64,000 bases of DNA from positions 1-64,000 of the forward strand of contig NZ_JAPZSK010000014.1 of the NCBI RefSeq assembly GCF_027531815.1, in the 5' to 3' direction. The number at the start of each line of letters is the position of its first letter. Within the stretch, counting starts at the first letter, position 1. Below the pieces are notes generated by a model. It worked only from the letters and a program-made list of their open reading frames with translations, had not been told where the DNA came from and did no database searches. The stretch comes from Gemmatimonas sp. GTDB lineage: Bacteria; Gemmatimonadota; Gemmatimonadetes; Gemmatimonadales; Gemmatimonadaceae. Both the position numbers and the translations under genes were made by a program. Shown piece after piece: positions 1 to 64,000 of the stretch.

Positions 1-2
1 TC

Positions 3-110
3 AACACCCGCCGCATTCTCGAGCCCTTGGGATATGTTTCCCCTGCGGAGTTCGAGGATCAGTATTACCGCACCCAAGCGGCTCCTGCGGAGCGCTTGGC
101 ACTCAACTAA
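3..110 (+). CDS. IS3-family transposase, C-terminal end (partial)
   Basis: The first bases hold an open frame with no start in the window that ends at TAA 108-110. It reads NTRRILEPLGYVSP, then an acidic and aromatic tail. The arrangement R-R-x-x-x-x-L-G-Y-x-x-P-x-E-F is the typical end of the rve integrase domain in OrfB of IS3-family transposases, whose DDE active site would lie upstream of the window. Only about 35 residues are visible, so intactness cannot be judged. The terminal inverted repeat just downstream supports the identification. Confidence 0.8.
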   Translation, partial: NTRRILEPLGYVSPAEFEDQYYRTQAAPAERLALN

Positions 111-114
111 CCGA

Positions 115-140
115 GTCTCCACGAAAGCCGGTGCGGTTCA
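115..140. mobile_element. Right end (terminal inverted repeat) of the IS3-family element
   Basis: The sequence following the transposase stop ends in CGGTGCGGTTCA at position 140. Read on the minus strand it begins TGAACCGCACCGG, followed by TTTCGTGGAGAC. IS3-family elements end in 5'-TG...CA-3', and this TGAACCGC-type end is common among them. The IS boundary is therefore placed at 140. The left end and the target duplication lie outside the window and cannot be checked. Confidence 0.7.
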
Positions 141-176
141 GAATGACGGAAGCTGTACGGGGCGTAATCTAGAACG

Positions 177-197
177 CCCGGGAAGTCATCTCCCGGG
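177..197. terminator. Small hairpin between the IS end and the HEAT-like gene
   Basis: A 7-bp perfect stem (CCCGGGA / TCCCGGG) encloses a 7-nt loop at 184-190. No T-run follows, so it may be a weak terminator, a processing hairpin or chance in GC-rich DNA. The rest of 141-291 shows no gene. Confidence 0.3.
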
Positions 198-291
198 ACA
201 GGTTGCGACCATGGTGCAAGTGTAGCCGCACCCCCTGTGGATCGTCACTATTCGCAGACTCTCCGCCACTTCGGCGAACGCCGATCATCCC

Positions 292-2493
292 GTGACCACG
301 CCCGCACAGTTCCATCACGACGCCGCCCCCGACACCGCCGTTCCCGCACTCCCGGGTGACGGGGGCATGTGGGTGCGCCCGGTACTCACGCGGCTGGCGA
401 TGGCACTCGGCCGACGGCGCGCGTACGGTCCCGCCCACCCGATGGTCGTGGAGGCGGAAACGGCCCTCGCCGACGAGCTCACCACCCTCGTACACACCGG
501 CCGCAGCATTGCCCTTGGCGTGGCGTACCGCGAGCTCCTCGTCGACGGCGCCCCGCTCACCTCCGCGGGAGCGCTGGGACGGGACCTCGCGGAACGGCTC
601 TACCGGCGCGGCATCGGCGCCGTCACGATCCAGCGCGGCGTCACCGCCGACGGCGTGCGCACCATGTTGGGGTGGATCGCCCAGGAGGGCGACGCCGACC
701 GCGAGGAACCGCCGCCAGAGGTCGTCGGCTTTTCGGTGGGGCGCGTGGCCTACGATCGCCTGGCCCTCTCCGATGACGAGACCGTCAAGGCGGAGGTGGA
801 CGCACTGTGGCGCGCCCTGGCCGAAGTCGCCTTCGACAACGACCGCTCCTGGCAACAGCAGCACCGGAAGCTGGAAGACGCCACGCCGGAGGAGGTCGCC
901 GACTCCATCCGGCGGCACCTGCGTCGGCGCGGCTATGCCGAACGGGTGGGGTTCGTGCTGGGCAACATGGCCGGGCAGGTCGGCCGCGCCGTGCCGGCCG
1001 TGCGCGATGAAGTGGGAGCGCGCCTGCAGGGGCTCATGCGCCGCTTGGGCGGACAGTCGATCGCTACCGTCCTGCACGCCGTGGGGAATGGCCGCGAGCA
1101 ACGCCACTTCATCAAGAACATGGCCGACGCATTGCCGGTGAAGGCGGTCGTGGAGTGGATGGAAATGGCTGCCCTGGCCAGCGACCAGGAGCTGTCGCAC
1201 CACCTGCTCCGCATCCTCAGCAAGCTGTCGGTGCACGGGGGAAACCGTCGCGGGCGTCCGGGCGCACCCGACGTCTTTCTCGATTTCACCCGGGATCTGG
1301 TGGACGGATGGGAGCTCGGCGATCCCAACCCGGAGGAGCACCTGGCGCTGCTCGACCAGATCGCCATGATTGGCGCGGCCGTGCCCCGGGCCCTTCCGGC
1401 GGGGAGCGCCACCATGGGCGAGGCGAGTCTCGTCGGCAGCGCCGCCGAAGCTGCACGCCTCGTGCAGATGGCCTGTGAAATCGATGAGGCGGGCGCGGAC
1501 GCACTCGCGGCCGTCGAAGCCCTGGTGGCGGCCCGGCACACGCAGCGCGTGCTCGCCTGGCTGGCTGTGGCCCCCGGACCCGCAGCGGCCACGGCGCTGC
1601 GGGCGCACCTGCTGAGTCCTGCCGCCATCATGGGCATCCTGCTGTGCGATCCCCTCGATACCACCGCCGCGCGCCTGGTGCTCGACGAGGTGGATTCCAG
1701 CAGCGCACCGACGTTGCTCGACGCACTGCAGGCGGCGTCCTCCCGCGTCGCCCGCCGCATGATTTACGAGCGGCTGCGGACCGAGGGCACGGCACTCTTC
1801 CCCGAGCTACGACGCCGGCTCAATGGCGCCCCGCCCTGGTACTTCGTGCGCAACCTGCTGGCCCTCATGCGCGACATCGGCGTGCGCCTGGGTGGCGCCG
1901 ACGGCGGGTTGTGGATCTCCGATGTGGCCGCGTTCCAGAGCCATCCGCGCGAACAGGTGCGCATGGAAGCGCTGCGCATGCTGGTGCACGACCTGCGATC
2001 GCGCGAAGCGGCCATCTGTCGAGCCCTCGACGATGACAGCCCCAGGATCGTGACCGCCGCCGTCGACGCGGCGGTCGCCATGGTGCAGGGCACCACCGGC
2101 CCCCATGAACCACACGCCACCGGCGAAGTGCCGTCGCGGGTGGTGCTCACCCGCGACATCGCCACCCGGCTCATGCGGGTGGTGGACCGGGCGGATGACG
2201 ATGCCCTGGTGCAGGTACGCGCCATCCGCGCGCTGGCGGCCGCCAACGGTCCCACCGTGCGCAGCTGGTTGCTGCAGCGCGTGACCAAGCGCTCGCGCCT
2301 CCTGCGGCGCCTCAAGCTGGCCAGGCCCTCGCAAGCGGGATTCACCGCCGTCGACATCCTGCGCGCCCAGTATGCCGATCACCCCGAGGTGCGCCGCGTA
2401 CTGACGCTCGTGGAGGAGCAGTGGGCCCCTCGTCGTGCCCGCGGCGATGGCCGCCCGGTGCCACGCCCTGCGGGCAACAGCACGTGGGAGTGA
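292..2493 (+). CDS. HEAT-repeat-like protein (copy 1 of a duplicated pair)
   Basis: This is a 733-residue protein from a GTG start. Residues about 20-130 form a compact module (RRAYGPAHP, then RELLVDG, then a G-I-G-x-V-x-I segment). The same module occurs in the second HEAT-like protein and, more diverged, at the N-terminus of both HD-GYP partners. The rest is alpha-helical; the stretch from about 440 has HEAT-type signatures such as PPWYFVRNLLALMRDIG and regularly spaced V-R-x-x-A-L-R-x-L. No signal peptide or membrane segment is seen, so it is likely a cytoplasmic scaffold. Its stop lies one base before the HD-GYP start, indicating translational coupling. The function is not known; a partner or regulator role for the phosphodiesterase is inferred only from the repeated gene order. 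Confidence 0.8.
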   Translation: MTTPAQFHHDAAPDTAVPALPGDGGMWVRPVLTRLAMALGRRRAYGPAHPMVVEAETALADELTTLVHTGRSIALGVAYRELLVDGAPLTSAGALGRDLAERLYRRGIGAVTIQRGVTADGVRTMLGWIAQEGDADREEPPPEVVGFSVGRVAYDRLALSDDETVKAEVDALWRALAEVAFDNDRSWQQQHRKLEDATPEEVADSIRRHLRRRGYAERVGFVLGNMAGQVGRAVPAVRDEVGARLQGLMRRLGGQSIATVLHAVGNGREQRHFIKNMADALPVKAVVEWMEMAALASDQELSHHLLRILSKLSVHGGNRRGRPGAPDVFLDFTRDLVDGWELGDPNPEEHLALLDQIAMIGAAVPRALPAGSATMGEASLVGSAAEAARLVQMACEIDEAGADALAAVEALVAARHTQRVLAWLAVAPGPAAATALRAHLLSPAAIMGILLCDPLDTTAARLVLDEVDSSSAPTLLDALQAASSRVARRMIYERLRTEGTALFPELRRRLNGAPPWYFVRNLLALMRDIGVRLGGADGGLWISDVAAFQSHPREQVRMEALRMLVHDLRSREAAICRALDDDSPRIVTAAVDAAVAMVQGTTGPHEPHATGEVPSRVVLTRDIATRLMRVVDRADDDALVQVRAIRALAAANGPTVRSWLLQRVTKRSRLLRRLKLARPSQAGFTAVDILRAQYADHPEVRRVLTLVEEQWAPRRARGDGRPVPRPAGNSTWE

Positions 2494-2494
2494 C

Positions 2495-3724
<1,230 letters not shown>

Positions 3725-3842
3725 GCCCGTTCGGCGCGGCGCCTTGGGTCCGTTGGCGCTGACCGGCCCCCCCGCCGTCAGGATCGACCGCCGTTTGCGT
3801 TGCAGATTCGCCGGAATGGCGTCGATATAGCAGAGACCAGCC

Positions 3843-5885
3843 ATGTCGTCCGCTTCATCTTCCGCTCCAGTCGCTGCGCCGCTCACCACGACGCTGTCGC
3901 GCCTCATGCTCGCCATTGCCCGACGTCGAGCATACAGTGACGGGCACCCCATGGTGACCGAAGCCGACGCGCTGGTGGCCGACACCCTCGGTCCGTATCT
4001 CGAGGCGCACGGGTCGCTGTCGCTGGCCGTGGCCAGCCGCGAGCTGCTGGTAGACGGTAAGCCGGCCCCGGCCGGCGCGGTGGCGAAGGAGCTGGCAATC
4101 CGGCTCCATCAGCTCAACATCGGGGCGGTGCGCATGCACCCGGGGATGTCACGTGAGGCCATCTCCACCTTCGTAGCGCTGCTCGCCCGGCGCGCGGCCG
4201 ACGTCCGCCCGCACGACCCGTTTCCCGACATGCCCGGTATTGCCGTGGGGCGCCTCGATTTCGACGCCCTTGGCCTCGCCGACCAAGCATCGGTCCAGAC
4301 CGCCAGCACGCAACTCTGGCGGACACTCGCCCAGCGCGTGCTCGCTGCCATGGGCGCCGACGCCGGCTCCGGGGCGGACGCCGAGGGCAGTACCCCCACC
4401 ACATTGGGCGCCGCGCTGTCCCACGCGTCCGCCAATGACGGAGCGGCCCGGCAGGCCTTCGAAGCGCTGAACGGCATGGCAGAGCAGGTCCGCATGGCCC
4501 CGCGCCGCGTCCAGCACGAGATCGGCGACCAGCTCCAGGCGCTGCTCTCGGCCACCGAACAGAGCGCCATGGTCTCCGCACTGCGCGCCGGCTCCGGTGA
4601 CTCACGCGCCCGCCTGGTGGCCAACATGGTGGACGTGCTGCCGGCGGCGGCGGTCGTACAGTGGCTCAACTCCGCGGCCAAGGCGTCGGGCAGGGACCTG
4701 TCGCCGCACCTGCTGCGGCTGCTGTCCAAGATGTCGGTGCACTTCCGCGGGCGTCGCCCGGACGTGGCAGCCGAGGAACTGCGCGCGGCCGCCCGTGAGC
4801 TGGTCGAAGACTGGAATCTGGCCGAGCCCAATCCCGCGGAACACGCCCTGTTTCTCGACACCCTGGCCCTATGGAGCGCGCACGGCGAAGGCCACGCAGG
4901 GTCCGGTCGAGACGCCACCCTCGACCCGCGCACAGCGGAGGCGAGTCGCCTCGTGCAGATGGCCATCGAGATCGACGTCGTGTCGGAGGACCTGTCGTTG
5001 GCCGTGCAACGGCTTGCCGACGACGGCCATACCGCCGCCGTGCTGTCATGGATCGAGCACAGTGCCTCTCCCGCGCTGCGGCACCGCTTGCGCTCGCTCA
5101 TGCTCACACCGGCCTCCATGCTGCAGGTGCTGCTGGCTACCCCGTTCGATGCGGTCGAAGCCCAGCGACTGCTCGATGCCACGCCGGCCGACGCATGCGA
5201 TGTGCTCCTGGAGGCGCTCGAACGGTGCGAGTCGCGCACCGGGCGCCGCCTCATCTTCGACCGGCTGCGTACCATGCCGTCGAGTATCGCCACGGACGTG
5301 TGCGCGCGGCTCAGCCGCCCCACGCCGTGGTTCTTGGCGCGCAATCTGCTGGCCCTGCTGCGCGATCTGTCTCTGGCGGATCCCGAAGTGGTGGAGCGTC
5401 TCACGCCAGGACCACTCCTGTCCTTCCAGCGACACGAGCGGGCCGCCGTGCGCCGCGAGGCGGTGCGGCTGCTGGTGCAGTTCCCTGCGGCCCGGGCGGC
5501 CGCCTTGCGCCGCGCGCTGGACGACGCGACCCCGGATGTGCAGCATACCGCCATTGACGCTGCGTATGCGTGGCGCTCGCAGCCCTGGGCGCCCGACGTG
5601 GCGCAGCGGCTGCTCGGGCTGGCCGCCAATGACGCGCTCGACGTGGCCTTGCGTGAGAAGGCGCTGCGCGCCGTGGGCGCGACCGTGATCCCCGAGGTGC
5701 GTAGCTGGCTGCTGGCGCACGTGAGTCGCCGATCGGCGTTACGCAGCGCCGCCAAGCTGGCCGCCATCACCCCCACCGTGCGCGCGGCGCTCCAGCTGTT
5801 GGCCAGCCGCTGGAACAACGATGCCGAGGCGCAGCCGGTGCTCACCCTGGCCCGCAAGGCGAATCTTGTGGGAGGGGAGGCATGA
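3843..5885 (+). CDS. HEAT-repeat-like protein (copy 2 of a duplicated pair)
   Basis: This 680-residue paralogue of the protein at 292 aligns over nearly its whole length. The N-terminal module has RRAYSDGHP and RELLVDG, the mid-section has SRLVQMAIEIDV and the HEAT region has TPWFLARNLLALLRDLS. It lacks some of the linker found in copy 1. No signal peptide is present. Its last four bases (ATGA) overlap the start of the second HD-GYP gene, so the pair is translationally coupled. The 118-bp space before it shows no strong terminator, so all four genes could be one transcript. Biochemical function is unknown; the duplication of the pair argues that the two proteins act together. Confidence 0.8.
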   Translation: MSSASSSAPVAAPLTTTLSRLMLAIARRRAYSDGHPMVTEADALVADTLGPYLEAHGSLSLAVASRELLVDGKPAPAGAVAKELAIRLHQLNIGAVRMHPGMSREAISTFVALLARRAADVRPHDPFPDMPGIAVGRLDFDALGLADQASVQTASTQLWRTLAQRVLAAMGADAGSGADAEGSTPTTLGAALSHASANDGAARQAFEALNGMAEQVRMAPRRVQHEIGDQLQALLSATEQSAMVSALRAGSGDSRARLVANMVDVLPAAAVVQWLNSAAKASGRDLSPHLLRLLSKMSVHFRGRRPDVAAEELRAAARELVEDWNLAEPNPAEHALFLDTLALWSAHGEGHAGSGRDATLDPRTAEASRLVQMAIEIDVVSEDLSLAVQRLADDGHTAAVLSWIEHSASPALRHRLRSLMLTPASMLQVLLATPFDAVEAQRLLDATPADACDVLLEALERCESRTGRRLIFDRLRTMPSSIATDVCARLSRPTPWFLARNLLALLRDLSLADPEVVERLTPGPLLSFQRHERAAVRREAVRLLVQFPAARAAALRRALDDATPDVQHTAIDAAYAWRSQPWAPDVAQRLLGLAANDALDVALREKALRAVGATVIPEVRSWLLAHVSRRSALRSAAKLAAITPTVRAALQLLASRWNNDAEAQPVLTLARKANLVGGEA

Positions 5886-7087
5886 CCACCGCCGCACCGT
5901 CCGACACCCGCCCGGTGGTGGAGTGGCTGCTCAGCTTGGGGCAGGCGCTGTCGGCGCTGGCTTTGTATGGCAGCGACCATCCTTCACAGACGGCCAGCTG
6001 TGCGCGAGCGCACGAGAAGCTCCAGGCGGCGCTGGCGGTGTGGCCCGGCATGCGCATCACCCTGCTCGACGACGACCTGGTCGTGGGGCGACAGGTACTC
6101 ATCGAGATGCGGCGGTGGGAGCTGGGTGGACGGCTCTCGCGTGCCGGCGTCCAGCGCATTGAAGTCAACGGCCCCCTCGTATCCGCGACGAGCTTCACGC
6201 TCTTTCTCGACCACCTGCACCGGGCGCTTCTACCGGCGGCCGCGCCGCTGGCGCAAGCCATCGTGCTTGACGGCCTGCAGTTCGGCCCGGTGGCGCTGCT
6301 GGCCACCACTGAAGCGGACACCCTTTCCTCGCTCGCCGCGGCACAGGACGACGCGGACGCCCCCCAGCTCGCGCAATGGCTGGAAGACGGACTGGTCGAG
6401 GAGCTCGACACCTTCAGCTGGATCTCGGCGGAGGTCGCCGCCACCCGCCGCGTCCCCATGCGGGAGGTGGAAACGGTCATCCGCAGCCTGTCGCTGGCCA
6501 TGCAGACCGAGCAGGATGCATTGTTGCCCCTGGTGAAGCTGAAGTCGGTGGACCAGTACACCACCGTGCACGCCTGCAACGTGGCCATGCTGAGCATGGG
6601 CTTGGCCGAGTCGTTGGGGTTCGGGTCCAGGGAGGTGCGCGCGGTAGGAACGGCAGCGCTCCTGCACGATATCGGCAAGGTGCGGCTCCCCGCCGAGCTG
6701 CTGTCGCACCCGGGGGCACTCAGCACGAGGGAGCAGGAAATCATGCGCACGCATCCGGTGGAAGGGGCCCGTCTGCTGGGTGAGCGTGGCGCGGGGAACG
6801 CCCTCGCGGCCATCGTGGCCTATGAGCATCACATCTGGGCCAACGGCGAAGGCGGGTACCCGGGGTACACCTTTCCGCGGCGCCCGCACTTCGTGAGCCG
6901 GCTGGTGCAGGTGTGTGATGTCTACGATGCGCTGTCCACAGAGCGGCCGTACCGCGCCGCCTGGCCGCGCGCCCGCACGCTGCAGCACATGCGGCTCCAG
7001 GCAGGACGTGAGCTCGACTACGAGCTGCTGCTGGCGTTCTTCGACCTCATCGACCGCGCCGAACAGCGACGGGGTAGTACCGACTAG
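5882..7087 (+). CDS. HD-GYP domain phosphodiesterase (copy 2)
   Basis: This is a 401-residue paralogue of the protein at 2495 and a likely cyclic-di-GMP phosphodiesterase. The HD pair is at about H262-D263 (LLHDIGK), the HH pair at about 316-317 in HHIWANGEGGYP, and VYDALSTERPYR follows. The N-terminal ~110 residues are the shared module (ALALYGSDHP near residue 27). The ATG start is preceded by a strong purine-rich ribosome site (GGGAGGGGAGG) inside the end of the HEAT-like gene, with a 4-base ATGA overlap. All catalytic motifs are kept, so neither copy looks inactivated; divergence between copies is greatest in the N-terminal half, which may reflect different inputs. Confidence 0.9.
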   Translation: MTTAAPSDTRPVVEWLLSLGQALSALALYGSDHPSQTASCARAHEKLQAALAVWPGMRITLLDDDLVVGRQVLIEMRRWELGGRLSRAGVQRIEVNGPLVSATSFTLFLDHLHRALLPAAAPLAQAIVLDGLQFGPVALLATTEADTLSSLAAAQDDADAPQLAQWLEDGLVEELDTFSWISAEVAATRRVPMREVETVIRSLSLAMQTEQDALLPLVKLKSVDQYTTVHACNVAMLSMGLAESLGFGSREVRAVGTAALLHDIGKVRLPAELLSHPGALSTREQEIMRTHPVEGARLLGERGAGNALAAIVAYEHHIWANGEGGYPGYTFPRRPHFVSRLVQVCDVYDALSTERPYRAAWPRARTLQHMRLQAGRELDYELLLAFFDLIDRAEQRRGSTD

Positions 7088-7135
7088 GCCGCGGCGTCTG
7101 GGAACGCTATCCCCGGGCGCGCCGTATTGTGGGCG

Positions 7136-7873
7136 ATGGCCCTTCTCCAGATCGCCGACGTCACGGCTCAGCTTTCCGGCAGCCCCGCTGCCGCCCTTCC
7201 GCTCCTGTTCGGCGCGGGGGTTCTCACGAGCCTCACGCCGTGCGTGTACCCCATGATTCCCATCACCGCTGCCATTGTCGGCGGACAGTCATCATCGGAG
7301 CAGCTTGGCGTCACTACCGCGTCAAAGTGGCGACCGCTTGGCCTTTCGATGGTGTACGTGGTGGGACTCGCCAGCGTCTACGCCGGGCTCGGCCTGCTCG
7401 CCGGCCTCACCGGCACCATGTTCGGCACCGTGTCGGCCAATCCGTGGGCGTACTTCACCATGGCCAACCTGCTGCTCATTGCCGGCCTGTCCATGCTCGA
7501 CGTCATCCCCGTGCGTGTGCCCACCGCGCTCATGCAGCGCGCCGCCAACGCCGGTACCGGCGGACGGGTCGCGGGCGCCTTCATCATGGGGGCCGCCTCC
7601 GGTCTCGTGGCAGCCCCCTGCTCCGCCCCCGTCATGGCCGCCGTGCTCACCTGGGTCTCCACGACCCGCTCGGCGCTGCTCGGCTTCACCTACCTCTTCA
7701 CCTTCTCCCTCGGGATGTGCACGCTCCTCGTGCTCGTGGGGATCTCTGCCGGCACACTGTCGCGATTACCGCGCGCTGGTGCGTGGATGCTGACAATCAA
7801 GAAGCTGTTTGCCTTCGTCATGATCGCCATGGCCGAGTACTATTTGGTGAAGATGGGGCAGGTGTACTTCTAG
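7136..7873 (+). CDS. CcdA/DsbD-like transmembrane thiol-redox protein
   Basis: Proteins of this family pass electrons from cytoplasmic thioredoxin across the membrane to periplasmic thiol proteins, serving cytochrome c maturation or disulfide reduction. The 245-residue protein is almost entirely hydrophobic, with about six to eight helices. It has the two conserved cysteine motifs LTPCVYPMIPIT (near residue 38) and AAPCSAPVMAA (near residue 164), matching the redox pair of the DsbD beta domain. It lacks the periplasmic alpha and gamma domains of full DsbD; the separate thioredoxin 98 bp downstream may supply the latter. ATG 7136 is chosen; an in-frame TTG at 7127 would add three residues. Confidence 0.85.
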   Translation: MALLQIADVTAQLSGSPAAALPLLFGAGVLTSLTPCVYPMIPITAAIVGGQSSSEQLGVTTASKWRPLGLSMVYVVGLASVYAGLGLLAGLTGTMFGTVSANPWAYFTMANLLLIAGLSMLDVIPVRVPTALMQRAANAGTGGRVAGAFIMGAASGLVAAPCSAPVMAAVLTWVSTTRSALLGFTYLFTFSLGMCTLLVLVGISAGTLSRLPRAGAWMLTIKKLFAFVMIAMAEYYLVKMGQVYF

Positions 7874-7901
7874 GCCGCCCCTGCGGCACAGCCGACCAGT
7901 G

Positions 7902-7965
7902 CTGGGTTATGAGTTCGAGTGTCGGGTTTCGAGCTTTACACCCGGAACGCACAACCCGAACCCAG
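7902..7965. repeat. Nested inverted repeat between the CcdA-like and thioredoxin genes
   Basis: Two 7-bp inverted pairs are nested: CTGGGTT (7902-7908) with AACCCAG (7959-7965), and TCGGGTT (7922-7928) with AACCCGA (7953-7959). The segment is AT-richer than its surroundings and ends 5 bp before the thioredoxin start. It could form a hairpin over the thioredoxin ribosome site, or be a short dispersed repeat. No function can be assigned. Confidence 0.35.
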
Positions 7966-7970
7966 AACCC

Positions 7971-8474
7971 ATGACGACTCTGTTTCGCACCGTGCGCCAC
8001 GCCGCCATCCTCGTGGCCGTGGCCGCCGCCCCTGCTCTGGCCCAGGATCTGGGCATCGCCGTGGGCGAACAGGCCCCGGGCGGCCCGCTCGAGACGCTCG
8101 CCGGTCAGGCCGTCGATCTGTCCACGTTCCTCGGCAAGCAACAGCCCACCGTGATCGAGTTCTGGGCCACCTGGTGCGGCAACTGCAAGCAACTCGAGCC
8201 CGCCATGCGGGCCGCGCACGCCGCGTACGGCAAGACCGTGCGCTTCGTCACGGTGGCCGTGTCGGTCAACCAGTCGGTCGAACGCGTCAGGGCCTGGCAA
8301 GCTGCCAACAAGATGCCCGGTGAACTGCTGTACGATCGCAAGGGCACCGTGAGCGGTGCCTATGACGTGCCTGCCACGAGCTACGTGGTCATTGCCGACA
8401 AGAACGGCAAGATCGTGTACACCGGCGTGGGCGGTACGCAGAATCTGACGGCGGCGATCAAGAAGGCCATGTAA
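7971..8474 (+). CDS. Secreted thioredoxin-like (TlpA-type) protein
   Basis: This 167-residue protein has a clear signal peptide (positive start, hydrophobic core, cleavage after ALA near residue 23). It is followed by a TlpA/thioredoxin fold with the active site WATWCGNCKQLEP at about residues 62-74 and the cis-Pro segment VPATSYVVIADKNG. It would act in the periplasm as a thiol reductase, most simply receiving electrons from the CcdA-like protein encoded just upstream. ATG 7971 is chosen because an earlier in-frame ATG (7899) would place a polar stretch before the signal peptide. Confidence 0.85.
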   Translation: MTTLFRTVRHAAILVAVAAAPALAQDLGIAVGEQAPGGPLETLAGQAVDLSTFLGKQQPTVIEFWATWCGNCKQLEPAMRAAHAAYGKTVRFVTVAVSVNQSVERVRAWQAANKMPGELLYDRKGTVSGAYDVPATSYVVIADKNGKIVYTGVGGTQNLTAAIKKAM

Positions 8475-8503
8475 CGCCGCCGCACGACGCCCACGCACAT
8501 CGC

Positions 8504-8517
8504 TGTAACGTGTTACA
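8504..8517. promoter_or_regulatory. Candidate operator for the LacI-type regulator
   Basis: A 14-bp element, TGTAACGTGTTACA, consists of perfect inverted half-sites TGTAAC/GTTACA separated by two bases. It is followed by an A/T-rich TTTTG segment and lies about 90 bp before the LacI-type start. LacI-family operators are short palindromes of this size, so autoregulation is a reasonable inference. No second copy was noticed in the window. Confidence 0.5.
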
Positions 8518-8607
8518 TTTTGGGGGATTGGAAATCCAGTCCGAACCGGCAGTTGAGGCGCGGTGCCTCCTCCCGGCTTCCCGCCTCCCTCCTGCTGTGA
8601 GACCCGT

Positions 8608-9645
8608 GTGAGTACTCCTCAGACGCCCACCATTCGCGACGTCGCCAAGGCAGCCGGTGTGTCCATCGCCACCGTGTCCCGCGTCCTCAACGACGCCGCC
8701 CGCGTCACCGAAGACACCCGGCACCGGGTGCGGGCAGTCGTCGACAAGATGGGCTATGCCCCCCACGGTGGCACCCGCAGCGTGATGGTCCGGCGCACGC
8801 GCACGTTGGGGGTCCTCCTGCCGGAGCTGTATGGCGAGTTCTTCTCCGAGTTCATACGCGGTATCGACGAGACCGCCAAGAAGCATGGCTTCCTGACGCT
8901 CGTCACCAGTGCCCGGCGGGAGGCCCACGAAATCGCCGCCGCCGTGAGCAACATGCGGGGGCGCGTCGACGGCTTCCTTGCGGTGTCGCCCTCGGTGGCC
9001 GCTCGCGCAACACTCGCCGAAGTGGCTGAACGCTATCCCACCGTCCTCGTGGGCGCCGGCAGCGATGTCGGCGACTTTGCCGCCCTGTCGGTGAACAACT
9101 TCCAGGGCGCCGCCACCATGATGAAACACCTCCTGTCGCTGGGGCATCGCCGCATCGTGTTTCTGCGCGGCCCGGCCGGTCAGGTGGATGCCGGAGAGCG
9201 CCTCCACGCCGTGCGGGAAGTGGCCAACTGGTACGACGACTGCGACCTCATCGAGCTGGCCGGCGAGTTCCGCATGGATACCGCCTACGAGGCGGTCGCG
9301 CAGCTGCTGCAGAGTGGCGAGCGTCCCGATGCGATCTTCGCCGCCAACGACACGATGGCCATCGGCGCCATCTCCGCGGTGCGCGACGCCGACCTGCGCG
9401 TCCCCGACGACATCGCCATTACGGGGTTCGACGATACGCCCATGACGCGCTTCCTGTCGCCACCGCTCACCACGGTGCGCATGCCCATCTACGCGCTCGG
9501 CGAGCGCGCCGCCCTGCGCCTCATCGACACGTTGCGCGGTGGCGGCACCGCGGTGCCGGCGAACCACGAAATCCTGCCGGCGCAGCTGGTCATCCGCTCC
9601 AGCTGCGGCGCGGCCCGCAAGATGATGGAGGCCGCCGACAGCTGA
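8608..9645 (+). CDS. LacI-family transcriptional regulator
   Basis: The 345-residue protein has the normal family length. Residues 8-55 are the LacI DNA-binding domain (TIRDVAKAAGVSIATVSRVL, then the hinge region), followed by a periplasmic-binding-protein-like sensor domain with the usual signatures (LSLGHRRI near 180; AIFAANDTMAIGAI near 250; ITGFDDTPMTRFLSPPLTTV near 272). Such proteins repress sugar-catabolism genes and respond to a sugar ligand. GTG 8608 is chosen because it starts 8 residues before the helix-turn-helix; the upstream extension is proline-rich and unlikely to be translated. No sugar transporter or glycosidase is adjacent, so the target cannot be named beyond possible autoregulation. 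Confidence 0.9.
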   Translation: MSTPQTPTIRDVAKAAGVSIATVSRVLNDAARVTEDTRHRVRAVVDKMGYAPHGGTRSVMVRRTRTLGVLLPELYGEFFSEFIRGIDETAKKHGFLTLVTSARREAHEIAAAVSNMRGRVDGFLAVSPSVAARATLAEVAERYPTVLVGAGSDVGDFAALSVNNFQGAATMMKHLLSLGHRRIVFLRGPAGQVDAGERLHAVREVANWYDDCDLIELAGEFRMDTAYEAVAQLLQSGERPDAIFAANDTMAIGAISAVRDADLRVPDDIAITGFDDTPMTRFLSPPLTTVRMPIYALGERAALRLIDTLRGGGTAVPANHEILPAQLVIRSSCGAARKMMEAADS

Positions 9646-9686
9646 CGGGCCTTGCCCATCGGGCCTTGCCCATCGGGCCTTGCCCC
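9646..9686. repeat. Three tandem copies of a 14-bp unit
   Basis: CGGGCCTTGCCCAT is repeated at 9646, 9660 and 9674, the last copy ending in CCC instead of CAT. The array begins directly after the LacI-type stop codon. Each unit contains the small inverted repeat GGGC..GCCC. It is non-coding and of unknown role. Confidence 0.75.
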
Positions 9687-9734
9687 GCCGGAGCGCACGG
9701 CGAGGTGCAGACCGCGGTAAGCATTGCGTAACGG

Positions 9735-9761
9735 CCGACGCCCGCAATTGACGGGCGTCGG
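9735..9761 (+). terminator. Strong hairpin between the LacI-type and glycerophosphodiesterase genes
   Basis: A perfect 10-bp stem (CCGACGCCCG / CGGGCGTCGG) encloses a 7-nt loop, CAATTGA. It lies 90 bp after the regulator and 21 bp before the next gene. There is no U-tract, so it may terminate poorly or act on the following leader. GC-only hairpin terminators are common in such genomes. Confidence 0.5.
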
Positions 9762-9781
9762 ATGAGCGGGGACGTTATGGC

Positions 9782-10879
9782 ATGCCCACCGCCGCACGTC
9801 CCCGCGCTGCGTTTCCGCATCGCCCGCTCATCATGATGGCCACTGCCCTGCTGGGCACTGCCACGGCATGCACGCGCCCAACGGCCACACCGGCAGCCAC
9901 GTTCTCCGGCGCCGCGCGCGCGTTCGAGATCATCGGCCATCGGGGCGCCGCAGGGCTCGCGCCGGAAAACACGCTCGCCTCCTTCTCCCGCGCCTGCGCG
10001 GTGGGAGTGGACGGTATCGAGCTGGACGTGCACCTGAGCGCCGACGAGCATGTCGTGGTGCACCACGATTACGCGTTGCACCCCGATCTCACGCGCGACC
10101 GAGCGGGCGCGTACAGCATCACGGAACCGCGCCCGCTCCTGCGCACCCTGCCGTTGCCGGCCCTGCGGGAGTACGACGTGGGACGGGTGCGCCCAACCAG
10201 CGAGTCCGCAGCGCGGCATCCGGAGCAGCGTGCCGCCGACGGGGCGCGTATTCCCACCCTCGACGAAGTCATCACGCTGTTCCTGCGTGATTGCGCACCG
10301 CCCACCCGCCTGGTGGTGGAGATCAAGACCGATCCCACCCAACCGGCCGTCAGTGCCGCGCCGCAGCAGCTGGTGGCGCGTACGCTCGACGTGCTGCGCG
10401 CGCGCAAGGTGACCAATCGCACACAGATCATCGCGTTCGATTGGCGCGTGGCCATGCTGGTGCATCGCGACGCGCCCGATATGCCCACGAGTATCCTCAC
10501 CGGCGAAGGGCGCACCGAAAAGGACGGGAACACCGTGCAGATCGGCCGCGTCGGCGCATCGCCGTGGATGGGCGGGCTCGACGTGGATGATTTCGGTGGG
10601 TCGGTACCGCGTGCCATTCGCTCGGCCGGCGGCCGCAATTGGTCGCCGAACGCGGCGAGCCTCACCCGTGAGCGCCTCGTGGAGGCCCACCGGCTGGGGG
10701 TGCGTGTCTATCCCTACACGGTCAACGACACCACCGAGATGCGACGCCTGCTCGAGCTGGGCGTGGACGGCATCACGACCGATCGCCCCGATCTCCTGCG
10801 CGCGGTCGTCAGCTGCGACGCCGCGCCGACGGCACCACACCCGTCGTTTCCGTGCTCGGCTCGACGTAGCGCGCGTTGA
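9782..10879 (+). CDS. Exported glycerophosphodiester phosphodiesterase
   Basis: The family hydrolyses glycerophosphodiesters to glycerol-3-phosphate and an alcohol. Up to 365 residues: an N-terminal hydrophobic segment ends in TATAC near residue 31, a plausible lipoprotein or signal-peptide cleavage site. The TIM-barrel domain follows, with the hallmark HRGAAGLAPENT (catalytic histidine near residue 53) and ELDVHLSADEHVVVHHD (metal acid residues and second histidine). The barrel closes at GITTDRPDLL. Two further ATGs at 9833 and 9836 start closer to the hydrophobic core and may be the true start. The last ~25 codons overlap the convergent ATL gene and are probably not structural. Confidence 0.85.
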   Translation: MPTAARPRAAFPHRPLIMMATALLGTATACTRPTATPAATFSGAARAFEIIGHRGAAGLAPENTLASFSRACAVGVDGIELDVHLSADEHVVVHHDYALHPDLTRDRAGAYSITEPRPLLRTLPLPALREYDVGRVRPTSESAARHPEQRAADGARIPTLDEVITLFLRDCAPPTRLVVEIKTDPTQPAVSAAPQQLVARTLDVLRARKVTNRTQIIAFDWRVAMLVHRDAPDMPTSILTGEGRTEKDGNTVQIGRVGASPWMGGLDVDDFGGSVPRAIRSAGGRNWSPNAASLTRERLVEAHRLGVRVYPYTVNDTTEMRRLLELGVDGITTDRPDLLRAVVSCDAAPTAPHPSFPCSARRSAR

Positions 10880-11231
10880 ATTCCGCGACGCGGCCACGAT
10901 AGCCCACCGTCACCCCATCGTCGGCCAGCAGGTCGGCCTGCGTCCGCCCGGACGCGTCGAAAAGCACACGGCCGATTGCCCCGCGATGCGCCAGTACCCG
11001 GTGCCAGGGTACCGACTCGCGATCGGGGTCGAAGCGACGCGCGAGCAGGAACATGACATGCCGCACCGGTACCCCAAGGAAGGTGCTGATCGCATCAACC
11101 GTGGTGAGGCGACCGGCTGGGATGGAGCGCACCACGGCCAGGACGTCGGCGTTCATGCGCGTGTATGTGGCCTTGATCGCGAGCGCGTGGCCGAACAGCG
11201 AGGCACGCGCATCGAGCATCATCATGCTCAT
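10809..11231 (-). CDS. Alkyltransferase-like (ATL) protein, MGMT family without the active cysteine
   Basis: The C-terminal ~110 residues match the MGMT/Ada DNA-binding fold: VVRSIPAGRLTTVDAIS, then VPVRHVMFLLARR, then VPWHRVLAHRG. In O6-methylguanine methyltransferases the last motif is PCHRV; here tryptophan replaces the acceptor cysteine. That is the signature of ATL proteins, which bind O6-alkylguanine without repairing it and pass the lesion to nucleotide excision repair. The longest frame is 140 residues; an internal ATG at 11156 gives 115, nearer to typical ATL size. The 3' end overlaps the convergent glycerophosphodiesterase gene by 71 bases. Confidence 0.8.
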   Translation of the reverse strand: MSMMMLDARASLFGHALAIKATYTRMNADVLAVVRSIPAGRLTTVDAISTFLGVPVRHVMFLLARRFDPDRESVPWHRVLAHRGAIGRVLFDASGRTQADLLADDGVTVGYRGRVAEFNARYVEPSTETTGVVPSARRRS

Positions 11232-11457
11232 GGAAGCTTTCCAGCGTCAGACAAACGGAGGGCGCCATGCAGGCGGGCGGGACCCGGTGTCCCGGGCGCG
11301 CCTATGGTAGGGCGGGCAGGCGCGTTCGTGCAACAGGGAACGCTGCGGGTCGTCCCGCATTCGACCGGTTCCGTCAAGGTTCTGCCGCTTTGTTACAGGA
11401 CAACAACCAATACCGGACCTCGGGTCAGCCGAATCAATTCCCATGCGTCCCAATGAT

Positions 11458-11934
11458 TTAGGTCCGTGTCACCCGCCGCTGGCGCAATGCCTCGTATACG
11501 GCAATGCCCACGCTCGTGGACAGGTTGAGCGACCGGATGGGTGGCGAGGCGGACATGGGAAGCGTCACGAAGCGTTCCGCGTAGCGCTCGTGCAGCGCGG
11601 GGGGCAACCCGCCCGTCTCGCGCCCGAACACCAGGACCGTGCCCTCGCCGGTCGCCAGCGGCGCATCCCAGAACGGCTGCCGTCCGCGAGCGGAAAAGAA
11701 CCAGGGGTCGCCGAACTGTGGCAGCGCCGCCTCGAAGTCGGCCCACGTCTTCCAGACACGCAGATCCACGTGCGCCCAGTAGTCGAGCCCGGCGCGCTTC
11801 ACTTCGCGCTCACCCAGGGAGAAGCCGAGCGGTTCGATGAGATGGAGCACCGCACCGGTCGCCAGGCAGGTGCGCCCCGCGTTGCCGGTGTTCCAGTGAA
11901 TTTCGGGGTGGACCAGCACGACGTGAAGTGACAT
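11458..11934 (-). CDS. trmL: tRNA (cytidine(34)-2'-O)-methyltransferase TrmL
   Basis: This SpoU-family (SPOUT, trefoil-knot) methyltransferase modifies the ribose of the wobble base in tRNA-Leu. At 158 residues it is the minimal single-domain form expected of TrmL. The three SPOUT motifs are visible: NTGNAGRTCLATGAVLHLI near residue 15, VLVFGRETGGLPP near 100, and the knot segment PIRSLNLSTSVGIAVYEALRQ near 133. Its start faces the DCC gene; an earlier ATG at 11928 for that gene would overlap this start. Confidence 0.9.
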   Translation of the reverse strand: MSLHVVLVHPEIHWNTGNAGRTCLATGAVLHLIEPLGFSLGEREVKRAGLDYWAHVDLRVWKTWADFEAALPQFGDPWFFSARGRQPFWDAPLATGEGTVLVFGRETGGLPPALHERYAERFVTLPMSASPPIRSLNLSTSVGIAVYEALRQRRVTRT

Positions 11935-11978
11935 GGTGTAATGGTGCGCCTGCGCCCCCGTCCCGCCAATACGTCATC

Positions 11979-12368
11979 GTGAATCCGCCCACCATCGTCT
12001 TTTTCGATGGCCTGTGTGGGCTGTGCAACGGCTTTGTCGATTTCCTGTTGCGGCACGATCGCGCGCACCGGTTGCGCTTTGCACCGCTGCAGGGCGCTAC
12101 CGCGGCCGCGTACCCCGGCCTCCCGAGCGGCATGGACACTGTCGTGGTGGTGCACCACGGTCGTGTGCTGCTGCGCACCGATGCGGCGCTGCTCGTGCTC
12201 CAGCAACTCGGCGGCCTGTTTGCGTTGAGCCGCGTGCTCACTGCCGTCCCGCGGACGTGGCGCGATGCCGTGTACCGCGTGATTGCCCGGCATCGCTATC
12301 GCTGGTTCGGACGCCGCGCGCAGTGCCGCCTGCCTGCGCCGCACGAGGCCCTGTGGTTTCTCCCGTAG
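11979..12368 (+). CDS. DCC-family thiol-disulfide oxidoreductase-like protein (DUF393)
   Basis: This is a 129-residue protein with the family hallmark DGLCGLCNGFVDFLLRHD at residues 9-26; the D-x-x-C-x-x-C motif gives the family its name. It is followed by RLRFAPLQGATA and the C-terminal HRYRWFGRR. A redox role has been proposed for the family from its thioredoxin-like fold, but no substrate is established. GTG 11979 begins nine residues before the motif, which suits the family; the ATG at 11928 would overlap the divergent trmL and add a non-conserved leader. Confidence 0.85.
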   Translation: MNPPTIVFFDGLCGLCNGFVDFLLRHDRAHRLRFAPLQGATAAAYPGLPSGMDTVVVVHHGRVLLRTDAALLVLQQLGGLFALSRVLTAVPRTWRDAVYRVIARHRYRWFGRRAQCRLPAPHEALWFLP

Positions 12369-12425
12369 CCTCCGTGTGCGGGCGCGACCTTCGGGAAGCG
12401 CCGCGTCCTGCCGCGCGCATCGGCG

Positions 12426-13904
12426 TCAGCGGTGGTGCTTGAGCACGTAGGCCGCCTCAGCTTCGAGCCCATCCACGAGGGCGTCGATGTGCGAAACGTC
12501 GGTCCGCGCGTTCATCACCGTGATGCGCAGCACGCGCCGTCCGTCGAGGGCGGTGGCCGTAATCCACCCACGTCCGCTGCGATTGTAGCGCTCACGCAGC
12601 GCGTTGGTGAGCGCGTCGCGCTCCTCGGGGCTCACGCCCGGCACGTTCCAGGCAAAGCACAGGATGTTGCTTTCCGGCTCGTGCAGCGGCGTGAACAGCG
12701 CATGGTCGGCCAGGCGCGCGTACAGCGTCTGCGCCATGTGGCAGAGTCGGTCGTACAGTGCCGCGAGTGCATCGGCCCCGTAGCGTTCGAATGCCACCCA
12801 CAGCTTGAGCACATCGGCACGCCGTGAGCACTGGAAGCTGCGCGGCCCCATGTCCCACGCGCGCGCGTCGTCGTTCGGGGTGAACAGATAGGGAGCCTGC
12901 TGCGAGAAGGCGGCGTCCAGGTCGTGTTCCTCACGCATGAGCAGCAGCCCCGCCGCGAGCGGCAGCAACAGGGTCTTGTGCGGATCCCAGGCCACCGATC
13001 GCGCGCGCGCGATCCCGCGTACCCGGTGCGCGTGCGTGCGTGAAAGCAGCGCCGCCCCGCCATGTGCGGCGTCTACGTGCAGCCACAGCGGCTCGCCCCG
13101 ATCGCCGAACTCGGCGCAGGCATCGGCCACCGCGTCGAGATCATCGAACGCCCCGGTGGCGGTGCAGCCGGCGGTGGCCACGACGGCCATCACGCGCTCC
13201 CCGCGGGAGCGCAACGTGGCCAGCGTATCGCGCAGCGCCGGAACGCTCAGGCGGTGCGCCTCGCTGCGCACCGTCACCACCCGCTCCATGCCCAGCCCCA
13301 TGTTGCCGGCGGCGCGCGCCACGGCGTAATGCGCATGCTCACCACACACCAGCACCGGTGGATCGGCCCCCACGCCGCGGCTCCACACGTCGGGGATGGC
13401 GCGACGGCGCGCGGCCAGCAGCGCGGTGAAGGTGGCCTCGGTGCCGCCACTCGTCATGGTACCACCCGCACGCGAATCCCAACCCAGCAGGTCCGTCATC
13501 CACTCCACGACCTGATGCTCGAGCGGCGTGAAGGAGGGAGACATCTCCCGCACCGCCATGCTCTGATTCAGCGCGCTGATCAGCGCATCCGTCCACACGG
13601 CCGCCGGCAGGGGCGCCGACACCTGATGCCCGATGTACATGGGGTGCGCCAGACGGTTCACGTCTTCCAGCAGCAACGACGACAGCCGCCGTGCCACATC
13701 GGCCAACGGGCGCGACCGGCGCGGCATCGACTCCTGCAACCGGCCGGCGATGACCTCGGCGCTATGCCAGGTGGAGACTGGCCCCTCCCCAAGGCGCGTG
13801 CCGGTCAGGTAGTCGGCGGCCAGCGCCAGAATCGGGCGCGCCGCCTCCAGGGAGGTATCGGCTTCCAGCAGGGCCAGTGCCTCGAGCGCCGCGTCGTCGG
13901 TCAT
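12426..13904 (-). CDS. PLP-dependent group II amino-acid decarboxylase
   Basis: This 492-residue fold-type-I enzyme belongs to the aromatic-amino-acid/glutamate decarboxylase family. Visible landmarks are GGTMTSGGTEATFTALLAAR near 155-175, HYAVARAAGNMG (stacking histidine) near 197, HVDAAHGGAALLSR near 270 (aspartate contacting the pyridine nitrogen) and SVAWDPHKTLLLPL near 305, whose lysine forms the Schiff base. The substrate cannot be read from sequence; tyrosine, tryptophan, DOPA, 2,4-diaminobutyrate and glutamate are all used within the family. It is convergent with the DCC gene (57-bp gap) and 18 bp downstream of the DUF1835 gene on the same strand. Confidence 0.85.
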   Translation of the reverse strand: MTDDAALEALALLEADTSLEAARPILALAADYLTGTRLGEGPVSTWHSAEVIAGRLQESMPRRSRPLADVARRLSSLLLEDVNRLAHPMYIGHQVSAPLPAAVWTDALISALNQSMAVREMSPSFTPLEHQVVEWMTDLLGWDSRAGGTMTSGGTEATFTALLAARRRAIPDVWSRGVGADPPVLVCGEHAHYAVARAAGNMGLGMERVVTVRSEAHRLSVPALRDTLATLRSRGERVMAVVATAGCTATGAFDDLDAVADACAEFGDRGEPLWLHVDAAHGGAALLSRTHAHRVRGIARARSVAWDPHKTLLLPLAAGLLLMREEHDLDAAFSQQAPYLFTPNDDARAWDMGPRSFQCSRRADVLKLWVAFERYGADALAALYDRLCHMAQTLYARLADHALFTPLHEPESNILCFAWNVPGVSPEERDALTNALRERYNRSGRGWITATALDGRRVLRITVMNARTDVSHIDALVDGLEAEAAYVLKHHR

Positions 13905-13922
13905 GGCCGTACGTTACCGATG

Positions 13923-14951
13923 CTACCCGCCGTACGGAATGAGCCGGTAGTGATGGGGATCCCAGCGCCAGTGCCGCACGGTGGTGTTGTACACGCCGCC
14001 AATCCAGCGATCGATCCCGTTCACCTTCACGAAATCGGCGCGATCACGCACCATGTCCTGCCCCAGCGGGGTCAGCTGCACGGTGCGCTCCCAGAAGGCC
14101 TTGCCGTCGGTGTCGCGCAGCGGCGCAATGACCCGCGAGCCATTCACATGCGTGACCAGCGGATGCGCGCAGTCGCTGAGCCGCTGCACATACCACGCGA
14201 AACTCCAGTCACCCAGCCACACCCACGATTCCGCGCTCTGGTGCGCCGCAAACAGCTTGGCCAACGGGAGCGCCCCGGGCGACAACGCTTCGCACAGTTG
14301 CCGCTCGCAACGTGACAGCCCGGCCTGTGTATCGGGGTACTCCTCCAGCTGCCGTCGCAGCGCCGGCGCCAGATGCGGCAGCCGCACCGCGTCGTCGTAG
14401 GCGTAGGCGCGCGCCCGCACCTCGCGATCGATGCGATCGGTCACCGCAAGCAACGCCTCCGGCGTATCGGCCGTGAACGCATCCCACGTCGCGCTGGCGA
14501 GCGCGAAATCCCCAGCGGTCACCTGACGGCGTGCCTCGTACAGCGGCACGAACTTCTCGGGCTGCAGCGGACCAAGAAAGCAATCGGCCGGCGCGATCGT
14601 CACCGTGGGCCGCTCGGCGAGCGGACGGCGCGCCACCCGGGCCATCACCTGGATGAGCTGCAGCTGGTCGAAGAGGTCGGGCTCGAACCACAGGACGAGC
14701 TCATCCGTGGCCCCCACACCGTCGAGCCGGGCATCGCGCTCGGCAAAATCGGCGACCGCCGAGGACTGACTCTGCCAGCCGCGGCTGGCCAGGAATTCCC
14801 CACGCACGCGCCGAAAGGCGGCGAGATCGTGATCCGACGGGACCGGCCCGTCGTGGAGCATATCGCGCCACGACAGCAGGTCGCCGGGCAGCCCCGAACG
14901 GGCCAAAGCGGTCACGGCGTGATCGCCGTTGGTGAGGTGCAGGGTCAGCAT
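13923..14951 (-). CDS. DUF1835 domain-containing protein
   Basis: This 342-residue cytoplasmic protein begins with the DUF1835 signature (LHLTNGDHAV, GDLLSWRDMLHDGPVP) and contains LVLWFEPDLFDQLQLIQVM near 85. The C-terminal half (LPHLAPALRRQLEEYPDTQAGLS, then a winged-helix-like stretch with LTPLGQDMV) resembles DUF3658-type tails. No enzymatic function is known and no catalytic motif can be named. It is probably co-transcribed with the PLP decarboxylase 18 bp downstream; the 123-bp divergent space to manC would hold both promoters. Confidence 0.75.
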   Translation of the reverse strand: MLTLHLTNGDHAVTALARSGLPGDLLSWRDMLHDGPVPSDHDLAAFRRVRGEFLASRGWQSQSSAVADFAERDARLDGVGATDELVLWFEPDLFDQLQLIQVMARVARRPLAERPTVTIAPADCFLGPLQPEKFVPLYEARRQVTAGDFALASATWDAFTADTPEALLAVTDRIDREVRARAYAYDDAVRLPHLAPALRRQLEEYPDTQAGLSRCERQLCEALSPGALPLAKLFAAHQSAESWVWLGDWSFAWYVQRLSDCAHPLVTHVNGSRVIAPLRDTDGKAFWERTVQLTPLGQDMVRDRADFVKVNGIDRWIGGVYNTTVRHWRWDPHHYRLIPYGG

Positions 14952-15074
14952 GAGTTCGCGTAAGTTGCAGATATCTTGTCCCGCCCCGGTCCGGATCGCT
15001 AGTCACAACGCGTGCGGTCCGAGCCGTCGGCGGACGTGTACCCCCGGTGCATCCAACGACATACTCGCCGACCG

Positions 15075-16256
15075 ATGTCCGAGACCCGCGTCGTCAGTCC
15101 AACTGCTCCCACCTCGGTCACGAACACCGACGCCCTCGCGGCCGGTACCCTCGAGGAGGTCGATCTCGAGGCCATGCTCGGCACCGGCACCGCCATGTGG
15201 GCCGTCGTGTTCGCCGGCGGGATCGGCACGCGTTTCTGGCCACTCAGCACGCCGCGCCGGCCCAAGCAGGTGCTGGCCCTCGTGAACGAACGGCCGCTCA
15301 TCGCCGATACCGTGGCGCGTCTGGCCCCCCTGGTGCCCGCCGAACGGGTGCTTGTGGTGACGAGCGCCGACATCGCCGATGCGCTGCACGAGGCCATTCC
15401 CGAGGTACCGCGCAGCAACCTGCTCATCGAGCCGCGGCCGCTCGGTACCGCGGCCGCGCTGGCGTGGGGGGCGCAGGAAGTCTCCCGACGGGCGGGACCG
15501 GACACGGTGTTTGTCGCGCTGCACGCCGACCTGGCCGTGGGGTACCCCGAGGTGCTGCGCGACAGTCTCCGCCGCGCCGCCGCCATTGCCGCGGCCGACA
15601 GTGCGCTGGTGGCCCTCGGCGCCCGTCCCACCCGCGCCGAAACCGGCTTCGGCTATCTCCAGCCCGGCATGCCGCTCGACCCCCTGCAGTCGCGCGCCGA
15701 AGGTGGTGCCTGCCGCGTGGAGCATTTCGTGGAGAAACCGGGCGCGGCGTTGGCCGACGTGCTCATCGAGCGCGGCGCACTCTGGAATACGGGCATCTTC
15801 GTGTGGCGCGCCCGCGTGGTCCTGGACGAACTCGACCGGCACACCGCCGAGGTGCGGCACGGCCTGCCACTGCTCGCCGCCGGGGCCATGGAGCAATTCG
15901 CCGAGCTGGTGTCGAGCGTCTCCATCGACCGTGGCCTGCTCGAACGTTCTCCCAACGTGGTGGTGCTCCCCGCCGACATGGAGTGGGACGACGTCGGCAC
16001 CTGGGCATCACTGCGCCGCGTCCGCGAACTCGATGATACCGGCAACGGCGTCATGGGCCAGGTGCACTGCGTCGACTGCAGCGGCAATGTCATTCATGCC
16101 GACGGCTGCTGCGTGGTGGCCTATGGCATCAGCGGTATGATCGTGGTCAGCATCGACGGACTCACTTTCGTCACCACGCAGGATCGCGCCACCGAACTGG
16201 GGCCGCTGCTGAACGCCCTGCCGGGGAGCCTGCGCTTCAACCCGGGTGGGCACTGA
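15075..16256 (+). CDS. manC: Mannose-1-phosphate guanylyltransferase
   Basis: It makes GDP-mannose from mannose-1-phosphate and GTP for polysaccharide or glycan synthesis. Of 393 residues, the first ~40 are a non-conserved leader. The nucleotidyltransferase domain then starts with MWAVVFAGGIGTRFWPLSTPRRPKQVL (signature G-G-x-G-T-R-x-W-P-x-S and P-K-Q), with FVEKPG near 225 and WNTGIFVWRA near 245. The C-terminal cupin isomerase domain of bifunctional enzymes is absent. ATG 15075 is chosen; an ATG at 15195 would begin exactly at the domain. Its last codons and stop recur 313 bp downstream as part of a tandem duplication. Confidence 0.85.
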   Translation: MSETRVVSPTAPTSVTNTDALAAGTLEEVDLEAMLGTGTAMWAVVFAGGIGTRFWPLSTPRRPKQVLALVNERPLIADTVARLAPLVPAERVLVVTSADIADALHEAIPEVPRSNLLIEPRPLGTAAALAWGAQEVSRRAGPDTVFVALHADLAVGYPEVLRDSLRRAAAIAAADSALVALGARPTRAETGFGYLQPGMPLDPLQSRAEGGACRVEHFVEKPGAALADVLIERGALWNTGIFVWRARVVLDELDRHTAEVRHGLPLLAAGAMEQFAELVSSVSIDRGLLERSPNVVVLPADMEWDDVGTWASLRRVRELDDTGNGVMGQVHCVDCSGNVIHADGCCVVAYGISGMIVVSIDGLTFVTTQDRATELGPLLNALPGSLRFNPGGH

Positions 16257-16278
16257 GGGCAGACAGGCCGGATTGCTC

Positions 16279-16348
16279 GGAGGTCGGACGCCGGAGGTCG
16301 GATGTCGGACCCCGGAGGTCGGACGCCGGAGGTCGGATGTCGGACCCC
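16279..16348. repeat. Two tandem copies of a 35-bp unit
   Basis: The unit begins GGAGGTCGGACGCCGGAGG and ends TCGGACCCC. It is present at 16279-16313 and again at 16314-16348, and is absent from the downstream duplicate, so array length varies between copies. Confidence 0.8.
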
Positions 16349-16354
16349 GGACGT

Positions 16355-16520
16355 CGGAGGTCGGACGCCGGAGGTCGGATCCATGCCGGAGGTCGGAGTC
16401 CCGATACCGCGTTCGGAGATCGGAAGCCGGAGGGGCGAATGCCGCACCCCCTCCGACCTCGGACCTCCGAACGCCGTGTCCCATCTCGGACATCCGGCAT
16501 GCATCCGACGTCCGACCTCC
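16355..16520. repeat. Long hairpin element, copy 1
   Basis: The left arm (16355-16435) and right arm (16446-16520) are imperfect inverted repeats of about 75-80 bp that could fold into a long stem with a loop of roughly ten bases. Shared blocks include GGAGGTCGGACG, CATGCCGGA and GCGTTCGGAG. A central block is unpaired. The arms match the arms of the four-helix-bundle element at 32.5 kb at about three positions in four, by eye. Confidence 0.7.
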
Positions 16521-16590
16521 GGTCATCCGATACATCCGATACATCCGATACATCCCGGGTCGGCACTGAGGGCAGACAGGCCGGATTGCT

Positions 16591-16756
16591 CGGAGGTCGG
16601 ACGCCGGAGGTCGGATCCATGCCGGAGGTCGGAGTCCCGATACCGCGTTCGGAGATCGGAAGTCGGAGGGGTGAATGACGCATACCCTCCGACCTCGGAC
16701 CTCCGAACGCCGTGTCCCATCTCGGACATCCGGCATGCATCCGACGTCCGACCTCC
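16591..16756. repeat. Long hairpin element, copy 2
   Basis: The left arm (16591-16672) and right arm (16684-16756) are nearly identical to copy 1, and the loop is about 11 bases (around GAATGACGCAT). The two copies differ at a few positions near the loop (AAGCCGGAGGGG against AAGTCGGAGGGG). It is non-coding. Confidence 0.7.
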
Positions 16757-16799
16757 GGTCATCCGATACATCCGACATCCGATGCAGCCGGGCGTCGGC

Positions 16800-17588
16800 T
16801 CACTCTCCCCGAAACACCGGCGTCCGCTTCTCATGGAAGGCCATCATCGCCTCCCGCACGTCCCCGCTGGCAAAGCAGGTGCGAATGTGCGTCAGCTCCT
16901 CGCGCAGCTGCTGATCGAGTGATGCGTCGGCGCTGCCCAGCAGCAGCCGTTTGGTCAGCGCGAACGCCAGCGGCGGCCCGGCCGCCAGACGCGCCGCGTA
17001 GGCGGCCACGTTGGCGGCGAACTCGTCGGCCGCCCACACGTGGCTTACCAACCCCATGCGTTCCGCCTCGTCGGCGCTGATGTCGCGGCCGGTGAGCACG
17101 AGGTCAGCGGCGCGGGCGTGTCCCACCAGCCTCGGCAGGAACCAGGTCACGCCGGCATCGGGGGAGAGCCCGCGCCGCACGTAGCCGGCGGTGCATGAGG
17201 CGGTCGCGCTCATCACGCGCAGATCGCAGGCCAGCATGAGACCGAAGCCGGCGCCGGCTGCCACCCCATTCACCGCGGCGAGCACCGGTTTCTCGCATTG
17301 CGTCACGGCGTGCACCCACTCGCCGACCCAGTGGTACGGATCGAGCCGCTCGGCACGCGACGCGCCAGGCGTGGCCGGCTCACCCAGATCGAGCCCCGCG
17401 CAGAACCCGCGACCCGCACCCGTGATCACCACCACCCGCACCGCATCGTCACGCGCCGCCTCGCGCAGCACGCGAGGCAGCGCCACCGCCAACCCGGGAT
17501 TCACCGCATTCAGCTTCTCCGGCCGATCGAGCGTGATGGTGCGCACGCCGGCGTCGGTGGTGATCTGCAAAGGCTGGTTGTTGTGCAT
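16800..17588 (-). CDS. Enoyl-CoA hydratase/isomerase family protein (PaaG-like)
   Basis: This crotonase-fold protein of 262 residues has the oxyanion-hole segments ITGAGRGFCAGLDLG (near 57) and AAVNGVAAGAGFGLMLACD (near 107). The segment GLSPDAGVTWFLPRLVG near 140 carries an aspartate where PaaG-type isomerases have their single catalytic acid, rather than the two glutamates of true hydratases; an isomerase role in phenylacetate or fatty-acid degradation is therefore more likely than hydration. No other phenylacetate genes are adjacent. ATG 17588 is chosen because the upstream extension is not conserved. Its stop lies directly against the repeat region. Confidence 0.8.
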   Translation of the reverse strand: MHNNQPLQITTDAGVRTITLDRPEKLNAVNPGLAVALPRVLREAARDDAVRVVVITGAGRGFCAGLDLGEPATPGASRAERLDPYHWVGEWVHAVTQCEKPVLAAVNGVAAGAGFGLMLACDLRVMSATASCTAGYVRRGLSPDAGVTWFLPRLVGHARAADLVLTGRDISADEAERMGLVSHVWAADEFAANVAAYAARLAAGPPLAFALTKRLLLGSADASLDQQLREELTHIRTCFASGDVREAMMAFHEKRTPVFRGE

Positions 17589-17794
17589 GCGTGTGAAGGG
17601 GTCGTGGTGAGGAGGGGCGAAACGCGTTCCGCCATCAGTTCTAGCGCTCGGTCTGCGATTCTGCACGCCAGTTGTCTGCAATCACGAGGGAATTGCGCGC
17701 CCCCCACTACCATCAGCGCGGGTCCGCTCGCTAGATCACACCGCATCTCCCCGTGGTACTGATCGTCCCTGCCTGATTCGTCTGCTCCCGCCCC

Positions 17795-18277
17795 ATGGCC
17801 CCGTCCCGTTCCGCTGCGGCTCGCGCCGCCGACCCGTCGGTCGAAGCTCCCAGTCCCATCTCCTGCTGTGATGCGCTGGCGCGCACTGCCACCGAAACGT
17901 GCCGGCAGCACGAGCGCCTGGCGCGCCTCATGTCGCTGGGCGTGGCACAAAGCGAGTTGGAAGCGGCGCACGCCATGGTGGACACCATCGATTTGGCGCT
18001 CGCCGAAACGGTGCGGGATTTCGAGCGGGTGTGCGCCACGATTCCCGTGACCGATCAGGCAGACCTGCGGCATGCGGCCAACGCCATGTGGCTGTCGGCA
18101 CGCGAGTATCTGCGTCGGCACAGCATCGCGGAGAAGGCCTCCCAACAGATTGCCCAGCGCGATGCCGACACGCTGGGCGACTTGCAGATGGAGTACGAGC
18201 TCGAGGCGTCGGCGCTGCTGGGACTCAAGCAGGCGACCGCGACCTACCAGAAGCTGCGCCCTGATACGCGCGGCTGA
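17795..18277 (+). CDS. Hypothetical helical protein
   Basis: I do not recognise this 160-residue protein. After an Ala/Ser/Pro-rich leader of about 20 residues it is almost all predicted alpha-helix, with heptad-like stretches (ATETCRQHERLARLM, AMVDTIDLALAETV, SQQIAQRDADTLGDLQMEYELEASALLGL) that could form a coiled-coil bundle. There is no signal peptide or membrane segment. Two cysteines sit near residue 24. The last 53 bases overlap the convergent 2H phosphoesterase gene. It is divergent from the enoyl-CoA hydratase gene with a 206-bp spacer. Confidence 0.6.
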   Translation: MAPSRSAAARAADPSVEAPSPISCCDALARTATETCRQHERLARLMSLGVAQSELEAAHAMVDTIDLALAETVRDFERVCATIPVTDQADLRHAANAMWLSAREYLRRHSIAEKASQQIAQRDADTLGDLQMEYELEASALLGLKQATATYQKLRPDTRG

Positions 18278-18827
18278 GATTGGCACCTTCGGTGGCCGTG
18301 CCCGCGAGCGGCAACCGAAAGAGCAAGGAGCTCGGCTGCGGGTCGCGTGTCAGGTACACCTGCAGGGTATCGATGATCGCCGGTGCCGCGACCCGAACCG
18401 CGAGCAGTTCCCGCTCGTGTCTGGGCGTGAGCGTGGGATAGAAGGTGAGCGTGCAGTGCGGCGAAAACAGAAAGCGCGAGCGCTTGAAGGGCAGCCCGCT
18501 GCGCGCGATGCGCTCGTGCAGGGCACGCAGCGGCCCGTTGGGATCGAGCGGCAGGGAAATGATGTCGGTTTGCATGAACCGATGCGGCGCGCCAAAGGGC
18601 AACTGCATGGGCGGTGTGCTGGAGGCAATCGGTTCCAGTGCCGCGCGAATGCGTTCGACCGGCGTGTCGGTGGGGATGGCCCCCACCCCCGAGGATCCCA
18701 CCAGCGTCACATGCGGCGGGGTCAACCGGGCCAGCTTCGGATCGTAGCGTTGCTGAATGGCGCGTACGGCCGCACCGGCTTCCCCGGGAAGCTCGGCCAG
18801 CACGAAGATTCCGAACGAAGCGGGCAT
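18225..18827 (-). CDS. 2H-family (LigT-like) phosphoesterase
   Basis: The 200-residue protein has the two H-x-T-L motifs that define 2H phosphoesterases: PPHVTLVG near residue 38 and SPHCTLTFYP near 122. Members include RNA 2'-3' cyclic phosphodiesterases and 2'-5' RNA ligase-like enzymes. Both histidines are kept, so it is probably active; the RNA or nucleotide substrate is unknown. The ~25 C-terminal residues fall in the overlap with the hypothetical gene on the other strand and look non-conserved. Confidence 0.8.
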   Translation of the reverse strand: MPASFGIFVLAELPGEAGAAVRAIQQRYDPKLARLTPPHVTLVGSSGVGAIPTDTPVERIRAALEPIASSTPPMQLPFGAPHRFMQTDIISLPLDPNGPLRALHERIARSGLPFKRSRFLFSPHCTLTFYPTLTPRHERELLAVRVAAPAIIDTLQVYLTRDPQPSSLLFRLPLAGTATEGANLSRAYQGAASGRSRSPA

Positions 18828-18880
18828 TCAGGCAACATAGTGCCCTCACGAAGCCCTCGGCCGCGTGGTAACTTCGCCGC

Positions 18881-19150
18881 ATGGGCGAAGCCATGATGGT
18901 CATCCGCGAGTATGTCAATGAAATGGAAGCGCTGGTCGCGCGCAGCGTACTCGAGGCGCACCAGATTCCCGCCGTGGTGCTGCGCGACGACGCGGGCGGC
19001 ATGCTCCCGGCCATGCGGCTGATCTATCCCGTGCGGTTGGCGGTGCCGTCCGCCGATGCCACGCAGGCGCTGCGCATTCTCGACGCGCCCTACGAGCCCG
19101 ACGACGACCAGCCGTACGGCACCTCGTTCGATTCCTCTCCCAACCGCTGA
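18881..19150 (+). CDS. DUF2007-type small protein
   Basis: This 89-residue protein shows the pattern of the DUF2007 (putative signal-transducing protein) family: an N-terminal V-x-x-Y-x-N-x-x-E-A-x-V-A-R-S-x-L-E-A-x-x-I-P-A stretch, then VRLAVPSADATQALRIL. It is cytoplasmic, with an acidic tail. No role is established. The first ATG is chosen; a second at about 18893 could also serve. It precedes the sua5 gene by 76 bp on the same strand. Confidence 0.75.
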   Translation: MGEAMMVIREYVNEMEALVARSVLEAHQIPAVVLRDDAGGMLPAMRLIYPVRLAVPSADATQALRILDAPYEPDDDQPYGTSFDSSPNR

Positions 19151-19226
19151 TCGCGGCGCCCCGATCACGGTTGGCGTCAGGCTCGCTCGCGACGTGCTCC
19201 GGCCAGCCGTATGCTAGCTTTCGGCC

Positions 19227-20306
19227 ATGTCCGTCGTCCCGGTCGACACCACGTATCCTGAGGCCGCCGTCATCGCCGACGCCGCCGCGCGGCTGCAGGC
19301 GGGCGAACTGGTCGCGTTTCCCACGGAGACGGTGTACGGCCTCGGGGCCAACGCCCTCGACCCGGCTGCGGTTCAACGCATTTACGCCGCCAAGGGACGC
19401 CCCGCGTGGAACCCCGTCATTGCGCACGTCCCCTCCATTGACGCGGCGCGGGCCCTCGCTCGCGAATGGCCGGCCAGCGCCCAGATGCTGGCTGAGGCGT
19501 TCTGGCCGGGGCCACTGACGCTGGTGGTGCCCAAGGCGGCCCACGTTCCTGCGGTGGCCACGGCGGGACTCGACGCGGTGGCCGTGCGGGTACCGGCGCA
19601 CCCCGTGGCGCTGGCACTGCTGCGCGCGGCAGGCGTGCCGATTGCGGCGCCGAGTGCCAACCGCTTCACGCAGATCAGCCCCACCACGGCCTGGCACGTC
19701 GTGCAGTCGCTGGGCGATCGGGTACCGCTGGTGCTCAACGGCGGCCCGTGCAGCGTGGGCATCGAGAGCACGGTGGTGGACTGCACGGGCGAGGAGGTCA
19801 TCATCCTGCGTCCGGGCATGCTGGGCCGCGAGTCACTCGAACGCGTGCTGGCTCCGCTCGGCATGCCCGTGCGGCATGCGGTCCGACGCATTGCCCACGA
19901 CCTGACGGCGCTGCCCCAAGGCCCCGATGCGATCCCACGGTCGCCAGGCATGGCCGATCGCCATTACGCCCCCCGCGCCGATGTGTGGCTCTTCGACACG
20001 GCACAGCGTGCGGAAATCGAGGAAGCGCTCGAGCGCTGGCATGCCGAACGGCAGCGCGACGACCAGGGCGCAGTGCCCGTGCACGCGCTCGTGCGCACGG
20101 GCCCGCTGGGCCACGGCGACCGCTTGCTGCCCGATCACGTGCAGCAGCGCCGCATGCCAGACGATCCGGCCGCCTATGCGCGCACCCTGTATAGCGCACT
20201 GCACGATGCCGATCAGGCGAACGCAGGGCTGATCCTCATCGAGGCGCCACCAGACGCGCCCGGATGGGACGGTGTACGTGACCGCCTCACACGCGCGGCC
20301 CGGTAG
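19227..20306 (+). CDS. sua5: L-threonylcarbamoyladenylate synthase (Sua5 type)
   Basis: The enzyme makes threonylcarbamoyl-AMP from threonine, bicarbonate and ATP, the first step of the t6A37 tRNA modification. The YrdC domain (residues about 15-205) has [19 protein letters not shown], the [13 protein letters not shown] substrate motif, and [17 protein letters not shown]. The longer Sua5 form is shown by the linker [11 protein letters not shown] near 233 and a C-terminal domain to residue 359; the short TsaC form would end near 200. Cytoplasmic and presumably essential. It lies 14 bp before fabI and may share its transcript. Confidence 0.9.
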
Positions 20307-20320
20307 ACTATGTTTCGCCC

Positions 20321-21235
20321 ATGCTACCCATCGACCTGACCGGCAAGCGCGCCCTCGTGGCGGGTGTCGCCGATGACAACGGCTTCGGCTGGGCCATCGC
20401 CAAGGCGTTCGCCGAAGCGGGAGCCAGCGTGTGTGTCGCCACCTGGCCGCCGGCGCTCAACATCTTCCTCAACCTGTTCGAACGCGGGAAGCTCGAAGAG
20501 AGCCGGGCCATGCCCGATGGCTCCAAGCTCACCTTCGAGCGTATCTATCCGCTCGACGCCATGTTCGACGCGTTCGACGATGTCCCGGAAGAGGTCCGCG
20601 AGAACAAGCGCTACAAGGATCTGGGTGACTATTCCATCAGCGGGGTCGCCAATCGTCTGGTCGCCGATTTCGGCGAACAGCCGCTCGACATCGTCTTCCA
20701 CTCGCTGGCCAACGGGCCCGAAGTCAAGAAGCCGCTGCTCGAAGTGAGCCGCGCCGGCTATCTCGCGGCCTCCAGCGCCAGTGCGTATTCGCTCGTGTCC
20801 ATGGTGCAGCGGCTCGGGCCGCTCATGCGTCAGGGCGGGGCATTCTGCTCTCTCACCTACATGGCCAGCGAAAAGGCCATCCCGGGGTATGGCGGCGGCA
20901 TGTCGTCGGCCAAGGCCCAGCTCGAGAGCGATACCCGGCTGCTCGCGTACGAGGCCGGGCGCCAGTGGGGCCACCGCGTGAACACCATCTCGGCGGGCCC
21001 GTATGCCTCACGCGCGGCAAGCGCGATCGGCATCATCGAGAACATGGTGAAATACTGCACCGCCAATTCCCCCATCCCCGAAGAGCTGTCCGCTCGTGAG
21101 GTGGGGACCACGGCGGCGTTCCTCTGCAGCCCCCTCGCGAGCGGCATCACCGGATCCACGGTCTACGTGGACAAGGGCTACCATGCCATGGGCATGGCGG
21201 TCGCGCCGCCGAGCGAGGATCGCACCCCGCGCTGA
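20321..21235 (+). CDS. fabI: Enoyl-ACP reductase FabI, long plant/chlamydia type
   Basis: It catalyses the last reduction of each fatty-acid elongation cycle with NAD(P)H. At 304 residues it is about 40 longer than the usual bacterial FabI. It has the extended N-terminal region of plant and chlamydial enzymes: [19 protein letters not shown] for cofactor binding, then an insert with [17 protein letters not shown]. The catalytic segment [13 protein letters not shown] places Tyr and Lys eight residues apart, as in the plant enzyme, instead of seven as in E. coli. Susceptibility to triclosan-type inhibitors cannot be judged from sequence alone. Confidence 0.9.
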
Positions 21236-21245
21236 GTCCTGCCGC

Positions 21246-23189
21246 GTGCCCGACTCGCTCAGCACCCCCAGCGACTCGTCGCCGGCCGTCGACACGCTGA
21301 CGGCCGCGCGGGGGCTCGGGCTGCGTGCACGCCTGCTGCTCATGGTGCTGGTGGCGCTCACGCCACCTACCATCATTGCCGTCTTCTTCGATGTGCGCGC
21401 CAGCGGGTCGTACCGCGTCGCGCTGCTGGCGCTCTCGCTGGCGCTGTCGCTGGGGCTCGCCTACGCGGTGGGCTCCATGATCGTCACCGCCGTCGAGTCA
21501 CTCACCGCCGATGCGCATGCCCTCGCCGCCGGTGTGAGCGGACACCGCTCCACCATTCGCTCGAGCGACGAGATCGGGCTGCTGGCGCTGGCGCTCAACC
21601 AGATGGCCGATACCGTCGAGCGTCGCAATGCGGCCCTGGCCGACAACGAGCGGCGCTATCGCTTCCTGTTCGAATCCAACCCGCTCCCCATGTGGGCGTG
21701 GGACGCCGAGACGACGAACATCCTGGCGGTGAATGAGGCCGCCATTGAGAAATACGGATACGATCGCGACACCTTCCTGTTCAAGCGCATCGTCGATCTG
21801 CTCGACCCCGAGGAGCTGCCGCGTTTCAGCGGCGCCCGGCTCCCCTTCTCCGAAGCACGTCAGACCGCCGGGACCTGGATGCATCGCACCGCCGTCGGGC
21901 AGCGCATCGAGATGGAGGTCATCACCACCAGCTCGCGTCGGCTGGGGCGCGCCAGCTGGCTGAGCGTCGGCATCGATGTGACCGCGCGCCGCGAGGCGGA
22001 ACGCGCCCTGTCGCGCAGTGAGGAGCAGCTGCGGCAGTCGCAGAAGATGGAAGCGATCGGCACCTTCGCCGGTGGCATTTCCCACGACTTCAACAACCTG
22101 CTCACCGGGATGCTCGGGTATTGCGACCTGCTCCTCACGCAGCTGCCCGCCGACAGCATGGTGCGCGAGGACGTGAGCGAGATTCGGACCCTCGCCGTAC
22201 GCGGCACCGAGCTGTCGCGCCAGATTCTCGCGATGAGCCGCCGGCAGATGCTGCAGCCGACGATGCTCGACCCCAATGAGATGGTCCGTGGCCTCGACCG
22301 TCTGCTGCGGCGCGTCATCGGCGAAAACATCGAAGTGGCCATCGAACTGGACAGCGCCGTGGGCACGGTGCACGCCGATGCCGCGCAGCTGGAACAGACG
22401 CTGCTCAACCTCGTGAGCAATGCCCGCGACGCCATGCCGCAGGGTGGTCGAGTCACGATCGTCACGGCGGTGCTCGACGCGACCGAAATTCGCCGGCTGC
22501 GCCTCGATAAGCAGCTGGAATGGATGGCGATTCGCGTGCGCGACGAGGGCATGGGGATGAGTGAGCAGGTGCGGCAGCACATCTTCGAGCCGTTCTTCAC
22601 GACCAAGCCCAAGGGCAAGGGCTCCGGGCTGGGACTCGCGCTGGCGTCCAACGTGATGGATCAGCTGGGGGGCGAGATTCGTGTGGACTCCGCCCCGGGA
22701 GAGGGCACCACCATGCACCTGCTGCTGCCACGACGCGCGGGCACCGTCGCGGTGGCCACCGTACTGGATGAGCCGCCGGAGCAGCTCGACGGACAGGAGA
22801 CCGTGCTGCTCAGTGAAGATGAAGCCGCCGTGCGCACCGTGGCCGTGGCCGCGCTCGAGCGGCGAGGCTATCGTGTGCTCGCCGCCGCCGATGGCGAGGG
22901 AGCGCTCGCCCTGTCGCACGCCTTCCCTGGGCCCATCGATCTGCTCGTCACCGATGTGGTGATGCCGGGGATGAACGGGCGCGAACTGGCCGATCGCCTC
23001 ACCCGGAGCCGCCCCGGCATACAGGTGCTGTACGTCTCCGGCTACACCGAAGACTCCGAATTGCTCGCCGGGTTGACCGCCGAGACACGGTCACTGCTCC
23101 CCAAGCCCTTCACGTCACTCGATCTGGCCCGCCGCGTGCGCGCCGCACTCGACGGGGCCCGGGAGTCACGCCGCGCGCCAACCGGGTAA
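21246..23189 (+). CDS. Membrane hybrid sensor histidine kinase/response regulator
   Basis: The 647-residue protein has two hydrophobic segments (about 25-45 and 55-80), a HAMP-like linker, a PAS domain (about 130-250: RRYRFLFESNPLPMWAWD), a HisKA domain with the phospho-accepting His in ISHDFNNLLTGMLGY near 275, and an ATPase domain with N-box NLVSNARDAM, G1 DEGMGM and G2 GKGSGLGLAL. A C-terminal receiver follows (VTDVVMPGMNG with the phospho-Asp, and LLPKPFT). The H-D-F-N-N-L-L box is the HisKA form common in PAS-linked hybrid kinases. GTG 21246 is chosen, since an upstream start would lie inside fabI. No separate output regulator is adjacent. Confidence 0.85.
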   Translation: MPDSLSTPSDSSPAVDTLTAARGLGLRARLLLMVLVALTPPTIIAVFFDVRASGSYRVALLALSLALSLGLAYAVGSMIVTAVESLTADAHALAAGVSGHRSTIRSSDEIGLLALALNQMADTVERRNAALADNERRYRFLFESNPLPMWAWDAETTNILAVNEAAIEKYGYDRDTFLFKRIVDLLDPEELPRFSGARLPFSEARQTAGTWMHRTAVGQRIEMEVITTSSRRLGRASWLSVGIDVTARREAERALSRSEEQLRQSQKMEAIGTFAGGISHDFNNLLTGMLGYCDLLLTQLPADSMVREDVSEIRTLAVRGTELSRQILAMSRRQMLQPTMLDPNEMVRGLDRLLRRVIGENIEVAIELDSAVGTVHADAAQLEQTLLNLVSNARDAMPQGGRVTIVTAVLDATEIRRLRLDKQLEWMAIRVRDEGMGMSEQVRQHIFEPFFTTKPKGKGSGLGLALASNVMDQLGGEIRVDSAPGEGTTMHLLLPRRAGTVAVATVLDEPPEQLDGQETVLLSEDEAAVRTVAVAALERRGYRVLAAADGEGALALSHAFPGPIDLLVTDVVMPGMNGRELADRLTRSRPGIQVLYVSGYTEDSELLAGLTAETRSLLPKPFTSLDLARRVRAALDGARESRRAPTG

Positions 23190-23199
23190 CTGCGCCGTG

Positions 23200-23658
23200 A
23201 TGAACTGGATCCTGCTGGTCATGGCCGCCATCGTGGCGGTGGTGCTGGCCATGCTGGTCGGTGGGGCCATGTCACCGAGGGAGCGCGTGGCCACCCGCGC
23301 ATTGACGACCCCCTGCCAGGCGGCCGATCTCTTTGCCCGGCTCCGGGCCGCCGACGGCCCGCCGCGGTGGTGTGCCGACCTGCCCGCCATGCGCGTGGTG
23401 CACGAATCGCCGCCAACGACCGTGCAGTTCGAACTCGTCACCGACGACGGCGCCCCCATGGGCACCTGGACGGTGCACGTCACCGAGATGGCGCAGGGCA
23501 GTAGGGCCACCATCGTCGAAGCGGTCGCGGTGCCCAACCTGCTGGTGCGGTTCGTGCGCAGCATCGGTGGCAACGGCGCGCGGCCGGAACGCTTTCTGTT
23601 GGCCGTGGCCCGCGAACTGGGTGTACCGGCCACCGTGGATACGCCCACGTCGTCGTGA
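23200..23658 (+). CDS. Membrane-anchored SRPBCC-like protein
   Basis: This is a 152-residue protein with one N-terminal membrane helix (NWILLVMAAIVAVVLAMLVGGA) followed by a soluble domain of about 120 residues. The pattern VQFELVTDDGAPMGTWTVHVTEM, then TIVEAVAVPNLLVRFVRSIGG is similar to SRPBCC/polyketide-cyclase folds, in which a beta-sheet grip encloses a hydrophobic ligand. The resemblance is weak and no ligand can be named. A GTG at 23197 is an alternative start. The 3' end overlaps the MFS start by 4 bases (GTGA), so the two are probably translationally coupled. Confidence 0.65.
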   Translation: MNWILLVMAAIVAVVLAMLVGGAMSPRERVATRALTTPCQAADLFARLRAADGPPRWCADLPAMRVVHESPPTTVQFELVTDDGAPMGTWTVHVTEMAQGSRATIVEAVAVPNLLVRFVRSIGGNGARPERFLLAVARELGVPATVDTPTSS

Positions 23659-24875
23659 GCAACGACGCCGGCGACATCGCTCCCGCACGATGGCGCATGC
23701 TGTGGCTGGTGGCGCTGGCCGAGCTGCTCGGCATGTCACTGTGGTTCGCCGCCAGCGCCGTAGCGCCCCAGTACCAACAGCAGTGGGAGCTGACCGCTGG
23801 CGAGACGGCATGGCTGACCACGGCGGTGCAACTGGGCTTCGTGCTGGGCACCGCCCTGTCGGCGCTGCTCAACCTGGCAGACCTCGTGCCGGCCCGCCGA
23901 CTCTTCGCGACGAGCGCCGCGGGTGCCGCCGTGGCCAATCTGCTGGTGCTCACGGCCGACTCCCTCGCAGAGACGTTGCCGTGGCGCGTGCTCACGGGGC
24001 TCTGTCTGGCCGGCGTGTATCCGCCGGCCATGAAGATGATCGCCACCTGGTTTCGGGCGAGGCGCGGGTTCGCCGTGGGGGCCATCGTGGGAGCGCTCAC
24101 GGTGGGCAAGGCGCTCCCCTATCTGGTGAAGGCGCTGCCCGGGGCAACGATCGGCTACGTCACCGTGGCCGCCTCCGGGGCCGCCCTCGTCGCCGCCGGC
24201 CTCGTGTGGTTGGGCTACACCGAGGGGCCATACGCCTTTCCGGCGCGCCCCTTTTCGTGGCGTCTCGTTGGCGAGGTCGTTGGGCAGCGTCCCTGGCGTC
24301 TCGCCATGGGGGGCTACCTCGGCCACATGTGGGAGCTGTATGCAGCCTGGACGTGGCTGCCGGTGTTCGTGGCCGCCAGCATGGCGGCGCAGCAAGGCCA
24401 TCACGAAGCAGCCAGCGCGCCGGCGTCCGTTGTGGCCTTTGCCGCCCTCGCGGTGGGTGGCCTCGGCTGCCTCTGGGGCGGTGCAGTAGCCGACCGGCGC
24501 GGGCGCGCGTGGCTGGTGAACCTCTCCATGGCCATCAGCGGCGCCTGTGCGCTGCTCATCGGCCTCACCTTCGGCCGCTCGCTGTGGCTCCTCGCCCCTG
24601 TCGCGCTGGTGTGGGGGTTCTTCGTCATCGCCGACAGCGCGCAGTTCTCGGTCATGGTCACCGAGAGTGTACCGGCCCACGCCGTGGGCACGGCGCTCAC
24701 GCTGCAAACGTCCCTTGGCTTCCTGCTTACTGCCGCGGCCATTCAACTCGTGCCCGTGCTTGTGGCGCGCGCGGGGTGGTCGTGGGCGTTCCCCGTGCTG
24801 GCGCTCGGCCCGGCGGTGGGCATGGCGAGTATCCGGCGATTGGCCGCCAACAGTGCATCGCGCACTGACCACTGA
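23655..24875 (+). CDS. Major facilitator superfamily transporter
   Basis: The 406-residue protein has about twelve hydrophobic helices, a polar loop near the middle after YAFPARPFSWR, and the MFS loop motif W-x-G-G-A-V-A-D-R-R-G-R (near residue 275) characteristic of the 2-3 or 8-9 loop. Residues such as GMSLWFAASAVAPQ and RVLTGLCLAGVYPPAMKMIATWF resemble the cyanate/nitrate-like and drug-exporter branches, but the substrate cannot be fixed. The GTG start overlaps the stop of the SRPBCC-like gene. A strong hairpin follows the gene. Confidence 0.85.
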   Translation: MSNDAGDIAPARWRMLWLVALAELLGMSLWFAASAVAPQYQQQWELTAGETAWLTTAVQLGFVLGTALSALLNLADLVPARRLFATSAAGAAVANLLVLTADSLAETLPWRVLTGLCLAGVYPPAMKMIATWFRARRGFAVGAIVGALTVGKALPYLVKALPGATIGYVTVAASGAALVAAGLVWLGYTEGPYAFPARPFSWRLVGEVVGQRPWRLAMGGYLGHMWELYAAWTWLPVFVAASMAAQQGHHEAASAPASVVAFAALAVGGLGCLWGGAVADRRGRAWLVNLSMAISGACALLIGLTFGRSLWLLAPVALVWGFFVIADSAQFSVMVTESVPAHAVGTALTLQTSLGFLLTAAAIQLVPVLVARAGWSWAFPVLALGPAVGMASIRRLAANSASRTDH

Positions 24876-24895
24876 AGACGCCAACTGGGAACTGC

Positions 24896-24933
24896 AAACT
24901 CCCCCGGACATCACGTGATCTCCGGGGGAGTTT
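24896..24933. terminator. Bidirectional terminator between convergent MFS and VPS10-like genes
   Basis: A perfect 13-bp stem (AAACTCCCCCGGA / TCCGGGGGAGTTT) with a 12-nt loop that itself contains the palindrome ATCACGTGAT. The stem starts with A-residues and ends with TTT, so it can act on both strands. An outer inverted pair (CTGACCACTGA near 24865 and TCAGTGGTCAG near 24954) extends the structure. Confidence 0.8.
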
Positions 24934-24982
24934 GTCGTGTGCCGTTCGCGTTGTCAGTGGTCAGCAACGCGCGGCGCGCGAA

Positions 24983-27900
24983 CTACCACCGCGTACTCGT
25001 CACCTCGTCCTCGGCGCTGGTCTGCCGTGCCTGCGGGGTATCGGCAGGCTTCACTTCAATGGCCGGGTGGCCGTGCTTCTTGAGCAGCTCGTCAATGGGC
25101 GGGATGAGCTCCTGATACGTCTTCCGCAGCTCCACCAGATACCCCTCGAGCTCCTTGGTCAGGAGGTCGAAGACCTGCTGCGACTGCTTCGTGGGACGCG
25201 CCTCGGTGCTCCCCACCACACCCGCCAGCGCCGCAATCTGGTTGTTGACCTTGATGGGGAAGTTGAGCGGGTCCTGTCCCGACTGGTTCTTCACCTGGTA
25301 GATCTCTGCCTCCATGGCGCTGATCTTCGTGTCGAGCTCCTTCACGAGCTGCGCGTACTTCGCGGAGTCCGCGCCCACCTGCGTCATGCGCGCCTTGGCC
25401 TGATTGCGCACGTTGCGCACCGTGCGCACGGCGTCGTTGGCGTCGGTCGTGCGGTCACGGATGGCCATGAGCAGCTTGTACTGCGCCACGAGGTCGAGCG
25501 GCGTCGCCTCGCTGCGCGGGTCCTTCTTCACGAGCAGCTTGGCATCACCCGCGGGCGCCCCGTCCACCAGCAGCCGCACCGTGTAGTTGCCGGGGAGCAC
25601 CAGCGGCCCCGTCGTCACACCGGCCCAGAGAATCATCCCCGGGAAGGTCGTGGCGTCGCCTTCGCGCAGATTCCACGAGAAGGTGTTCATGCCGGCGGCG
25701 TTGGTGGGCGGCCGATCGCCAGCCACCGCCCGACGGCCACCGCCACCGGCGGTGGGTGCCGCCTCGTCGCTCGAGAAGGAGCGCACCGTCCGCCCGGTGC
25801 TGTCGCGGAATTCAACCGTGACCTTGTTGGCCTTGTCCTTGAGCCAGTAGTACACGATCGCGCCGTTGGGCGGGTTCTGCCCCACGGGGCTCGACGACTG
25901 CCCAATCTGGAAACCGCCGCCCCAGTTGATGCGATACGACGGCCGCGGAGTGAACAGGTGGGCGCGCTTCGCGATCACCTCGGCCGACAGCTGCCGCAGC
26001 ACGCCGATGTCATCGATCACGTAGAACGACCGCCCGTGCGTGCCCGCGATGAGATCGCCGTCTTTGATGGCGAGGTCGTGCACCGGCACGATGGGCAGGT
26101 TGCGCTTGAGCGAGAACCAGGTGGCGCCATCGTCGAGCGATGCCCAGATGCCGCGTTCCGTGCCCGCAAAGAGCAGCCCCGGACGCGTGTCGTCCTCACG
26201 GATGACGCGCGTGAACTCGGTGCGCGGAATGCCCGCGTCGATGCGCGTCCACGTGCGGCCGAAATCGGTGGTCTTGAACAGGTACGGCTCCTGATCGTCC
26301 ATCTGGAACCGGTTGGCCGCCACGTAGGCGGTGCCGGCGTTGAAGTGGCTCGCCTCGACGATGGAGACGCGAGCCCACTCGCGCTCCTTGAGCAGCGGCG
26401 GCGTCACATTGGTCCACGTGGTGCCGCCATTGCGCGTGAGGTGCACCAGTCCGTCGTCGGTCCCCGCCCAGATCGTTCCCTTCAGCACCGGCGACTCCGA
26501 CACCGCGAAGACGGTGCCGTAGGTTTCCACACCCGTCTGGTCCTTGGTGATGGGGCCGCCCGACGGGCCCAGCGTACGCGGGTCGTTGCGCGACAGGTCG
26601 GGGGAGATGGCCGTGTAGCTGTCCCCTTCGTTCGTGGTCTTGAAGAGCACGTTCGAGCCGACGTAGACCGTCTTGGGGTCATGCGGGCTCACGAAGATGG
26701 GGAAGGTCCACTGCATGCGGTACTTCGCGTCCTTCGCGTCGTGCCCCATGGGGTTGAGCGGCCACGGATTCACGTCGCGCTCGAGCCCCGTGCGCATGTC
26801 CTTGCGCGTCAGGAAGCCGCCGTAGCTGCCGGCGAAGACGATGTCCGGCTTGTCGGGGAGCGCCGCGATGAACCCCGACTCGCCGCCGCCAGCATCCTTC
26901 CACATGTCCATCGTGATGCCGCCGCGCGCGCGCGAGGGGCCGCACAGCGTGCTGTTGTCCTGCTGCGCCCCGCAGATCTGGTACGGAAAGTGATTGGTGG
27001 TCGTGACGTGGTAGAACTGCGCCGTGGCGAAGTCCTGCGCCGTCCACGTCTTCCCGGTGTCGGTGCTCACACTCGCGCCGCCGTCGTCTGCTTCGATCAT
27101 GCGCCCCGCATCGTCGGGGGCAATCCACAGGTCGTGTGAATCGCCGTGCGGCGGGTTGAGATTGCTCCACGTCTTGCCGGCGTCCTTCGACACCTGGAAC
27201 TGCACGTTCGACGCGTACACCACGTCGGGGTTCTTGGGATCGGCGTAGATCTTGGAGTAGTACCACGCCCGCTGCCGCAGCTTGCGCTCGTCATTCACGC
27301 GCTGCCAGGTGGCCCCGGCATCGTCGGAGCGATACACGCCACCCTGATCGGCTTCGATGAGCGCATACACGCGCCGCGGATTGGCACCGCTCACGGTGAT
27401 GCCGATGTTCCCCCACAGGCCGGTGGGGAGACCGGGGTTCTTGGTGATCTCCGTCCACGTGTCGCCGCCATCGATGCTCTTGAACAATCCCGAGCCCTTG
27501 CCGCCGGAAACGAGCATCCACGGCTTGCGGTGCGCCTGCCAGAAGCCGGCGTAGAGCACGTTGGGATTGCTCGGGTCCATGACCAGGTCGGCGGCGCCGG
27601 TGCTGTCATCGCGGAAGAGGATCTTCTGCCACGACTTGCCGCCGTCCTTGCTGCGGAAGAGACCACGCTCGGCGTTGGGGCCCCACACGTGCCCCTGCGC
27701 CGCGACGTACACGAGATCGGGGTTGGTGGGGTGCACGCGCACCTTGGCGATCTGCCGGGTGTCATTGAGGCCGATGTTGGTCCACGTGCGGCCGCCGTCG
27801 GTAGTCTTCCACATGCCGTCGCCGTGCGACACGTTGCCGCGAATGGCAAACTCGCCGCCGCCCACGTACACCACGTCCGGGTTGCTCGGCGCCACGGCCA

Positions 27901-28243
27901 CGGCGCCCACCGTACCGCCGAAGTGGCGGTCGGTCATGGGGAGCCAGCTTTCGCCGCCGTCGGTGGTCTTGAAGACCCCGCTGCCGGTGGTGCCCATCCA
28001 GTATTCCTTGGGGCGCGCCACCGAACCGGCGACAGCCACGGAGCGGCCGCCGCGGTAGGGGCCGATTTCGCGCCAGCGGATGGCGGAGAGGGCCGCGGTG
28101 TCGAAGCCGGCGGCCAGCGACGCGGGGGCGGCGGCGCGAGCCGAGGCCGGACGGGCGGCCGGCCGGGCGGCCTGTGCCGCGAGCAGGCCGGGAGCGAACA
28201 GACCGGCCGCGAGTGCGAGACCGGTGAAGCGAGTGGACGGCAC
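24983..28243 (-). CDS. Secreted VPS10/sortilin-like beta-propeller protein
   Basis: This 1086-residue protein has a signal peptide (cleavage near AQA, residue 24) and an Ala/Pro/Arg-rich linker. A long beta-propeller follows, made of repeated Asp-box/BNR units such as FKTTDGGESW, WKTTDGGRTW, FRSKDGGKSW and YRSDDAGATW. The C-terminal ~250 residues have an Ig-like segment (GNYTVRLLVDG) and a helical tail. Such proteins are abundant in Gemmatimonadota and other soil bacteria and are often annotated as glycosyl hydrolases. No catalytic residues can be pointed to, so binding of an extracellular polymer or peptide is the cautious reading. GTG start with a good ribosome site (GAAGGAG on the minus strand). 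Confidence 0.85.
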   Translation of the reverse strand: MPSTRFTGLALAAGLFAPGLLAAQAARPAARPASARAAAPASLAAGFDTAALSAIRWREIGPYRGGRSVAVAGSVARPKEYWMGTTGSGVFKTTDGGESWLPMTDRHFGGTVGAVAVAPSNPDVVYVGGGEFAIRGNVSHGDGMWKTTDGGRTWTNIGLNDTRQIAKVRVHPTNPDLVYVAAQGHVWGPNAERGLFRSKDGGKSWQKILFRDDSTGAADLVMDPSNPNVLYAGFWQAHRKPWMLVSGGKGSGLFKSIDGGDTWTEITKNPGLPTGLWGNIGITVSGANPRRVYALIEADQGGVYRSDDAGATWQRVNDERKLRQRAWYYSKIYADPKNPDVVYASNVQFQVSKDAGKTWSNLNPPHGDSHDLWIAPDDAGRMIEADDGGASVSTDTGKTWTAQDFATAQFYHVTTTNHFPYQICGAQQDNSTLCGPSRARGGITMDMWKDAGGGESGFIAALPDKPDIVFAGSYGGFLTRKDMRTGLERDVNPWPLNPMGHDAKDAKYRMQWTFPIFVSPHDPKTVYVGSNVLFKTTNEGDSYTAISPDLSRNDPRTLGPSGGPITKDQTGVETYGTVFAVSESPVLKGTIWAGTDDGLVHLTRNGGTTWTNVTPPLLKEREWARVSIVEASHFNAGTAYVAANRFQMDDQEPYLFKTTDFGRTWTRIDAGIPRTEFTRVIREDDTRPGLLFAGTERGIWASLDDGATWFSLKRNLPIVPVHDLAIKDGDLIAGTHGRSFYVIDDIGVLRQLSAEVIAKRAHLFTPRPSYRINWGGGFQIGQSSSPVGQNPPNGAIVYYWLKDKANKVTVEFRDSTGRTVRSFSSDEAAPTAGGGGRRAVAGDRPPTNAAGMNTFSWNLREGDATTFPGMILWAGVTTGPLVLPGNYTVRLLVDGAPAGDAKLLVKKDPRSEATPLDLVAQYKLLMAIRDRTTDANDAVRTVRNVRNQAKARMTQVGADSAKYAQLVKELDTKISAMEAEIYQVKNQSGQDPLNFPIKVNNQIAALAGVVGSTEARPTKQSQQVFDLLTKELEGYLVELRKTYQELIPPIDELLKKHGHPAIEVKPADTPQARQTSAEDEVTSTRW

Positions 28244-28403
28244 GAACGCAGCTCCTTCAGGTGGGGCGTTAAGGCGTCAAGAACGATCCTTCACATATGA
28301 GAGGCAGCCACGGGCGCCGCAAGCGGGAGCGGGAGTCCGTCAGACGGCGCGATTCAGGGGTAGCGTGGGGTGAAACCGGCCTCCGGGGGCTAGCGTAGGA
28401 TGC

Positions 28404-28427
28404 TATTGAAGTGATATCACTTCAATA
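28404..28427. promoter_or_regulatory. 24-bp perfect palindrome upstream of the SPFH operon
   Basis: The half-site TATTGAAGTGAT is followed immediately by its exact reverse complement. The palindrome ends 22 bp before the SPFH start codon. It is AT-rich against a GC-rich background and lies where a repressor would block transcription. The second gene of the operon encodes an Arc-like ribbon-helix-helix protein, a natural candidate to bind it. The region 28244-28403 otherwise holds the VPS10 gene leader and no gene. Confidence 0.7.
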
Positions 28428-28449
28428 CCACATCCAACCGGTCCCCTCC

Positions 28450-29319
28450 ATGCTTCGCGAAATCTCTGTCAAGCCCACCAACGGCCTCCTCGCCGCCGTC
28501 ATTCTCATGGCGCTGCTCGCCGGCGGCGTCTACGGCTTCTACATCGGCGCCCGCGCCAACGATTTCGGCCTCGCCATCCCCAGCATCATCGTCGGGACCC
28601 TGTTCGGCCTCTGCCTCCCGGGGCTCTTCACCGTGGAGCCCAACGAGGGGAAGGCGCTCACCCTCTTCGGCACCTACAAGGGTACCGTACGTGAGCCGGG
28701 GCTCTGGTGGGTCAATCCGTTCATGTCCAAGACGGCCGTGTCGCTGCGTGTGCGCAACTTCGAAACGAACAAGCTCAAGGTGAACGACGCCTACTCCAAC
28801 CCGGTGGAGATCGGGGCCATCGTGGTGTGGCGGGTGGTGGACACCGCCGAGGCGCTGTTCGAGGTGAACGACTACGTGCAGTACGTGGCCGTGCAGAGTG
28901 AGAGCGCACTGCGGGCCCTCGCATCGCAGCACCCCTACGATGCGCACGGCACCGGCGAGATCGCGCTCAGCACCAACCAGGACGAAGTCAACAAGGGACT
29001 CGCCAAGGCCCTCGTCGACCGGCTGTCGAAGGCCGGAGTGGAAGTGATCGAGGCGCGCATCAGCCACCTCGCTTACTCTCCGGAGATCGCGGCGGCCATG
29101 CTGCAGCGGCAACAGGCGAGCGCCATCGTGGCGGCGCGTCAAACCATTGTGGAGGGGGCCGTGGGCATGGTGGAGCTGGCCCTCGCGTCGCTCAAGGAAC
29201 GCGACATTGTGGATCTTGATGGTGAACGCAAGGCGGCCATGGTGAGCAACCTGCTCGTCGTGCTCTGCTCCGAACGGTCCACGCAACCGGTGGTGAACAC
29301 CGGCTCGCTGTACACGTGA
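28450..29319 (+). CDS. SPFH/band-7 domain membrane protein
   Basis: This 289-residue protein has two N-terminal hydrophobic segments (about 12-32 and 40-58) followed by an SPFH domain: [32 protein letters not shown], then [28 protein letters not shown], then a helical [23 protein letters not shown] stretch. SPFH proteins form membrane-associated oligomeric scaffolds that organise lipid domains or proteases. ATG 28450 is chosen; an in-frame GTG (28411) lies inside the palindrome. It heads an operon with the Arc-like gene 39 bp downstream, a pairing seen in many bacteria. Confidence 0.85.
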
Positions 29320-29358
29320 CCATGCCGTTGTCCCCCAGGCTGCACGCGCCCCCCTTCC

Positions 29359-29577
29359 ATGGCTGACCGCAAGTCGTTTCTGCTGCGCGTCGACCGGGAG
29401 CTGCTGGATGCCGTGCAGCGCTGGGCGAACGACGATCTGCGCAGCCTCAACGGGCAGGTCGAGTTCCTGTTGCGGCGTGCGCTTCGCGAGGCGGGGCGCG
29501 CGCCGAAGGGGCGGTCATCGGCTGATGTGGCTCCTGCACCTGATCCATCCGACATCACCGAACCCGACGCATCATGA
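29359..29577 (+). CDS. Arc-family ribbon-helix-helix protein
   Basis: This 72-residue protein has the Arc/MetJ-like core [42 protein letters not shown]: a short beta strand (SFLLRV) and two helices. The [12 protein letters not shown] pattern is typical of Arc-domain proteins linked to SPFH genes. The C-terminal 25 residues are Pro/Asp-rich and probably disordered. As a dimer it could bind the palindrome at 28404-28427 and autoregulate. Its stop overlaps the next start (ATGA at 29574). Confidence 0.8.
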
Positions 29578-31172
29578 TCCATTCCTCTCGTCCCGCCCGG
29601 CAGTGGCGTGCCGTCTCGCTGTGCCTTGGCGCGCTGGCGCTGGTGCGCCTGGCCGGCCTGCTGCCGGCGCGACTGCATGCACAGCAGGCGCCCGTCACCT
29701 TCGTCTACCTGCGCGGCACCGACACCATCGCCACCGAGACCGTCGTCCCGGGCGACGGGGTGGTGAAGGGGTCGCTGGCGTACCGCGGGCAGCCGCGCGT
29801 GGAATGGGAGCAGCTGCGCACGCCGCTCCGCCTCACCCTCACGGTGTTTGCGGCCGGCAGTGCGGCCGACGCGGCGCCGGTGCAGATCGCCAGCTTCGCG
29901 CCGCGTGGGGACTCCATGGCGGTCGAGGTGGGGATGCGCGGCGCCATGCGTCCGCAGATGGTGGCCATTCGTCCGGGCGCCGTGGCGCTGCTCAACAGTT
30001 CGCTCATGCACAGCGCCCTGCTCACGCAGCTGGCGCGCGAAACGGCGCGCACCGTCCTGCCGGTGGTGCTCGCGCAGGGCGCGCAGGCATTCGACGCCAC
30101 CATCACACGGCAGGGTGACACAACCACGATGGCGATGGCCGGCATGGCCATCATGATCATCGGGCGCGATGGTATTCCCGACGAGGTGCGGGTGCCGATG
30201 CAAAACCTGCGCGCCGTACGGGCCGGGGGGCCGGTATCGCTGGCGCCGGCGGCCCCCATCAGCTACGACGCGCCCGCCAACGCCCCGTACACGAGTGAGC
30301 ACGTCATCATCCCCACGCCGCGCGGCTACACGCTGGCGGGTACGCTCACCAAGCCGAACGTCGCACGGGGCAGCGTGCCGGTGCTGGTTACCATCAGCGG
30401 CAGCGGACCGCAGGATCGCGATTCGCGCCTCCCGGGCATCAGGGACTACGCGCCCTTTCGCGACATCGCCGACACGTTGGGCCGGCGCGGCATCGCCGTG
30501 CTCCGCTACGATGATCGCGGCGTGGGCGAGAGCGGCGGCCGGGCGTCGCGTGACAGCGCCACCAGCGAGGACTTCGCCGACGACGTGCTGAGCGTGGTGC
30601 AGTACCTGCGCAGCCGCCCCGATGTGGATGGCACGCGCATTGTGCTCGCCGGGCACAGCGAGGGTGGCCTCATTGCGCCCCTCGCGGCCGTGAAGGACGC
30701 CCGCATCCGCGCCATCGCGCTGCTGGCCGGACCGGCGATCACCGGCCGCAAGGTGCTCGAGTACCAGAACGAGAACGGCATCCGGGCCGCGCCGGTCACC
30801 GAGGCGCAACGGGATTCGCTGCGCCGTACGGTGCCGGCCGCCCTCGACTCGCTGCAGCGCACCAATCGCTGGATGCGCTACTTCATGACCACCGATCCCC
30901 TCGTGACGGCCCGTCGCGTGACGCAACCGGTGCTCGTACTGCAGGGCGACACCGACATGCAGGTCACCCCCGAGCAAGCTGAAACGCTCGCGGCGGCACT
31001 GCGCGGCGCGGGCAATCGTGCCGTGACGCTGCGCCGCTTTCCCGCCACCAATCATCTCTTCCTCACCGACTCCAGCGGATCGCCCACCGGCTATGCGGCG
31101 CTCACCGACACGAAGGTCCGTGCCGAGGTGCTGGGGGCCTTGGTGGAGTGGACGCTGCGCGTGACGCGCTGA
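29574..31172 (+). CDS. Secreted alpha/beta hydrolase with an N-terminal accessory domain
   Basis: This 532-residue protein has a signal peptide (cleavage near LHAQQ, residue 35) and a ~200-residue N-terminal domain ([13 protein letters not shown] onward) that is shared with the separate gene at 31785. An alpha/beta hydrolase domain follows, with [10 protein letters not shown] (oxyanion region), nucleophile GHSEGG near 361, acid GDTDMQV near 461 and His in TNHLF near 489. This is the secreted S9/dienelactone-hydrolase-like group; substrate unknown, peptide or ester bonds are possible. It is translationally coupled to the Arc-like gene by ATGA overlap and followed 29 bp later by the DUF1648 gene. 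Confidence 0.85.
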
Positions 31173-31201
31173 CCGCGCACACCCCTTCGCGCCGTTCTCC
31201 A

Positions 31202-31738
31202 ATGACCCCGCTTCGCACCCTGGTATGGCTGGTCCTTGGCGCACTCGTCATCGGCGCCGTGTTCGCGTATCCGCAGCTCCCCGCGTCCATTCCGCAGAAC
31301 ATCGGCGCGGATGGGCGCGCCGGCGGCTTCGTACCCCGCTCGCCGTACGCGTGGGGGATGCCGGTGCTGATCGCCGTGGCCATCTTCGCCGGGCTCGAGT
31401 GGATCCGCACGCAGCTGCCGCATCGTCCGGCGCTGTTCAACTTCTCGGGGAAGGAGCAGCTGCAGCGGCTCCCCGTGGAGTATCGCGGTGGCGTGATCGC
31501 ACGCATGCAGCGCTTCATGGACGTGGTGAATCTGCAGGTCGTGTGCACCTTCATGCTTGTCCAGTGGATGCTCTGGTGCGGCGCGCACGGAGCAACGAGC
31601 GAGACGCTTACCGTGGCCCTGCTGGTGCTCTCGCCCGCCATGATCGTGGTGGCCGGCCTCGGCGTGAGTGGCATCCAGAACGAGCTGGATCGCGCGCAGC
31701 GTGCATACGACAGCCGACGACATCCGCAGCGCCCCTGA
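31202..31738 (+). CDS. DUF1648-like membrane protein
   Basis: The 178-residue protein has about four hydrophobic segments (near 8-22, 48-65, 108-125 and 135-155). The sequence [21 protein letters not shown] near residue 22 fits the P-x-x-I-P-x-x-x-x-x-x-G-x-x-x-G pattern of DUF1648 proteins, some of which (SdpI type) act in immunity to secreted toxins; there is no direct evidence for that here. ATG 31202 is chosen since it begins just before the first membrane segment. It is in the same transcriptional run as SPFH, Arc and hydrolase. Confidence 0.7.
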
Positions 31739-31784
31739 CGACGGCCGCGCGCCAGTTGCATCCCACGCGCCGCCGCTGCTTCGT

Positions 31785-32486
31785 ATGCGCATGCTGCGAT
31801 TTCTGCCCCCGCTGCTGCTGCTCCTGGTCTCCACCCGCTCGGTGGAGGCACAGGTCGTGCCCACCGACAGCGCCGCGGTGATCTACGCCTACATCCAGGG
31901 CGCCGACACCATTGCCTTTGAAGGCGTGCGGCACGAGTCCGCCTCGCTGCGCGGCGTGCTCGTTGCCCCCGGTCGCCCGCGGCTGGTCTGGGAGCATCAG
32001 CTCGCCGAGGGCGCGCCCACGTTGCTCAGTCTGGCGATCTATCCCCCCGGCGGCGCGGGGAGCATCCTCCCGCTGCAGGAAACCGACTTTCTCACGGTGG
32101 GGGACATCGTCTTGGTCACCACCACCAGGCAGGGCGAGCGCACGGCTCAGCCGCTCCCCACCACCCCGGGCGCCATCCCCTTGCTGGGGCGCTCGATGCT
32201 GCACACCGCCTACCTGGCGTGGTTCGCCCAGCAGGCGCACCGCGATTCCCTCACCCTGTTCATCACCTCTTCGGGGAAGACCGTGCACGCCGCCACGACC
32301 GTACGCGGCGAACAGATTTCGCTCATGGTGGACGGCCTCGAGATCATCACCACCTGGAGCGAGGGCACGCTGCTGACCGTGTCCGTCCCGTCGCAGGCGC
32401 TGAAGGTTGTGCGGCTTGCTCGTCAGGCGGGGGAGGACGCTGGGGGGCCGGTGGCGGCCGGTGGCGGACGTTCGGACGTCGGATGA
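31785..32486 (+). CDS. Secreted protein, paralogue of the hydrolase N-terminal domain
   Basis: This 233-residue protein has a signal peptide (MLRFLPPLLLLLVSTRSVEAQ). The mature part aligns with the N-terminal domain of the hydrolase at 29574: VIYAYIQGADTIAFE against [13 protein letters not shown], and ALKVVRL near the end against NLRAVRA. The hydrolase domain is absent. The last residues (GGRSDVG) and the stop are encoded by the left arm of the inverted-repeat element, so the natural 3' end may have been replaced; the protein could be a standalone domain or a truncated hydrolase. Function unknown. Confidence 0.7.
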   Translation: MRMLRFLPPLLLLLVSTRSVEAQVVPTDSAAVIYAYIQGADTIAFEGVRHESASLRGVLVAPGRPRLVWEHQLAEGAPTLLSLAIYPPGGAGSILPLQETDFLTVGDIVLVTTTRQGERTAQPLPTTPGAIPLLGRSMLHTAYLAWFAQQAHRDSLTLFITSSGKTVHAATTVRGEQISLMVDGLEIITTWSEGTLLTVSVPSQALKVVRLARQAGEDAGGPVAAGGGRSDVG

Positions 32487-32570
32487 TCGGATGCGTCGGA
32501 GGTCGGACGTCGGATGAATGCCCGAAATCGGAGTCGGGAAACGGCTTTCGGAGGTCGGAGGTCGGATGCT
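32468..32570. repeat. Left arm of the inverted-repeat element
   Basis: It runs from ACGTTCGGACGTCGGATG to AGGTCGGATGCT. The inner 54 bases (from AATGCCCGAAATCGG inward) are perfectly complementary to the right arm. The stop codon of the gene at 31785 lies within it. Confidence 0.9.
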
Positions 32571-32646
32571 CCCCCTCGTGCGTCGGGGTGATGACGCGGG
32601 CGTGGATTCGGTGAGGGGGAATCGTGCGCGTGCTCTATCGTGGGGC

Positions 32647-33030
32647 ATGCCGCACAATCCCTATCGACTGCTGGTGGTGCAGCGCGCCGATGCGCTCACG
32701 GTGGTGGTTCACGCGTACGCGTCGCGGCACCGTCGAAGGCTCGCGGATTTCTGGCCGGGACTGCGCAATCAGCTCGTGCGCGCGTCGGCCTCGATTTCGC
32801 TCAACCTCGGTGAAGCCTGCGGATACCATTCGCCGCCGCGTGTCATTGCATTCCTCGAGACGGCCATTGGCTCATGCAACGAAGTCGAGCGCATTCTCAG
32901 CCTCTGTGCCCGACTCGGAGTGCACGATCCCCGCCTGTCATTCATCGTCAGCGAAATCGCTGGTGTACGCATGATGCTCTACGGCCTCCGCCGCCACCTG
33001 AAGCAGTCATCCCCTCCGCCGCCCTCGTAG
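32647..33030 (+). CDS. Four-helix-bundle protein (S23/IVP family)
   Basis: The 127-residue cytoplasmic protein fits the four-helix-bundle family encoded in 23S rRNA intervening sequences: an arginine-rich SRHRRRLADFWPGLRNQLVRASASISLNLGEACGY stretch (residues about 27-61), then RVIAFLETAIGSCNEVERILSL and helix four, IVSEIAGVRMMLYGLRRHLK. The I-x-L-N-L-x-E-A motif is the usual marker. These proteins are thought to form basic oligomers that bind nucleic acid; the accessory protein Avd of diversity-generating retroelements shares the fold. The first ATG in a conserved position is used; an in-frame ATG at 32518 lies inside the left arm. TAG overlaps the right arm. Confidence 0.8.
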   Translation: MPHNPYRLLVVQRADALTVVVHAYASRHRRRLADFWPGLRNQLVRASASISLNLGEACGYHSPPRVIAFLETAIGSCNEVERILSLCARLGVHDPRLSFIVSEIAGVRMMLYGLRRHLKQSSPPPPS

Positions 33031-33145
33031 CATCCGACCTCCGACCTCCGAAAGCCGTTTCCCGACTCCGATTTCGGGCATTTATCCGACATCCGACATC
33101 GGACATCCGACCTCCGACGCATCCGATTATCCGACGTCCGACCGT
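33029..33145. repeat. Right arm of the inverted-repeat element
   Basis: It is the reverse complement of 32468-32570 with an extra 14 bp of CCGACATC-type repeat. From 33002 onward the metalloprotease frame is open through this arm but has no ATG, GTG or TTG before 33200. Confidence 0.9.
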
Positions 33146-33199
33146 TCCGATCTCCAAGCCAGCCTCACGCCGAACGCTCCCGCCGTCACCAAGAGTGGC

Positions 33200-35512
33200 G
33201 TGTTCAAGGTGCACCAGGTGGGATCGCGTCTCTATTTCGAGATTCCGCGCCGTGAACTCGGCAAGGACTACGTGGTCGTGACCACGCTCGCCGGCACCCC
33301 CGACGAGATCGGCATCCGTGGCACGCAGGGCGGCAACAACCTCGTGCGCTTCGAACGGCGCGAGAATCGGCTCTTCGTGCGCGAGGCGGCGTATCGTGAC
33401 ATCATCGCCGACACCGCGTCGTCGCAGCAGCTCGCCGCGCAGCTCATCGGCGTGACCAGGATTCTCGCCGCACTCAACGTGGACGCGTACGGCCCCGACA
33501 GCGCGGTGGTGGTGGAGGTCACCCGCATGTTCACCGGCGGCGTGCCCGAATACACCGCCCTCGGGCGCCGCGCCACGGTCGACGCGGCGCGTTCGTACGT
33601 CGAGAAGTTCGCGGCCTACGCGAAGAACGTGAACGTCACGGCGGTGCAGAGCTTCACGCCGCAGGGTGGCGCGCCCGGCGCCGGCTTCCCCGGAGCCCCG
33701 GGGGCCGCCAACGCCAACGCGCCCACCACGGAGATGTACACCTTCTCCTTCGCCAAGCTGCCCGAAGACCCCATGAAGCCGCGTCTGCTCGACGAGCGCG
33801 TGGGCTACTTCGGCGTCACGCAGCGCGATTTCAGCGGCGCCACGCAGCGCGTGGAGAGCAAGCGCTACATCGGCCGCTGGCGCCTCGAGTGCAGCGACAA
33901 GAAGGTGGGCAGCCTCTGCGTGCCCAAGAAGCCCATCACGTACTACCTCGATCCCGCCACGCCGGCGTGGATCAAGCCGTGGATCCGCAAGGGCATCGAA
34001 GACTGGCAGGTGGCCTTCGAAGCCGCCGGCTTCCACAAGGGCATCGTGGCCGCCGAGCCGCCCGCCAACGACCCCGACTTCTCGGGAGAAGACGCCACCG
34101 TGGCCATGGTGCGCTGGCTCCCCAGCGCCACCGAAAACGCCGTGGGGCCGTCACTGCGCGATCCGCGCACCGGCGAAATTCTCGACGCCGACGTACAGAC
34201 GTACCTCAACGCGATGAACCTCAATCGCTCGTGGTACTTCACGCAGGTGGGACACCTCGACAAGCGCGCGCAGAAGCTCCCCTTCCCCGACACGCTCATG
34301 GGGCGACTCGTGGAATACGTGACCGCCCACGAAGTGGGGCACACCCTGGGCTTCCCGCACAACTTCAAGGCCAGCTCCATGTATCCCGTGGACTCGGTGC
34401 GCAGCCGCACGTGGGTGAAGAAGATGGGGCACACGCCCACCCTCATGGACTACGCGCGTTTCAACTACGTGGCGCAGCCCGAGGACAACATCGACCTCGA
34501 CGATCTCATCCCCAAGGTCGGGCCGTACGACACGTACGCCGTGATGTGGGGGTACACGCCCATCCCCAACGCGAAGACCCCGGAAGACGAAAAGCCCACG
34601 CTCGAGAAGTGGACGCGCATGCAGGACAGCATTCCCTGGTACCGCTTCGCGAGCGATGCCGGCGCGGGCGGCGCGGATCCGGGTGAGCAGTCCGAAGCGG
34701 TGGGTGATGCCGACGCCGTGCAGGCCACCACGCTCGGCGTGAAGAATCTCAAGCGCACGATGGCCATGCTGGAGAGCGCGACCGCCTGGAAGGAGGGCAC
34801 GACCTTCGACGATCTCGAGGAGTTGTACGGCCGTCTCGTTGGCCAGTGGGCCACCGAGATGGGGCATGTGGCGCGCGTGATCGGCGGGCAGTACAAGCAG
34901 GAGAAGTACGTGGGGCAGAAGGGGCCCGTGTACCGCCCCGTGGAGCCGGCGCGCCAGAAAGCGGCGCTGCAGTTCCTGCTCGACCACGCGTACACCACGC
35001 CCACGTGGCTGCTCGACCAGAACATTCTCCGCAAGCTCGAGCCAAGCGGCAGCCTCAATCGCGTGGGCAACGCGCAGGCGCGTTCCCTGGCGAGTGTGGT
35101 GAGCAACGAACGGCTGCAGCGCATGCTTGAGTTCGAGGCACTGGCGGCGCGCAACGAGGTGTACTCCATAGCCGACATGCTCGCCGACCTGCGCGCGGGG
35201 ATCTGGAAGGAGCTCCAGACCGGCGCCCCCATCGACGCCTTCCGTCGTCGGTTGCAGCGCGTGTATCTCGAGGCCATGGCCAGCAAGATCAACCCGCCGG
35301 CGCAGGCCGCGGCGCCGCAGGGGCCCGGCGGGGGCCGTGGCGCCGCGGCCCCCGTGGGCACGGCGGACTTCCGCCCCATCCTCAAGGCGGAAATGCGCGC
35401 CCTCGACGCCGATCTCGTGGCCGCGATCGCCCGCACCGGCGACCGCATGAGCAAGGCGCACCTGGAAGACGCACGCGACCAGATCCGGAAGATGCTCGAC
35501 ACGGAGAAGTAG
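33200..35512 (+). CDS. Zinc metalloprotease (DUF5117/DUF4953 type), apparently 5'-truncated
   Basis: This 770-residue zincin is paralogous along its whole length to the protein at 36580. The metzincin-type motif HEVGHTLGFPH gives zinc ligands H377, H381 and H387 with E378 catalytic. An N-terminal DUF5117/5118-like domain (VHQVGSRLYFEIP) and a helical C-terminal region are present. The paralogue has about 75 more residues at the start (lipoprotein signal and proline-rich linker). Here homology continues upstream of GTG 33200 (about 33160-33199 reads TPNAPAVTKSG) but stops at the inverted-repeat arm, and no start codon or signal peptide exists in that frame. It is probably mis-localised or non-functional unless a start is supplied otherwise. 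Confidence 0.8.
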   Translation: MFKVHQVGSRLYFEIPRRELGKDYVVVTTLAGTPDEIGIRGTQGGNNLVRFERRENRLFVREAAYRDIIADTASSQQLAAQLIGVTRILAALNVDAYGPDSAVVVEVTRMFTGGVPEYTALGRRATVDAARSYVEKFAAYAKNVNVTAVQSFTPQGGAPGAGFPGAPGAANANAPTTEMYTFSFAKLPEDPMKPRLLDERVGYFGVTQRDFSGATQRVESKRYIGRWRLECSDKKVGSLCVPKKPITYYLDPATPAWIKPWIRKGIEDWQVAFEAAGFHKGIVAAEPPANDPDFSGEDATVAMVRWLPSATENAVGPSLRDPRTGEILDADVQTYLNAMNLNRSWYFTQVGHLDKRAQKLPFPDTLMGRLVEYVTAHEVGHTLGFPHNFKASSMYPVDSVRSRTWVKKMGHTPTLMDYARFNYVAQPEDNIDLDDLIPKVGPYDTYAVMWGYTPIPNAKTPEDEKPTLEKWTRMQDSIPWYRFASDAGAGGADPGEQSEAVGDADAVQATTLGVKNLKRTMAMLESATAWKEGTTFDDLEELYGRLVGQWATEMGHVARVIGGQYKQEKYVGQKGPVYRPVEPARQKAALQFLLDHAYTTPTWLLDQNILRKLEPSGSLNRVGNAQARSLASVVSNERLQRMLEFEALAARNEVYSIADMLADLRAGIWKELQTGAPIDAFRRRLQRVYLEAMASKINPPAQAAAPQGPGGGRGAAAPVGTADFRPILKAEMRALDADLVAAIARTGDRMSKAHLEDARDQIRKMLDTEK

Positions 35513-35534
35513 GGTCGCCGCGGACCCCCGTATC

Positions 35535-35561
35535 ACGGCGGCGGGCGACCCGCCGCCGTTT
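35535..35561 (+). terminator. Terminator after the first metalloprotease gene
   Basis: An 11-bp perfect stem (ACGGCGGCGGG / CCCGCCGCCGT) with a 3-nt loop CGA is followed by TTTCG. It lies 23 bp after the metalloprotease stop codon. Confidence 0.7.
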
Positions 35562-35622
35562 CGTGGCACGCCGGGCGGTGAGACTGTGACGAAAACGCTC
35601 GTCGTAGTGACAAACGGCGAAA

Positions 35623-35640
35623 TCGTGACTCAAGTCACGA
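35623..35640. promoter_or_regulatory. Inverted repeat upstream of the lipoprotein gene
   Basis: Perfect 8-bp half-sites TCGTGACT and AGTCACGA are separated by CA, about 65 bp before the start codon. A related GTGAC repeats nearby (35585 and 35606). This is an operator-like arrangement; the binding protein is unknown. Confidence 0.45.
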
Positions 35641-35660
35641 GCAGGTAGGGACGAAACGAA

Positions 35661-35689
35661 ATGGCGAAGTATTTCATCTCATTCGCCAT
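35661..35689. promoter_or_regulatory. Second inverted repeat upstream of the lipoprotein gene
   Basis: ATGGCGAA (35661-35668) and TTCGCCAT (35682-35689) flank 13 AT-rich bases, ending 15 bp before the start codon. It could be an operator or a leader hairpin close to the ribosome site (CAGGAG at 35694). Confidence 0.45.
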
Positions 35690-35704
35690 CGCTCAGGAGT
35701 GTCC

Positions 35705-36406
35705 ATGTTCCGTCGCGCCGCTACCGTCCTTTCGCTGTGCGCCCTCACCGCTGCCACCGCCTGCTCCGAATCCGGCAGCCCTGTCTCCCCTACCGAAGAC
35801 ACCGCCGTAGTCCGCGCCATGGTGATCGGTGGCGACAACCAGCTCATTCCCGTCATGCAGGAAGGGCTGGATACCTTGGCCGTGCGCTTCTACGTACCCT
35901 CGGGCGCCCCGGTGGCCGGCGCGACCGTCACCTGGACGCTGAGCGGCGACGGGCGCGTCACCGCGGTTTCGGCGCAGACCGACGCCGCCGGTGTGGCCCG
36001 CGCCGTCTTCCAGGCCGGGTCCAAGGCGGGCACGGCGACCGTCACGGCGGCGCTGGGCAGCGACGACGTGGAGTTCGTCCTTCGCGTGCAGGCGGCCGAT
36101 CCCAGCAAGCTCGAAGCCATGGCCATGACGACCGATACGCTCTCGGCCGGCAAGCCGTTCAACGGGGCACCGGTGCGCGTGCTCGATCAGTACGGCAACC
36201 CGGTCTCGGACGTGCCCTTGACCGCCACGATCTTCGCGGCTGACAGCGACGAAGCGCAGGCCCAGCTGTCCCTCGTCGCCAATGCGGAAGGCATCGCGCG
36301 ACTGGGAACGGACCTCGCGCTTCCCGCCGGTACGCATCGTTTGGTCTACGCCTTCGGGGAACATACGGTCACGTACCAGCTCGTGGTGATGCCGCCGCAG
36401 GACTGA
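35705..36406 (+). CDS. Lipoprotein with bacterial Ig-like (Big-1 type) domains
   Basis: The 233-residue protein has a lipoprotein signal (LSLCALTAATAC, lipid cysteine near residue 20). It is followed by two Ig-like segments: about 40-125, with GAPVAGATVTWTLSGDGRV and TDAAGVARAVFQAG, a pattern of invasin/Big-1 domains; and about 130-230, with VRVLDQYGNPVSDVPLTATI and HRLVYAFGEHTVTYQLVV. It is probably surface or periplasmic. ATG 35705 has a nearby GGAG; a GTG at 35699 is two codons earlier. It is set between the two metalloprotease genes, but a shared role is only a guess. Confidence 0.8.
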   Translation: MFRRAATVLSLCALTAATACSESGSPVSPTEDTAVVRAMVIGGDNQLIPVMQEGLDTLAVRFYVPSGAPVAGATVTWTLSGDGRVTAVSAQTDAAGVARAVFQAGSKAGTATVTAALGSDDVEFVLRVQAADPSKLEAMAMTTDTLSAGKPFNGAPVRVLDQYGNPVSDVPLTATIFAADSDEAQAQLSLVANAEGIARLGTDLALPAGTHRLVYAFGEHTVTYQLVVMPPQD

Positions 36407-36579
36407 CCACCACGAAAGACGAAGCGCGCGAGGGCGGCGGCGCGGGCACCTGCCTGCGCCGCCGCCTGCCGTTTCTGCCCCACCCTGACGGACGCCCACT
36501 GCCCGTGGGACGGCGAGGGCCGTAGACTCCAGTGTCCCGCCGCCGCTGCGGGCATTCTTCCCACCCCTCGTCAGGTCCA

Positions 36580-39177
36580 ATGCGCCTCCGCACCATGCCG
36601 TTTGCGGTGGCTGGCCTCGCGATCGCCGCCTGCTCGCCGGCCAAGAAGCCGACCGCGGCGCCGACGCCCGCCAACCGCCCCACCACCAACGCCGCGCCCA
36701 ACCAGCCGCCCGCGCCAGGCCAGCCCGCCCCCGGGCAGCCGGCGCCGGGACAGCCCCCCGCCGGCCTCCCCAACATTCCCGGCCTCGCCGGCGCACTCGG
36801 CGGGCAGGCCGAGCCCAACCCGCGCCCCTACGCCACCGTCGTCACGCCGCGCGCGCGCAGCAAGCAGGGCGTTTTTGCCGTCCATCAGGTGGGGTCGCGT
36901 CTCTATTTCGAGATTCCCGCCGCGCAGCAGGGGAAGGACTTCCTCGTCACCACCGTGCTCGCCGGCGCCAGCGACGCGATCAACGGCAGCCTGTACGGGC
37001 CCGAGCGCGTCATCCGCTTCGAGCGGCGTGACAACCGCATCCTGGTGCGTGAAGCCACGTATCTCAACGTGGCCAGCGACAGCACGCAGCAGTCGCGGCA
37101 GGCGATGAACCTCATCTCGTTCTTCCCCATCGTCGCCACGCTCAACGTGGAGGCGTACGGCAAGGACAGCGCCGCAGTCGTGGAAGTGACGCGCATGTTC
37201 ACCGGCGGCGTGCCGGAGTTCACCGCGCGCGGTCGTCGCGCCACCGTCGATGCGAATCGCTCGTTCATCGACAAGTTCAGCGCCTTCCCGCGCAACGTGA
37301 ATGTGACCGCCGTGCAGACGTACACCGCGGCGCCGGGTGGCGGCATTCCCGGCCTCCCCATTCCGGGGCTCGGCGGCGGCAGCGGCAACGCCACGACGGA
37401 GGCCTACACCTTTTCGCTCGTGCGTCTGCCCGACGAGCCCATGATGCCGCGCCTCTACGACCGGCGCGTGGGCTACTTCGTCACGCCCAAGCGCGACTTC
37501 GGCTCCAACGAGCAGCGCGTGGTCTCGCGCGACTACATCAAGCGCTGGCGTCTCGAGTGCAGCGACCAGAAGGTCGGCGCCCTGTGCGTGCCGAAGAAGC
37601 CCATCACGTACTACGTGGACCCCGCCACACCGTCGTACCTCAAGCCGTTCATTCGCGCCGGTATCGAGGAGTGGCAGGAGGCGTTCGAAGCGGCGGGCTT
37701 CGCCAAGGGCATCGTGGCCGCCGACGCCCCGGCCAACGACCCCGATTTCTCCGGTGAAGACGCGAGCGTGACGATGATCCGCTGGCTCCCGTCCCCCACC
37801 GCCAACGCGCAGGGACCAAGCCTCGTGGACCCGCGCACCGGCGAGATTCTCGACGCCGACGTGCAGATGTACCACAACATTCTGGACCTCCAGCGCGAGT
37901 GGTACTTCTCGCAGGTTGGGCACCTCGACAAGCGCGCGCAGCGCTTCCCCTTCCCCGACACGCTCATGGGGCGGCTCGTGCAGTTCGTGGTGGCGCACGA
38001 GGTGGGGCACACGCTGGGCTTCCGCCACAACTTCAAGGGCAGCTCCATGTACCCGCTCGACTCCATCCGGAGCCGCAGCTGGGTCACCAAGATGGGGCAC
38101 TCGCCCAGCATCATGGACTACGCCCGCTTCAACTACGTGGCGCAGCCCGAGGACAACCTGCCGCTCGAAACGCTCACGCCGAAGGTGGGACCCTACGACA
38201 AGTTCGCGACCATGTGGGGCTATGCCCCCATTGCCGCCGCGCGCACGCCGGAAGCGGAACTGCCCAAGCTCGACGAATGGGCACGCCTGCAGGACAGCAT
38301 CCCGTGGTATCGCTTCTCCGATGACGCCAGCGCCGGCCAGGCCGATCCGGGTGAGCAGACGGAATCCGTGGGCGACGCCGACGCTGTACGCGCCACCACG
38401 CTGGGCTTCAAGAACATCGCCCGCATCATGAAGCTGGTGGAGCCCGCCTCCACCGCCGACAAGACCAAGGACTTCTCGCTGCTCAAGGAGACCTACGACG
38501 GCGTGATCGGCCAGTGGACGCTCGAAGCCAACCACGTGACCAAGATCATCGGCGGCGTGGACCGGCAGGAAAAGCGTGTGAGCCAGAGCGGGCCGGTGTG
38601 GACGCCGGTGCCGCGCGCGCGCCAGAAGACGGCCATGAAGTTCCTCAACGACGAGGTCTTCACCACGCCGGCGTACCTCACCGACGTGTCCATCCTGCGC
38701 AAGCTCGAGTCCGACGGCAACATCGGACGCGTCGCCGGGGCCCAGGCGCGTGTGCTTTCGAGCCTCGTGAGCAACGCCCGCCTGCAGCGCATGATCGAAC
38801 TCGAGGCCACAGCGGGCAGCAAGGCGTCGGTGTACTCGCTGGGCGAGATGCTCACCGACCTGCGCCGCGGGCTCTGGAAGGAGATCTACGCGGGGCAGGC
38901 TGTCGATGCCTATCGCCGCCGGCTGCAGGCCACGTACCTCGAGGCCATGGCGAGCAAGATCAAGCCCGCCGCACCCAGCGCGCAGGACGTGGCGCTCGCG
39001 GCGTTCTTTGGTCCCATCGTGAACACGCGCGACTTCCGTCCGCTGCTCAAGGACGAAATGCGGACCCTCGACCGCGAGCTGGCCGCGGCGATTGGCCGCA
39101 CGGGAGACCGTGCCACGCGCGCGCACCTGCAGGACGCGCGCGACCAGATCGAGGCGATGCTCGACACGGGCAAGTAA
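36580..39177 (+). CDS. Zinc metalloprotease lipoprotein (DUF5117/DUF4953 type)
   Basis: This 865-residue intact paralogue of the gene at 33200 has a lipoprotein signal peptide ending in LAIAAC (Cys near residue 19). A Pro/Ala-rich linker with repeated PGQPA units follows to about residue 60, then the DUF5117/5118-like region (VHQVGSRLYFEIPAAQQGKDF) and a zincin domain with HEVGHTLGFRH (zinc ligands H473, H477, H483; catalytic E474). The C-terminal helical region ends ARDQIEAMLDTGK. It presumably acts outside the cytoplasm on peptides; no substrate is known. ATG 36580 is chosen since it starts right before the signal peptide. Confidence 0.88.
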   Translation: MRLRTMPFAVAGLAIAACSPAKKPTAAPTPANRPTTNAAPNQPPAPGQPAPGQPAPGQPPAGLPNIPGLAGALGGQAEPNPRPYATVVTPRARSKQGVFAVHQVGSRLYFEIPAAQQGKDFLVTTVLAGASDAINGSLYGPERVIRFERRDNRILVREATYLNVASDSTQQSRQAMNLISFFPIVATLNVEAYGKDSAAVVEVTRMFTGGVPEFTARGRRATVDANRSFIDKFSAFPRNVNVTAVQTYTAAPGGGIPGLPIPGLGGGSGNATTEAYTFSLVRLPDEPMMPRLYDRRVGYFVTPKRDFGSNEQRVVSRDYIKRWRLECSDQKVGALCVPKKPITYYVDPATPSYLKPFIRAGIEEWQEAFEAAGFAKGIVAADAPANDPDFSGEDASVTMIRWLPSPTANAQGPSLVDPRTGEILDADVQMYHNILDLQREWYFSQVGHLDKRAQRFPFPDTLMGRLVQFVVAHEVGHTLGFRHNFKGSSMYPLDSIRSRSWVTKMGHSPSIMDYARFNYVAQPEDNLPLETLTPKVGPYDKFATMWGYAPIAAARTPEAELPKLDEWARLQDSIPWYRFSDDASAGQADPGEQTESVGDADAVRATTLGFKNIARIMKLVEPASTADKTKDFSLLKETYDGVIGQWTLEANHVTKIIGGVDRQEKRVSQSGPVWTPVPRARQKTAMKFLNDEVFTTPAYLTDVSILRKLESDGNIGRVAGAQARVLSSLVSNARLQRMIELEATAGSKASVYSLGEMLTDLRRGLWKEIYAGQAVDAYRRRLQATYLEAMASKIKPAAPSAQDVALAAFFGPIVNTRDFRPLLKDEMRTLDRELAAAIGRTGDRATRAHLQDARDQIEAMLDTGK

Positions 39178-39206
39178 CCACGAGACACTGCCGCCTTGGC
39201 AGGGCT

Positions 39207-39237
39207 TGGGGCCGGGCTCCCACGGGGTCCGGCCCCA
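39207..39237. terminator. Hairpin between the second metalloprotease and the DUF2490 gene
   Basis: A 9-bp perfect stem (TGGGGCCGG / CCGGCCCCA) with a 13-nt loop lies 29 bp after the metalloprotease stop, in the 203-bp space between convergent genes. There is no clear T-run. No gene is seen in 39178-39380. Confidence 0.5.
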
Positions 39238-39380
39238 GGTACGTCATGCATAGGCGCCGCCCGCGTTCACGACCGCTGGCCGTCGGCACGTGATCGTTCC
39301 TCGGCGTTACGGCGTTGGCACCGCCTTCGCACCACGGCGGCGCCCGCGGCCCACGGCCTCAACCCGGTGTGTGAAGCGCG

Positions 39381-40142
39381 TCATCGCCCGCTCCAGTGCC
39401 ACGACAGCCAAAGGGTGTGATTCACCTCGTTGGCCCGCCGCGCCGCCAAGGCGTTGTACAGGTTCATGTAGCCCACTTCGGCGCGAACGCGGGGCGAGAG
39501 CGGTACCCCGACCCCCACCGTGGCCCGGTTCTGGCCGATCGTGAAGGTCTGGGCCCCGCCCCCCAGCGGCATGAGCAGTTCGTCCCAAACGAAACCGATG
39601 AGCGGGCGCCCCTGCAGCGTGAGTGACCCCAGGTTGGCCTGCGCTCGCGGCATGTACCGCAGGCGATTCTGGTAGGCGGTGGGGCCGGCCTCGCGGTCGT
39701 CGGAGCCCATCACCGCCAGGAGCGGATGGATCCACCGCTGCTCCAGACGGTAGCGATGGCTCATGGTAAACGGACCGGCGCGGTGACTCAACGAGATCTG
39801 CTGCCAGCTGCGGTGCTCGCGGGTGGATGTGGCTGCAGGCAGGTTGCCGTACGGGGCCGTGGCGATGTACGCGTACCCTCCGGCCACTCGGACCCCCGGC
39901 GCCAGCGTGACCTGCACGCCGGGGCGCAACAGCAGTTGCTGCGGATCGGCGCCGAGGTCCATGCGCCGCCACGACCCATCGAACCAGAGGGCGGTGCGCT
40001 TGGTTATGGGCTCGTCCACGAAGGCGCCCACCCACAGGGCGTCCTGATGCCGCGTAATCCAGGGCTGCGCGCCGGCAGGAGCGGCGGAGAGGGCGACCAG
40101 CAGCGCCAGCGCGCTACCCTTTCGGATAGAAATAGGGGGCAT
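39381..40142 (-). CDS. DUF2490 outer-membrane-like protein
   Basis: The 253-residue protein has a signal peptide (cleavage near AGAQP, residue 26). The mature protein is rich in alternating aromatic/polar strands (WITRHQDALWVGAFVDE, LWFDGSWRRMDLG, GPFTMSHRYRLEQRWI, RAEVGYMNLYN) as in DUF2490, a predicted small outer-membrane beta-barrel family. It ends in an aromatic W-S-G-R rather than the usual terminal Phe. Function is unknown. The 206-bp space to the divergent RND gene holds both promoters and no other gene. Confidence 0.75.
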   Translation of the reverse strand: MPPISIRKGSALALLVALSAAPAGAQPWITRHQDALWVGAFVDEPITKRTALWFDGSWRRMDLGADPQQLLLRPGVQVTLAPGVRVAGGYAYIATAPYGNLPAATSTREHRSWQQISLSHRAGPFTMSHRYRLEQRWIHPLLAVMGSDDREAGPTAYQNRLRYMPRAQANLGSLTLQGRPLIGFVWDELLMPLGGGAQTFTIGQNRATVGVGVPLSPRVRAEVGYMNLYNALAARRANEVNHTLWLSWHWSGR

Positions 40143-40348
40143 TCGTGATCAGGTGCGGGAAACATCCGACGATACCTCGGCACGCCGCGCCGCGCGCCGC
40201 AGGGAGTCTCGGTCGCTCCGGGCGCTTTTTCAATGCGGCGCCGGGCGGAACGTAACGGTGAAGCCGCCGAGCGGAACCGCCACGTGGCACGTAGAATCGG
40301 ATGTGGCGGCGACCCGCCTGCCCCCGTCGGCTCTTCCGCTCATCCGTC

Positions 40349-43300
40349 ATGTGGATTGTTTCGCTGGCCCTGCGCCGGCCGTACACGTTCATCGTCGGCG
40401 CCCTGCTGGTCGTGCTGGTCGGCGTGCTGTCGGCATGGCGCATGGCCACCGATATCCTTCCGGAGCTGGACATTCCGGTGGTCTCGGTGATCTGGTCGTA
40501 CAACGGCCTGCCGCCGGAAGAAATGGAACGGCGCTTCGCCACGCCCTTCGAGCGCTCCCTCACCACCACGCTCACCGGCATTGAGCACATCGAGTCGCAG
40601 TCGCTCGCCGGCATCACGGTGGTGAAGGTGTTCTTCCAGCCCGACGCCTCGGTAGAAAGCGCGGTGTCGCAGATTGCCGCGCAGTCGCAGACGATCCTGC
40701 GCATCATGCCCCCGGGCGCGAGTGCACCGCTCATCATTCGCTACAACGCCGCCAACGTCCCGGTCCTGCAGCTTGCACTCGGTGGTGACTCGCTCTCCGA
40801 GCAGCAGCTCAACGACCTGGGCACCAACGGCATCCGCACGCGCCTCGCCACCGTGCGTGGCGCCAGTGTGCCGCAACCGTACGGCGGGCGCTCACGGCTC
40901 ATCAATGTCGATCTGGACCCCGTACAGCTGCAGGCGCGGGGGCTGTCGCCCACCGATGTGTCCGACGCGATCAGCGCGCAGAATCTGGTGCTTCCGGGCG
41001 GCACCGCCAAGATCGGCGAACGCGAGTACGCCGTACGCCTCAACGGTAGCCCCGGTGCCGTCGAGGCGCTGAACGATCTCCCCATCCGCGTGGTCAACGG
41101 AGCCCTCGTGCGCGTGCGCGACGTGGCGCAGGTGCGCGATGGCTATGCGGTCCAGACCAACATCGTGCACCGCGACGGCGTACGCGGCGCGCTGGTGACG
41201 GTCCTCAAGTCCGGCGGCGCCAGCACCATCGACGTGGTCGATCGGGTGCGCGAAGCGCTCCCCGGCATCCTCGCCGGGCTGCCCTCGGCGCTGAAGGTGG
41301 ATGTGCTCGCCGATCAGTCGCTCTTCGTGAAGGCGGCGCTCGAGGGGGTCGTCATCGAGGCGCTCATTGCGGCGTGCCTCACGGCCGCCATGATCCTGCT
41401 GTTTCTGGGGAGCTGGCGCAGTACCCTCATCGTGGCCCTGTCGATCCCGCTCTCCATTCTCGTGAGCGTCACGGTGCTGGGCGCGCTGGGGGAGACCCTC
41501 AACGTGATGACGCTGGGCGGACTCGCGCTGGCCGTGGGTGTGCTGGTGGACGATGCCACCGTGGGGATCGAGAACATCCACCGCATGCAGGAGCACGAAC
41601 CGGACATCGAGACCGCCATCATGCAGGGCGCCGGACAGATTGCCCTGCCCACGTTGGTGTCCACCCTCGCCATCTGCATCGTCTTCGTTCCCATCTTTTT
41701 TCTCAGCGGCGCGGCCGGCTCGCTCTTCCGCCCGCTGGCCATGGCGGTGGTGTTCGCGATGCTCGCGTCGTACGTGATTTCCCGGACCCTCGTGCCCACG
41801 CTGGTGAAGTTCGCGCTGCAGCGCGAGCGCACGCTCGAGGCGCGACACGCCGCGGCGCGGCACGCCGCGGCGCCGCAGCGGCCGGGGCCCTTTGCGCGCG
41901 TGCACCTGGGCTTCGAGCGCTGGTTCGAGGCCCAACGCCTGCGCTATCGCGACGCCCTCGCCGGTACGCTCGCCCGCCCCACCATGCTGGCGGGCACAGC
42001 GCTGCTGGTGCTGCTGTCGGCGGGGCTGTTGGTCCCGTGGCTGGGGCGCGATTTCTTCCCCCAGGTGGATGCCGGGCAGATCCGGCTGCATCTGCGGGCC
42101 CCGGTGGGGACACGTCTGGAGGAGACCGCCCGCATGGTAGCGGCGGTGGAGGCGCGCATTCGCACCATCATCCCCCCCGAGGATCTCGGGACGATCCTCG
42201 ACAACGTCGGCATCGCCTCCACGAGCCTCACCAATCTGGCGTTCAGCGACAACCCCACGACCGGTGTCACCGATGCCGACCTGCTGCTGGTACTCACGGA
42301 CACGCGTCGCGGTACCACGGCCGGCTATGCCAGCGAGATCCGGCGCGTATTGCGCGATGAGTTTCCCAATGTGCTGGTCTTCTTTCAGTCGGCTGACATC
42401 ATCGGCCAGATTCTCAACGCGGGACTCCCGGCGCCGGTGAACGTGCAGGTCGCGGGAAGCAACCGGGCCGAGAACATCGTACTGGCACGCGCCATCGAGC
42501 AGCGGGTGCGCCAGATTCCCGGCGCGGTGGATGTTTACCTGCAGCAGCGGCTCGAAGCACCGCAACTCAACATCACCGTCGACCGCACACGCGCCAGTTC
42601 ACTGGCCCTTACGCAGCGCGAGGTGGCCAACGACCTGCTGGTATCGCTCGCGTCAAGCGGGCAGGCGCAGCCCAACGTGTGGCTCAGTCCGCAGAACGGC
42701 GTGCAGTACACCGTGAGCGTACAAACCCCGCAGTATCGCGTCGCCTCGCTCGAGACCCTGGGGCAGACCCCCGTATCCGGCGCGGTCGGCGGCACCCCGC
42801 AGGTGCTTGGGAACCTGGCCACCATTTCGCGGGGTAGCGGCATGGCGGTCGTCAGCCATTACGATGTGGCGCCCGTCTACGATGTCTTCGCCAATGTGCA
42901 GCATCGTGACCTGGGGTCTGTCGCGGCGGACATCGACGCGGTGCTCGACTCACTGCGCCCCACGCTGCCCAAGGGTTCCACGCTGATCATGCGCGGACAG
43001 GTGGCGAGCATGCGCGAGTCATACCGCGGGCTCGCCACCGGGCTGCTGTTCGCGGTGGTCCTCGTGTACCTCATCATGGTGGTGAATTTTCAGTCGTGGC
43101 GTGACCCGTTCATCATCAGCAGTGCGCTGCCGCTCGCGCTGGCGGGCGTGGTGTGGGCGCTTTTCGCGGCGGGCAACACCATCAGCGTGCCCGCGTTCAT
43201 GGGCGCCATCATGAGCGTGGGCGTGGCCACCGCCAACGGCATTCTCGTGGTGTCGTTCGCCAACGAACGCCTGGCCGCCGGGCTGAGCGCCTGCGACGCA

Positions 43301-43585
43301 GCGGTCGAGGCGGCCAGCACGCGCCTGCGCCCCGTCATCATGACGGCCGCCGCCATGATCGTGGGCATGATTCCCATGGCGCTGGGCGTGGGCGAAGGCG
43401 GCGAACAGAACGCCCCGCTGGGCCGCGCCGTCATTGGCGGTCTCGCGTTTGCCACCGTGGCCACACTGACGGTGCTGCCGCTGGTGTACAGCCGGCTGCG
43501 CGCCGGCCACGCCGCGCACGCGGTGCATCCGGCACCGCCCGACGGCATGGTGCCACCCACCCTTTCGGCCCCGGTGTCCCGATGA
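40349..43585 (+). CDS. RND-family efflux permease
   Basis: At 1078 residues with two similar halves it is the trimeric inner-membrane pump of a tripartite efflux system, powered by proton influx. Landmarks are the first helix TFIVGALLVVLVGVLSAW, the porter-domain start ILPELDIPVVSVIWSYNG, the TM4 proton-relay pair in LAVGVLVDDATVGIENIHR (near residue 400), FVPIFFLSGAAGSLFRPLA, and late helices with GAIMSVGVATANGILVVSFANERL. The twin aspartates favour the drug-export (HAE/AcrB-like) branch over CzcA-type metal pumps. ATG 40349 is chosen. It overlaps the adaptor start by 4 bases (ATGA). Confidence 0.9.
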   Translation: MWIVSLALRRPYTFIVGALLVVLVGVLSAWRMATDILPELDIPVVSVIWSYNGLPPEEMERRFATPFERSLTTTLTGIEHIESQSLAGITVVKVFFQPDASVESAVSQIAAQSQTILRIMPPGASAPLIIRYNAANVPVLQLALGGDSLSEQQLNDLGTNGIRTRLATVRGASVPQPYGGRSRLINVDLDPVQLQARGLSPTDVSDAISAQNLVLPGGTAKIGEREYAVRLNGSPGAVEALNDLPIRVVNGALVRVRDVAQVRDGYAVQTNIVHRDGVRGALVTVLKSGGASTIDVVDRVREALPGILAGLPSALKVDVLADQSLFVKAALEGVVIEALIAACLTAAMILLFLGSWRSTLIVALSIPLSILVSVTVLGALGETLNVMTLGGLALAVGVLVDDATVGIENIHRMQEHEPDIETAIMQGAGQIALPTLVSTLAICIVFVPIFFLSGAAGSLFRPLAMAVVFAMLASYVISRTLVPTLVKFALQRERTLEARHAAARHAAAPQRPGPFARVHLGFERWFEAQRLRYRDALAGTLARPTMLAGTALLVLLSAGLLVPWLGRDFFPQVDAGQIRLHLRAPVGTRLEETARMVAAVEARIRTIIPPEDLGTILDNVGIASTSLTNLAFSDNPTTGVTDADLLLVLTDTRRGTTAGYASEIRRVLRDEFPNVLVFFQSADIIGQILNAGLPAPVNVQVAGSNRAENIVLARAIEQRVRQIPGAVDVYLQQRLEAPQLNITVDRTRASSLALTQREVANDLLVSLASSGQAQPNVWLSPQNGVQYTVSVQTPQYRVASLETLGQTPVSGAVGGTPQVLGNLATISRGSGMAVVSHYDVAPVYDVFANVQHRDLGSVAADIDAVLDSLRPTLPKGSTLIMRGQVASMRESYRGLATGLLFAVVLVYLIMVVNFQSWRDPFIISSALPLALAGVVWALFAAGNTISVPAFMGAIMSVGVATANGILVVSFANERLAAGLSACDAAVEAASTRLRPVIMTAAAMIVGMIPMALGVGEGGEQNAPLGRAVIGGLAFATVATLTVLPLVYSRLRAGHAAHAVHPAPPDGMVPPTLSAPVSR

Positions 43586-44763
43586 TCGTTGCCTCACGTC
43601 CTTCCCGGCGGCGGCAGGGCCGGGTCCTGTTCGTCGTGCTGGCTGTGCTCTTCCTCGGGTTGCTGGCAGCCGGTGCCCTGCCCCGCCTGGCACAGTCGAA
43701 AGCGCGTGAGGCCGAACGGAGCCAGGTGAACGCCGCGCCAACAGTGTTCACGGAAACCGTGCGCGCCGACACCACCAGCACGCCACTCGAATTGCCGGCG
43801 TCGGTGACCGGGTTGCACGAAACCCCCATCTTCGCGCGCGCCAATGGCTTCGTCCGCTCCCTGCGCGTGGATATCGGCTCCACCGTGCGCGCCGGGGACA
43901 CGCTGCTCGTGCTCGACATGCCCGAAGTGCGTGAGCAGGCGCGTCAGGCGGCCGCCGTGGTCGAGCAGGCGGAAGCGGGCGCGGCGCTGGCCGCCACGAC
44001 GCTCAAGCGCTGGCAGTCGCTGGCGCAGCAGGGGGTCGTCACGCCGCAGGAGCTGGACGAACGACAGGCCCAGGCCAACGTGGCCGATGCGGCGCTGCGC
44101 GGGGCGCGCGCGAACGTGGCCAGCCTGCGCGAGGTGCTGCGCTTTGGCGCCGTGCTCGCACCCTTCGCGGGGGTGGTGAGCGCGCGCACGGTGGATCTCG
44201 GCGCACTCGTGGTGGCCGGCGCCGCGGCCGCGGCGCGGCCGCTGCTCACGCTCATCCAGACGGATACGCTGCGCGTCATGCTGCAGGTGCCGCAGAGTGC
44301 GGCCTCCCGCGTGCGCGCGGGGCTGCCGGTACGGGTCATGGTCCGGGAGACCGGCGATAGTGCCATTACCGGGGTGGTCGCGCGTACCGCCGGCGCCATC
44401 GATCCCGCCACCCGCACGCTGCTCACGGAGGTGCACGTGATCAACCGTACCAGGCGGCTGCTCCCCGGCATGTTCGCGCAGGTGGCCTTCATCGTGCCCG
44501 TCGGCGCCCCGACGCTGCGCATTCCCGCGATTGCCCTCATCGTGCGCGGAGAGGGAACCCTGGTGGCGCGGGTGCAGGACAACGTCGTGCAGCTGGTGCC
44601 CGTCACGCTGGGACGCGACTTCGGCACGTCGGTTGAAGTGCTGGACGGCGTGGCCGCCGGCGATGCGCTCGTGGTGAATCCGGTGGAGTCGTTGAGCGAC
44701 GGCCTGCGCGTGCGCGCAATAGCGCGCGGTGCCGGCAAGACCGGCAGCGACGCGGCCAGGTAA
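43582..44763 (+). CDS. RND efflux periplasmic adaptor (membrane fusion protein)
   Basis: This 393-residue protein has an N-terminal membrane anchor (VLFVVLAVLFLGLLAAGAL), a biotinyl-lipoyl half (FARANGFVRSLRVDIGSTVRAGDTLLVLDMPEV), a helical hairpin (about 115-180), the second lipoyl half (LAPFAGVVSARTVDLGALV), and beta-barrel and membrane-proximal domains to the end. It bridges the permease to an outer-membrane channel. No TolC-like gene is adjacent, so a channel encoded elsewhere must complete the pump. It is translationally coupled to the permease; the order (permease first) is the reverse of acrAB. Confidence 0.88.
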   Translation: MIVASRPSRRRQGRVLFVVLAVLFLGLLAAGALPRLAQSKAREAERSQVNAAPTVFTETVRADTTSTPLELPASVTGLHETPIFARANGFVRSLRVDIGSTVRAGDTLLVLDMPEVREQARQAAAVVEQAEAGAALAATTLKRWQSLAQQGVVTPQELDERQAQANVADAALRGARANVASLREVLRFGAVLAPFAGVVSARTVDLGALVVAGAAAAARPLLTLIQTDTLRVMLQVPQSAASRVRAGLPVRVMVRETGDSAITGVVARTAGAIDPATRTLLTEVHVINRTRRLLPGMFAQVAFIVPVGAPTLRIPAIALIVRGEGTLVARVQDNVVQLVPVTLGRDFGTSVEVLDGVAAGDALVVNPVESLSDGLRVRAIARGAGKTGSDAAR

Positions 44764-44808
44764 TGGCCTCCCGCGGCACGACCGCCGACACCGCAACGCG
44801 TGGCGCAG

Positions 44809-45981
44809 CTAGAGATAGCGGGTAATGGGGTACCGCTTGGACGCCCGCACGCGCGCGTACCACTGGGCCGGCCGGTACAGCACGGCGAGCGTCACGGCCA
44901 CGAACGGAAAGGTCAGCCAGAGCGGGTAGCTGAACTCCGCCGGGATGCCGGTAATGGTTGCGCGAAAGTCGAAGGCTGACCACGGATACCCGGCCGCGAG
45001 CGCCATCAGCAACCCGGCCGCATGCAGGAAGTACAGATGCGCCAGGTACAGGAACATGGGGACCTGCCCGAGCGTGCGCAGCGGCGCCGTCCAGGCCGGC
45101 GTGCCGCGGTCCCACCATGCCAGCAGCAACAGCGCCGGTCCCACGGTCATGAGCACGAAGCTGAGCGACATGGGGTACTTCGTGGTGTTCAATGCCGCCA
45201 TCACGTTACCGGCCAGGCTCGCGCCGTACGTGGCCACATGCAGATCGCCGTACACATTGCTGCTGCGCAGCACCACGAAGAGCGCGATCATGGCGGCGCC
45301 GCCGCGCATCAGCCACACGGCACGCTGCGCCGGGGCCACCGTGCGGTACCAGCGGCCAAGCGCCTCGCCGAGCAGCACCAGCCCGATCATGGGCAGCACG
45401 GGGTACGATGTACGAACGGCCGCATCCCCCCACAACGGCATCACCTGGCGATCGTGCAGAATGGCCCAGCTCCAATGCAGCCACGGGGGCGAAGTGGGAT
45501 GCCACGCGTCCAGCGCGTTATGCCCTGCCACACAAAGCAGACCCACGACGACCCGTGCCTGCGCGGGCACCCGCTGCAGGAGGCCGAGCACGATCAGGCT
45601 CACGCCGATCCCCCAGATCACCTGCGCGTAGCGCAACGGCCAGACGAACGAGAAGGTCCACGCGAACTGGATGACGGTGAACTCGAGCGCGATGAGAACA
45701 AGTCCGCGCGTGATCGTTGTCCACTGCCAAGCCGGCATCGGCGCGCCAGCCCGCGCCTGAAGCCCCACGGACATGCCGGCCAGCAGGGTGAACACCGGGG
45801 CGCAGAAGTGCGTGACCCAGCGCATCCAGAACAGCAGCGGCGAGATCCCCTCCAGCACCATCGGATCGGCAACGCCTGGCCCCCGCGCATATTCGCGCGC
45901 ATGATCGAGCACCATGATCACGATGACCAGCCCGCGCAGGACGTCGATGGCGTCTGCGCGCTTCCGGGTCTCGTCAGTCAC
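44809..45981 (-). CDS. DUF1624/HGSNAT-like multi-pass membrane protein
   Basis: The 390-residue integral membrane protein has about ten helices. The start RADAIDVLRGLVIVIMVLDHAREYA is the family hallmark of DUF1624 and heparan-alpha-glucosaminide N-acetyltransferase-like proteins, with the conserved D-H near residue 26 proposed to take part in acyl transfer. WVTHFCAPVFTLLAGMSVGLQAR follows. These proteins probably acylate sugars across the membrane; substrate unknown. A GTG start directly abuts the stop of the TonB receptor upstream, so they are co-transcribed and possibly coupled. Confidence 0.8.
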   Translation of the reverse strand: MTDETRKRADAIDVLRGLVIVIMVLDHAREYARGPGVADPMVLEGISPLLFWMRWVTHFCAPVFTLLAGMSVGLQARAGAPMPAWQWTTITRGLVLIALEFTVIQFAWTFSFVWPLRYAQVIWGIGVSLIVLGLLQRVPAQARVVVGLLCVAGHNALDAWHPTSPPWLHWSWAILHDRQVMPLWGDAAVRTSYPVLPMIGLVLLGEALGRWYRTVAPAQRAVWLMRGGAAMIALFVVLRSSNVYGDLHVATYGASLAGNVMAALNTTKYPMSLSFVLMTVGPALLLLAWWDRGTPAWTAPLRTLGQVPMFLYLAHLYFLHAAGLLMALAAGYPWSAFDFRATITGIPAEFSYPLWLTFPFVAVTLAVLYRPAQWYARVRASKRYPITRYL

Positions 45982-48282
45982 TCAGCGGTCGAGCGTGAGC
46001 GTCAGGAACAGTGCGCGGGCGGAAGCGGGCGAATGCAGCGTCTGGGCGCCGTCCCACCACACGTACTCCATGTAGCGGTCGAACAGGTTGGTGACACCCA
46101 ATCCCACGGCGGCCGCACGCCAACGCCACGACACGTCGGCGTTCACGGTGTGCATGCCGCCCCACCGGCCGCGGTCGTTCTGCTGCGTGAGGTGATAGTC
46201 ACCCTGGGCGTAGGCCCACGCCGAGGCCGTGATGCCGGCACGCGGCGCCCATTCCGCGCCGTACTTGACCGTCCACGACGGCACGTGGTTCAGCAGGTTC
46301 CCCTTCACGGCGGCGTTGCGCGCACCAGGTTCGGTGAGCTCCGCTCGCTGCGACGTGCCGGCCACCCAGAACTGCACCGCGTTCGAGACGCGCAGAGTGC
46401 TTTCGACATCCAGCCCCGCACGGCGGGTGCGTCCCACGTTCTCGCTATCACCCGAGTTGTCGAAGCGCAACCGCACCTCGTCGGAGGCGCGCTGTTCCCA
46501 GTAGCCCGCGCGCACCGACCAGGCGCTGGTGGGCTGGGCCACGAGACCCACTTCGGCACCATCGTTTACCGACGCCCGCAGGGGCGCCCGGCCATACGCG
46601 GCCACGCCCGTACCGATCTGGAAACCGCGCCCGTAGTTCGCGTAGGCACTCAGACGGTCATTCATGCGGATGCCCGCGCTCAGCTTCGGTTGCGTGATCG
46701 TGCCGTAGTCGAGGATGGGCAGCGTGCTGGGCGCCGGCAGGTTGTTGGTGAACGACCCGCGCAGCTGATCGGCGCGAATACCGGCCGACAGCGTCAGCCA
46801 TTCCGTGGGCGCCCCGCTCGCCTGCACGAACGCGCCGGCATTGTCGAGGGAGAAGTCGAAGTCGCGCAGCGTGGCCTGCCGCACGCGCTCGAGCGTGCGA
46901 AAGCGGAACTGCTCGTTGCGCTGCTGCTGCACATCCGCACCGCCGGTCAGCACGAACTGCTTGGCCGCCAGTCGGGCCGGACGCCACGTGGCCGTGGCAA
47001 TGGCACCCGTCTGGCGCTCGTCTTCGATGCGCTCCTGCTGGGCACCGGCCGCCGTGAAACGCACGTAGCGAATGCGATCGAACCGCTGCGTGTAGGCCTT
47101 GAGCGACCAGACCAGCGTCGCCGTCTGGCGCACGTCGAGATGCAGGCTGCCGTGATCACTGTCGACGGTGCCGCCGTCGGTCGACGAGAACGCCGGGGAG
47201 AACTGCGGCGTGCGGCGCGACTCGTTGCGCGTCAGGTAGCCCGGCGCGTCGGTGTCCAACCGATGCGTACGGGCAATGAGGCCCACGCGTACTCGCGCAC
47301 TGTCGGACGTGTAGAACCACTTGCCCGACGCGGTCCACTTGTCGGAAGCGGAGTTGGCGCGATACCCGTCCGACCGGCGGGCGCCCGCGAAGAGCGTCTG
47401 ACTGAAGCCGCCGGCCGTGACCCCACCGAGGACCTGCGCCTCCTGTGTGCCGAACGAGCCACCCTGCAAGCGCGAGGTCACGTAGGTGCCCGTCGCCTGC
47501 GCCGTCTCCACCGACACGTTCCCGGCGAGGTTGAACATGCCGAACCGTGGGTCGTTGGTGCCGCGCACCACGTCGATGCGCCCGATTTCCAGCGGGAACA
47601 GCGCGTTCATCTCGCTGACCCCGCTGTTCAGGTTTGACGGGATGCCATCGATGAGCAGCTTGGTGCTGGCGATCTCGCTTTCGGTATTGAAGCCGCGAAT
47701 GCCGATGTCACCCGACACAATGCCCTGGTTGAACTCGGCGCGATACACGCCGGGGACCTTGCGCAGCAGTTCCTGCGCAAAGGCCACGTTTTCGCGGGCA
47801 ATCTGATCGCCGCCGAGCACCGAGACCGCGCCCAGCAGCGCATCGGCGCCGGGATGCAGGTCACGCGAACCGGTGGTGCCACCAATGACCTGCACCGTGC
47901 TCAGCTGCTGCTGCCGAACCAGGCGCAGCCGGACCGGCGCGTCGCCCGTTGGCACCGTGACATCGAGGACGGCGGCCACGAACCCGATGGCGCGCGCCTG
48001 CAGCGTGAACCGCCCCAGCCCGGGCGCCTCGATTGCAAAGCGCCCCTCTGCGGCCGTGCGCCCCAGGACGAGGCGACCATTCGGATCGGTCAGGCGCAGC
48101 TCGGCCCCGACAATCGGCTTGCCGTCTGGATCGACCACCTGGCCGCGAATCGTCAGCCCCGAGATTCCCGCGACCGGGGACGGAGCCGTTTGGGCGTATG
48201 CAGGGGCAGGGGCAGCGGCAGTAGCGGCGGCGGCAACAACGACCGCGCCCAGGGCACGGAGAAAGCGCGATTGCGGATACAC
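45982..48282 (-). CDS. TonB-dependent outer-membrane receptor
   Basis: This 766-residue protein has a signal peptide (cleavage near AYAQ, residue 31) and a carboxypeptidase-regulatory-like domain (TIRGQVVDPDGKPIVGAELRLTDPNGRLV, about 43-120). The plug (GGDQIARENVAFAQELLRKVPGVYRAEFNQG, GIRGFNTES, LLIDGIPSN) and a 22-strand barrel ending in LFLTLTLDR follow. The plug resembles FecA-like ferric-siderophore receptors, but the ligand is not determinable. GTG start; no clear Shine-Dalgarno is seen upstream. The 225-bp divergent spacer to the kinase gene shows no Fur-like box that I can recognise. Confidence 0.88.
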   Translation of the reverse strand: MYPQSRFLRALGAVVVAAAATAAAPAPAYAQTAPSPVAGISGLTIRGQVVDPDGKPIVGAELRLTDPNGRLVLGRTAAEGRFAIEAPGLGRFTLQARAIGFVAAVLDVTVPTGDAPVRLRLVRQQQLSTVQVIGGTTGSRDLHPGADALLGAVSVLGGDQIARENVAFAQELLRKVPGVYRAEFNQGIVSGDIGIRGFNTESEIASTKLLIDGIPSNLNSGVSEMNALFPLEIGRIDVVRGTNDPRFGMFNLAGNVSVETAQATGTYVTSRLQGGSFGTQEAQVLGGVTAGGFSQTLFAGARRSDGYRANSASDKWTASGKWFYTSDSARVRVGLIARTHRLDTDAPGYLTRNESRRTPQFSPAFSSTDGGTVDSDHGSLHLDVRQTATLVWSLKAYTQRFDRIRYVRFTAAGAQQERIEDERQTGAIATATWRPARLAAKQFVLTGGADVQQQRNEQFRFRTLERVRQATLRDFDFSLDNAGAFVQASGAPTEWLTLSAGIRADQLRGSFTNNLPAPSTLPILDYGTITQPKLSAGIRMNDRLSAYANYGRGFQIGTGVAAYGRAPLRASVNDGAEVGLVAQPTSAWSVRAGYWEQRASDEVRLRFDNSGDSENVGRTRRAGLDVESTLRVSNAVQFWVAGTSQRAELTEPGARNAAVKGNLLNHVPSWTVKYGAEWAPRAGITASAWAYAQGDYHLTQQNDRGRWGGMHTVNADVSWRWRAAAVGLGVTNLFDRYMEYVWWDGAQTLHSPASARALFLTLTLDR

Positions 48283-48507
48283 AGGGGGGATAAAAAAGGA
48301 GACAGATGATAACGCGGGGAGCGTATCAGTAGCCGGCCCCTATGTCCACTCCGATTTCTGGAATGCAGGCCATCCCCCCTCGCTGCGGCCCGACGCCGCA
48401 CAGGACGTGGCATCCCCGGGTGCGGCCCCACCGCGATGCCGGCGCGCGGGGGGCCGCAATCCTATGCCCCTGCAACTCACCCCGTCCGTCTGCGTAGGTT
48501 GCGACAA

Positions 48508-50379
48508 ATGAGCCTGCCCGAATCCAGCGCCCCCGACGATCTGGCCGCCTTCCGCGCCGCCCTGCGTGGCCAGTATGCCATTCAGCGTGAACTCGGGCGG
48601 GGGGGCATGGGGATCGTGCTCCTGGGCCGGGATGAGCGGCTCGACCGCTTGGTCGCCATCAAGGTGCTGCCGCCGCACCTCGCGGTAGACGGCGACACGC
48701 GGGAGCGCTTCCTCCGCGAGGCCCGCATGGCCGCGCAGCTGTCGCACCCCAACATCGTGCCGGTATATCGCGCCGATGAGCTCGGCGGCTACGCGTTCTT
48801 TGCCATGGGCTTCGTGGACGGCGAAACGCTGGGCGATCGCATCCGTGATCGCGGCACCCTCCCGGCCGGGGAGGTCGTGCGCGTGTTGCGCGAGGTGGCC
48901 TGGGCGCTGGCGTACGCGCATGCCCGCAGCATCGTGCATCGGGACATCAAGCCGGACAACATCCTGCTCGAACGGGCGTCGGGGCACGCGATCGTGAGCG
49001 ATTTCGGCATCGCGCGCGCCGACTTCAATCCCGCGCTCACGCAGGACGGCCTCGTGTTGGGCACGGTGCACTTCATGAGCCCCGAACAGGCGAGCGGGGA
49101 AACGCTCGATGGCCGCAGTGACCTGTACGCGCTGGGTTGCATCGGCTTTCTCGCGCTCGCGGGGCGTCTCCCCTTCGAGGGGACGAGCCCGCAGGGGATC
49201 CTCGTGTCGCATGCCACCAAGGAGCCACCGAGCCTGCGGAGCGTGGCGCCCGGCGTGTCGCCAGCGCTGGCCGCCGTGATCGATCGCTGCCTGCGCAAGC
49301 GTCCCGCGGAACGCTTCGAAAATGGCGAGGCACTGGCCGAGGCGCTGGGGAAGGCGCTGCAGACCATGGATACCGAAGAATGCGATACGCCAGGCACCGC
49401 GGTGCTGTCGAGCGCTGAAGCCGCGGCCGTATGGCGCCGGGCCGCCGAGCTGCAGGCCGAGGCCGCCGAGCGCCTCGAGCAGCGCATGCGCACCGGCACC
49501 GAGACGCCGACGCTCATGCCGGGTACTACCGCCGGCACGATGGACAGCGCCGAGATGGGGACGGAACCCCGCGATGCCTACCGGCTGCGGGATGTCGAAG
49601 CGGCAGCCGTTGAGGCCGGCATTTCGCAGCGCTATGTCGCGCTCGCCCTCGACGAACTCCGGGCTCAGCCCGGTGCGGTGGCCGTCGCGCCGGACATCTC
49701 CGCGTTCAAGGAACGCTTCGCCACCCGCCTCCTCGGCACCGCGCAGCGCACGCTGTCCGTGACGCGCCGCTTCGCGTTGCCGCCGAGGGCAGCATTGTCG
49801 GCGCTGGGTCGCACCTGGCAGGGCTTCCCGTGGTCGCTTACCCTCCGCGATACCCTCGGCGGGCACCCCCTCGACGGTGGGGTCATGGTGTTCGACCTCC
49901 CCGGGATGACCTCAAACACCGACTACAAGTGGACGTGGACGCGTTACGGCGTCTACGTGCCGCAGGTGCGAGCGTCGCTGGCTGCGGTGGCCGGTGATTC
50001 GCGCGCCTGCGAGGTCACCATGGCCATCGACCTGCGCGCTGGCCTCGGGGTGAACCTGTGGGGCTACGGCCTCGTGGCCGGGGGCGGGGCCGGTCTGGCG
50101 GGGCTCTTGGGCGCCGTGGCCGGTAAGGCCGCCCTGGGACTGGCCGGCCTCACCCTCTTGGGCCCGGCCGCCGCCGCCGCGATCGTCGGCGGGGCGGCGC
50201 TGGCGGCGAGCAGCGGCCCGCTCTACCGGTGGGAGATCCGGAAGGCCGAGGCCGAGCTGCGTTCCGCCCTCGCCGCCATCGATGCCGGACTGCGCGCGCT
50301 TGACATCTTCGGTGAAGCCCCGCCGCCGTTGCCGCCACCTGCCAGCCATGGCGGGGGCGACCTGATCGGAATGGTCTGA
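48508..50379 (+). CDS. Hanks-type Ser/Thr protein kinase with a membrane-hairpin C-terminal domain
   Basis: In this 623-residue protein, residues about 20-285 are a complete kinase domain: GRGGMGIV loop, AIKVL with K52, HRDIKPDN catalytic loop, SDFGIA metal motif, SPEQ activation segment. From about 360 there is a short EAAAVEAGISQRYVALALDEL motif resembling a helix-turn-helix or SHOCT-like unit. A beta-rich domain follows, then a glycine/alanine-rich hydrophobic stretch (about 525-575: LVAGGGAGLAGLLGAVAGKAALGLAGL) that could form a membrane hairpin. There are no PASTA repeats. The ATG at 48508 fits the kinase N-terminus. No phosphatase is adjacent. Confidence 0.85.
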   Translation: MSLPESSAPDDLAAFRAALRGQYAIQRELGRGGMGIVLLGRDERLDRLVAIKVLPPHLAVDGDTRERFLREARMAAQLSHPNIVPVYRADELGGYAFFAMGFVDGETLGDRIRDRGTLPAGEVVRVLREVAWALAYAHARSIVHRDIKPDNILLERASGHAIVSDFGIARADFNPALTQDGLVLGTVHFMSPEQASGETLDGRSDLYALGCIGFLALAGRLPFEGTSPQGILVSHATKEPPSLRSVAPGVSPALAAVIDRCLRKRPAERFENGEALAEALGKALQTMDTEECDTPGTAVLSSAEAAAVWRRAAELQAEAAERLEQRMRTGTETPTLMPGTTAGTMDSAEMGTEPRDAYRLRDVEAAAVEAGISQRYVALALDELRAQPGAVAVAPDISAFKERFATRLLGTAQRTLSVTRRFALPPRAALSALGRTWQGFPWSLTLRDTLGGHPLDGGVMVFDLPGMTSNTDYKWTWTRYGVYVPQVRASLAAVAGDSRACEVTMAIDLRAGLGVNLWGYGLVAGGGAGLAGLLGAVAGKAALGLAGLTLLGPAAAAAIVGGAALAASSGPLYRWEIRKAEAELRSALAAIDAGLRALDIFGEAPPPLPPPASHGGGDLIGMV

Positions 50380-50409
50380 GCAGGCGACGACTGGATTTTC
50401 TCTTATCAC

Positions 50410-50431
50410 TGAGATACATTACACTATCTCA
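50410..50431. promoter_or_regulatory. Inverted repeat upstream of the pirin gene
   Basis: Half-sites TGAGATA (50410-50416) and TATCTCA (50425-50431) are separated by eight AT-rich bases and end 14 bp before the GTG start. The site is AT-rich in a GC-rich background, an operator-like arrangement. The regulator is not encoded next to it and cannot be named. Confidence 0.55.
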
Positions 50432-50445
50432 ACCCGGAGTCACCC

Positions 50446-51351
50446 GTGTCCATTCGTCCCGTCAAGCGCATCGTCACCGCCCAGCCCACCATGGAAGGGG
50501 CCGGTGTACACCTGCATCGTGGGTTCGGGTTCGGGGAAACCAGCGAAACCGATCCGTTCCTGCTTTTCGACGATTTCCGCGGCGACGACCCGCGGCAGTA
50601 TCAGGCGGGATTCCCCTGGCACCCGCATCGCGGCATCGAAACCATCACCTACGTCCTCGCCGGCAACGTCGAACACGCCGACTCCCTGGGCAATCGCGGC
50701 CTGCTCGGCGCGGGCGACGTGCAGTGGATGACCGCCGGCAGCGGTATCATCCACCACGAAATGCCGCAGGGCGACGCGCAAGGGCGCATGCACGGCTTCC
50801 AGCTGTGGGCCAACCTGCCCTCGGCGCAGAAAATGGTGGCGCCGCGCTATCAGGATGTGCAGGCCAAGGAGATCGCGGAAATCATCGACGATGACGGCAC
50901 CACGGTGCGCGTGATCTGCGGAGAATTCTGGGGGAAGCGCGGTCCCGTGGATGGCATTGCCGCCGACCCCTGCTACCTCGATGTGTCCGTGCCGGCCGGC
51001 GTGAGGAAGTCACTGCCGGTGGACGCGTATCGCAGCACCTTCGCCTACATTTTTCAGGGCAGCGGCACGTTCCGGCACGCCTCCGATCCCATGGGCGTGC
51101 TCACCGAGCGCACCGCGGGCAACGACGACGACCTGGTGCGCGACCGCAGCGGCAACCGATCACTCATTTTCTTCGACACGGGCGATGACGTGGTCGTGCG
51201 TGCCGGCGAAGAGGGGATCCGCTTCCTGCTGGTCAGCGGCACGCCCATCAAGGAACCCGTCGCATGGTATGGTCCGATCGTGATGAATACCCAGGCCGAG
51301 TTGCAGGAGGCGGTGCGCGAACTGCGCGCGGGCACGTTCATCAAGCATTGA
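50446..51351 (+). CDS. Pirin-family protein
   Basis: This 301-residue bicupin has the N-terminal cupin metal site visible in PWHPHRGIETITYVLAG (near residue 62) and SGIIHHEMPQG (near 103), matching the His/His/His/Glu iron site of pirins. Members include a quercetin 2,3-dioxygenase in E. coli and redox-responsive regulators; which applies here is unknown. The C-terminal cupin (LLVSGTPIKEPVAWYGPIVMNTQAEL) has the conserved P-x-x-x-x-G-P-F/I-V-M-N pattern. The GTG start has GGAG upstream. Expression is probably controlled through the inverted repeat at 50410. Confidence 0.88.
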   Translation: MSIRPVKRIVTAQPTMEGAGVHLHRGFGFGETSETDPFLLFDDFRGDDPRQYQAGFPWHPHRGIETITYVLAGNVEHADSLGNRGLLGAGDVQWMTAGSGIIHHEMPQGDAQGRMHGFQLWANLPSAQKMVAPRYQDVQAKEIAEIIDDDGTTVRVICGEFWGKRGPVDGIAADPCYLDVSVPAGVRKSLPVDAYRSTFAYIFQGSGTFRHASDPMGVLTERTAGNDDDLVRDRSGNRSLIFFDTGDDVVVRAGEEGIRFLLVSGTPIKEPVAWYGPIVMNTQAELQEAVRELRAGTFIKH

Positions 51352-51383
51352 CGCCGTTGGTTTCTTCCCCTTGACCGAACATC

Positions 51384-52127
51384 ATGGTTCGCCTCTCCCT
51401 CCCCATGGCGCTCGCGCTTTCGGCTTGCACGGCGCTCGCGCAGGATGCACCCAAGAAGAACCTCGAGTTCTCCGGCACCGCCGGCTTCGCCCAAACGAGC
51501 GGCAACGCGAGCGCCATCAGCACCAACTTCGGCAACAAGGTCAAGTACACCGCCAAGGGGTGGACGCTCAACGAGGATCTCGCGTTCTTCTACGGCGAAG
51601 CCAATGACGACGTGAACGCGAACTTCTGGAACGGCGGCCTGCGCGCCGAACGGGCGCTGCATCCGCGTCTGGGCGTATTCGTGGCCACGCGCTTCGATCG
51701 CAACGTGCTGCAGGGGATCGCCAGCCGCTTCGAGGAAGGCTTCGGTCTCGACGCCAAGGTCATCGCCACCAAGCGCGATCAGCTCAACATGCAGTTCGGT
51801 GGCTCGCTCTTTCAGCAGCGCCTCACACCGGGGTCTACCGTGAGCGCCAGGCGCAATTTCCCGGCGGCGCGCCTGGGACTCGACTACAAGCACCTGTTCA
51901 CCGACCTCGCCTACCTGCAGCAGACGGGGGAGTATCTCCCCAATCTCGCCGAAAGCGGTACGTATCTGGTCAACACGGAAACCTCCCTCGTTGCGCCGCT
52001 CTCCAAGCGCCTCGCCGTGAAGCTCGGCTACGTCATCCGGTACAACAGCGCGCCGCCGGTCCGCAACGACGTGCCCCTCAAGACCACCGACACGTTCTTC
52101 TCCAGCGGCATCACATTTTCCTATTGA
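51384..52127 (+). CDS. DUF481 outer-membrane-like protein
   Basis: The 247-residue protein has a signal peptide (cleavage near ALAQD, residue 20). The mature sequence is that of DUF481, salt-induced outer-membrane-like proteins: FSGTAGFAQTSGNASAISTNFG, repeated amphipathic strands, and a terminal SSGITFSY with the C-terminal aromatic residue expected of an outer-membrane barrel. Function is unknown. It lies 32 bp after pirin on the same strand and is probably co-transcribed. Confidence 0.8.
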   Translation: MVRLSLPMALALSACTALAQDAPKKNLEFSGTAGFAQTSGNASAISTNFGNKVKYTAKGWTLNEDLAFFYGEANDDVNANFWNGGLRAERALHPRLGVFVATRFDRNVLQGIASRFEEGFGLDAKVIATKRDQLNMQFGGSLFQQRLTPGSTVSARRNFPAARLGLDYKHLFTDLAYLQQTGEYLPNLAESGTYLVNTETSLVAPLSKRLAVKLGYVIRYNSAPPVRNDVPLKTTDTFFSSGITFSY

Positions 52128-52140
52128 TATGCCGTCCTCG

Positions 52141-52167
52141 GCCCGGCGTTCGCACACGACGCCGGGC
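52141..52167 (+). terminator. Hairpin after the DUF481 gene
   Basis: A 9-bp perfect stem (GCCCGGCGT / ACGCCGGGC) with a 9-nt loop starts 13 bp after the stop codon. There is no T-run, but position and stem strength fit a terminator before the soxC-like gene. Confidence 0.55.
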
Positions 52168-52222
52168 ATGAGCGTACATTAGGCGCGCTGGCAGTTTACC
52201 TGCCCCCACTCCGGAGTTTCCC

Positions 52223-53524
52223 GTGGACGCGCCGCCAACCCCTTCCGATGCTTCGCCGCCGCGCGAATCGCACACGCGCGATTCGCGTACGGGCGATTCG
52301 CTCTCGCGACGCTCCCTGCTGCGCACCGGTGGTCTCCTCGCCGGGGCAGCGCTCACGCCGTCGTTGCTCGGCGCCGTGGCCCAGGACACCGTGCCCACGG
52401 CGGCGCCGCTGCCCGACCCCACGCGCACACCGGGTGCGCCCAGCGACTCGCTTGGCACCCGCTCCCCCTTCGAGACCCCGCGGCTCACGCCCGTGGGAGT
52501 CACCGGGGGATCGTCGTGGACGCCGCATCATCTGCTGCACGGTACCATCACGCCGGCCGACCTGCACTTTCAGCGCCATCACAACGGCATCCCGGCCATC
52601 GACCCGGCGCGGCATACCGTCACCATCCACGGCCTGGTCGAACGCCCACTCGAGTTCACCCTCGAGGAGTTGAAGCGATTTCCCTCCGTGACGCGCACCT
52701 GCTTCATCGAGTGTTCCGGCAATGGCGGGCGCGCGTGGAACAACCCCAAGCCCGAGATGTCCCCGCAGGTGGTGGACGGACTCACTAGCAACAGCGAGTG
52801 GACCGGTGTGGCCGTCTCCACGCTGCTGCGTGCGGTGGGCGCCAAGCCGAACGGAACGTGGGTCCTGGCGGAAGGCGGTGACGCCGCGGTGATGACGCGC
52901 AGCGTCCCCACCAGCAAGATGCTCGACGATGCGCTGCTGGTGTACGCGCAGAACGGGGAGGCGCTGCGTCCCGCCAACGGCTATCCGGTGCGACTGCTGC
53001 TCCCCGGGTGGGAAGGCAACATGTGCGTGAAGTGGCTACGGCGGCTCGAGGTCATGGACCAACCGGCCATGACGCGCGAGGAAACCTCCAAGTACACCGA
53101 TCCTTTGCCGGGCGGCCGGGCGCGTCAGTTCAGCTTCGTCATGGACGTGAAGTCGCTCATCACCTCGCCGTCGTACCCGGGCACGCTTCCCGGTCGTGGG
53201 TGGCACGCCATTCGTGGCCTCGCGTGGAGCGGTCGCGGCCCCATTACGCGTGTGGATGTATCCACTGATGGTGGGCGCACGTGGCACGCCGCCGCACTCC
53301 CCAACGGCGCGCCACCGCTGGCGCACACGCGCTTCGAGTATCTGTGGCAATGGGACGGCACACCGGCGCGCCTGCTCAGTCGCGCCGTAGACCAGACCGG
53401 AGCCGTGCAGCCGACCGCCGACGAATTTCGGCGCGTGCGCGGTGACGCACCGGGGTACCACTACACCGCCATTCGCGCGTGGGACGTGGCCGCCGATGGG
53501 ACCGTCACCTTTGGAGGGGGCTGA
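52223..53524 (+). CDS. soxC: SoxC-like molybdopterin sulfite oxidase family protein
   Basis: This 433-residue protein is exported by the Tat route (SRRSLLRTGGLLAGAAL near residue 30). The sulfite oxidase catalytic domain holds the molybdenum-ligating cysteine in CFIECSGNGGRAWNN (near 155) and GYPVRLLLPGWEGNMCVKWLRRLEV. The C-terminal dimerisation domain has IRGLAWSGRGPITRVDVSTDGGRTW. In sulfur oxidation SoxC pairs with cytochrome SoxD to oxidise sulfane sulfur; here a cytochrome c gene overlaps its stop by one base but no soxXYZAB genes are present, so a standalone sulfite dehydrogenase is at least as likely. GTG start. Confidence 0.85.
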   Translation: MDAPPTPSDASPPRESHTRDSRTGDSLSRRSLLRTGGLLAGAALTPSLLGAVAQDTVPTAAPLPDPTRTPGAPSDSLGTRSPFETPRLTPVGVTGGSSWTPHHLLHGTITPADLHFQRHHNGIPAIDPARHTVTIHGLVERPLEFTLEELKRFPSVTRTCFIECSGNGGRAWNNPKPEMSPQVVDGLTSNSEWTGVAVSTLLRAVGAKPNGTWVLAEGGDAAVMTRSVPTSKMLDDALLVYAQNGEALRPANGYPVRLLLPGWEGNMCVKWLRRLEVMDQPAMTREETSKYTDPLPGGRARQFSFVMDVKSLITSPSYPGTLPGRGWHAIRGLAWSGRGPITRVDVSTDGGRTWHAAALPNGAPPLAHTRFEYLWQWDGTPARLLSRAVDQTGAVQPTADEFRRVRGDAPGYHYTAIRAWDVAADGTVTFGGG

Positions 53525-54123
53525 TGCGCCACGCGTCTGCTGCCGCTCGTACCGTTGCCGTGGCTGGCCTGCTGTTCGGCTCAGCCATGACCGCCTGCAC
53601 CGACTCCACCCCAGAGGCGGCACCGGCCGACCCCACCTACGGCCTGGGCCATGCACCGGCACCGGCTGCGCTCGCGGCCATCGACATCGATGTCGACCCC
53701 ACGGGACGTGGACTGCCTGTGGGCTCGGGAAGCGTGACCAGCGGGGCCGTGGTGTACGCGGCGCAGTGCGCCTCGTGCCATGGCGCACGCGGCGAGGGCA
53801 TCGCCCCATCGCCGGCCCTGGTGGGACGCACCCCCGATGTGGGCTACGACTTCTCCAAGGGCGAGCGCGCGCCGCGCACTATCGGCAACTACTGGCCGTA
53901 CGCCACCACGGTGTTCGACTATGTGCGCCGGGCCATGCCGCTATCGTCGCCGGGGTCGCTGACCGCCAACGAGACGTACGGCGTGGTTGCCTGGCTCTTG
54001 CACCAGAACGGCATCATCGACTCGACCGCCGTGATGGACGCGACGAGCCTGCCGGCCGTGACCATGCCGGCGCGTCGCATCTTCGTGCCTGACGATCGCC
54101 CCGGCGGCCCGGCATTCCGCTGA
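53524..54123 (+). CDS. Cytochrome c lipoprotein (electron acceptor for the SoxC-like enzyme)
   Basis: This 199-residue protein has a lipoprotein-type signal (GSAMTAC, Cys near residue 23) and one haem-binding motif CASCH near 84, with an axial methionine probably in RRAMPLSSPGSL near 140. One haem only, unlike dihaem SoxD; the size and fold match the cytochrome subunits of SorAB/SoxCD-like sulfite dehydrogenases. ATG overlaps the TGA of the SoxC-like gene (TGATG), implying coupled translation and a complex. It is probably anchored to a membrane, passing electrons to the respiratory chain. Confidence 0.82.
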   Translation: MRHASAAARTVAVAGLLFGSAMTACTDSTPEAAPADPTYGLGHAPAPAALAAIDIDVDPTGRGLPVGSGSVTSGAVVYAAQCASCHGARGEGIAPSPALVGRTPDVGYDFSKGERAPRTIGNYWPYATTVFDYVRRAMPLSSPGSLTANETYGVVAWLLHQNGIIDSTAVMDATSLPAVTMPARRIFVPDDRPGGPAFR

Positions 54124-54165
54124 TACCGGAAACCTCGCGGGCACGGGCCGTCTTTCCCCTGTGCC

Positions 54166-55227
54166 ATGCTGCGCACTACCGACCGCGGCCTCTATTGCGA
54201 GGCCGGTGACTTCTTCATCGACCCGTGGGCCGCCGTGCCGCGGGCCGTGGTCACGCACGCGCATGGTGACCACCTCACGTGGGGGTGCGACGGCTACCTC
54301 GTGAGCCACGACGGCGCCGGGGTGGCGCGGGAGCGCCTTGGCCGTTGGGGGAGCGGCGTGGACGCGGTGGCGTACGGGGAGACGCGCGTCGTCAACGGTG
54401 TCAGCGTCTCCCTGCACCCGGCCGGCCATATCCTCGGATCGGCGCAGGTGCGCCTCGAGTATCGCGGCGAGGTGTGGGTGGTGAGCGGCGACTACAAGAC
54501 CGATCCCGATCGCACCTGTGCACCGTGGGAGCCGGTGCGGTGCCATACGTTCATCACGGAGAGCACCTTCGGCTTGCCGATTTACCGCTGGCCGTCGCAG
54601 CGCCAGGTCTTCGACGAGCTCAATCGGTGGTGGGCCGCCAACGCCGCCGAGGGGCGGGTGTCGCTGCTGTGCGCCTACGCGCTGGGCAAGGCGCAGCGAC
54701 TCCTGTCGGGGCTCGATCCCGCCATCGGCCCCATTCTCACGCACGGGGCAGTGGAGCGCATGACGGCGCTGTATCGCCACGGCGGGGTGGCGCTGCCCGC
54801 CACCGTGCACACCACAGACGCGTTGCGCGCCAAGGCCACCACCGGCGCCATCGTCATCGCGCCTCCCAGCGTGACCGGCTCGACATGGCTGCGTCGCTTC
54901 GGCGAGGTGCGTACCGCCTTTGCGAGTGGCTGGATGCGCGTGCGTGGGGCGCGCCGCCGTCGCGGCGTGGATGCCGGCTTCACCCTCAGTGATCACGTGG
55001 ACTGGCCGCAGCTGCTCGCGGCGATCGACGCCACGGGGGCAGAGCGCGTATGGGTGACGCACGGCTTCACCGGCCCGGTGGTCCAGTGGCTTACCGAGCG
55101 CGGCCTCGATGCGCGCGCCATTGCGACGCGCTGGGAAGGGGAGCGTGACGACGCGGCGGTGGACGCGGGCGACGACGATGCGCCGGCGGTCGCCGATGCA
55201 TCTGCCGCACACGAGTCGGCACCGTGA
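54166..55227 (+). CDS. Ligase-associated DNA exonuclease (metallo-beta-lactamase fold)
   Basis: This 353-residue member of the MBL/beta-CASP-like exonucleases found beside a bacterial ATP-dependent DNA ligase has the metal motif THAHGDHLTWG near residue 30, then LHPAGHILGSAQV near 84, VSGDYKTDPD near 105, and LSDHVDWPQLL near 275. The tail is acidic and low-complexity (DAGDDDAPAVADASAAHE). It is the first gene of a four-gene operon (exonuclease, ligase, helicase, PdeM) known in several phyla. Its last 4 bases overlap the ligase start (GTGA). Confidence 0.88.
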   Translation: MLRTTDRGLYCEAGDFFIDPWAAVPRAVVTHAHGDHLTWGCDGYLVSHDGAGVARERLGRWGSGVDAVAYGETRVVNGVSVSLHPAGHILGSAQVRLEYRGEVWVVSGDYKTDPDRTCAPWEPVRCHTFITESTFGLPIYRWPSQRQVFDELNRWWAANAAEGRVSLLCAYALGKAQRLLSGLDPAIGPILTHGAVERMTALYRHGGVALPATVHTTDALRAKATTGAIVIAPPSVTGSTWLRRFGEVRTAFASGWMRVRGARRRRGVDAGFTLSDHVDWPQLLAAIDATGAERVWVTHGFTGPVVQWLTERGLDARAIATRWEGERDDAAVDAGDDDAPAVADASAAHESAP

Positions 55228-56813
55228 AGCAGTTCGCCGCGCTGTACGATGCCATCGATGCGAGTACGGCCACCTCGTCGAAGGTGGCGGCGCTCGTGAC
55301 GTTCTTCCGTGATGCGCCGCCCGCCGATGCCGCCTGGGCGGTGGCGTTCCTTACCGGACGCCGACCGAAGCGGCTCGTGAAGGCGCCCGACCTGCGGGCC
55401 TGGGCCGGAGATGCCGCGGGCGTTCCCCCCTGGCTCTTCGAGGAGTGTTACGCGCAGGCGGGAGACCTCGCCGAAACCATGTCGCTGCTCGTTCCCGAGG
55501 GCGAGCCCCGAGAGAGCGAGGGGCTGGCGTGGTGGGTGGAGCACCGCCTGCTGCCCCTCGCCACGCGCGATGCCGAAGCGCAGAAGGCCGACCTGCTCGA
55601 CGCATGGTCCACGCTCGGCGGGTCGGAGCGCTTCGTGTTCAACAAGCTGCTCACCGGTGCGTTCCGGGTAGGCGTGAGCGATGGGCTCGTGGTGCGCGCC
55701 CTCGCCCAGGTGAGTGGTGTGAACGCGGAGACCATTGCACACCGCCTCATGGGGCAGTGGGAGCCGAGTGCAGCCTGGTACACGCAGCTGGTGGGCACCG
55801 AGACCACCGATGCCGACTGGAGCCGGCCGTATCCGTTCTTCCTCGCGTATCCACTCGAGGCCGAGCTGTCGTCGCTGGGCGAGGTCCACGAATGGCAGAT
55901 CGAGTGGAAGTGGGATGGCATTCGCTGCCAGCTGGTGCGCCGTCGCGGGCGCACATTTCTGTGGAGTCGCGGCGAGGAGCTGCTGACCGGCCGCTTTCCC
56001 GAGGTGGAGTCGTGCGCCGAATGGCTCCCCGATGGCACGGTGCTTGACGGCGAACTGCTGGCGTGGCGTGACGGGCGTCCGCTCCCCTTCAGTGAGCTGC
56101 AGAGGCGCATCAACCGCAAGACCGTGGGCAAGACGCTGCTGGCCGATGTGCCCTGTGCGCTGCTGGTCTACGACTGCCTGGAGCAGGGCGGCATCGATGT
56201 GCGGGCGCACAGCATGACCGATCGGCGCGCCATGGCCGCGTCGTGTGTTCGTTCGTTGCCGAGCGGGGCGAGCATTGCCCTGTCGCCGGTGCTCGACCCG
56301 CCAACGTGGGAGGCGGCGAGTGCAGCGCGCGCCGATGCACGCGGCGCGATGGCCGAGGGGCTTATGCTCAAGCGGCGCGTGTCACCCTACGGCGTGGGGC
56401 GGCGTGGGGGCGACTGGTACAAGTGGAAGGTGAATCCGCTCACGGTGGACGCGGTACTGGTGTACGCGCAGGCCGGGCACGGCCGCCGCGCGGGGCTCTA
56501 CACCGACTACACCTTTGCCATATGGGACGGTGACACCCTGGTGCCCTTTGCCAAGGCGTACAGCGGCCTCACCGATGCGGAGATCCGCCAGGTGGACCGT
56601 TTCGTGCGCGCCAACACGGTGGAGAAGTTCGGGCCCGTGCGCACCGTGAAGCCGGAGCTGGTGTTCGAACTGGCCTTCGAGGGCATTCAGCGCAGTACGC
56701 GCCACAAGAGCGGCATTGCCGTGCGCTTTCCGCGCATCGCGCGCTGGCGGCAGGACAAGCCGGCGCGCGAGGCGGACAGTCTCGAGACGGTGCGAGCGCT
56801 GCTGCATGACTAG
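55224..56813 (+). CDS. ATP-dependent DNA ligase (ligase-associated repair operon)
   Basis: This 529-residue enzyme joins DNA nicks with ATP. The adenylation lysine is in EWKWDGIRCQLV (near residue 230; motif K-x-D-G), with motif III-like LDGELLAW, motif IV GLMLKRR and motif V DWYKWKV. The oligonucleotide-binding domain follows to the C-terminus, and an N-terminal DNA-binding domain occupies about 1-200, as in the LigB/LigC-like bacterial subgroup. GTG start overlapping the exonuclease stop. The organism presumably also has an NAD-dependent LigA for replication. Confidence 0.9.
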   Translation: MKQFAALYDAIDASTATSSKVAALVTFFRDAPPADAAWAVAFLTGRRPKRLVKAPDLRAWAGDAAGVPPWLFEECYAQAGDLAETMSLLVPEGEPRESEGLAWWVEHRLLPLATRDAEAQKADLLDAWSTLGGSERFVFNKLLTGAFRVGVSDGLVVRALAQVSGVNAETIAHRLMGQWEPSAAWYTQLVGTETTDADWSRPYPFFLAYPLEAELSSLGEVHEWQIEWKWDGIRCQLVRRRGRTFLWSRGEELLTGRFPEVESCAEWLPDGTVLDGELLAWRDGRPLPFSELQRRINRKTVGKTLLADVPCALLVYDCLEQGGIDVRAHSMTDRRAMAASCVRSLPSGASIALSPVLDPPTWEAASAARADARGAMAEGLMLKRRVSPYGVGRRGGDWYKWKVNPLTVDAVLVYAQAGHGRRAGLYTDYTFAIWDGDTLVPFAKAYSGLTDAEIRQVDRFVRANTVEKFGPVRTVKPELVFELAFEGIQRSTRHKSGIAVRFPRIARWRQDKPAREADSLETVRALLHD

Positions 56814-56859
56814 GCCAGGGAAACGCGTTCACACAGAAATCCCCGCGGGCGGTGAGGGC

Positions 56860-59469
56860 ATGGAGACCACCTCCGTGTCCTCATCATCCTCGGTGAGCTC
56901 CGTGTTGTACGCGTCCAATCACCGTGCCGGCGCCACACAGTGTGTCGAGGCGTGGTTCACCAACCGCGGGTGGAGTCCATTCGACTTCCAGCGTGACGTG
57001 TGGTCCGCCTACGCCAACGGCGAATCGGGGCTCATCCACGCGGCGACAGGCACCGGCAAGACGTACGCCGCATGGATGGGCGCCATCATCGAAGCGCTGG
57101 CCGAGCAGCCGCAGCCACGCAAGGCGCGCCGCCGCGCCGATACCCTGCCGCTGCGCGTATTGTGGATCACGCCGCTGCGCGCCCTCGCGGCCGACACAGA
57201 GCAGGCCCTCCGGCTCCCCATCGAGGAACTCGGCCTGCCATGGTCCGTGGAGTCACGCACCGGCGATACCTCGCCATCGCGTCGCGCGCGCCAGCGCGAA
57301 CAGTTGCCCACCGCGCTCGTCACCACCCCCGAGTCGTTCTCGCTGCTGCTCTGCCGCAAGGACAGCGCGGAACTCTTTCGCGACCTGCGTTGCGTGGTGG
57401 TGGACGAATGGCACGAGCTGCTCTCCACCAAGCGCGGGGTACAGGTGGAGCTGGCCCTGGCCCGCCTGCGGCGCCTTTGCCCCGCCCTGCGCACCTGGGG
57501 CGTGTCGGCCACCCTGGGCAACCTGCAGGAGGCAGCCGATACACTGCTGGGCTTCGATGCCACGGGCGTGCCGCGCCCGTGCCGGCTCGTGCGCGGCGTG
57601 GTGCCGAAAACGGTGGAAATGGAAGCGCTCGTCCCGGAGACGATGGACCGCTTTCCGTGGGCCGGGCATCTCAACACGAAATTGCTCCCCGAGGTCATGC
57701 GCCGCCTCGAGGCGGCGGACAGTGCGATCGTCTTCACCAATACGCGCTCGCAGTGCGAGATCTGGTTCCAGAGCATCATCGCGGCCAATCCGTCGTGGTT
57801 CGAGTTCACCGCCATTCACCACGGGTCGCTCTCACGCACACAGCGCGAGGACGTGGAAGACGGACTGCGTTCCGGTCGATATCGCGTGGTGGTGGCCACC
57901 AGCTCACTCGACCTCGGCGTGGACTTTGCCCCGGTGGACCTGGTGATGCAGGTGGGCAGCCCCAAGGGGGTGGCGCGCCTGCTGCAGCGCGCGGGCCGTT
58001 CCGGTCACAACCCCGGGCGCGTCTCGCGCATCGTGTGCGTGCCCACGCATGCCTTCGAGCTGGTGGAGGTCGCCGCCGCGCGCGCGGCCATCGAGGCGGG
58101 CGCCATCGAAAGCCGCGATCCGCTCGACCGCCCGCTCGATCTGCTGGCACAGCATCTCGTCACGCTGGCACTGGGCGGCGGGTTCACCCGCCACGACGTA
58201 CTCGCCGAGCTGCGCACCACACGCGCCTATCACCTGCTCACCGAGCAGGAGCTGGACTGGGTCATCGATTTCGTCACGCGCGGCGGCGAGGCACTACGGG
58301 CCTACCCCGAGTACGCGCGTGTGGTAGACAACGCCGGGGTCTTCCGTGTGACCGACCGCCGTGTGGCGCTGCGGCATGTGCTCAACATCGGCACCATCGT
58401 GAGCGACGCGGCCATCGCGGTGCGCTATCTCAAGGGCGGACGCCTGGGCACCGTCGAGGAATCGTTCGTGTCGCGCCTCTCGCCGGGGGACACGTTCATC
58501 TTCGCCGGCACGCCCCTCGAGTTCGTGCGGCTGCGTGACCTCACCGCGTGGGTGAAGCGCGCCAAGGGCATGAGTGGGGCCATCCCCCGCTGGATGGGCG
58601 CGCGCATGCCGCTGTCCACCGAGCTCGCGGCCGCCGTGCGCGACCGCCTCGAGGAGGCGCGCCGCGGCGAGTATCGCTCACCCGAAATGCAGGCGGTGCG
58701 GCCGGTGCTCACCATGCAGGCCGAACGCAGTGTGATTCCGCGCCCCGACGAACTGCTCATCGAGCGCACCGAGACGCGCGACGGTCACCATCTGTTCGTC
58801 TATCCCTTTGAAGGGCGCCTCGTGCACGAAGGGCTGGCCGCGCTCTGTGCCTATCGCATGGCGCAGCTGCAGCCGTTCTCCTTCTCCTTCAGCTGCAACG
58901 ACTATGGCTTCGAGCTGCTGAGCCCCGACCCCGCGCCGCTGGAGGAGGCCCTCGAAGCCGGGCTCCTGGCCACAGCGCACCTGCTGCACGACGTAACACA
59001 GAGTCTCAATGCCGCCGAGTTGGCACGTCGGCAGTTCCGGGAGATCGCGCGCGTGGCGGGGCTCATCTTCCAGGGCTACCCGGGGCAGTCGAAGAGCGTG
59101 AAGCAGTTGCAGGCCAGCAGCAGCCTGCTGTACGATGTCTTCGTGAATCACGATCCCGGCAATCTTCTGGTGGCACAGGCGCGGCGCGAAGTGCTGGAGC
59201 GGCAGCTGGAGGCGAGCCGGTTGGGGCGTGTACTCGAGCGCCTGTCGCGTAGTGCCGTGCGCGTGGTGGATGTGGAACGCCCCACCCCGCTCGCCTTTCC
59301 GCTCATGGTGGACATGACGCGCGCCAAGCTGAGCACCGAAAAGCTCGCCGACCGGGTGAAGCGCATGACGGCGGCCGCCGAGAAGCCGTCGAAGAGCGGT
59401 GTGGCGAGTGTGTTCCGCATTGGCGATACCGTCTCGCGCCTCATGAGCCACGACGAGCCGCGCCGTTGA
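56860..59469 (+). CDS. Lhr-type DEXH helicase (ligase-associated repair operon)
   Basis: This 869-residue 3'-5' superfamily 2 helicase of the Lhr-core type has Walker A AATGTGKTYA (near 65), motif Ia TPLRALAAD, DEWH box VVVDEWHELL (near 183), motif III VSATLGN, motif V ATSSLDLGVDF and motif VI LLQRAGRSGHNPGR (near 380). The winged-helix and Lhr-specific DNA-clamp domains follow. ATG 56860 has a ribosome site (GGTGAGGG) and sits 46 bp after the ligase; an earlier ATG at 56806 would overlap the ligase stop. It unwinds damaged or nicked duplexes for the partner nucleases and ligase. Confidence 0.9.
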   Translation: METTSVSSSSSVSSVLYASNHRAGATQCVEAWFTNRGWSPFDFQRDVWSAYANGESGLIHAATGTGKTYAAWMGAIIEALAEQPQPRKARRRADTLPLRVLWITPLRALAADTEQALRLPIEELGLPWSVESRTGDTSPSRRARQREQLPTALVTTPESFSLLLCRKDSAELFRDLRCVVVDEWHELLSTKRGVQVELALARLRRLCPALRTWGVSATLGNLQEAADTLLGFDATGVPRPCRLVRGVVPKTVEMEALVPETMDRFPWAGHLNTKLLPEVMRRLEAADSAIVFTNTRSQCEIWFQSIIAANPSWFEFTAIHHGSLSRTQREDVEDGLRSGRYRVVVATSSLDLGVDFAPVDLVMQVGSPKGVARLLQRAGRSGHNPGRVSRIVCVPTHAFELVEVAAARAAIEAGAIESRDPLDRPLDLLAQHLVTLALGGGFTRHDVLAELRTTRAYHLLTEQELDWVIDFVTRGGEALRAYPEYARVVDNAGVFRVTDRRVALRHVLNIGTIVSDAAIAVRYLKGGRLGTVEESFVSRLSPGDTFIFAGTPLEFVRLRDLTAWVKRAKGMSGAIPRWMGARMPLSTELAAAVRDRLEEARRGEYRSPEMQAVRPVLTMQAERSVIPRPDELLIERTETRDGHHLFVYPFEGRLVHEGLAALCAYRMAQLQPFSFSFSCNDYGFELLSPDPAPLEEALEAGLLATAHLLHDVTQSLNAAELARRQFREIARVAGLIFQGYPGQSKSVKQLQASSSLLYDVFVNHDPGNLLVAQARREVLERQLEASRLGRVLERLSRSAVRVVDVERPTPLAFPLMVDMTRAKLSTEKLADRVKRMTAAAEKPSKSGVASVFRIGDTVSRLMSHDEPRR

Positions 59470-60155
59470 CTGCCGCGGAAGGTGAACTGAACGAGCAGCT
59501 GGAGGGAGCGCTCGAGCTGATCGTGGCAAACGAACGGGTGCTCCTGCTCCCGGAACGTGCGCTCTGGCTGCCGGCGCACGACACGCTGCTGGTGGCCGAC
59601 CTGCATTGGGGAAAGGCCGCCGCCTTCCGCGCCGCACACGTGCCGGTGCCGATGGGTACGACAAGCAGCGATCTCGCACGACTGTCGAGCGCCCTCGAGT
59701 TAACCGGGGCGCGGCAGTTGCTCATTCTGGGCGACCTGCTGCATGCCCGCGGCGGCCGGCACGACGAAACGTTCCGCATCATCGCCGAATGGCGGAAGCG
59801 GCACGAGCACGTGACCATGACGCTGGTGCGCGGCAATCATGACCAGCATGCCGGCGATCCACCGGCAACGCTGCGCATCCGGTGCACCGATGAACCGGCG
59901 CGGCTGGGCCCGTTCGTGGGCGTGCACGAGCCGGCGCCTCACGCGCCCGGGTACGTGCTCTGCGGGCACCTCCACCCCTGTGTCACGGTACGCGGTCGCG
60001 GCAAGCAGTCGCTTCGCCTGCCGGCGTTCGTCTTTGGAGACACACGCGGCGTGCTGCCCGCCTTCTCCAGCTTTACCGGTGGCGGCATGTACGAAATGCA
60101 GACCGGCGATCGCCAGTACGCGATCGCCGGAACCGAGGTGGTGCCACTCGCCTGA
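59466..60155 (+). CDS. pdeM: Ligase-associated endonuclease PdeM (metallophosphoesterase)
   Basis: This 229-residue calcineurin-type metallophosphoesterase has the four metal-binding motifs in order: ADLHWGK (near 45), LGDLLHARGG (near 85), VRGNHDQHAG (near 118) and CGHLHPCVTV (near 165). In the ligase-associated cluster it acts as a manganese-dependent DNA nuclease. The only fitting start is TTG 59466, overlapping the helicase stop (TTGA), with a purine-rich stretch upstream inside the helicase gene; a rare start codon may keep its level low. It is convergent with the DUF808 gene (9-bp gap). Confidence 0.88.
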   Translation: MTAAEGELNEQLEGALELIVANERVLLLPERALWLPAHDTLLVADLHWGKAAAFRAAHVPVPMGTTSSDLARLSSALELTGARQLLILGDLLHARGGRHDETFRIIAEWRKRHEHVTMTLVRGNHDQHAGDPPATLRIRCTDEPARLGPFVGVHEPAPHAPGYVLCGHLHPCVTVRGRGKQSLRLPAFVFGDTRGVLPAFSSFTGGGMYEMQTGDRQYAIAGTEVVPLA

Positions 60156-60164
60156 CAGTGCCGC

Positions 60165-61058
60165 TCAGGGCGTGCTCTTGCCGCGCCCCTTCTGCACCAG
60201 CGAGTAGAGCACCACCAGCACACCGCCGCTCACCACGCCCAGCAGCGCGTCCAGCACCGGCTTGGTCACCGGCGCCACCGGCCCAGTGCCCGCGGCCCAC
60301 GACTGCAGCACTACATCCACCGCGTGCCAGCCGTGCGCAATGATGCCGCCACCCACGGTGAACATGGCGGCCGTGCCCAGCACGGAGAGCGTCTTCATGA
60401 GCAGCGGCGCCGCCTTGAGCAGCACGGCGCCAAGGGCGTTGCCTCGCTGGTGCAGCGCCAATCCGGCGTCGTCGATCTTCACGATCCCCGCCACGAGACC
60501 GTACACGAACACCACCGCGGCCAAACTGATGAGGGAGAGCGAAACGACCTGCTGGGACAACGGCGCCGCACTCATGGTGCCCAGCGCGATCACGATGATT
60601 TCCGCCGACAGCACGAAGTCGGTGCGGATGGCACCCTTGATCTTCCCCTGCTCGATGGCCACCAGCTGCTCCTCGGTGAGCTCCGGCTGCGTGAGGACCG
60701 GGGAATGAACCGTCGGCTCGTCGGCGTGCAGGTACTTGTGGACCAGCTTCTCCACCCCTTCGAAGCAGAGGAAGAGGCCGCCGATCATCATGAGCGGCAT
60801 CACCGCCCACGGCGCGAAGGCGCTGATGAGCAGCGCCACCGGCACCAGAATGACCTTGTTCCAGAACGAGCCCTTCGCCACGGCCCACACCACCGGCAAC
60901 TCGCGCTCGACGCGCACGCCGCTGGCCTGCTCGGCATTGAGCGCCAGGTCGTCGCCCATGACTCCGCTGGTCTTGCGCGCGGCCACCTTGGACAGCACGG
61001 CCACATCGTCCATCATGGACGAGATGTCATCGAGCAGGGCGAGGAGACTGGAGGGCAT
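60165..61058 (-). CDS. DUF808 (YedI-like) membrane protein
   Basis: This 297-residue protein starts with the DUF808 hallmark SSLLALLDDISSMMDDVAVLSKVAARKTSGVMGDDLALNAEQ. It has about five to six hydrophobic segments (near 75-105, 155-185, 190-210, 225-255, 265-285). The family is widespread in proteobacteria and others but has no assigned function. It lies 31 bp downstream of the serine hydrolase gene on the same strand, so it may be the last gene of the VPS10, hydrolase, DUF808 run. Confidence 0.82.
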   Translation of the reverse strand: MPSSLLALLDDISSMMDDVAVLSKVAARKTSGVMGDDLALNAEQASGVRVERELPVVWAVAKGSFWNKVILVPVALLISAFAPWAVMPLMMIGGLFLCFEGVEKLVHKYLHADEPTVHSPVLTQPELTEEQLVAIEQGKIKGAIRTDFVLSAEIIVIALGTMSAAPLSQQVVSLSLISLAAVVFVYGLVAGIVKIDDAGLALHQRGNALGAVLLKAAPLLMKTLSVLGTAAMFTVGGGIIAHGWHAVDVVLQSWAAGTGPVAPVTKPVLDALLGVVSGGVLVVLYSLVQKGRGKSTP

Positions 61059-61089
61059 GAAGTGCAGGCAGTGAGGATGAGGAAGGTGG

Positions 61090-62361
61090 TCAGCGCAGCG
61101 ACCCGAGCAACTTCTCGACGAACGTGTTCAGGCTTGCATTCGTGTCCATCCAGCGGATCACCGCCACGACATCATTGGCCGGATCAACATAGATGAAGTT
61201 GTTGCCGGCGCCCACATGCACAAACGCCTGCTCCGGTGCCGCCTTGAGATAGGTGCGTTCCGGATTCACGAACCAGTTCATGTAGCCATACGTGCGCTGT
61301 GTCGGCGTTGGCGTGAGCGCCTGGGCCACCCACGACTCGCTCAACAGCTGCTTGCCCCCCCAGTTGCCGCGCCGCAGCGTGAGCAGGCCGAACCGGGCCA
61401 TGTCCCACGCGTTGAGCACCATGCCACCGCCCCAGTGTCCACCACCGCTTACGCTCTGCACTTCGCGGCCGTCGAGCACGATCCACGAGTTGTCGTAGCC
61501 GTACCAGCGCCAGGTATGCGACGCCCCGATCGGATCCATGATGCGCTCCTTGAGCACCTCGGGGAGCGGCCGCCGCCACACCTGCAACGCCGCGAGCGCC
61601 AGCACGTTCACGCGCGTGTCGTTGTACTCGTAGCTGCTCCCCGGCGCCCTGCGGGCCCTCGTGGTCCAGGTGCTCGCATCCGGCGCCGGACGATCAGCCC
61701 ACTCGGGCTTCCCCCACAGCGTCCCCTCCCAGTCGCTCGTCTGACGCAGCAGGTCATCCCAGGTGATCGTGCGGTTGTGGGGGGTGTCGAAGGGCATGAG
61801 CAGCCGGTCGGTGCCGGGCCAGTCGCGCCCGTACGCCGTGCCGTTCGGCCGCGCCCGCACGATGGGGGGCATGTACGGGGCCACGGTGTCGCGCACACTG
61901 CGTATGCGGCCATCATCCACGGCCAACCCCACCACGGTGCTCAGAAAGCTCTTGGTCACGCTGTTGGTGGTTTCGTTGGCCGTCGGGTCTCCCCACGTGG
62001 CCACGACATAGCCCTTCCGCACGATCACGCCGGCGGCCGCGCCGCGCGGCGGCAGCGGCCCGATCGCGTCACCCAGCGGCTCGCGCCCGAACGACTGCAG
62101 ATGATTGAGTTCGAGATCACGTGGCGTGCGGCTCTCCTTGCTCATCGCAAACGCCACCGCATCGGCCAGCTTCACCGAGTCCATCCCCACCGCCATCGGC
62201 GCCCGCCGCTCCCACGAGCCGGCCGGCGGTACGTAGGGCGCGGCCGCCCCACGCGCCTTCTGCGCCTGTGCCACGGGAGCGACGAGCAGCAGCGCAACCG
62301 CCGCGATACCCGCACCTGCGCGCCTCCCTCCCCACCGTGCCTCCTCTGCGCAGCAGCTCAT
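61090..62361 (-). CDS. Secreted serine hydrolase (beta-lactamase class C / PBP-like)
   Basis: This 423-residue protein has a signal peptide ending near VAQAQ (residue 34). The catalytic S-x-x-K is in TTNSVTKSFLSTVVG (near 130). The tyrosine motif usually Y-x-N appears as YND in SSYEYNDTRVN, so its third residue is Asp. A GHWGGGMVLNAWDMARFGLL segment and a C-terminal VHVGAGNNFIYVDP replace the K-T-G region. The group includes esterases, D-aminopeptidases and 6-aminohexanoate-dimer hydrolases; beta-lactam resistance should not be assumed. ATG 62361 overlaps the upstream VPS10-like stop (ATGA). Confidence 0.82.
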   Translation of the reverse strand: MSCCAEEARWGGRRAGAGIAAVALLLVAPVAQAQKARGAAAPYVPPAGSWERRAPMAVGMDSVKLADAVAFAMSKESRTPRDLELNHLQSFGREPLGDAIGPLPPRGAAAGVIVRKGYVVATWGDPTANETTNSVTKSFLSTVVGLAVDDGRIRSVRDTVAPYMPPIVRARPNGTAYGRDWPGTDRLLMPFDTPHNRTITWDDLLRQTSDWEGTLWGKPEWADRPAPDASTWTTRARRAPGSSYEYNDTRVNVLALAALQVWRRPLPEVLKERIMDPIGASHTWRWYGYDNSWIVLDGREVQSVSGGGHWGGGMVLNAWDMARFGLLTLRRGNWGGKQLLSESWVAQALTPTPTQRTYGYMNWFVNPERTYLKAAPEQAFVHVGAGNNFIYVDPANDVVAVIRWMDTNASLNTFVEKLLGSLR

Positions 62362-64000
62362 GCGATCGGCCCCTTGCCCTTCACCTTGCTGATCACGCCG
62401 GGCACGTTGTTGGCCTTGAGCAGCGCGTTGAAGGCGGGCACATCGACGGTTTCGATCGCCTCGACTTCGGCGCGAATGCCGGCCCACACCTTCTCCAGCT
62501 CGGCCAGCCGCTCCTTCACCGGCTGCGTGAGGCGCGTGTTCCCCTCCACCTGCCCCAACAGGAAGCCGTACTGCCCATTGATGCCGTTGGCGTAGTTGAT
62601 GATGTCCTGGCCGTTGGCCGCCTTGGTGGTGAGGCGCGGATCCATCTTGTCCAGCTTCCCCGTAAGCGCGCGCCCCGCCTTGCCGATGGTGTCGGCGGCC
62701 GTCGTTTCGCGCGCGCGCGTCACGTAACCCTGCACCTGCGTCTTCACATCGCGCAGCCGCAGCACCGACTCGTGAATCTCGTTGATGCGCGTCGCGAGCA
62801 GGTTGGCCACGCTGTCCCGCTCGGCGATCACCGCCGTTGGGGCGTCAATGCGGGGGTCCTGCTTCACGGTGAGCGGCTGTGACAGCACCGTCGAGCCCAC
62901 CGTGAGGCGCACGGTGTAGTTCCCCGGCGAGACGCGCGCGCCGCCATCACCCGGCGCACCGAACAGCATGACGTTCCCGATGCGGGCCGGCATCGCGCGC
63001 CGCAGGTTCCACGTAAGCGTATTGAGGCCCGGCTTCACCGCCAGACGGCTCGTCGAGTCGCGCGTGGCGAAGCTGCGCACCACCATCCCCCTGGCATCGA
63101 GGAACTCGAGCGTGACGGCCGTGGCGCTGTCGGGCGCCGAGGCCAGACGGAAATGCACCGTGGCGCCATTGGGCGGATTCTTGCCGGCGTTGGCCGGGAT
63201 ACCGAAGCCCCCGCCGCCGGCAAAGAGCACCGCCTCGCGCGGCGCGTACAGATGCGCCTTGGCCTGTTCGAGGCTGTCGGCATGCTGCCGAAGGACCGAC
63301 AGGTCGTCGAGAATCCAGAAGGCGCGTCCCTCGGTGGCGGCAATGAGATCGCCGTGCTTGACCTGCAGGTCGGTCACCGGCACCACGGGGAAGTTGCTGC
63401 GCAGCGGCAGCCACTGGGCGCCGGCGTTGTACGAGAGGTACACCCCCGTTTCGGTGCCCGCGTAGAGCAGCCCCTTGCGCACCGGGTCCTCGCGCACGAC
63501 ACGCACCGGCTCCCCGTCACGCAGTCCGTTCACGATGCGCGTGAAGGTGGCGCCGTAATCACGCGACACGAAGATGTGCGGCGTCGGGTCGCCCAGGCGA
63601 TCCTTGCGGAACGACACATACAGCGTGCCCGCGTCGTGCGGCGAGATGGCGATTTCGTTCACGAGGCCGTCGCCCCATGCGGCGGGGGTGATGTTCGTCC
63701 ACGTCTTGCCGCCATCGCGCGTACGCTGAATGAGTCCGTCGTCGGTGCCCACGTACATCGTGCCCACGTCGTGCGGCGACTCCTCGATCACCACGATGGT
63801 GCCGTACACCTCGCCACCAGCCCCCTCGTTGGTGATGGGGCCACCGCCCCATCCCTGACGGCTCTTGTCGTTCCGCGTGAGATCGCCCGAGATGGGCGTC
63901 CAGCTCTGGCCGCGATCGGTGGTCCGGAACAGCACGTTGCCACCATGATACACGACCTTGTCGTCGTGCTGGCTCACCTCGATGGGCGCGGTCCAGTTGA
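62358..64000 (-). CDS. VPS10/sortilin-like beta-propeller protein (5' end outside the window)
   Basis: About 545 C-terminal residues are visible and the frame stays open to the window edge. It aligns with the protein at 24983: PIEVSQHDDKVVYHGGNVLFRTTDRG against PIFVSPHDPKTVYVGSNVLFKTTNEG. It has Asp-box repeats (FRTTDRGQSW, QRTRDGGKTW, FVSRDYGATF, YLSYNAGAQW), an Ig-like segment (GNYTVRLTVGS) and a helical tail. It is translationally coupled to the serine hydrolase gene through a 4-base overlap, suggesting a common extracellular task. Signal peptide and start lie beyond 64000. Confidence 0.85.
   Translation of the reverse strand, partial: NWTAPIEVSQHDDKVVYHGGNVLFRTTDRGQSWTPISGDLTRNDKSRQGWGGGPITNEGAGGEVYGTIVVIEESPHDVGTMYVGTDDGLIQRTRDGGKTWTNITPAAWGDGLVNEIAISPHDAGTLYVSFRKDRLGDPTPHIFVSRDYGATFTRIVNGLRDGEPVRVVREDPVRKGLLYAGTETGVYLSYNAGAQWLPLRSNFPVVPVTDLQVKHGDLIAATEGRAFWILDDLSVLRQHADSLEQAKAHLYAPREAVLFAGGGGFGIPANAGKNPPNGATVHFRLASAPDSATAVTLEFLDARGMVVRSFATRDSTSRLAVKPGLNTLTWNLRRAMPARIGNVMLFGAPGDGGARVSPGNYTVRLTVGSTVLSQPLTVKQDPRIDAPTAVIAERDSVANLLATRINEIHESVLRLRDVKTQVQGYVTRARETTAADTIGKAGRALTGKLDKMDPRLTTKAANGQDIINYANGINGQYGFLLGQVEGNTRLTQPVKERLAELEKVWAGIRAEVEAIETVDVPAFNALLKANNVPGVISKVKGKGPIA

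Follow-up and report, generated by a model that had tools for sequence, protein, structure and literature searches.

In the window analysed here, a 64,000-nt stretch of the Gemmatimonas sp. genome G000, two hairpins without a gene stand 3′ of manC, and an element with similar arms around a gene lies at about 32.5 kb. How did the hairpins come to stand behind manC, and do they belong to the same family as that element?

Hairpins and a tandem duplication 3′ of manC

The region contains the following features.

15012..16256, + strand: manC-like nucleotidyltransferase gene (PF00483, E 2.3e-31; 98% identical in the congeneric sister genome G014)
16242..16554, no strand: tandem duplication unit 1, 313 nt
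16277..16353, + strand: TCGGA-type heptad block, 77 nt = 11 x 7 nt, in unit 1 only
16355..16520, no strand: gene-free hairpin 1 (inverted repeat, folding and family alignment)
16555..16790, no strand: tandem duplication unit 2, 236 nt
16555..16569, + strand: copy of the manC tail, CCGGGTCGGCACTGA (PGRH-stop), at the start of unit 2
16591..16756, no strand: gene-free hairpin 2 (inverted repeat, folding and family alignment)
16800..17681, - strand: enoyl-CoA hydratase gene, convergent right neighbour (PF00378, E 3.4e-59)

Both hairpins sit in the 546-nt gap between manC and the convergent hydratase gene. The initial annotation had described them as about 165 bp long with loops of about ten bases, and both were confirmed as imperfect inverted repeats with arms of 73-74 nt. 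In hairpin 1, 16362-16435 faces 16448-16521 (74 nt, 78% complementary, 12 nt between the arms), and in hairpin 2, 16598-16670 faces 16685-16757 (73 nt, 79% complementary, 14 nt between). Folding energies as RNA are -108.5 and -111.7 kcal/mol, respectively. The motif GGAGGTCGGA, allowing at most one mismatch, has 38 matches in the window against 6.16 expected, a number reached by none of 100 shuffles. The arm at 16277-16436 has a lag-7 self-match excess of 0.32, that is, the 7-nt period of heptameric repeats.

Each duplication unit opens with the final codons of manC, the last 15 nt of the gene (16242-16256) being the left part of the duplicated unit. Units 1 and 2 are identical at 226 of 234 aligned positions, with a few unaligned nucleotides near the end, and their difference in size is 77 nt, or 11 heptads. 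The tail copy in unit 2 reads PGRH-stop, which is the manC C terminus of two relatives (L073 and L074); the functional manC of G000 now ends in PGGH. CCGGG is present at both ends of the duplicated segment, as expected for a duplication through microhomology, a step that we infer. It had been proposed that a segment of about 313 bp including the manC end was duplicated in place after insertion. The length holds for unit 1, and the PGRH-stop copy, the alignment of the units and the empty sites described below support a tandem duplication in place that would have copied the last manC codons after the hairpin had inserted.

manC is present in all 30 genomes of the genus, and its 3′ flank was compared at one locus per genome in the 29 genomes besides G000, as had been suggested for finding empty sites. 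From the manC stop to the convergent hydratase stop there are 6-84 nt in 18 relatives compared with 546 nt in G000; one locus (L081) gave a partial match at -14. The hydratase gene lies on the other strand in two relatives, five others had no hydratase match beside manC, the end of the manC orthologue falls outside the locus compared in L096 and L098, and the G014 locus ends within the hairpin 3′ of manC. Among the relatives compared, G014 alone has a TCGGA hairpin behind manC; two of its contigs, C54 and C12, end within this hairpin, where their sequences overlap and are identical. Since the hairpin follows manC in G014 too, its insertion, as judged by this comparison, predates the separation of G000 and G014. 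No target-site duplication was recognised by eye at manC, the one site at which empty sites were compared. In three relatives (L077, L079 and L092), other short tandem repeats directly follow manC, as if this gap gathers repeats.

In the history that we propose, the stop codons of manC and the hydratase gene were originally a short distance apart, and one hairpin would have inserted between them in the common ancestor of G000 and G014. A later tandem duplication in place, probably via CCGGG microhomology, would have taken the manC tail along, and the gain or loss of eleven heptads would have left the two units 77 nt apart in size.

A dispersed family and its gene-carrying member

The element at 32.5 kb consists of three features.

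32468..32570, + strand: 5′ arm of the gene-carrying relative (arm comparison)
32647..33030, + strand: four-helix-bundle (4HB) gene, PF05635 (S23/IVP), 127 aa, E 4.3e-14
33029..33145, - strand: 3′ arm of the gene-carrying relative (arm comparison)

The gene scores 53.1 bits against the PF05635 profile, for which the curated cut-off is 33.8. An ORF directly follows the element (32468-33145); its 5′ end may be displaced, and its product resembles a DUF5117-type metalloprotease.

The hairpin arms match those of the element at 55/68 to 60/70 and 56/72 to 60/77 positions (76-86%), in rough agreement with the three in four estimated initially. When the spacers between TCGGA units were shuffled 1000 times for each of eight arm comparisons, the 3′ arms of both hairpins compared with the 5′ arm of the element scored above all 1000 shuffles; the other six comparisons were reached by 18-29 of 1000. 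Likeness through a simple repeat alone had been named as one finding that would overturn the kinship. Hairpins were extracted from G000 and G014 (28, of which two incomplete ones were left out), and the 26 aligned share a core that is not a simple repeat, approximately ATGCCGGA..TC.GA....GGAAACGGCGTTCGGA.

A scan of G000 located the family in 45 matched pieces at 15 loci. Of the nine PF05635 genes in the genome, a single one, at 32.6 kb, coincides with a TCGGA locus; the other 14 loci are without any PF05635 gene. The proposal that one family exists both as solo hairpins and as a gene-carrying copy is thus supported: by these comparisons, the two manC hairpins belong to the gene-free part of a dispersed family, and its single gene-carrying copy in G000 would be the 32.5-kb element. 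Across 30 genomes the family is strong in two, with 42 pieces in G000 and 45 in G014; G012 has one 34-nt match. G000 and G014 share the same 4HB protein (81% identical) inside TCGGA arms. Compared with the hairpin loci of G014, 11 of the 15 loci agree on both flanks (manC on two contigs), two on one flank and two on neither, so the spread of the family, on this evidence, is mostly older than the G000/G014 split; no movement event was seen among these loci. A candidate G000-only insertion at L047 was rejected: nothing in G014 matches its right flank over a long stretch, so that no empty site could be read.

Some gene-free copies have the loop TGCGGCC in common, and in 12 gene-free loops the likeness to the 4HB gene never exceeded that of shuffles at the 1/200 level. 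An origin by internal deletion of a 4HB copy was rejected because no remnant was found in these loops; the common loop and the lack of 4HB likeness together suggest that gene-free hairpins are copied as such.

Four-helix-bundle genes between heptad arms

PF05635 genes occur in 28 of the 30 congeneric genomes (110 matches). For 56 distinct 4HB genes, a part of these matches, 600 nt upstream were compared with 650 nt downstream; one gene was dropped for a short flank. Arms with a score of at least 40 surround 42 of the remaining 55 genes, including eight of the nine in G000, compared with 0/26 manC controls (maximum 34) and 0/275 shuffles (maximum 32); the other 13 of the 55 have no arms above the cut. 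A null made of cross-locus pairs was set aside because related arms contaminated it (maximum 546). The arms usually differ between elements. Their mean lag-7 excess is 0.124; the lag-7 signal reaches p<=0.05 in 24/42 arms versus 2/82 control stretches of flank, and 20/42 versus 1/82 have their highest self-match at lag 7. Among 13 named loci outside the genus, arms of at least 40 surround four (Acidobacteriales, Flavobacterium, Acidobacteria and Terriglobia) and none of the three from Gemmatimonadota. Seven or 14 is the best lag in five of eight arms from outside the genus. With the query used, no 4HB relatives were found in plasmids and viral contigs.

Gene-free copies also exist in three more arm families of G000 and in one of a relative. 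The L032 arms recur without a PF05635 gene at C6:607010-607559, C1:163801 and C1:171383, and also at seven contig ends. G006 has five PF05635 genes, and arms of the L103 type recur at several places elsewhere on its contigs; in G008, a fragmented assembly, they lie on eight contigs, none of which is either of the two with its PF05635 genes. Forty stretches of 20 kb from G000 (800 kb, 18.6% of the genome) contained nine inverted repeats above the cut. Two resemble the L037 arms (scores 64 and 91), one the L034 arms (71) and one, weakly, the L036 arms (33), one is a short ordinary hairpin, and four form a GCAGACG heptad family with no recognised 4HB partner in G000, as follows.

L241:7317-7539: GCAGACG-heptad inverted repeat
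L250:2348-2547: GCAGACG-heptad inverted repeat
L251:14512-14706: GCAGACG-heptad inverted repeat
L267:1102-1239: GCAGACG-heptad inverted repeat

The host itself could be the source of such arms, with slippage building heptad arrays, template switching inverting them and 4HB genes merely surviving there without a role. The 77-nt change of exactly 11 heptads, the microhomology at the duplication joins and the orphan heptad families fit this explanation, as does the known over-representation of bacterial heptamers, for which excerpts of PMC4692102 and PMC4679880 mention no protein partner. However, slippage does not explain a non-repetitive core common to 26 hairpins at unrelated sites, nor why such arms enclose 42/55 4HB genes but 0/26 manC genes. 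We give host-driven expansion roughly one chance in four.

Somewhat less probable is that the hairpins are functional 3′-UTR structures, kept for transcript termination or for processing at RNase III sites, and that the 4HB protein binds their RNA. A number of hairpins directly adjoin stop codons, and few, as far as approximate neighbour calls go, lie between divergent genes; in Coxiella, according to excerpts of PMC4990558, RNase III processes the stem of the IVS. Insertions, however, are also tolerated after stop codons, and 18 relatives with manC and the hydratase gene in the same arrangement lack a hairpin at this site. Stem pairs are 94.6% standard, which would suit a maintained structure, but the shuffle maximum is 94.5% and four pairs changed on both sides, covariation hardly above shuffles.

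Transposition in trans of a true MITE or REPIN by a Y1/HUH or other transposase is improbable: G000 and G014 have one Y1_Tnp gene each, but G006 (99% complete) has gene-free hairpins of a 4HB family at several loci and no Y1_Tnp gene (PF01797), and this domain occurs in 8/30 genomes compared with 28/30 for PF05635.

Related systems and a putative partner protein

The closest architecture is that of REPINs and RAYTs, in which, according to excerpts of PMC3116915, every type of repeat is found next to a RAYT gene of its own, present in single copy. As there, hairpins are dispersed in intergenic DNA, gene-free copies stand elsewhere and one repeat type accompanies each single-copy protein gene; inverted doublets as extragenic hairpins were found in G000 (neighbour calls approximate). 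By contrast, the protein here is a PF05635 four-helix bundle and not an HUH enzyme, its gene lies inside the arms, and the hairpins are about 165 nt long with heptad arms and number about 15 loci, not hundreds. No Y1/HUH transposase stands beside the repeats in G000. Because this defining enzyme is missing, the system may work like REPIN/RAYT but is not an instance of it.

Mobility enzymes were searched in the 30 genomes with two profiles, PF01797 and PF00078. The single PF01797 gene of G000 (C6:700538) is not among the hairpin loci. Reverse transcriptases (PF00078), which a DGR accessory protein (Avd) system would require, are absent from G000 and present in 3/30 genomes, and none was detected in G006; at 3/30 and 8/30 genomes, reverse transcriptase and Y1 transposase were rejected as common movers. 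Rfam gave only hairpin-like matches far below gathering scores. The initial term MITE-like stands insofar as these are short, gene-free inverted repeats sharing their ends with a gene-carrying relative, the 4HB element. It goes too far in implying movement by a transposase, since neither profile revealed a linked one and 11/15 loci occupy the same sites in G014; no target-site duplication was recognised, as judged at manC only.

The earlier parallel with rRNA intervening sequences likewise holds as an analogy. In Coxiella, an S23 gene lies between inverted arms in 23S rRNA, and an IVS has been proposed to be mobile (excerpts of PMC4990558); both systems thus place a four-helix gene of the S23 type between inverted terminal arms. 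The window hairpins, however, lie between manC and the hydratase gene and outside rRNA, the arms are heptad arrays, and gene-free copies are spread through intergenic DNA. Heptameric repeats have been described as GGGAATC in Xanthomonas (PMC4692102), with 70 and 75 convergent pairs in two genomes, and as TAACTGA in Beggiatoaceae (PMC4679880). In the excerpts of these papers, too, the unit is 7 nt and mostly intergenic. The arms reported here enclose a 4HB gene or resemble arms that do, whereas those excerpts mention no protein partner, and the terms S23, 23S and four-helix are absent from the main text of PMC4692102 as searched.

S23/IVP four-helix-bundle genes are common, and we know of no function for them. 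The explanation that we prefer to host-driven expansion, 3′-UTR function or transposition in trans is a REPIN-like hairpin population with degenerate-heptad arms and a 4HB partner; as a whole, we consider it as an even call. Sequence comparison indicates that a hairpin inserted, that it was duplicated in place, that length changed by whole heptads, that the hairpins form a family and that 4HB genes are associated with arms; an action of the 4HB protein on the hairpins would be a further step, and so would their movement. Each family would have one stationary 4HB gene, whose product may bind the nucleic acid of hairpins with its own type of arm and help them persist or be copied to other intergenic sites, a role like that proposed for RAYT with REPINs, though the product would not be a transposase. 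Nucleic-acid binding is hinted at by a predicted pI above 8 in 48/52 4HB proteins. The entries of two solved relatives, 2gsc (XCC0516, presumably from Xanthomonas) and 2rld, contain five chains each.

Family-specific arms, mostly basic proteins and these two structures lend indirect support to a 4HB partner. The GCAGACG orphans, the G008 arms apart from the PF05635 contigs, the 13/55 genes without arms, weak covariation and the lack of independent protein-arm co-evolution speak against one. No useful co-evolution was found among non-syntenic 4HB pairs: a Mantel r of 0.27 includes the near-identical L113/L114, and in 770 such pairs the arms are unrelated except for L113/L114 and one borderline pair at score 40. 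An apparent following of 4HB clade by arm type, seen by eye, was discarded, as it mostly reflects the same locus in different genomes.

It is possible, if rather doubtful, that PF05635 proteins in general serve heptad-repeat hairpins in bacteria as their dedicated partners. The two would then form a widespread counterpart of REPIN/RAYT that works without a transposase and links S23/IVP genes with heptameric repeats, perhaps including the Xanthomonas GGGAATC pairs. Searches of open-licence papers turned up none that connects dispersed repeats with PF05635 genes. No maker of heptameric repeats is known; should every 4HB gene serve a hairpin family of its own, both the repeats and the S23/IVP genes become testable, and bacterial genomes would have a second, non-transposase way of keeping hairpin populations.

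Seven G000 contig ends (L058-L064) lie in or near GTCGGGG-type arms, which indicates that this family breaks the assembly. Beside the L033 4HB gene, a 170-nt hairpin unit is repeated 4.9 times in tandem (L067:4088-4934, contig C1 of G000), so tandem hairpin duplication is not peculiar to manC. As in the manC case, the unit seems to include a degenerate form of the upstream gene's end.

Follow-up and report, generated by a model that had tools for sequence, protein, structure and literature searches.

STRR heptanucleotide repeats are tandem arrays of 7-nt units found in the intergenic DNA of cyanobacteria. The S23/IVP four-helix-bundle (4HB) proteins, recognised by the profiles PF05635 and TIGR02436, are widespread and, to our knowledge, have no assigned role outside rRNA; we also know of no catalytic site or motif in a 4HB protein and of no nuclease activity. 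A gene enclosed by its own repeats is described for the RAYTs, which lie between two inverted repeats, coevolve with them, keep a conserved position and evolve faster than their neighbours, and RAYT repeats are plentiful wherever the matching gene occurs (PMC2817692). Homology between PF05635 and the DGR accessory protein Avd has also been noted (PMC10053308).

Here we analysed a window, the whole stretch of 64,000 nt of Gemmatimonas DNA, in which a 4HB gene lies between two long inverted arms. We conclude that the locus belongs to a real, recurrent, mobile or once-mobile repeat system on RAYT/REP lines. The element and its neighbours are arranged as follows.

31668 to 32486, + strand: left host gene, whose final codons extend into the left arm
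32468 to 32570, + strand: left (upstream) arm, 103 bp, with its G-rich strand on +
32571 to 32646, + strand: promoter-like block in the gap between arm and gene, with GGTGA at 32610-32614 and TATCGT at 32636-32641
32647 to 33030, + strand: 4HB gene of the S23/IVP family, 127 aa, identified by PF05635, TIGR02436, AlphaFold and Foldseek
33029 to 33145, - strand: right (downstream) arm, 117 bp, an inverted copy of the left arm and about 14 bases longer
33146 to 35512, + strand: metalloprotease-like gene, 5' end cut off beside the right arm, with homology from 33181

The original prediction, made from the sequence alone, described two inverted arms enclosing an S23/IVP-family 4HB gene whose stop codon runs into the right arm, and this is the anatomy found: the arms occupy the positions given above and the right arm starts within the stop codon TAG (33028-33030). 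The arms are nearly identical, as had been claimed, with two mismatches in an optimal alignment, where the prediction gave about four; the heptad array of the right arm also has about 14 extra bases. Because the extra bases sit in that array, the arms differ in length through inserted array units. The left arm contains heptad units such as TCGGAGG, TCGGACG and TCGGATG together with the core ATGCCCGAAATCGGAGTCGGGAAACGGCTTTCGGAG. Among the 44 long ORFs of the window, only the 4HB gene was flanked by an inverted repeat with a score above 20; its arm score was 79 and the other 43 scored at most 18. A chance one-off inverted repeat is excluded, given that 1 of 44 window ORFs carries the arms and that the arrangement recurs across the genus. 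An Rfam search of the 64,000-nt window returned no rRNA or other Rfam family and the flanks are protein genes, in agreement with the expectation that no rRNA lies nearby.

The window 4HB protein matched PF05635 with an E-value of 1e-13 (51.9 bits against a cut-off of 33.8) and TIGR02436, 'four helix bundle protein', with an E-value of 4e-17. Its AlphaFold model has a pLDDT of 94, and Foldseek matched the model to the S23-family structures 2gsc and 2rld, with weaker matches to the DGR Avd structure 4dwl and the DGR ribonucleoprotein 8ub7. Both a profile score above cut-off and a four-helix-bundle fold thus place the protein in the S23/IVP family. Structure 2gsc is an assembly of five four-helix bundles according to its title as cited by PMC3936711. 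Because of the likeness to Avd, we infer that the 4HB protein may act as a nucleic-acid-binding ring. The gene likely starts at ATG 32647, rather than at ATG 32518 within the left arm, because relatives begin there and the promoter-like block ends there. In the consensus of 89 congeneric 4HB loci, this block is conserved at positions -38, -36 and -10 to -1 from the ATG. The conservation suggests a promoter, which probably gives a leaderless mRNA.

The left host gene adjoins the element only in G005 among the relatives searched, and the window element is inverted relative to its G005 counterpart. On the other side, the metalloprotease-like gene no longer encodes a lipoprotein signal and linker (about 85 aa), and its start is missing too; the N-terminus is intact in 10 congeners, and the gene is absent altogether in G005. 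The window also holds two adjacent paralogous metalloprotease-like genes, at 33200-35512 and 36532-39177.

The genome that carries the window contains nine PF05635 genes, and the majority of the remaining eight are flanked by inverted arms of their own, different from those of the window. In a genus sample made up of records titled Gemmatimonas, PF05635 was present in 28 of 30 genomes. At 67 of the 86 genus loci with full flanks (78%), the gene was enclosed by an inverted repeat with a score above 20, compared with 3.1% of mismatched upstream and downstream flank pairs, many of these pairs being homologous host flanks that stand in opposite orientations. The remaining 22% of loci had no strong inverted repeat at this strict cut-off and include many orthologues at one site. 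Homologues in the same context without arms had been named in advance as a sign against a mobile unit. Such homologues were found, chiefly at a single old site next to a gene that we take, from our own reading of the flanking sequence, to be ychF, where they look like armless residents, and most genus loci are armed. Separately, a 100-bp near-palindrome at 24865-24964 of the window (...AACTGCAAACTCCCC/GGGGGAGTTTG...) resembles the hairpin downstream of an armless 4HB gene at locus L009 (ACTACAAACTCCCC).

Similarity between the arms of different loci followed the identity of the 4HB proteins. Arms were alike in all pairs of proteins at least 90% identical, in 78% of pairs at 80-90%, in 37% at 70-80% and in none below 60%. 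Within one genome, the arms of different 4HB elements were almost never similar. By these sequence comparisons each 4HB lineage has arms of its own, with the tracking partly confounded with overall divergence. The other sign named in advance against a mobile unit, arms absent near any other such gene, is thus not borne out in spirit. The 97 genus 4HB loci reduce to 26 host sites, and most genes keep the same site across the genus; the protein tree shows sites that are nearly monophyletic, needing 16 label changes where 14 is the minimum and shuffled labels give 61. This constancy of site means that the gene itself seldom moves. Both element orientations were found at 10 of 15 shared sites. Furthermore, the 4HB proteins outpace their host flanks, differing by up to 30% where flanks are up to 98% identical. 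At one site, presumably beside rpoC, the proteins of L012 and L132 are 70% identical and the host flanks 92-98%, reflecting unusually fast change or replacement. By these comparisons, the gene sites are old and the arms turn over fast yet stay mutually matched. The suggestion that the arms are recent has to be qualified in this sense.

Arms also occur away from any 4HB gene. Genome-wide counts were taken from BLAST hits with arm queries, which placed the window arm family at about 30-33 places in its own genome, mostly as gene-less hairpins, and the arm families of L015, L010 and L012 at 26, 15 and 14 places. L010-family arms are located at or close to the ends of contigs C1, C4, C5, C8, C12 and C20 of this genome; repeats of this type seem to interrupt the assembly, and their counts are probably too low. 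Among 40 neighbouring arm pairs, 30 were head-to-head (+,-), 5 tail-to-tail and 5 tandem. The head-to-head order of gene-less pairs is that of the gene-bearing unit, and 26 of the 30 head-to-head pairs, drawn from four arm families, are gene-less, with loops of about 15-200 bases. Two such hairpins of the window arm family lie in the window itself.

16312 to 16539, no strand assigned: gene-less hairpin with arms at 16312-16431 and 16452-16539, loop 20 bp
16582 to 16782, no strand assigned: second gene-less hairpin with arms at 16582-16667 and 16688-16782, loop 20 bp

Both stand in tandem at 16275-16790, between coding regions. In a search of 40 relatives, matches to the window arm family were confined to the window's own genome and G005, the sole carriers of the window 4HB gene.

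Alignment of filled and empty sites identified three hairpins, H1, H2 and H4, whose flanks are contiguous at the orthologous sites of several congeners. Empty sites were found for H1 in G001, G003, G042 and G044, for H2 in G042, G003, G020 and others, and for H4 in G001 and G004. In G005 the H1 site holds a matching hairpin, and the H2 and H4 sites hold larger inserts that contain repeats. Additionally, G006 contains a complete 2-kb element in duplicate, at two loci with unrelated flanks; the two genes share 356 of 360 bases. Together with the recurrent arms and the other armed 4HB genes, the three empty sites and this duplication support the original prediction of a mobile or once-mobile hairpin element. 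Of the classical transposon or MITE features, inverted repeats and empty sites are present; no target-site duplication was seen in the alignments at H1, H2 and H4, and no cognate transposase was found.

A scan of GTDB genomes extended the comparison to 4HB loci from other bacterial phyla (Cyanobacteria, Chloroflexota, Bacteroidota, Acidobacteriota, Planctomycetota, Pseudomonadota and candidate phyla) and to two archaeal records. Flanking inverted repeats scored above 20 at 22 of 68 loci outside the genus, versus 0.7% of cross pairs. A second sample, drawn from PF05635 matches in 30 of the scanned genomes and not by query similarity, gave 9 of 29 versus 0 of 786 cross pairs. Pooled across the other phyla, inverted arms are present at 31 of 97 loci at the strict cut-off, more than half of the loci being without a strong repeat. 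Period 7 or 14 fitted best in 69 of 148 near flanks versus 5 of 135 far flanks, and autocorrelation peaks at lags 7 and 14 were confined to the near flanks. On the gene strand, most loci have a G-rich arm upstream and a C-rich arm downstream. Arrays have a median of 4.7 units, for example six copies of AGGGAAT in Sphaerospermopsis, AGGTNTC in Chloroploca and GTGAATG in Mesorhizobium; a few loci (L303, L305, L311 and L297) have 8-nt units, such as GGGCAGTA in Mesorhizobium. Arms are not a general feature of small genes, as the other window ORFs and the far flanks are without them, although Y1 transposase genes also carry inverted repeats, of another type. Phage cargo was rejected because no relative of a congeneric 4HB query was found among 50,697 phage records. 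A relative of this query was present in 15 plasmid records, mostly cyanobacterial.

These observations bear on several explanations of the element. An IVS-like RNA element, in which RNase III cuts out the transcript stem and the 4HB protein binds the stem or hitch-hikes, would resemble the Coxiella IVS, which has the same protein family and plan (28-bp stem, S23 ORF and demonstrated RNase III excision; PMC4990558). The RNA stem is indeed very stable, the element folding at -415 kcal/mol versus -289 +/- 7.5 for shuffled sequences (z -16.8). However, the element lies between protein genes and has a promoter-like block of its own with a probable leaderless start, so that read-through from a host transcript would not be required. 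Congeneric elements stand in either orientation to their neighbours, and host-gene function needs no excision. RNA processing alone accounts for neither the dispersed gene-less DNA copies nor the empty sites, and we regard this explanation as quite improbable. We judge it unlikely that the system is a domesticated host function, with the hairpins as terminators or structural sites and the 4HB protein as a useful binding factor kept by selection. The long conservation of many 4HB genes in position and the location of hairpin H1 where the left host gene ends are consistent with such a role, but the fast change of arms and protein between orthologous sites, the orientation flips and the truncation or loss of a neighbouring gene fit selfish dynamics better.

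In a third rival explanation, a Y1 transposase of the IS200/RAYT type would move the hairpins in trans and the 4HB gene would be a passenger or regulator. RAYT/REP systems share the layout (PMC2817692), and the window's own genome encodes one Y1 transposase, on another contig than the window and itself between inverted arrays. This gene, at L331 1200-2100, is the only one in the genome; its arrays have the 12-nt unit GGAGCTGGGGTC, and the same type occurs in G005 (L335). However, Y1_Tnp is present in 8 of 30 congeners versus 28 of 30 for 4HB genes, and it is absent from 9 of 30 genomes of other phyla, several of them with heptad arms (for example at the Mesorhizobium and Brevundimonas loci). 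Y1 gene flanks carry classical REP-like palindromes or GGGGTCAGAG units and no heptads. The patchy presence of Y1 genes and the different repeats beside them rule out RAYT/Y1 as a general driver, and movement of these hairpins in trans by a Y1 transposase is very unlikely.

The explanation we prefer, with a probability of roughly 0.6, is that the window element serves as the 'master' copy, the one with the gene, in a selfish, RAYT/REPIN-like repeat system driven by a pentamer-forming S23/IVP 4HB protein. Each unit would consist of inverted short-tandem-repeat arms, typically with 7-nt units, a promoter of its own and the 4HB gene. The protein would recognise the sequence of its own arms, in the form of RNA or of single-stranded hairpin DNA, and its five-fold ring or barrel may read successive heptads. 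With host replication and recombination enzymes, and no nuclease of its own, it could promote the spread and homogenisation of the arms. The outcome would be gene-less hairpins at intergenic sites, with the whole unit moved rarely. Recombination between matched arms would flip the gene in place and erode its neighbours, here the 5' end of the metalloprotease gene.

A broader proposal, which we hold tentatively and consider possible at best, is that S23/IVP 4HB proteins drive 7-nt repeat hairpins, including the cyanobacterial STRRs, in bacteria and some archaea. A pentameric ring, taking one heptad of its own lineage per subunit, would spread these hairpins with neither a transposase nor a reverse transcriptase, and the systems would form a new class of mobile system. 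If true, this would give a function to the large orphan family PF05635/TIGR02436 and an origin to STRR-type repeats. The selfish-repeat system is apparently widespread but undescribed; our literature search turned up no paper that connects 4HB proteins with heptamer repeats, and it lay outside most subscription journals and bioRxiv, so that a prior report is possible.

Four described systems resemble the window element in part. Avd shares the four-helix fold (4dwl, 8ub7); a DGR was rejected here, as a profile search of the window's own genome found no reverse transcriptase (PF00078). The 23S rRNA IVSs of Leptospira and Coxiella with an S23/IVP ORF have the same protein family and place the ORF in a hairpin loop, whereas the present element lies outside rRNA and has long tandem-repeat arms, its own promoter-like block and dispersed gene-less copies. 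The cyanobacterial STRRs are likewise 7-nt tandem arrays, and cyanobacterial 4HB loci carry AGGGAAT-type arrays, but no paper we found links STRRs to a 4HB gene. RAYT/REP systems, including REPINs and BIMEs, are similar in their single gene between inverted copies of its own repeat, their dispersed gene-less copies, a repeat that tracks the protein, orthologues that stay put and outpace their neighbours, and cognate repeats in the genomes that carry the gene. In contrast, the protein here is a 4HB protein, matching PF05635/TIGR02436 only and no HUH/Y1 profile, and the repeats are mostly 7-nt tandem arrays in place of the single GTAG-headed, GT(A/G)G palindromes of RAYTs. With a different protein family and repeat type, the window system is therefore not a RAYT. 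If our broader proposal is true, it would be a second, independently evolved counterpart of RAYT/REP, with an Avd-fold protein instead of a nuclease.
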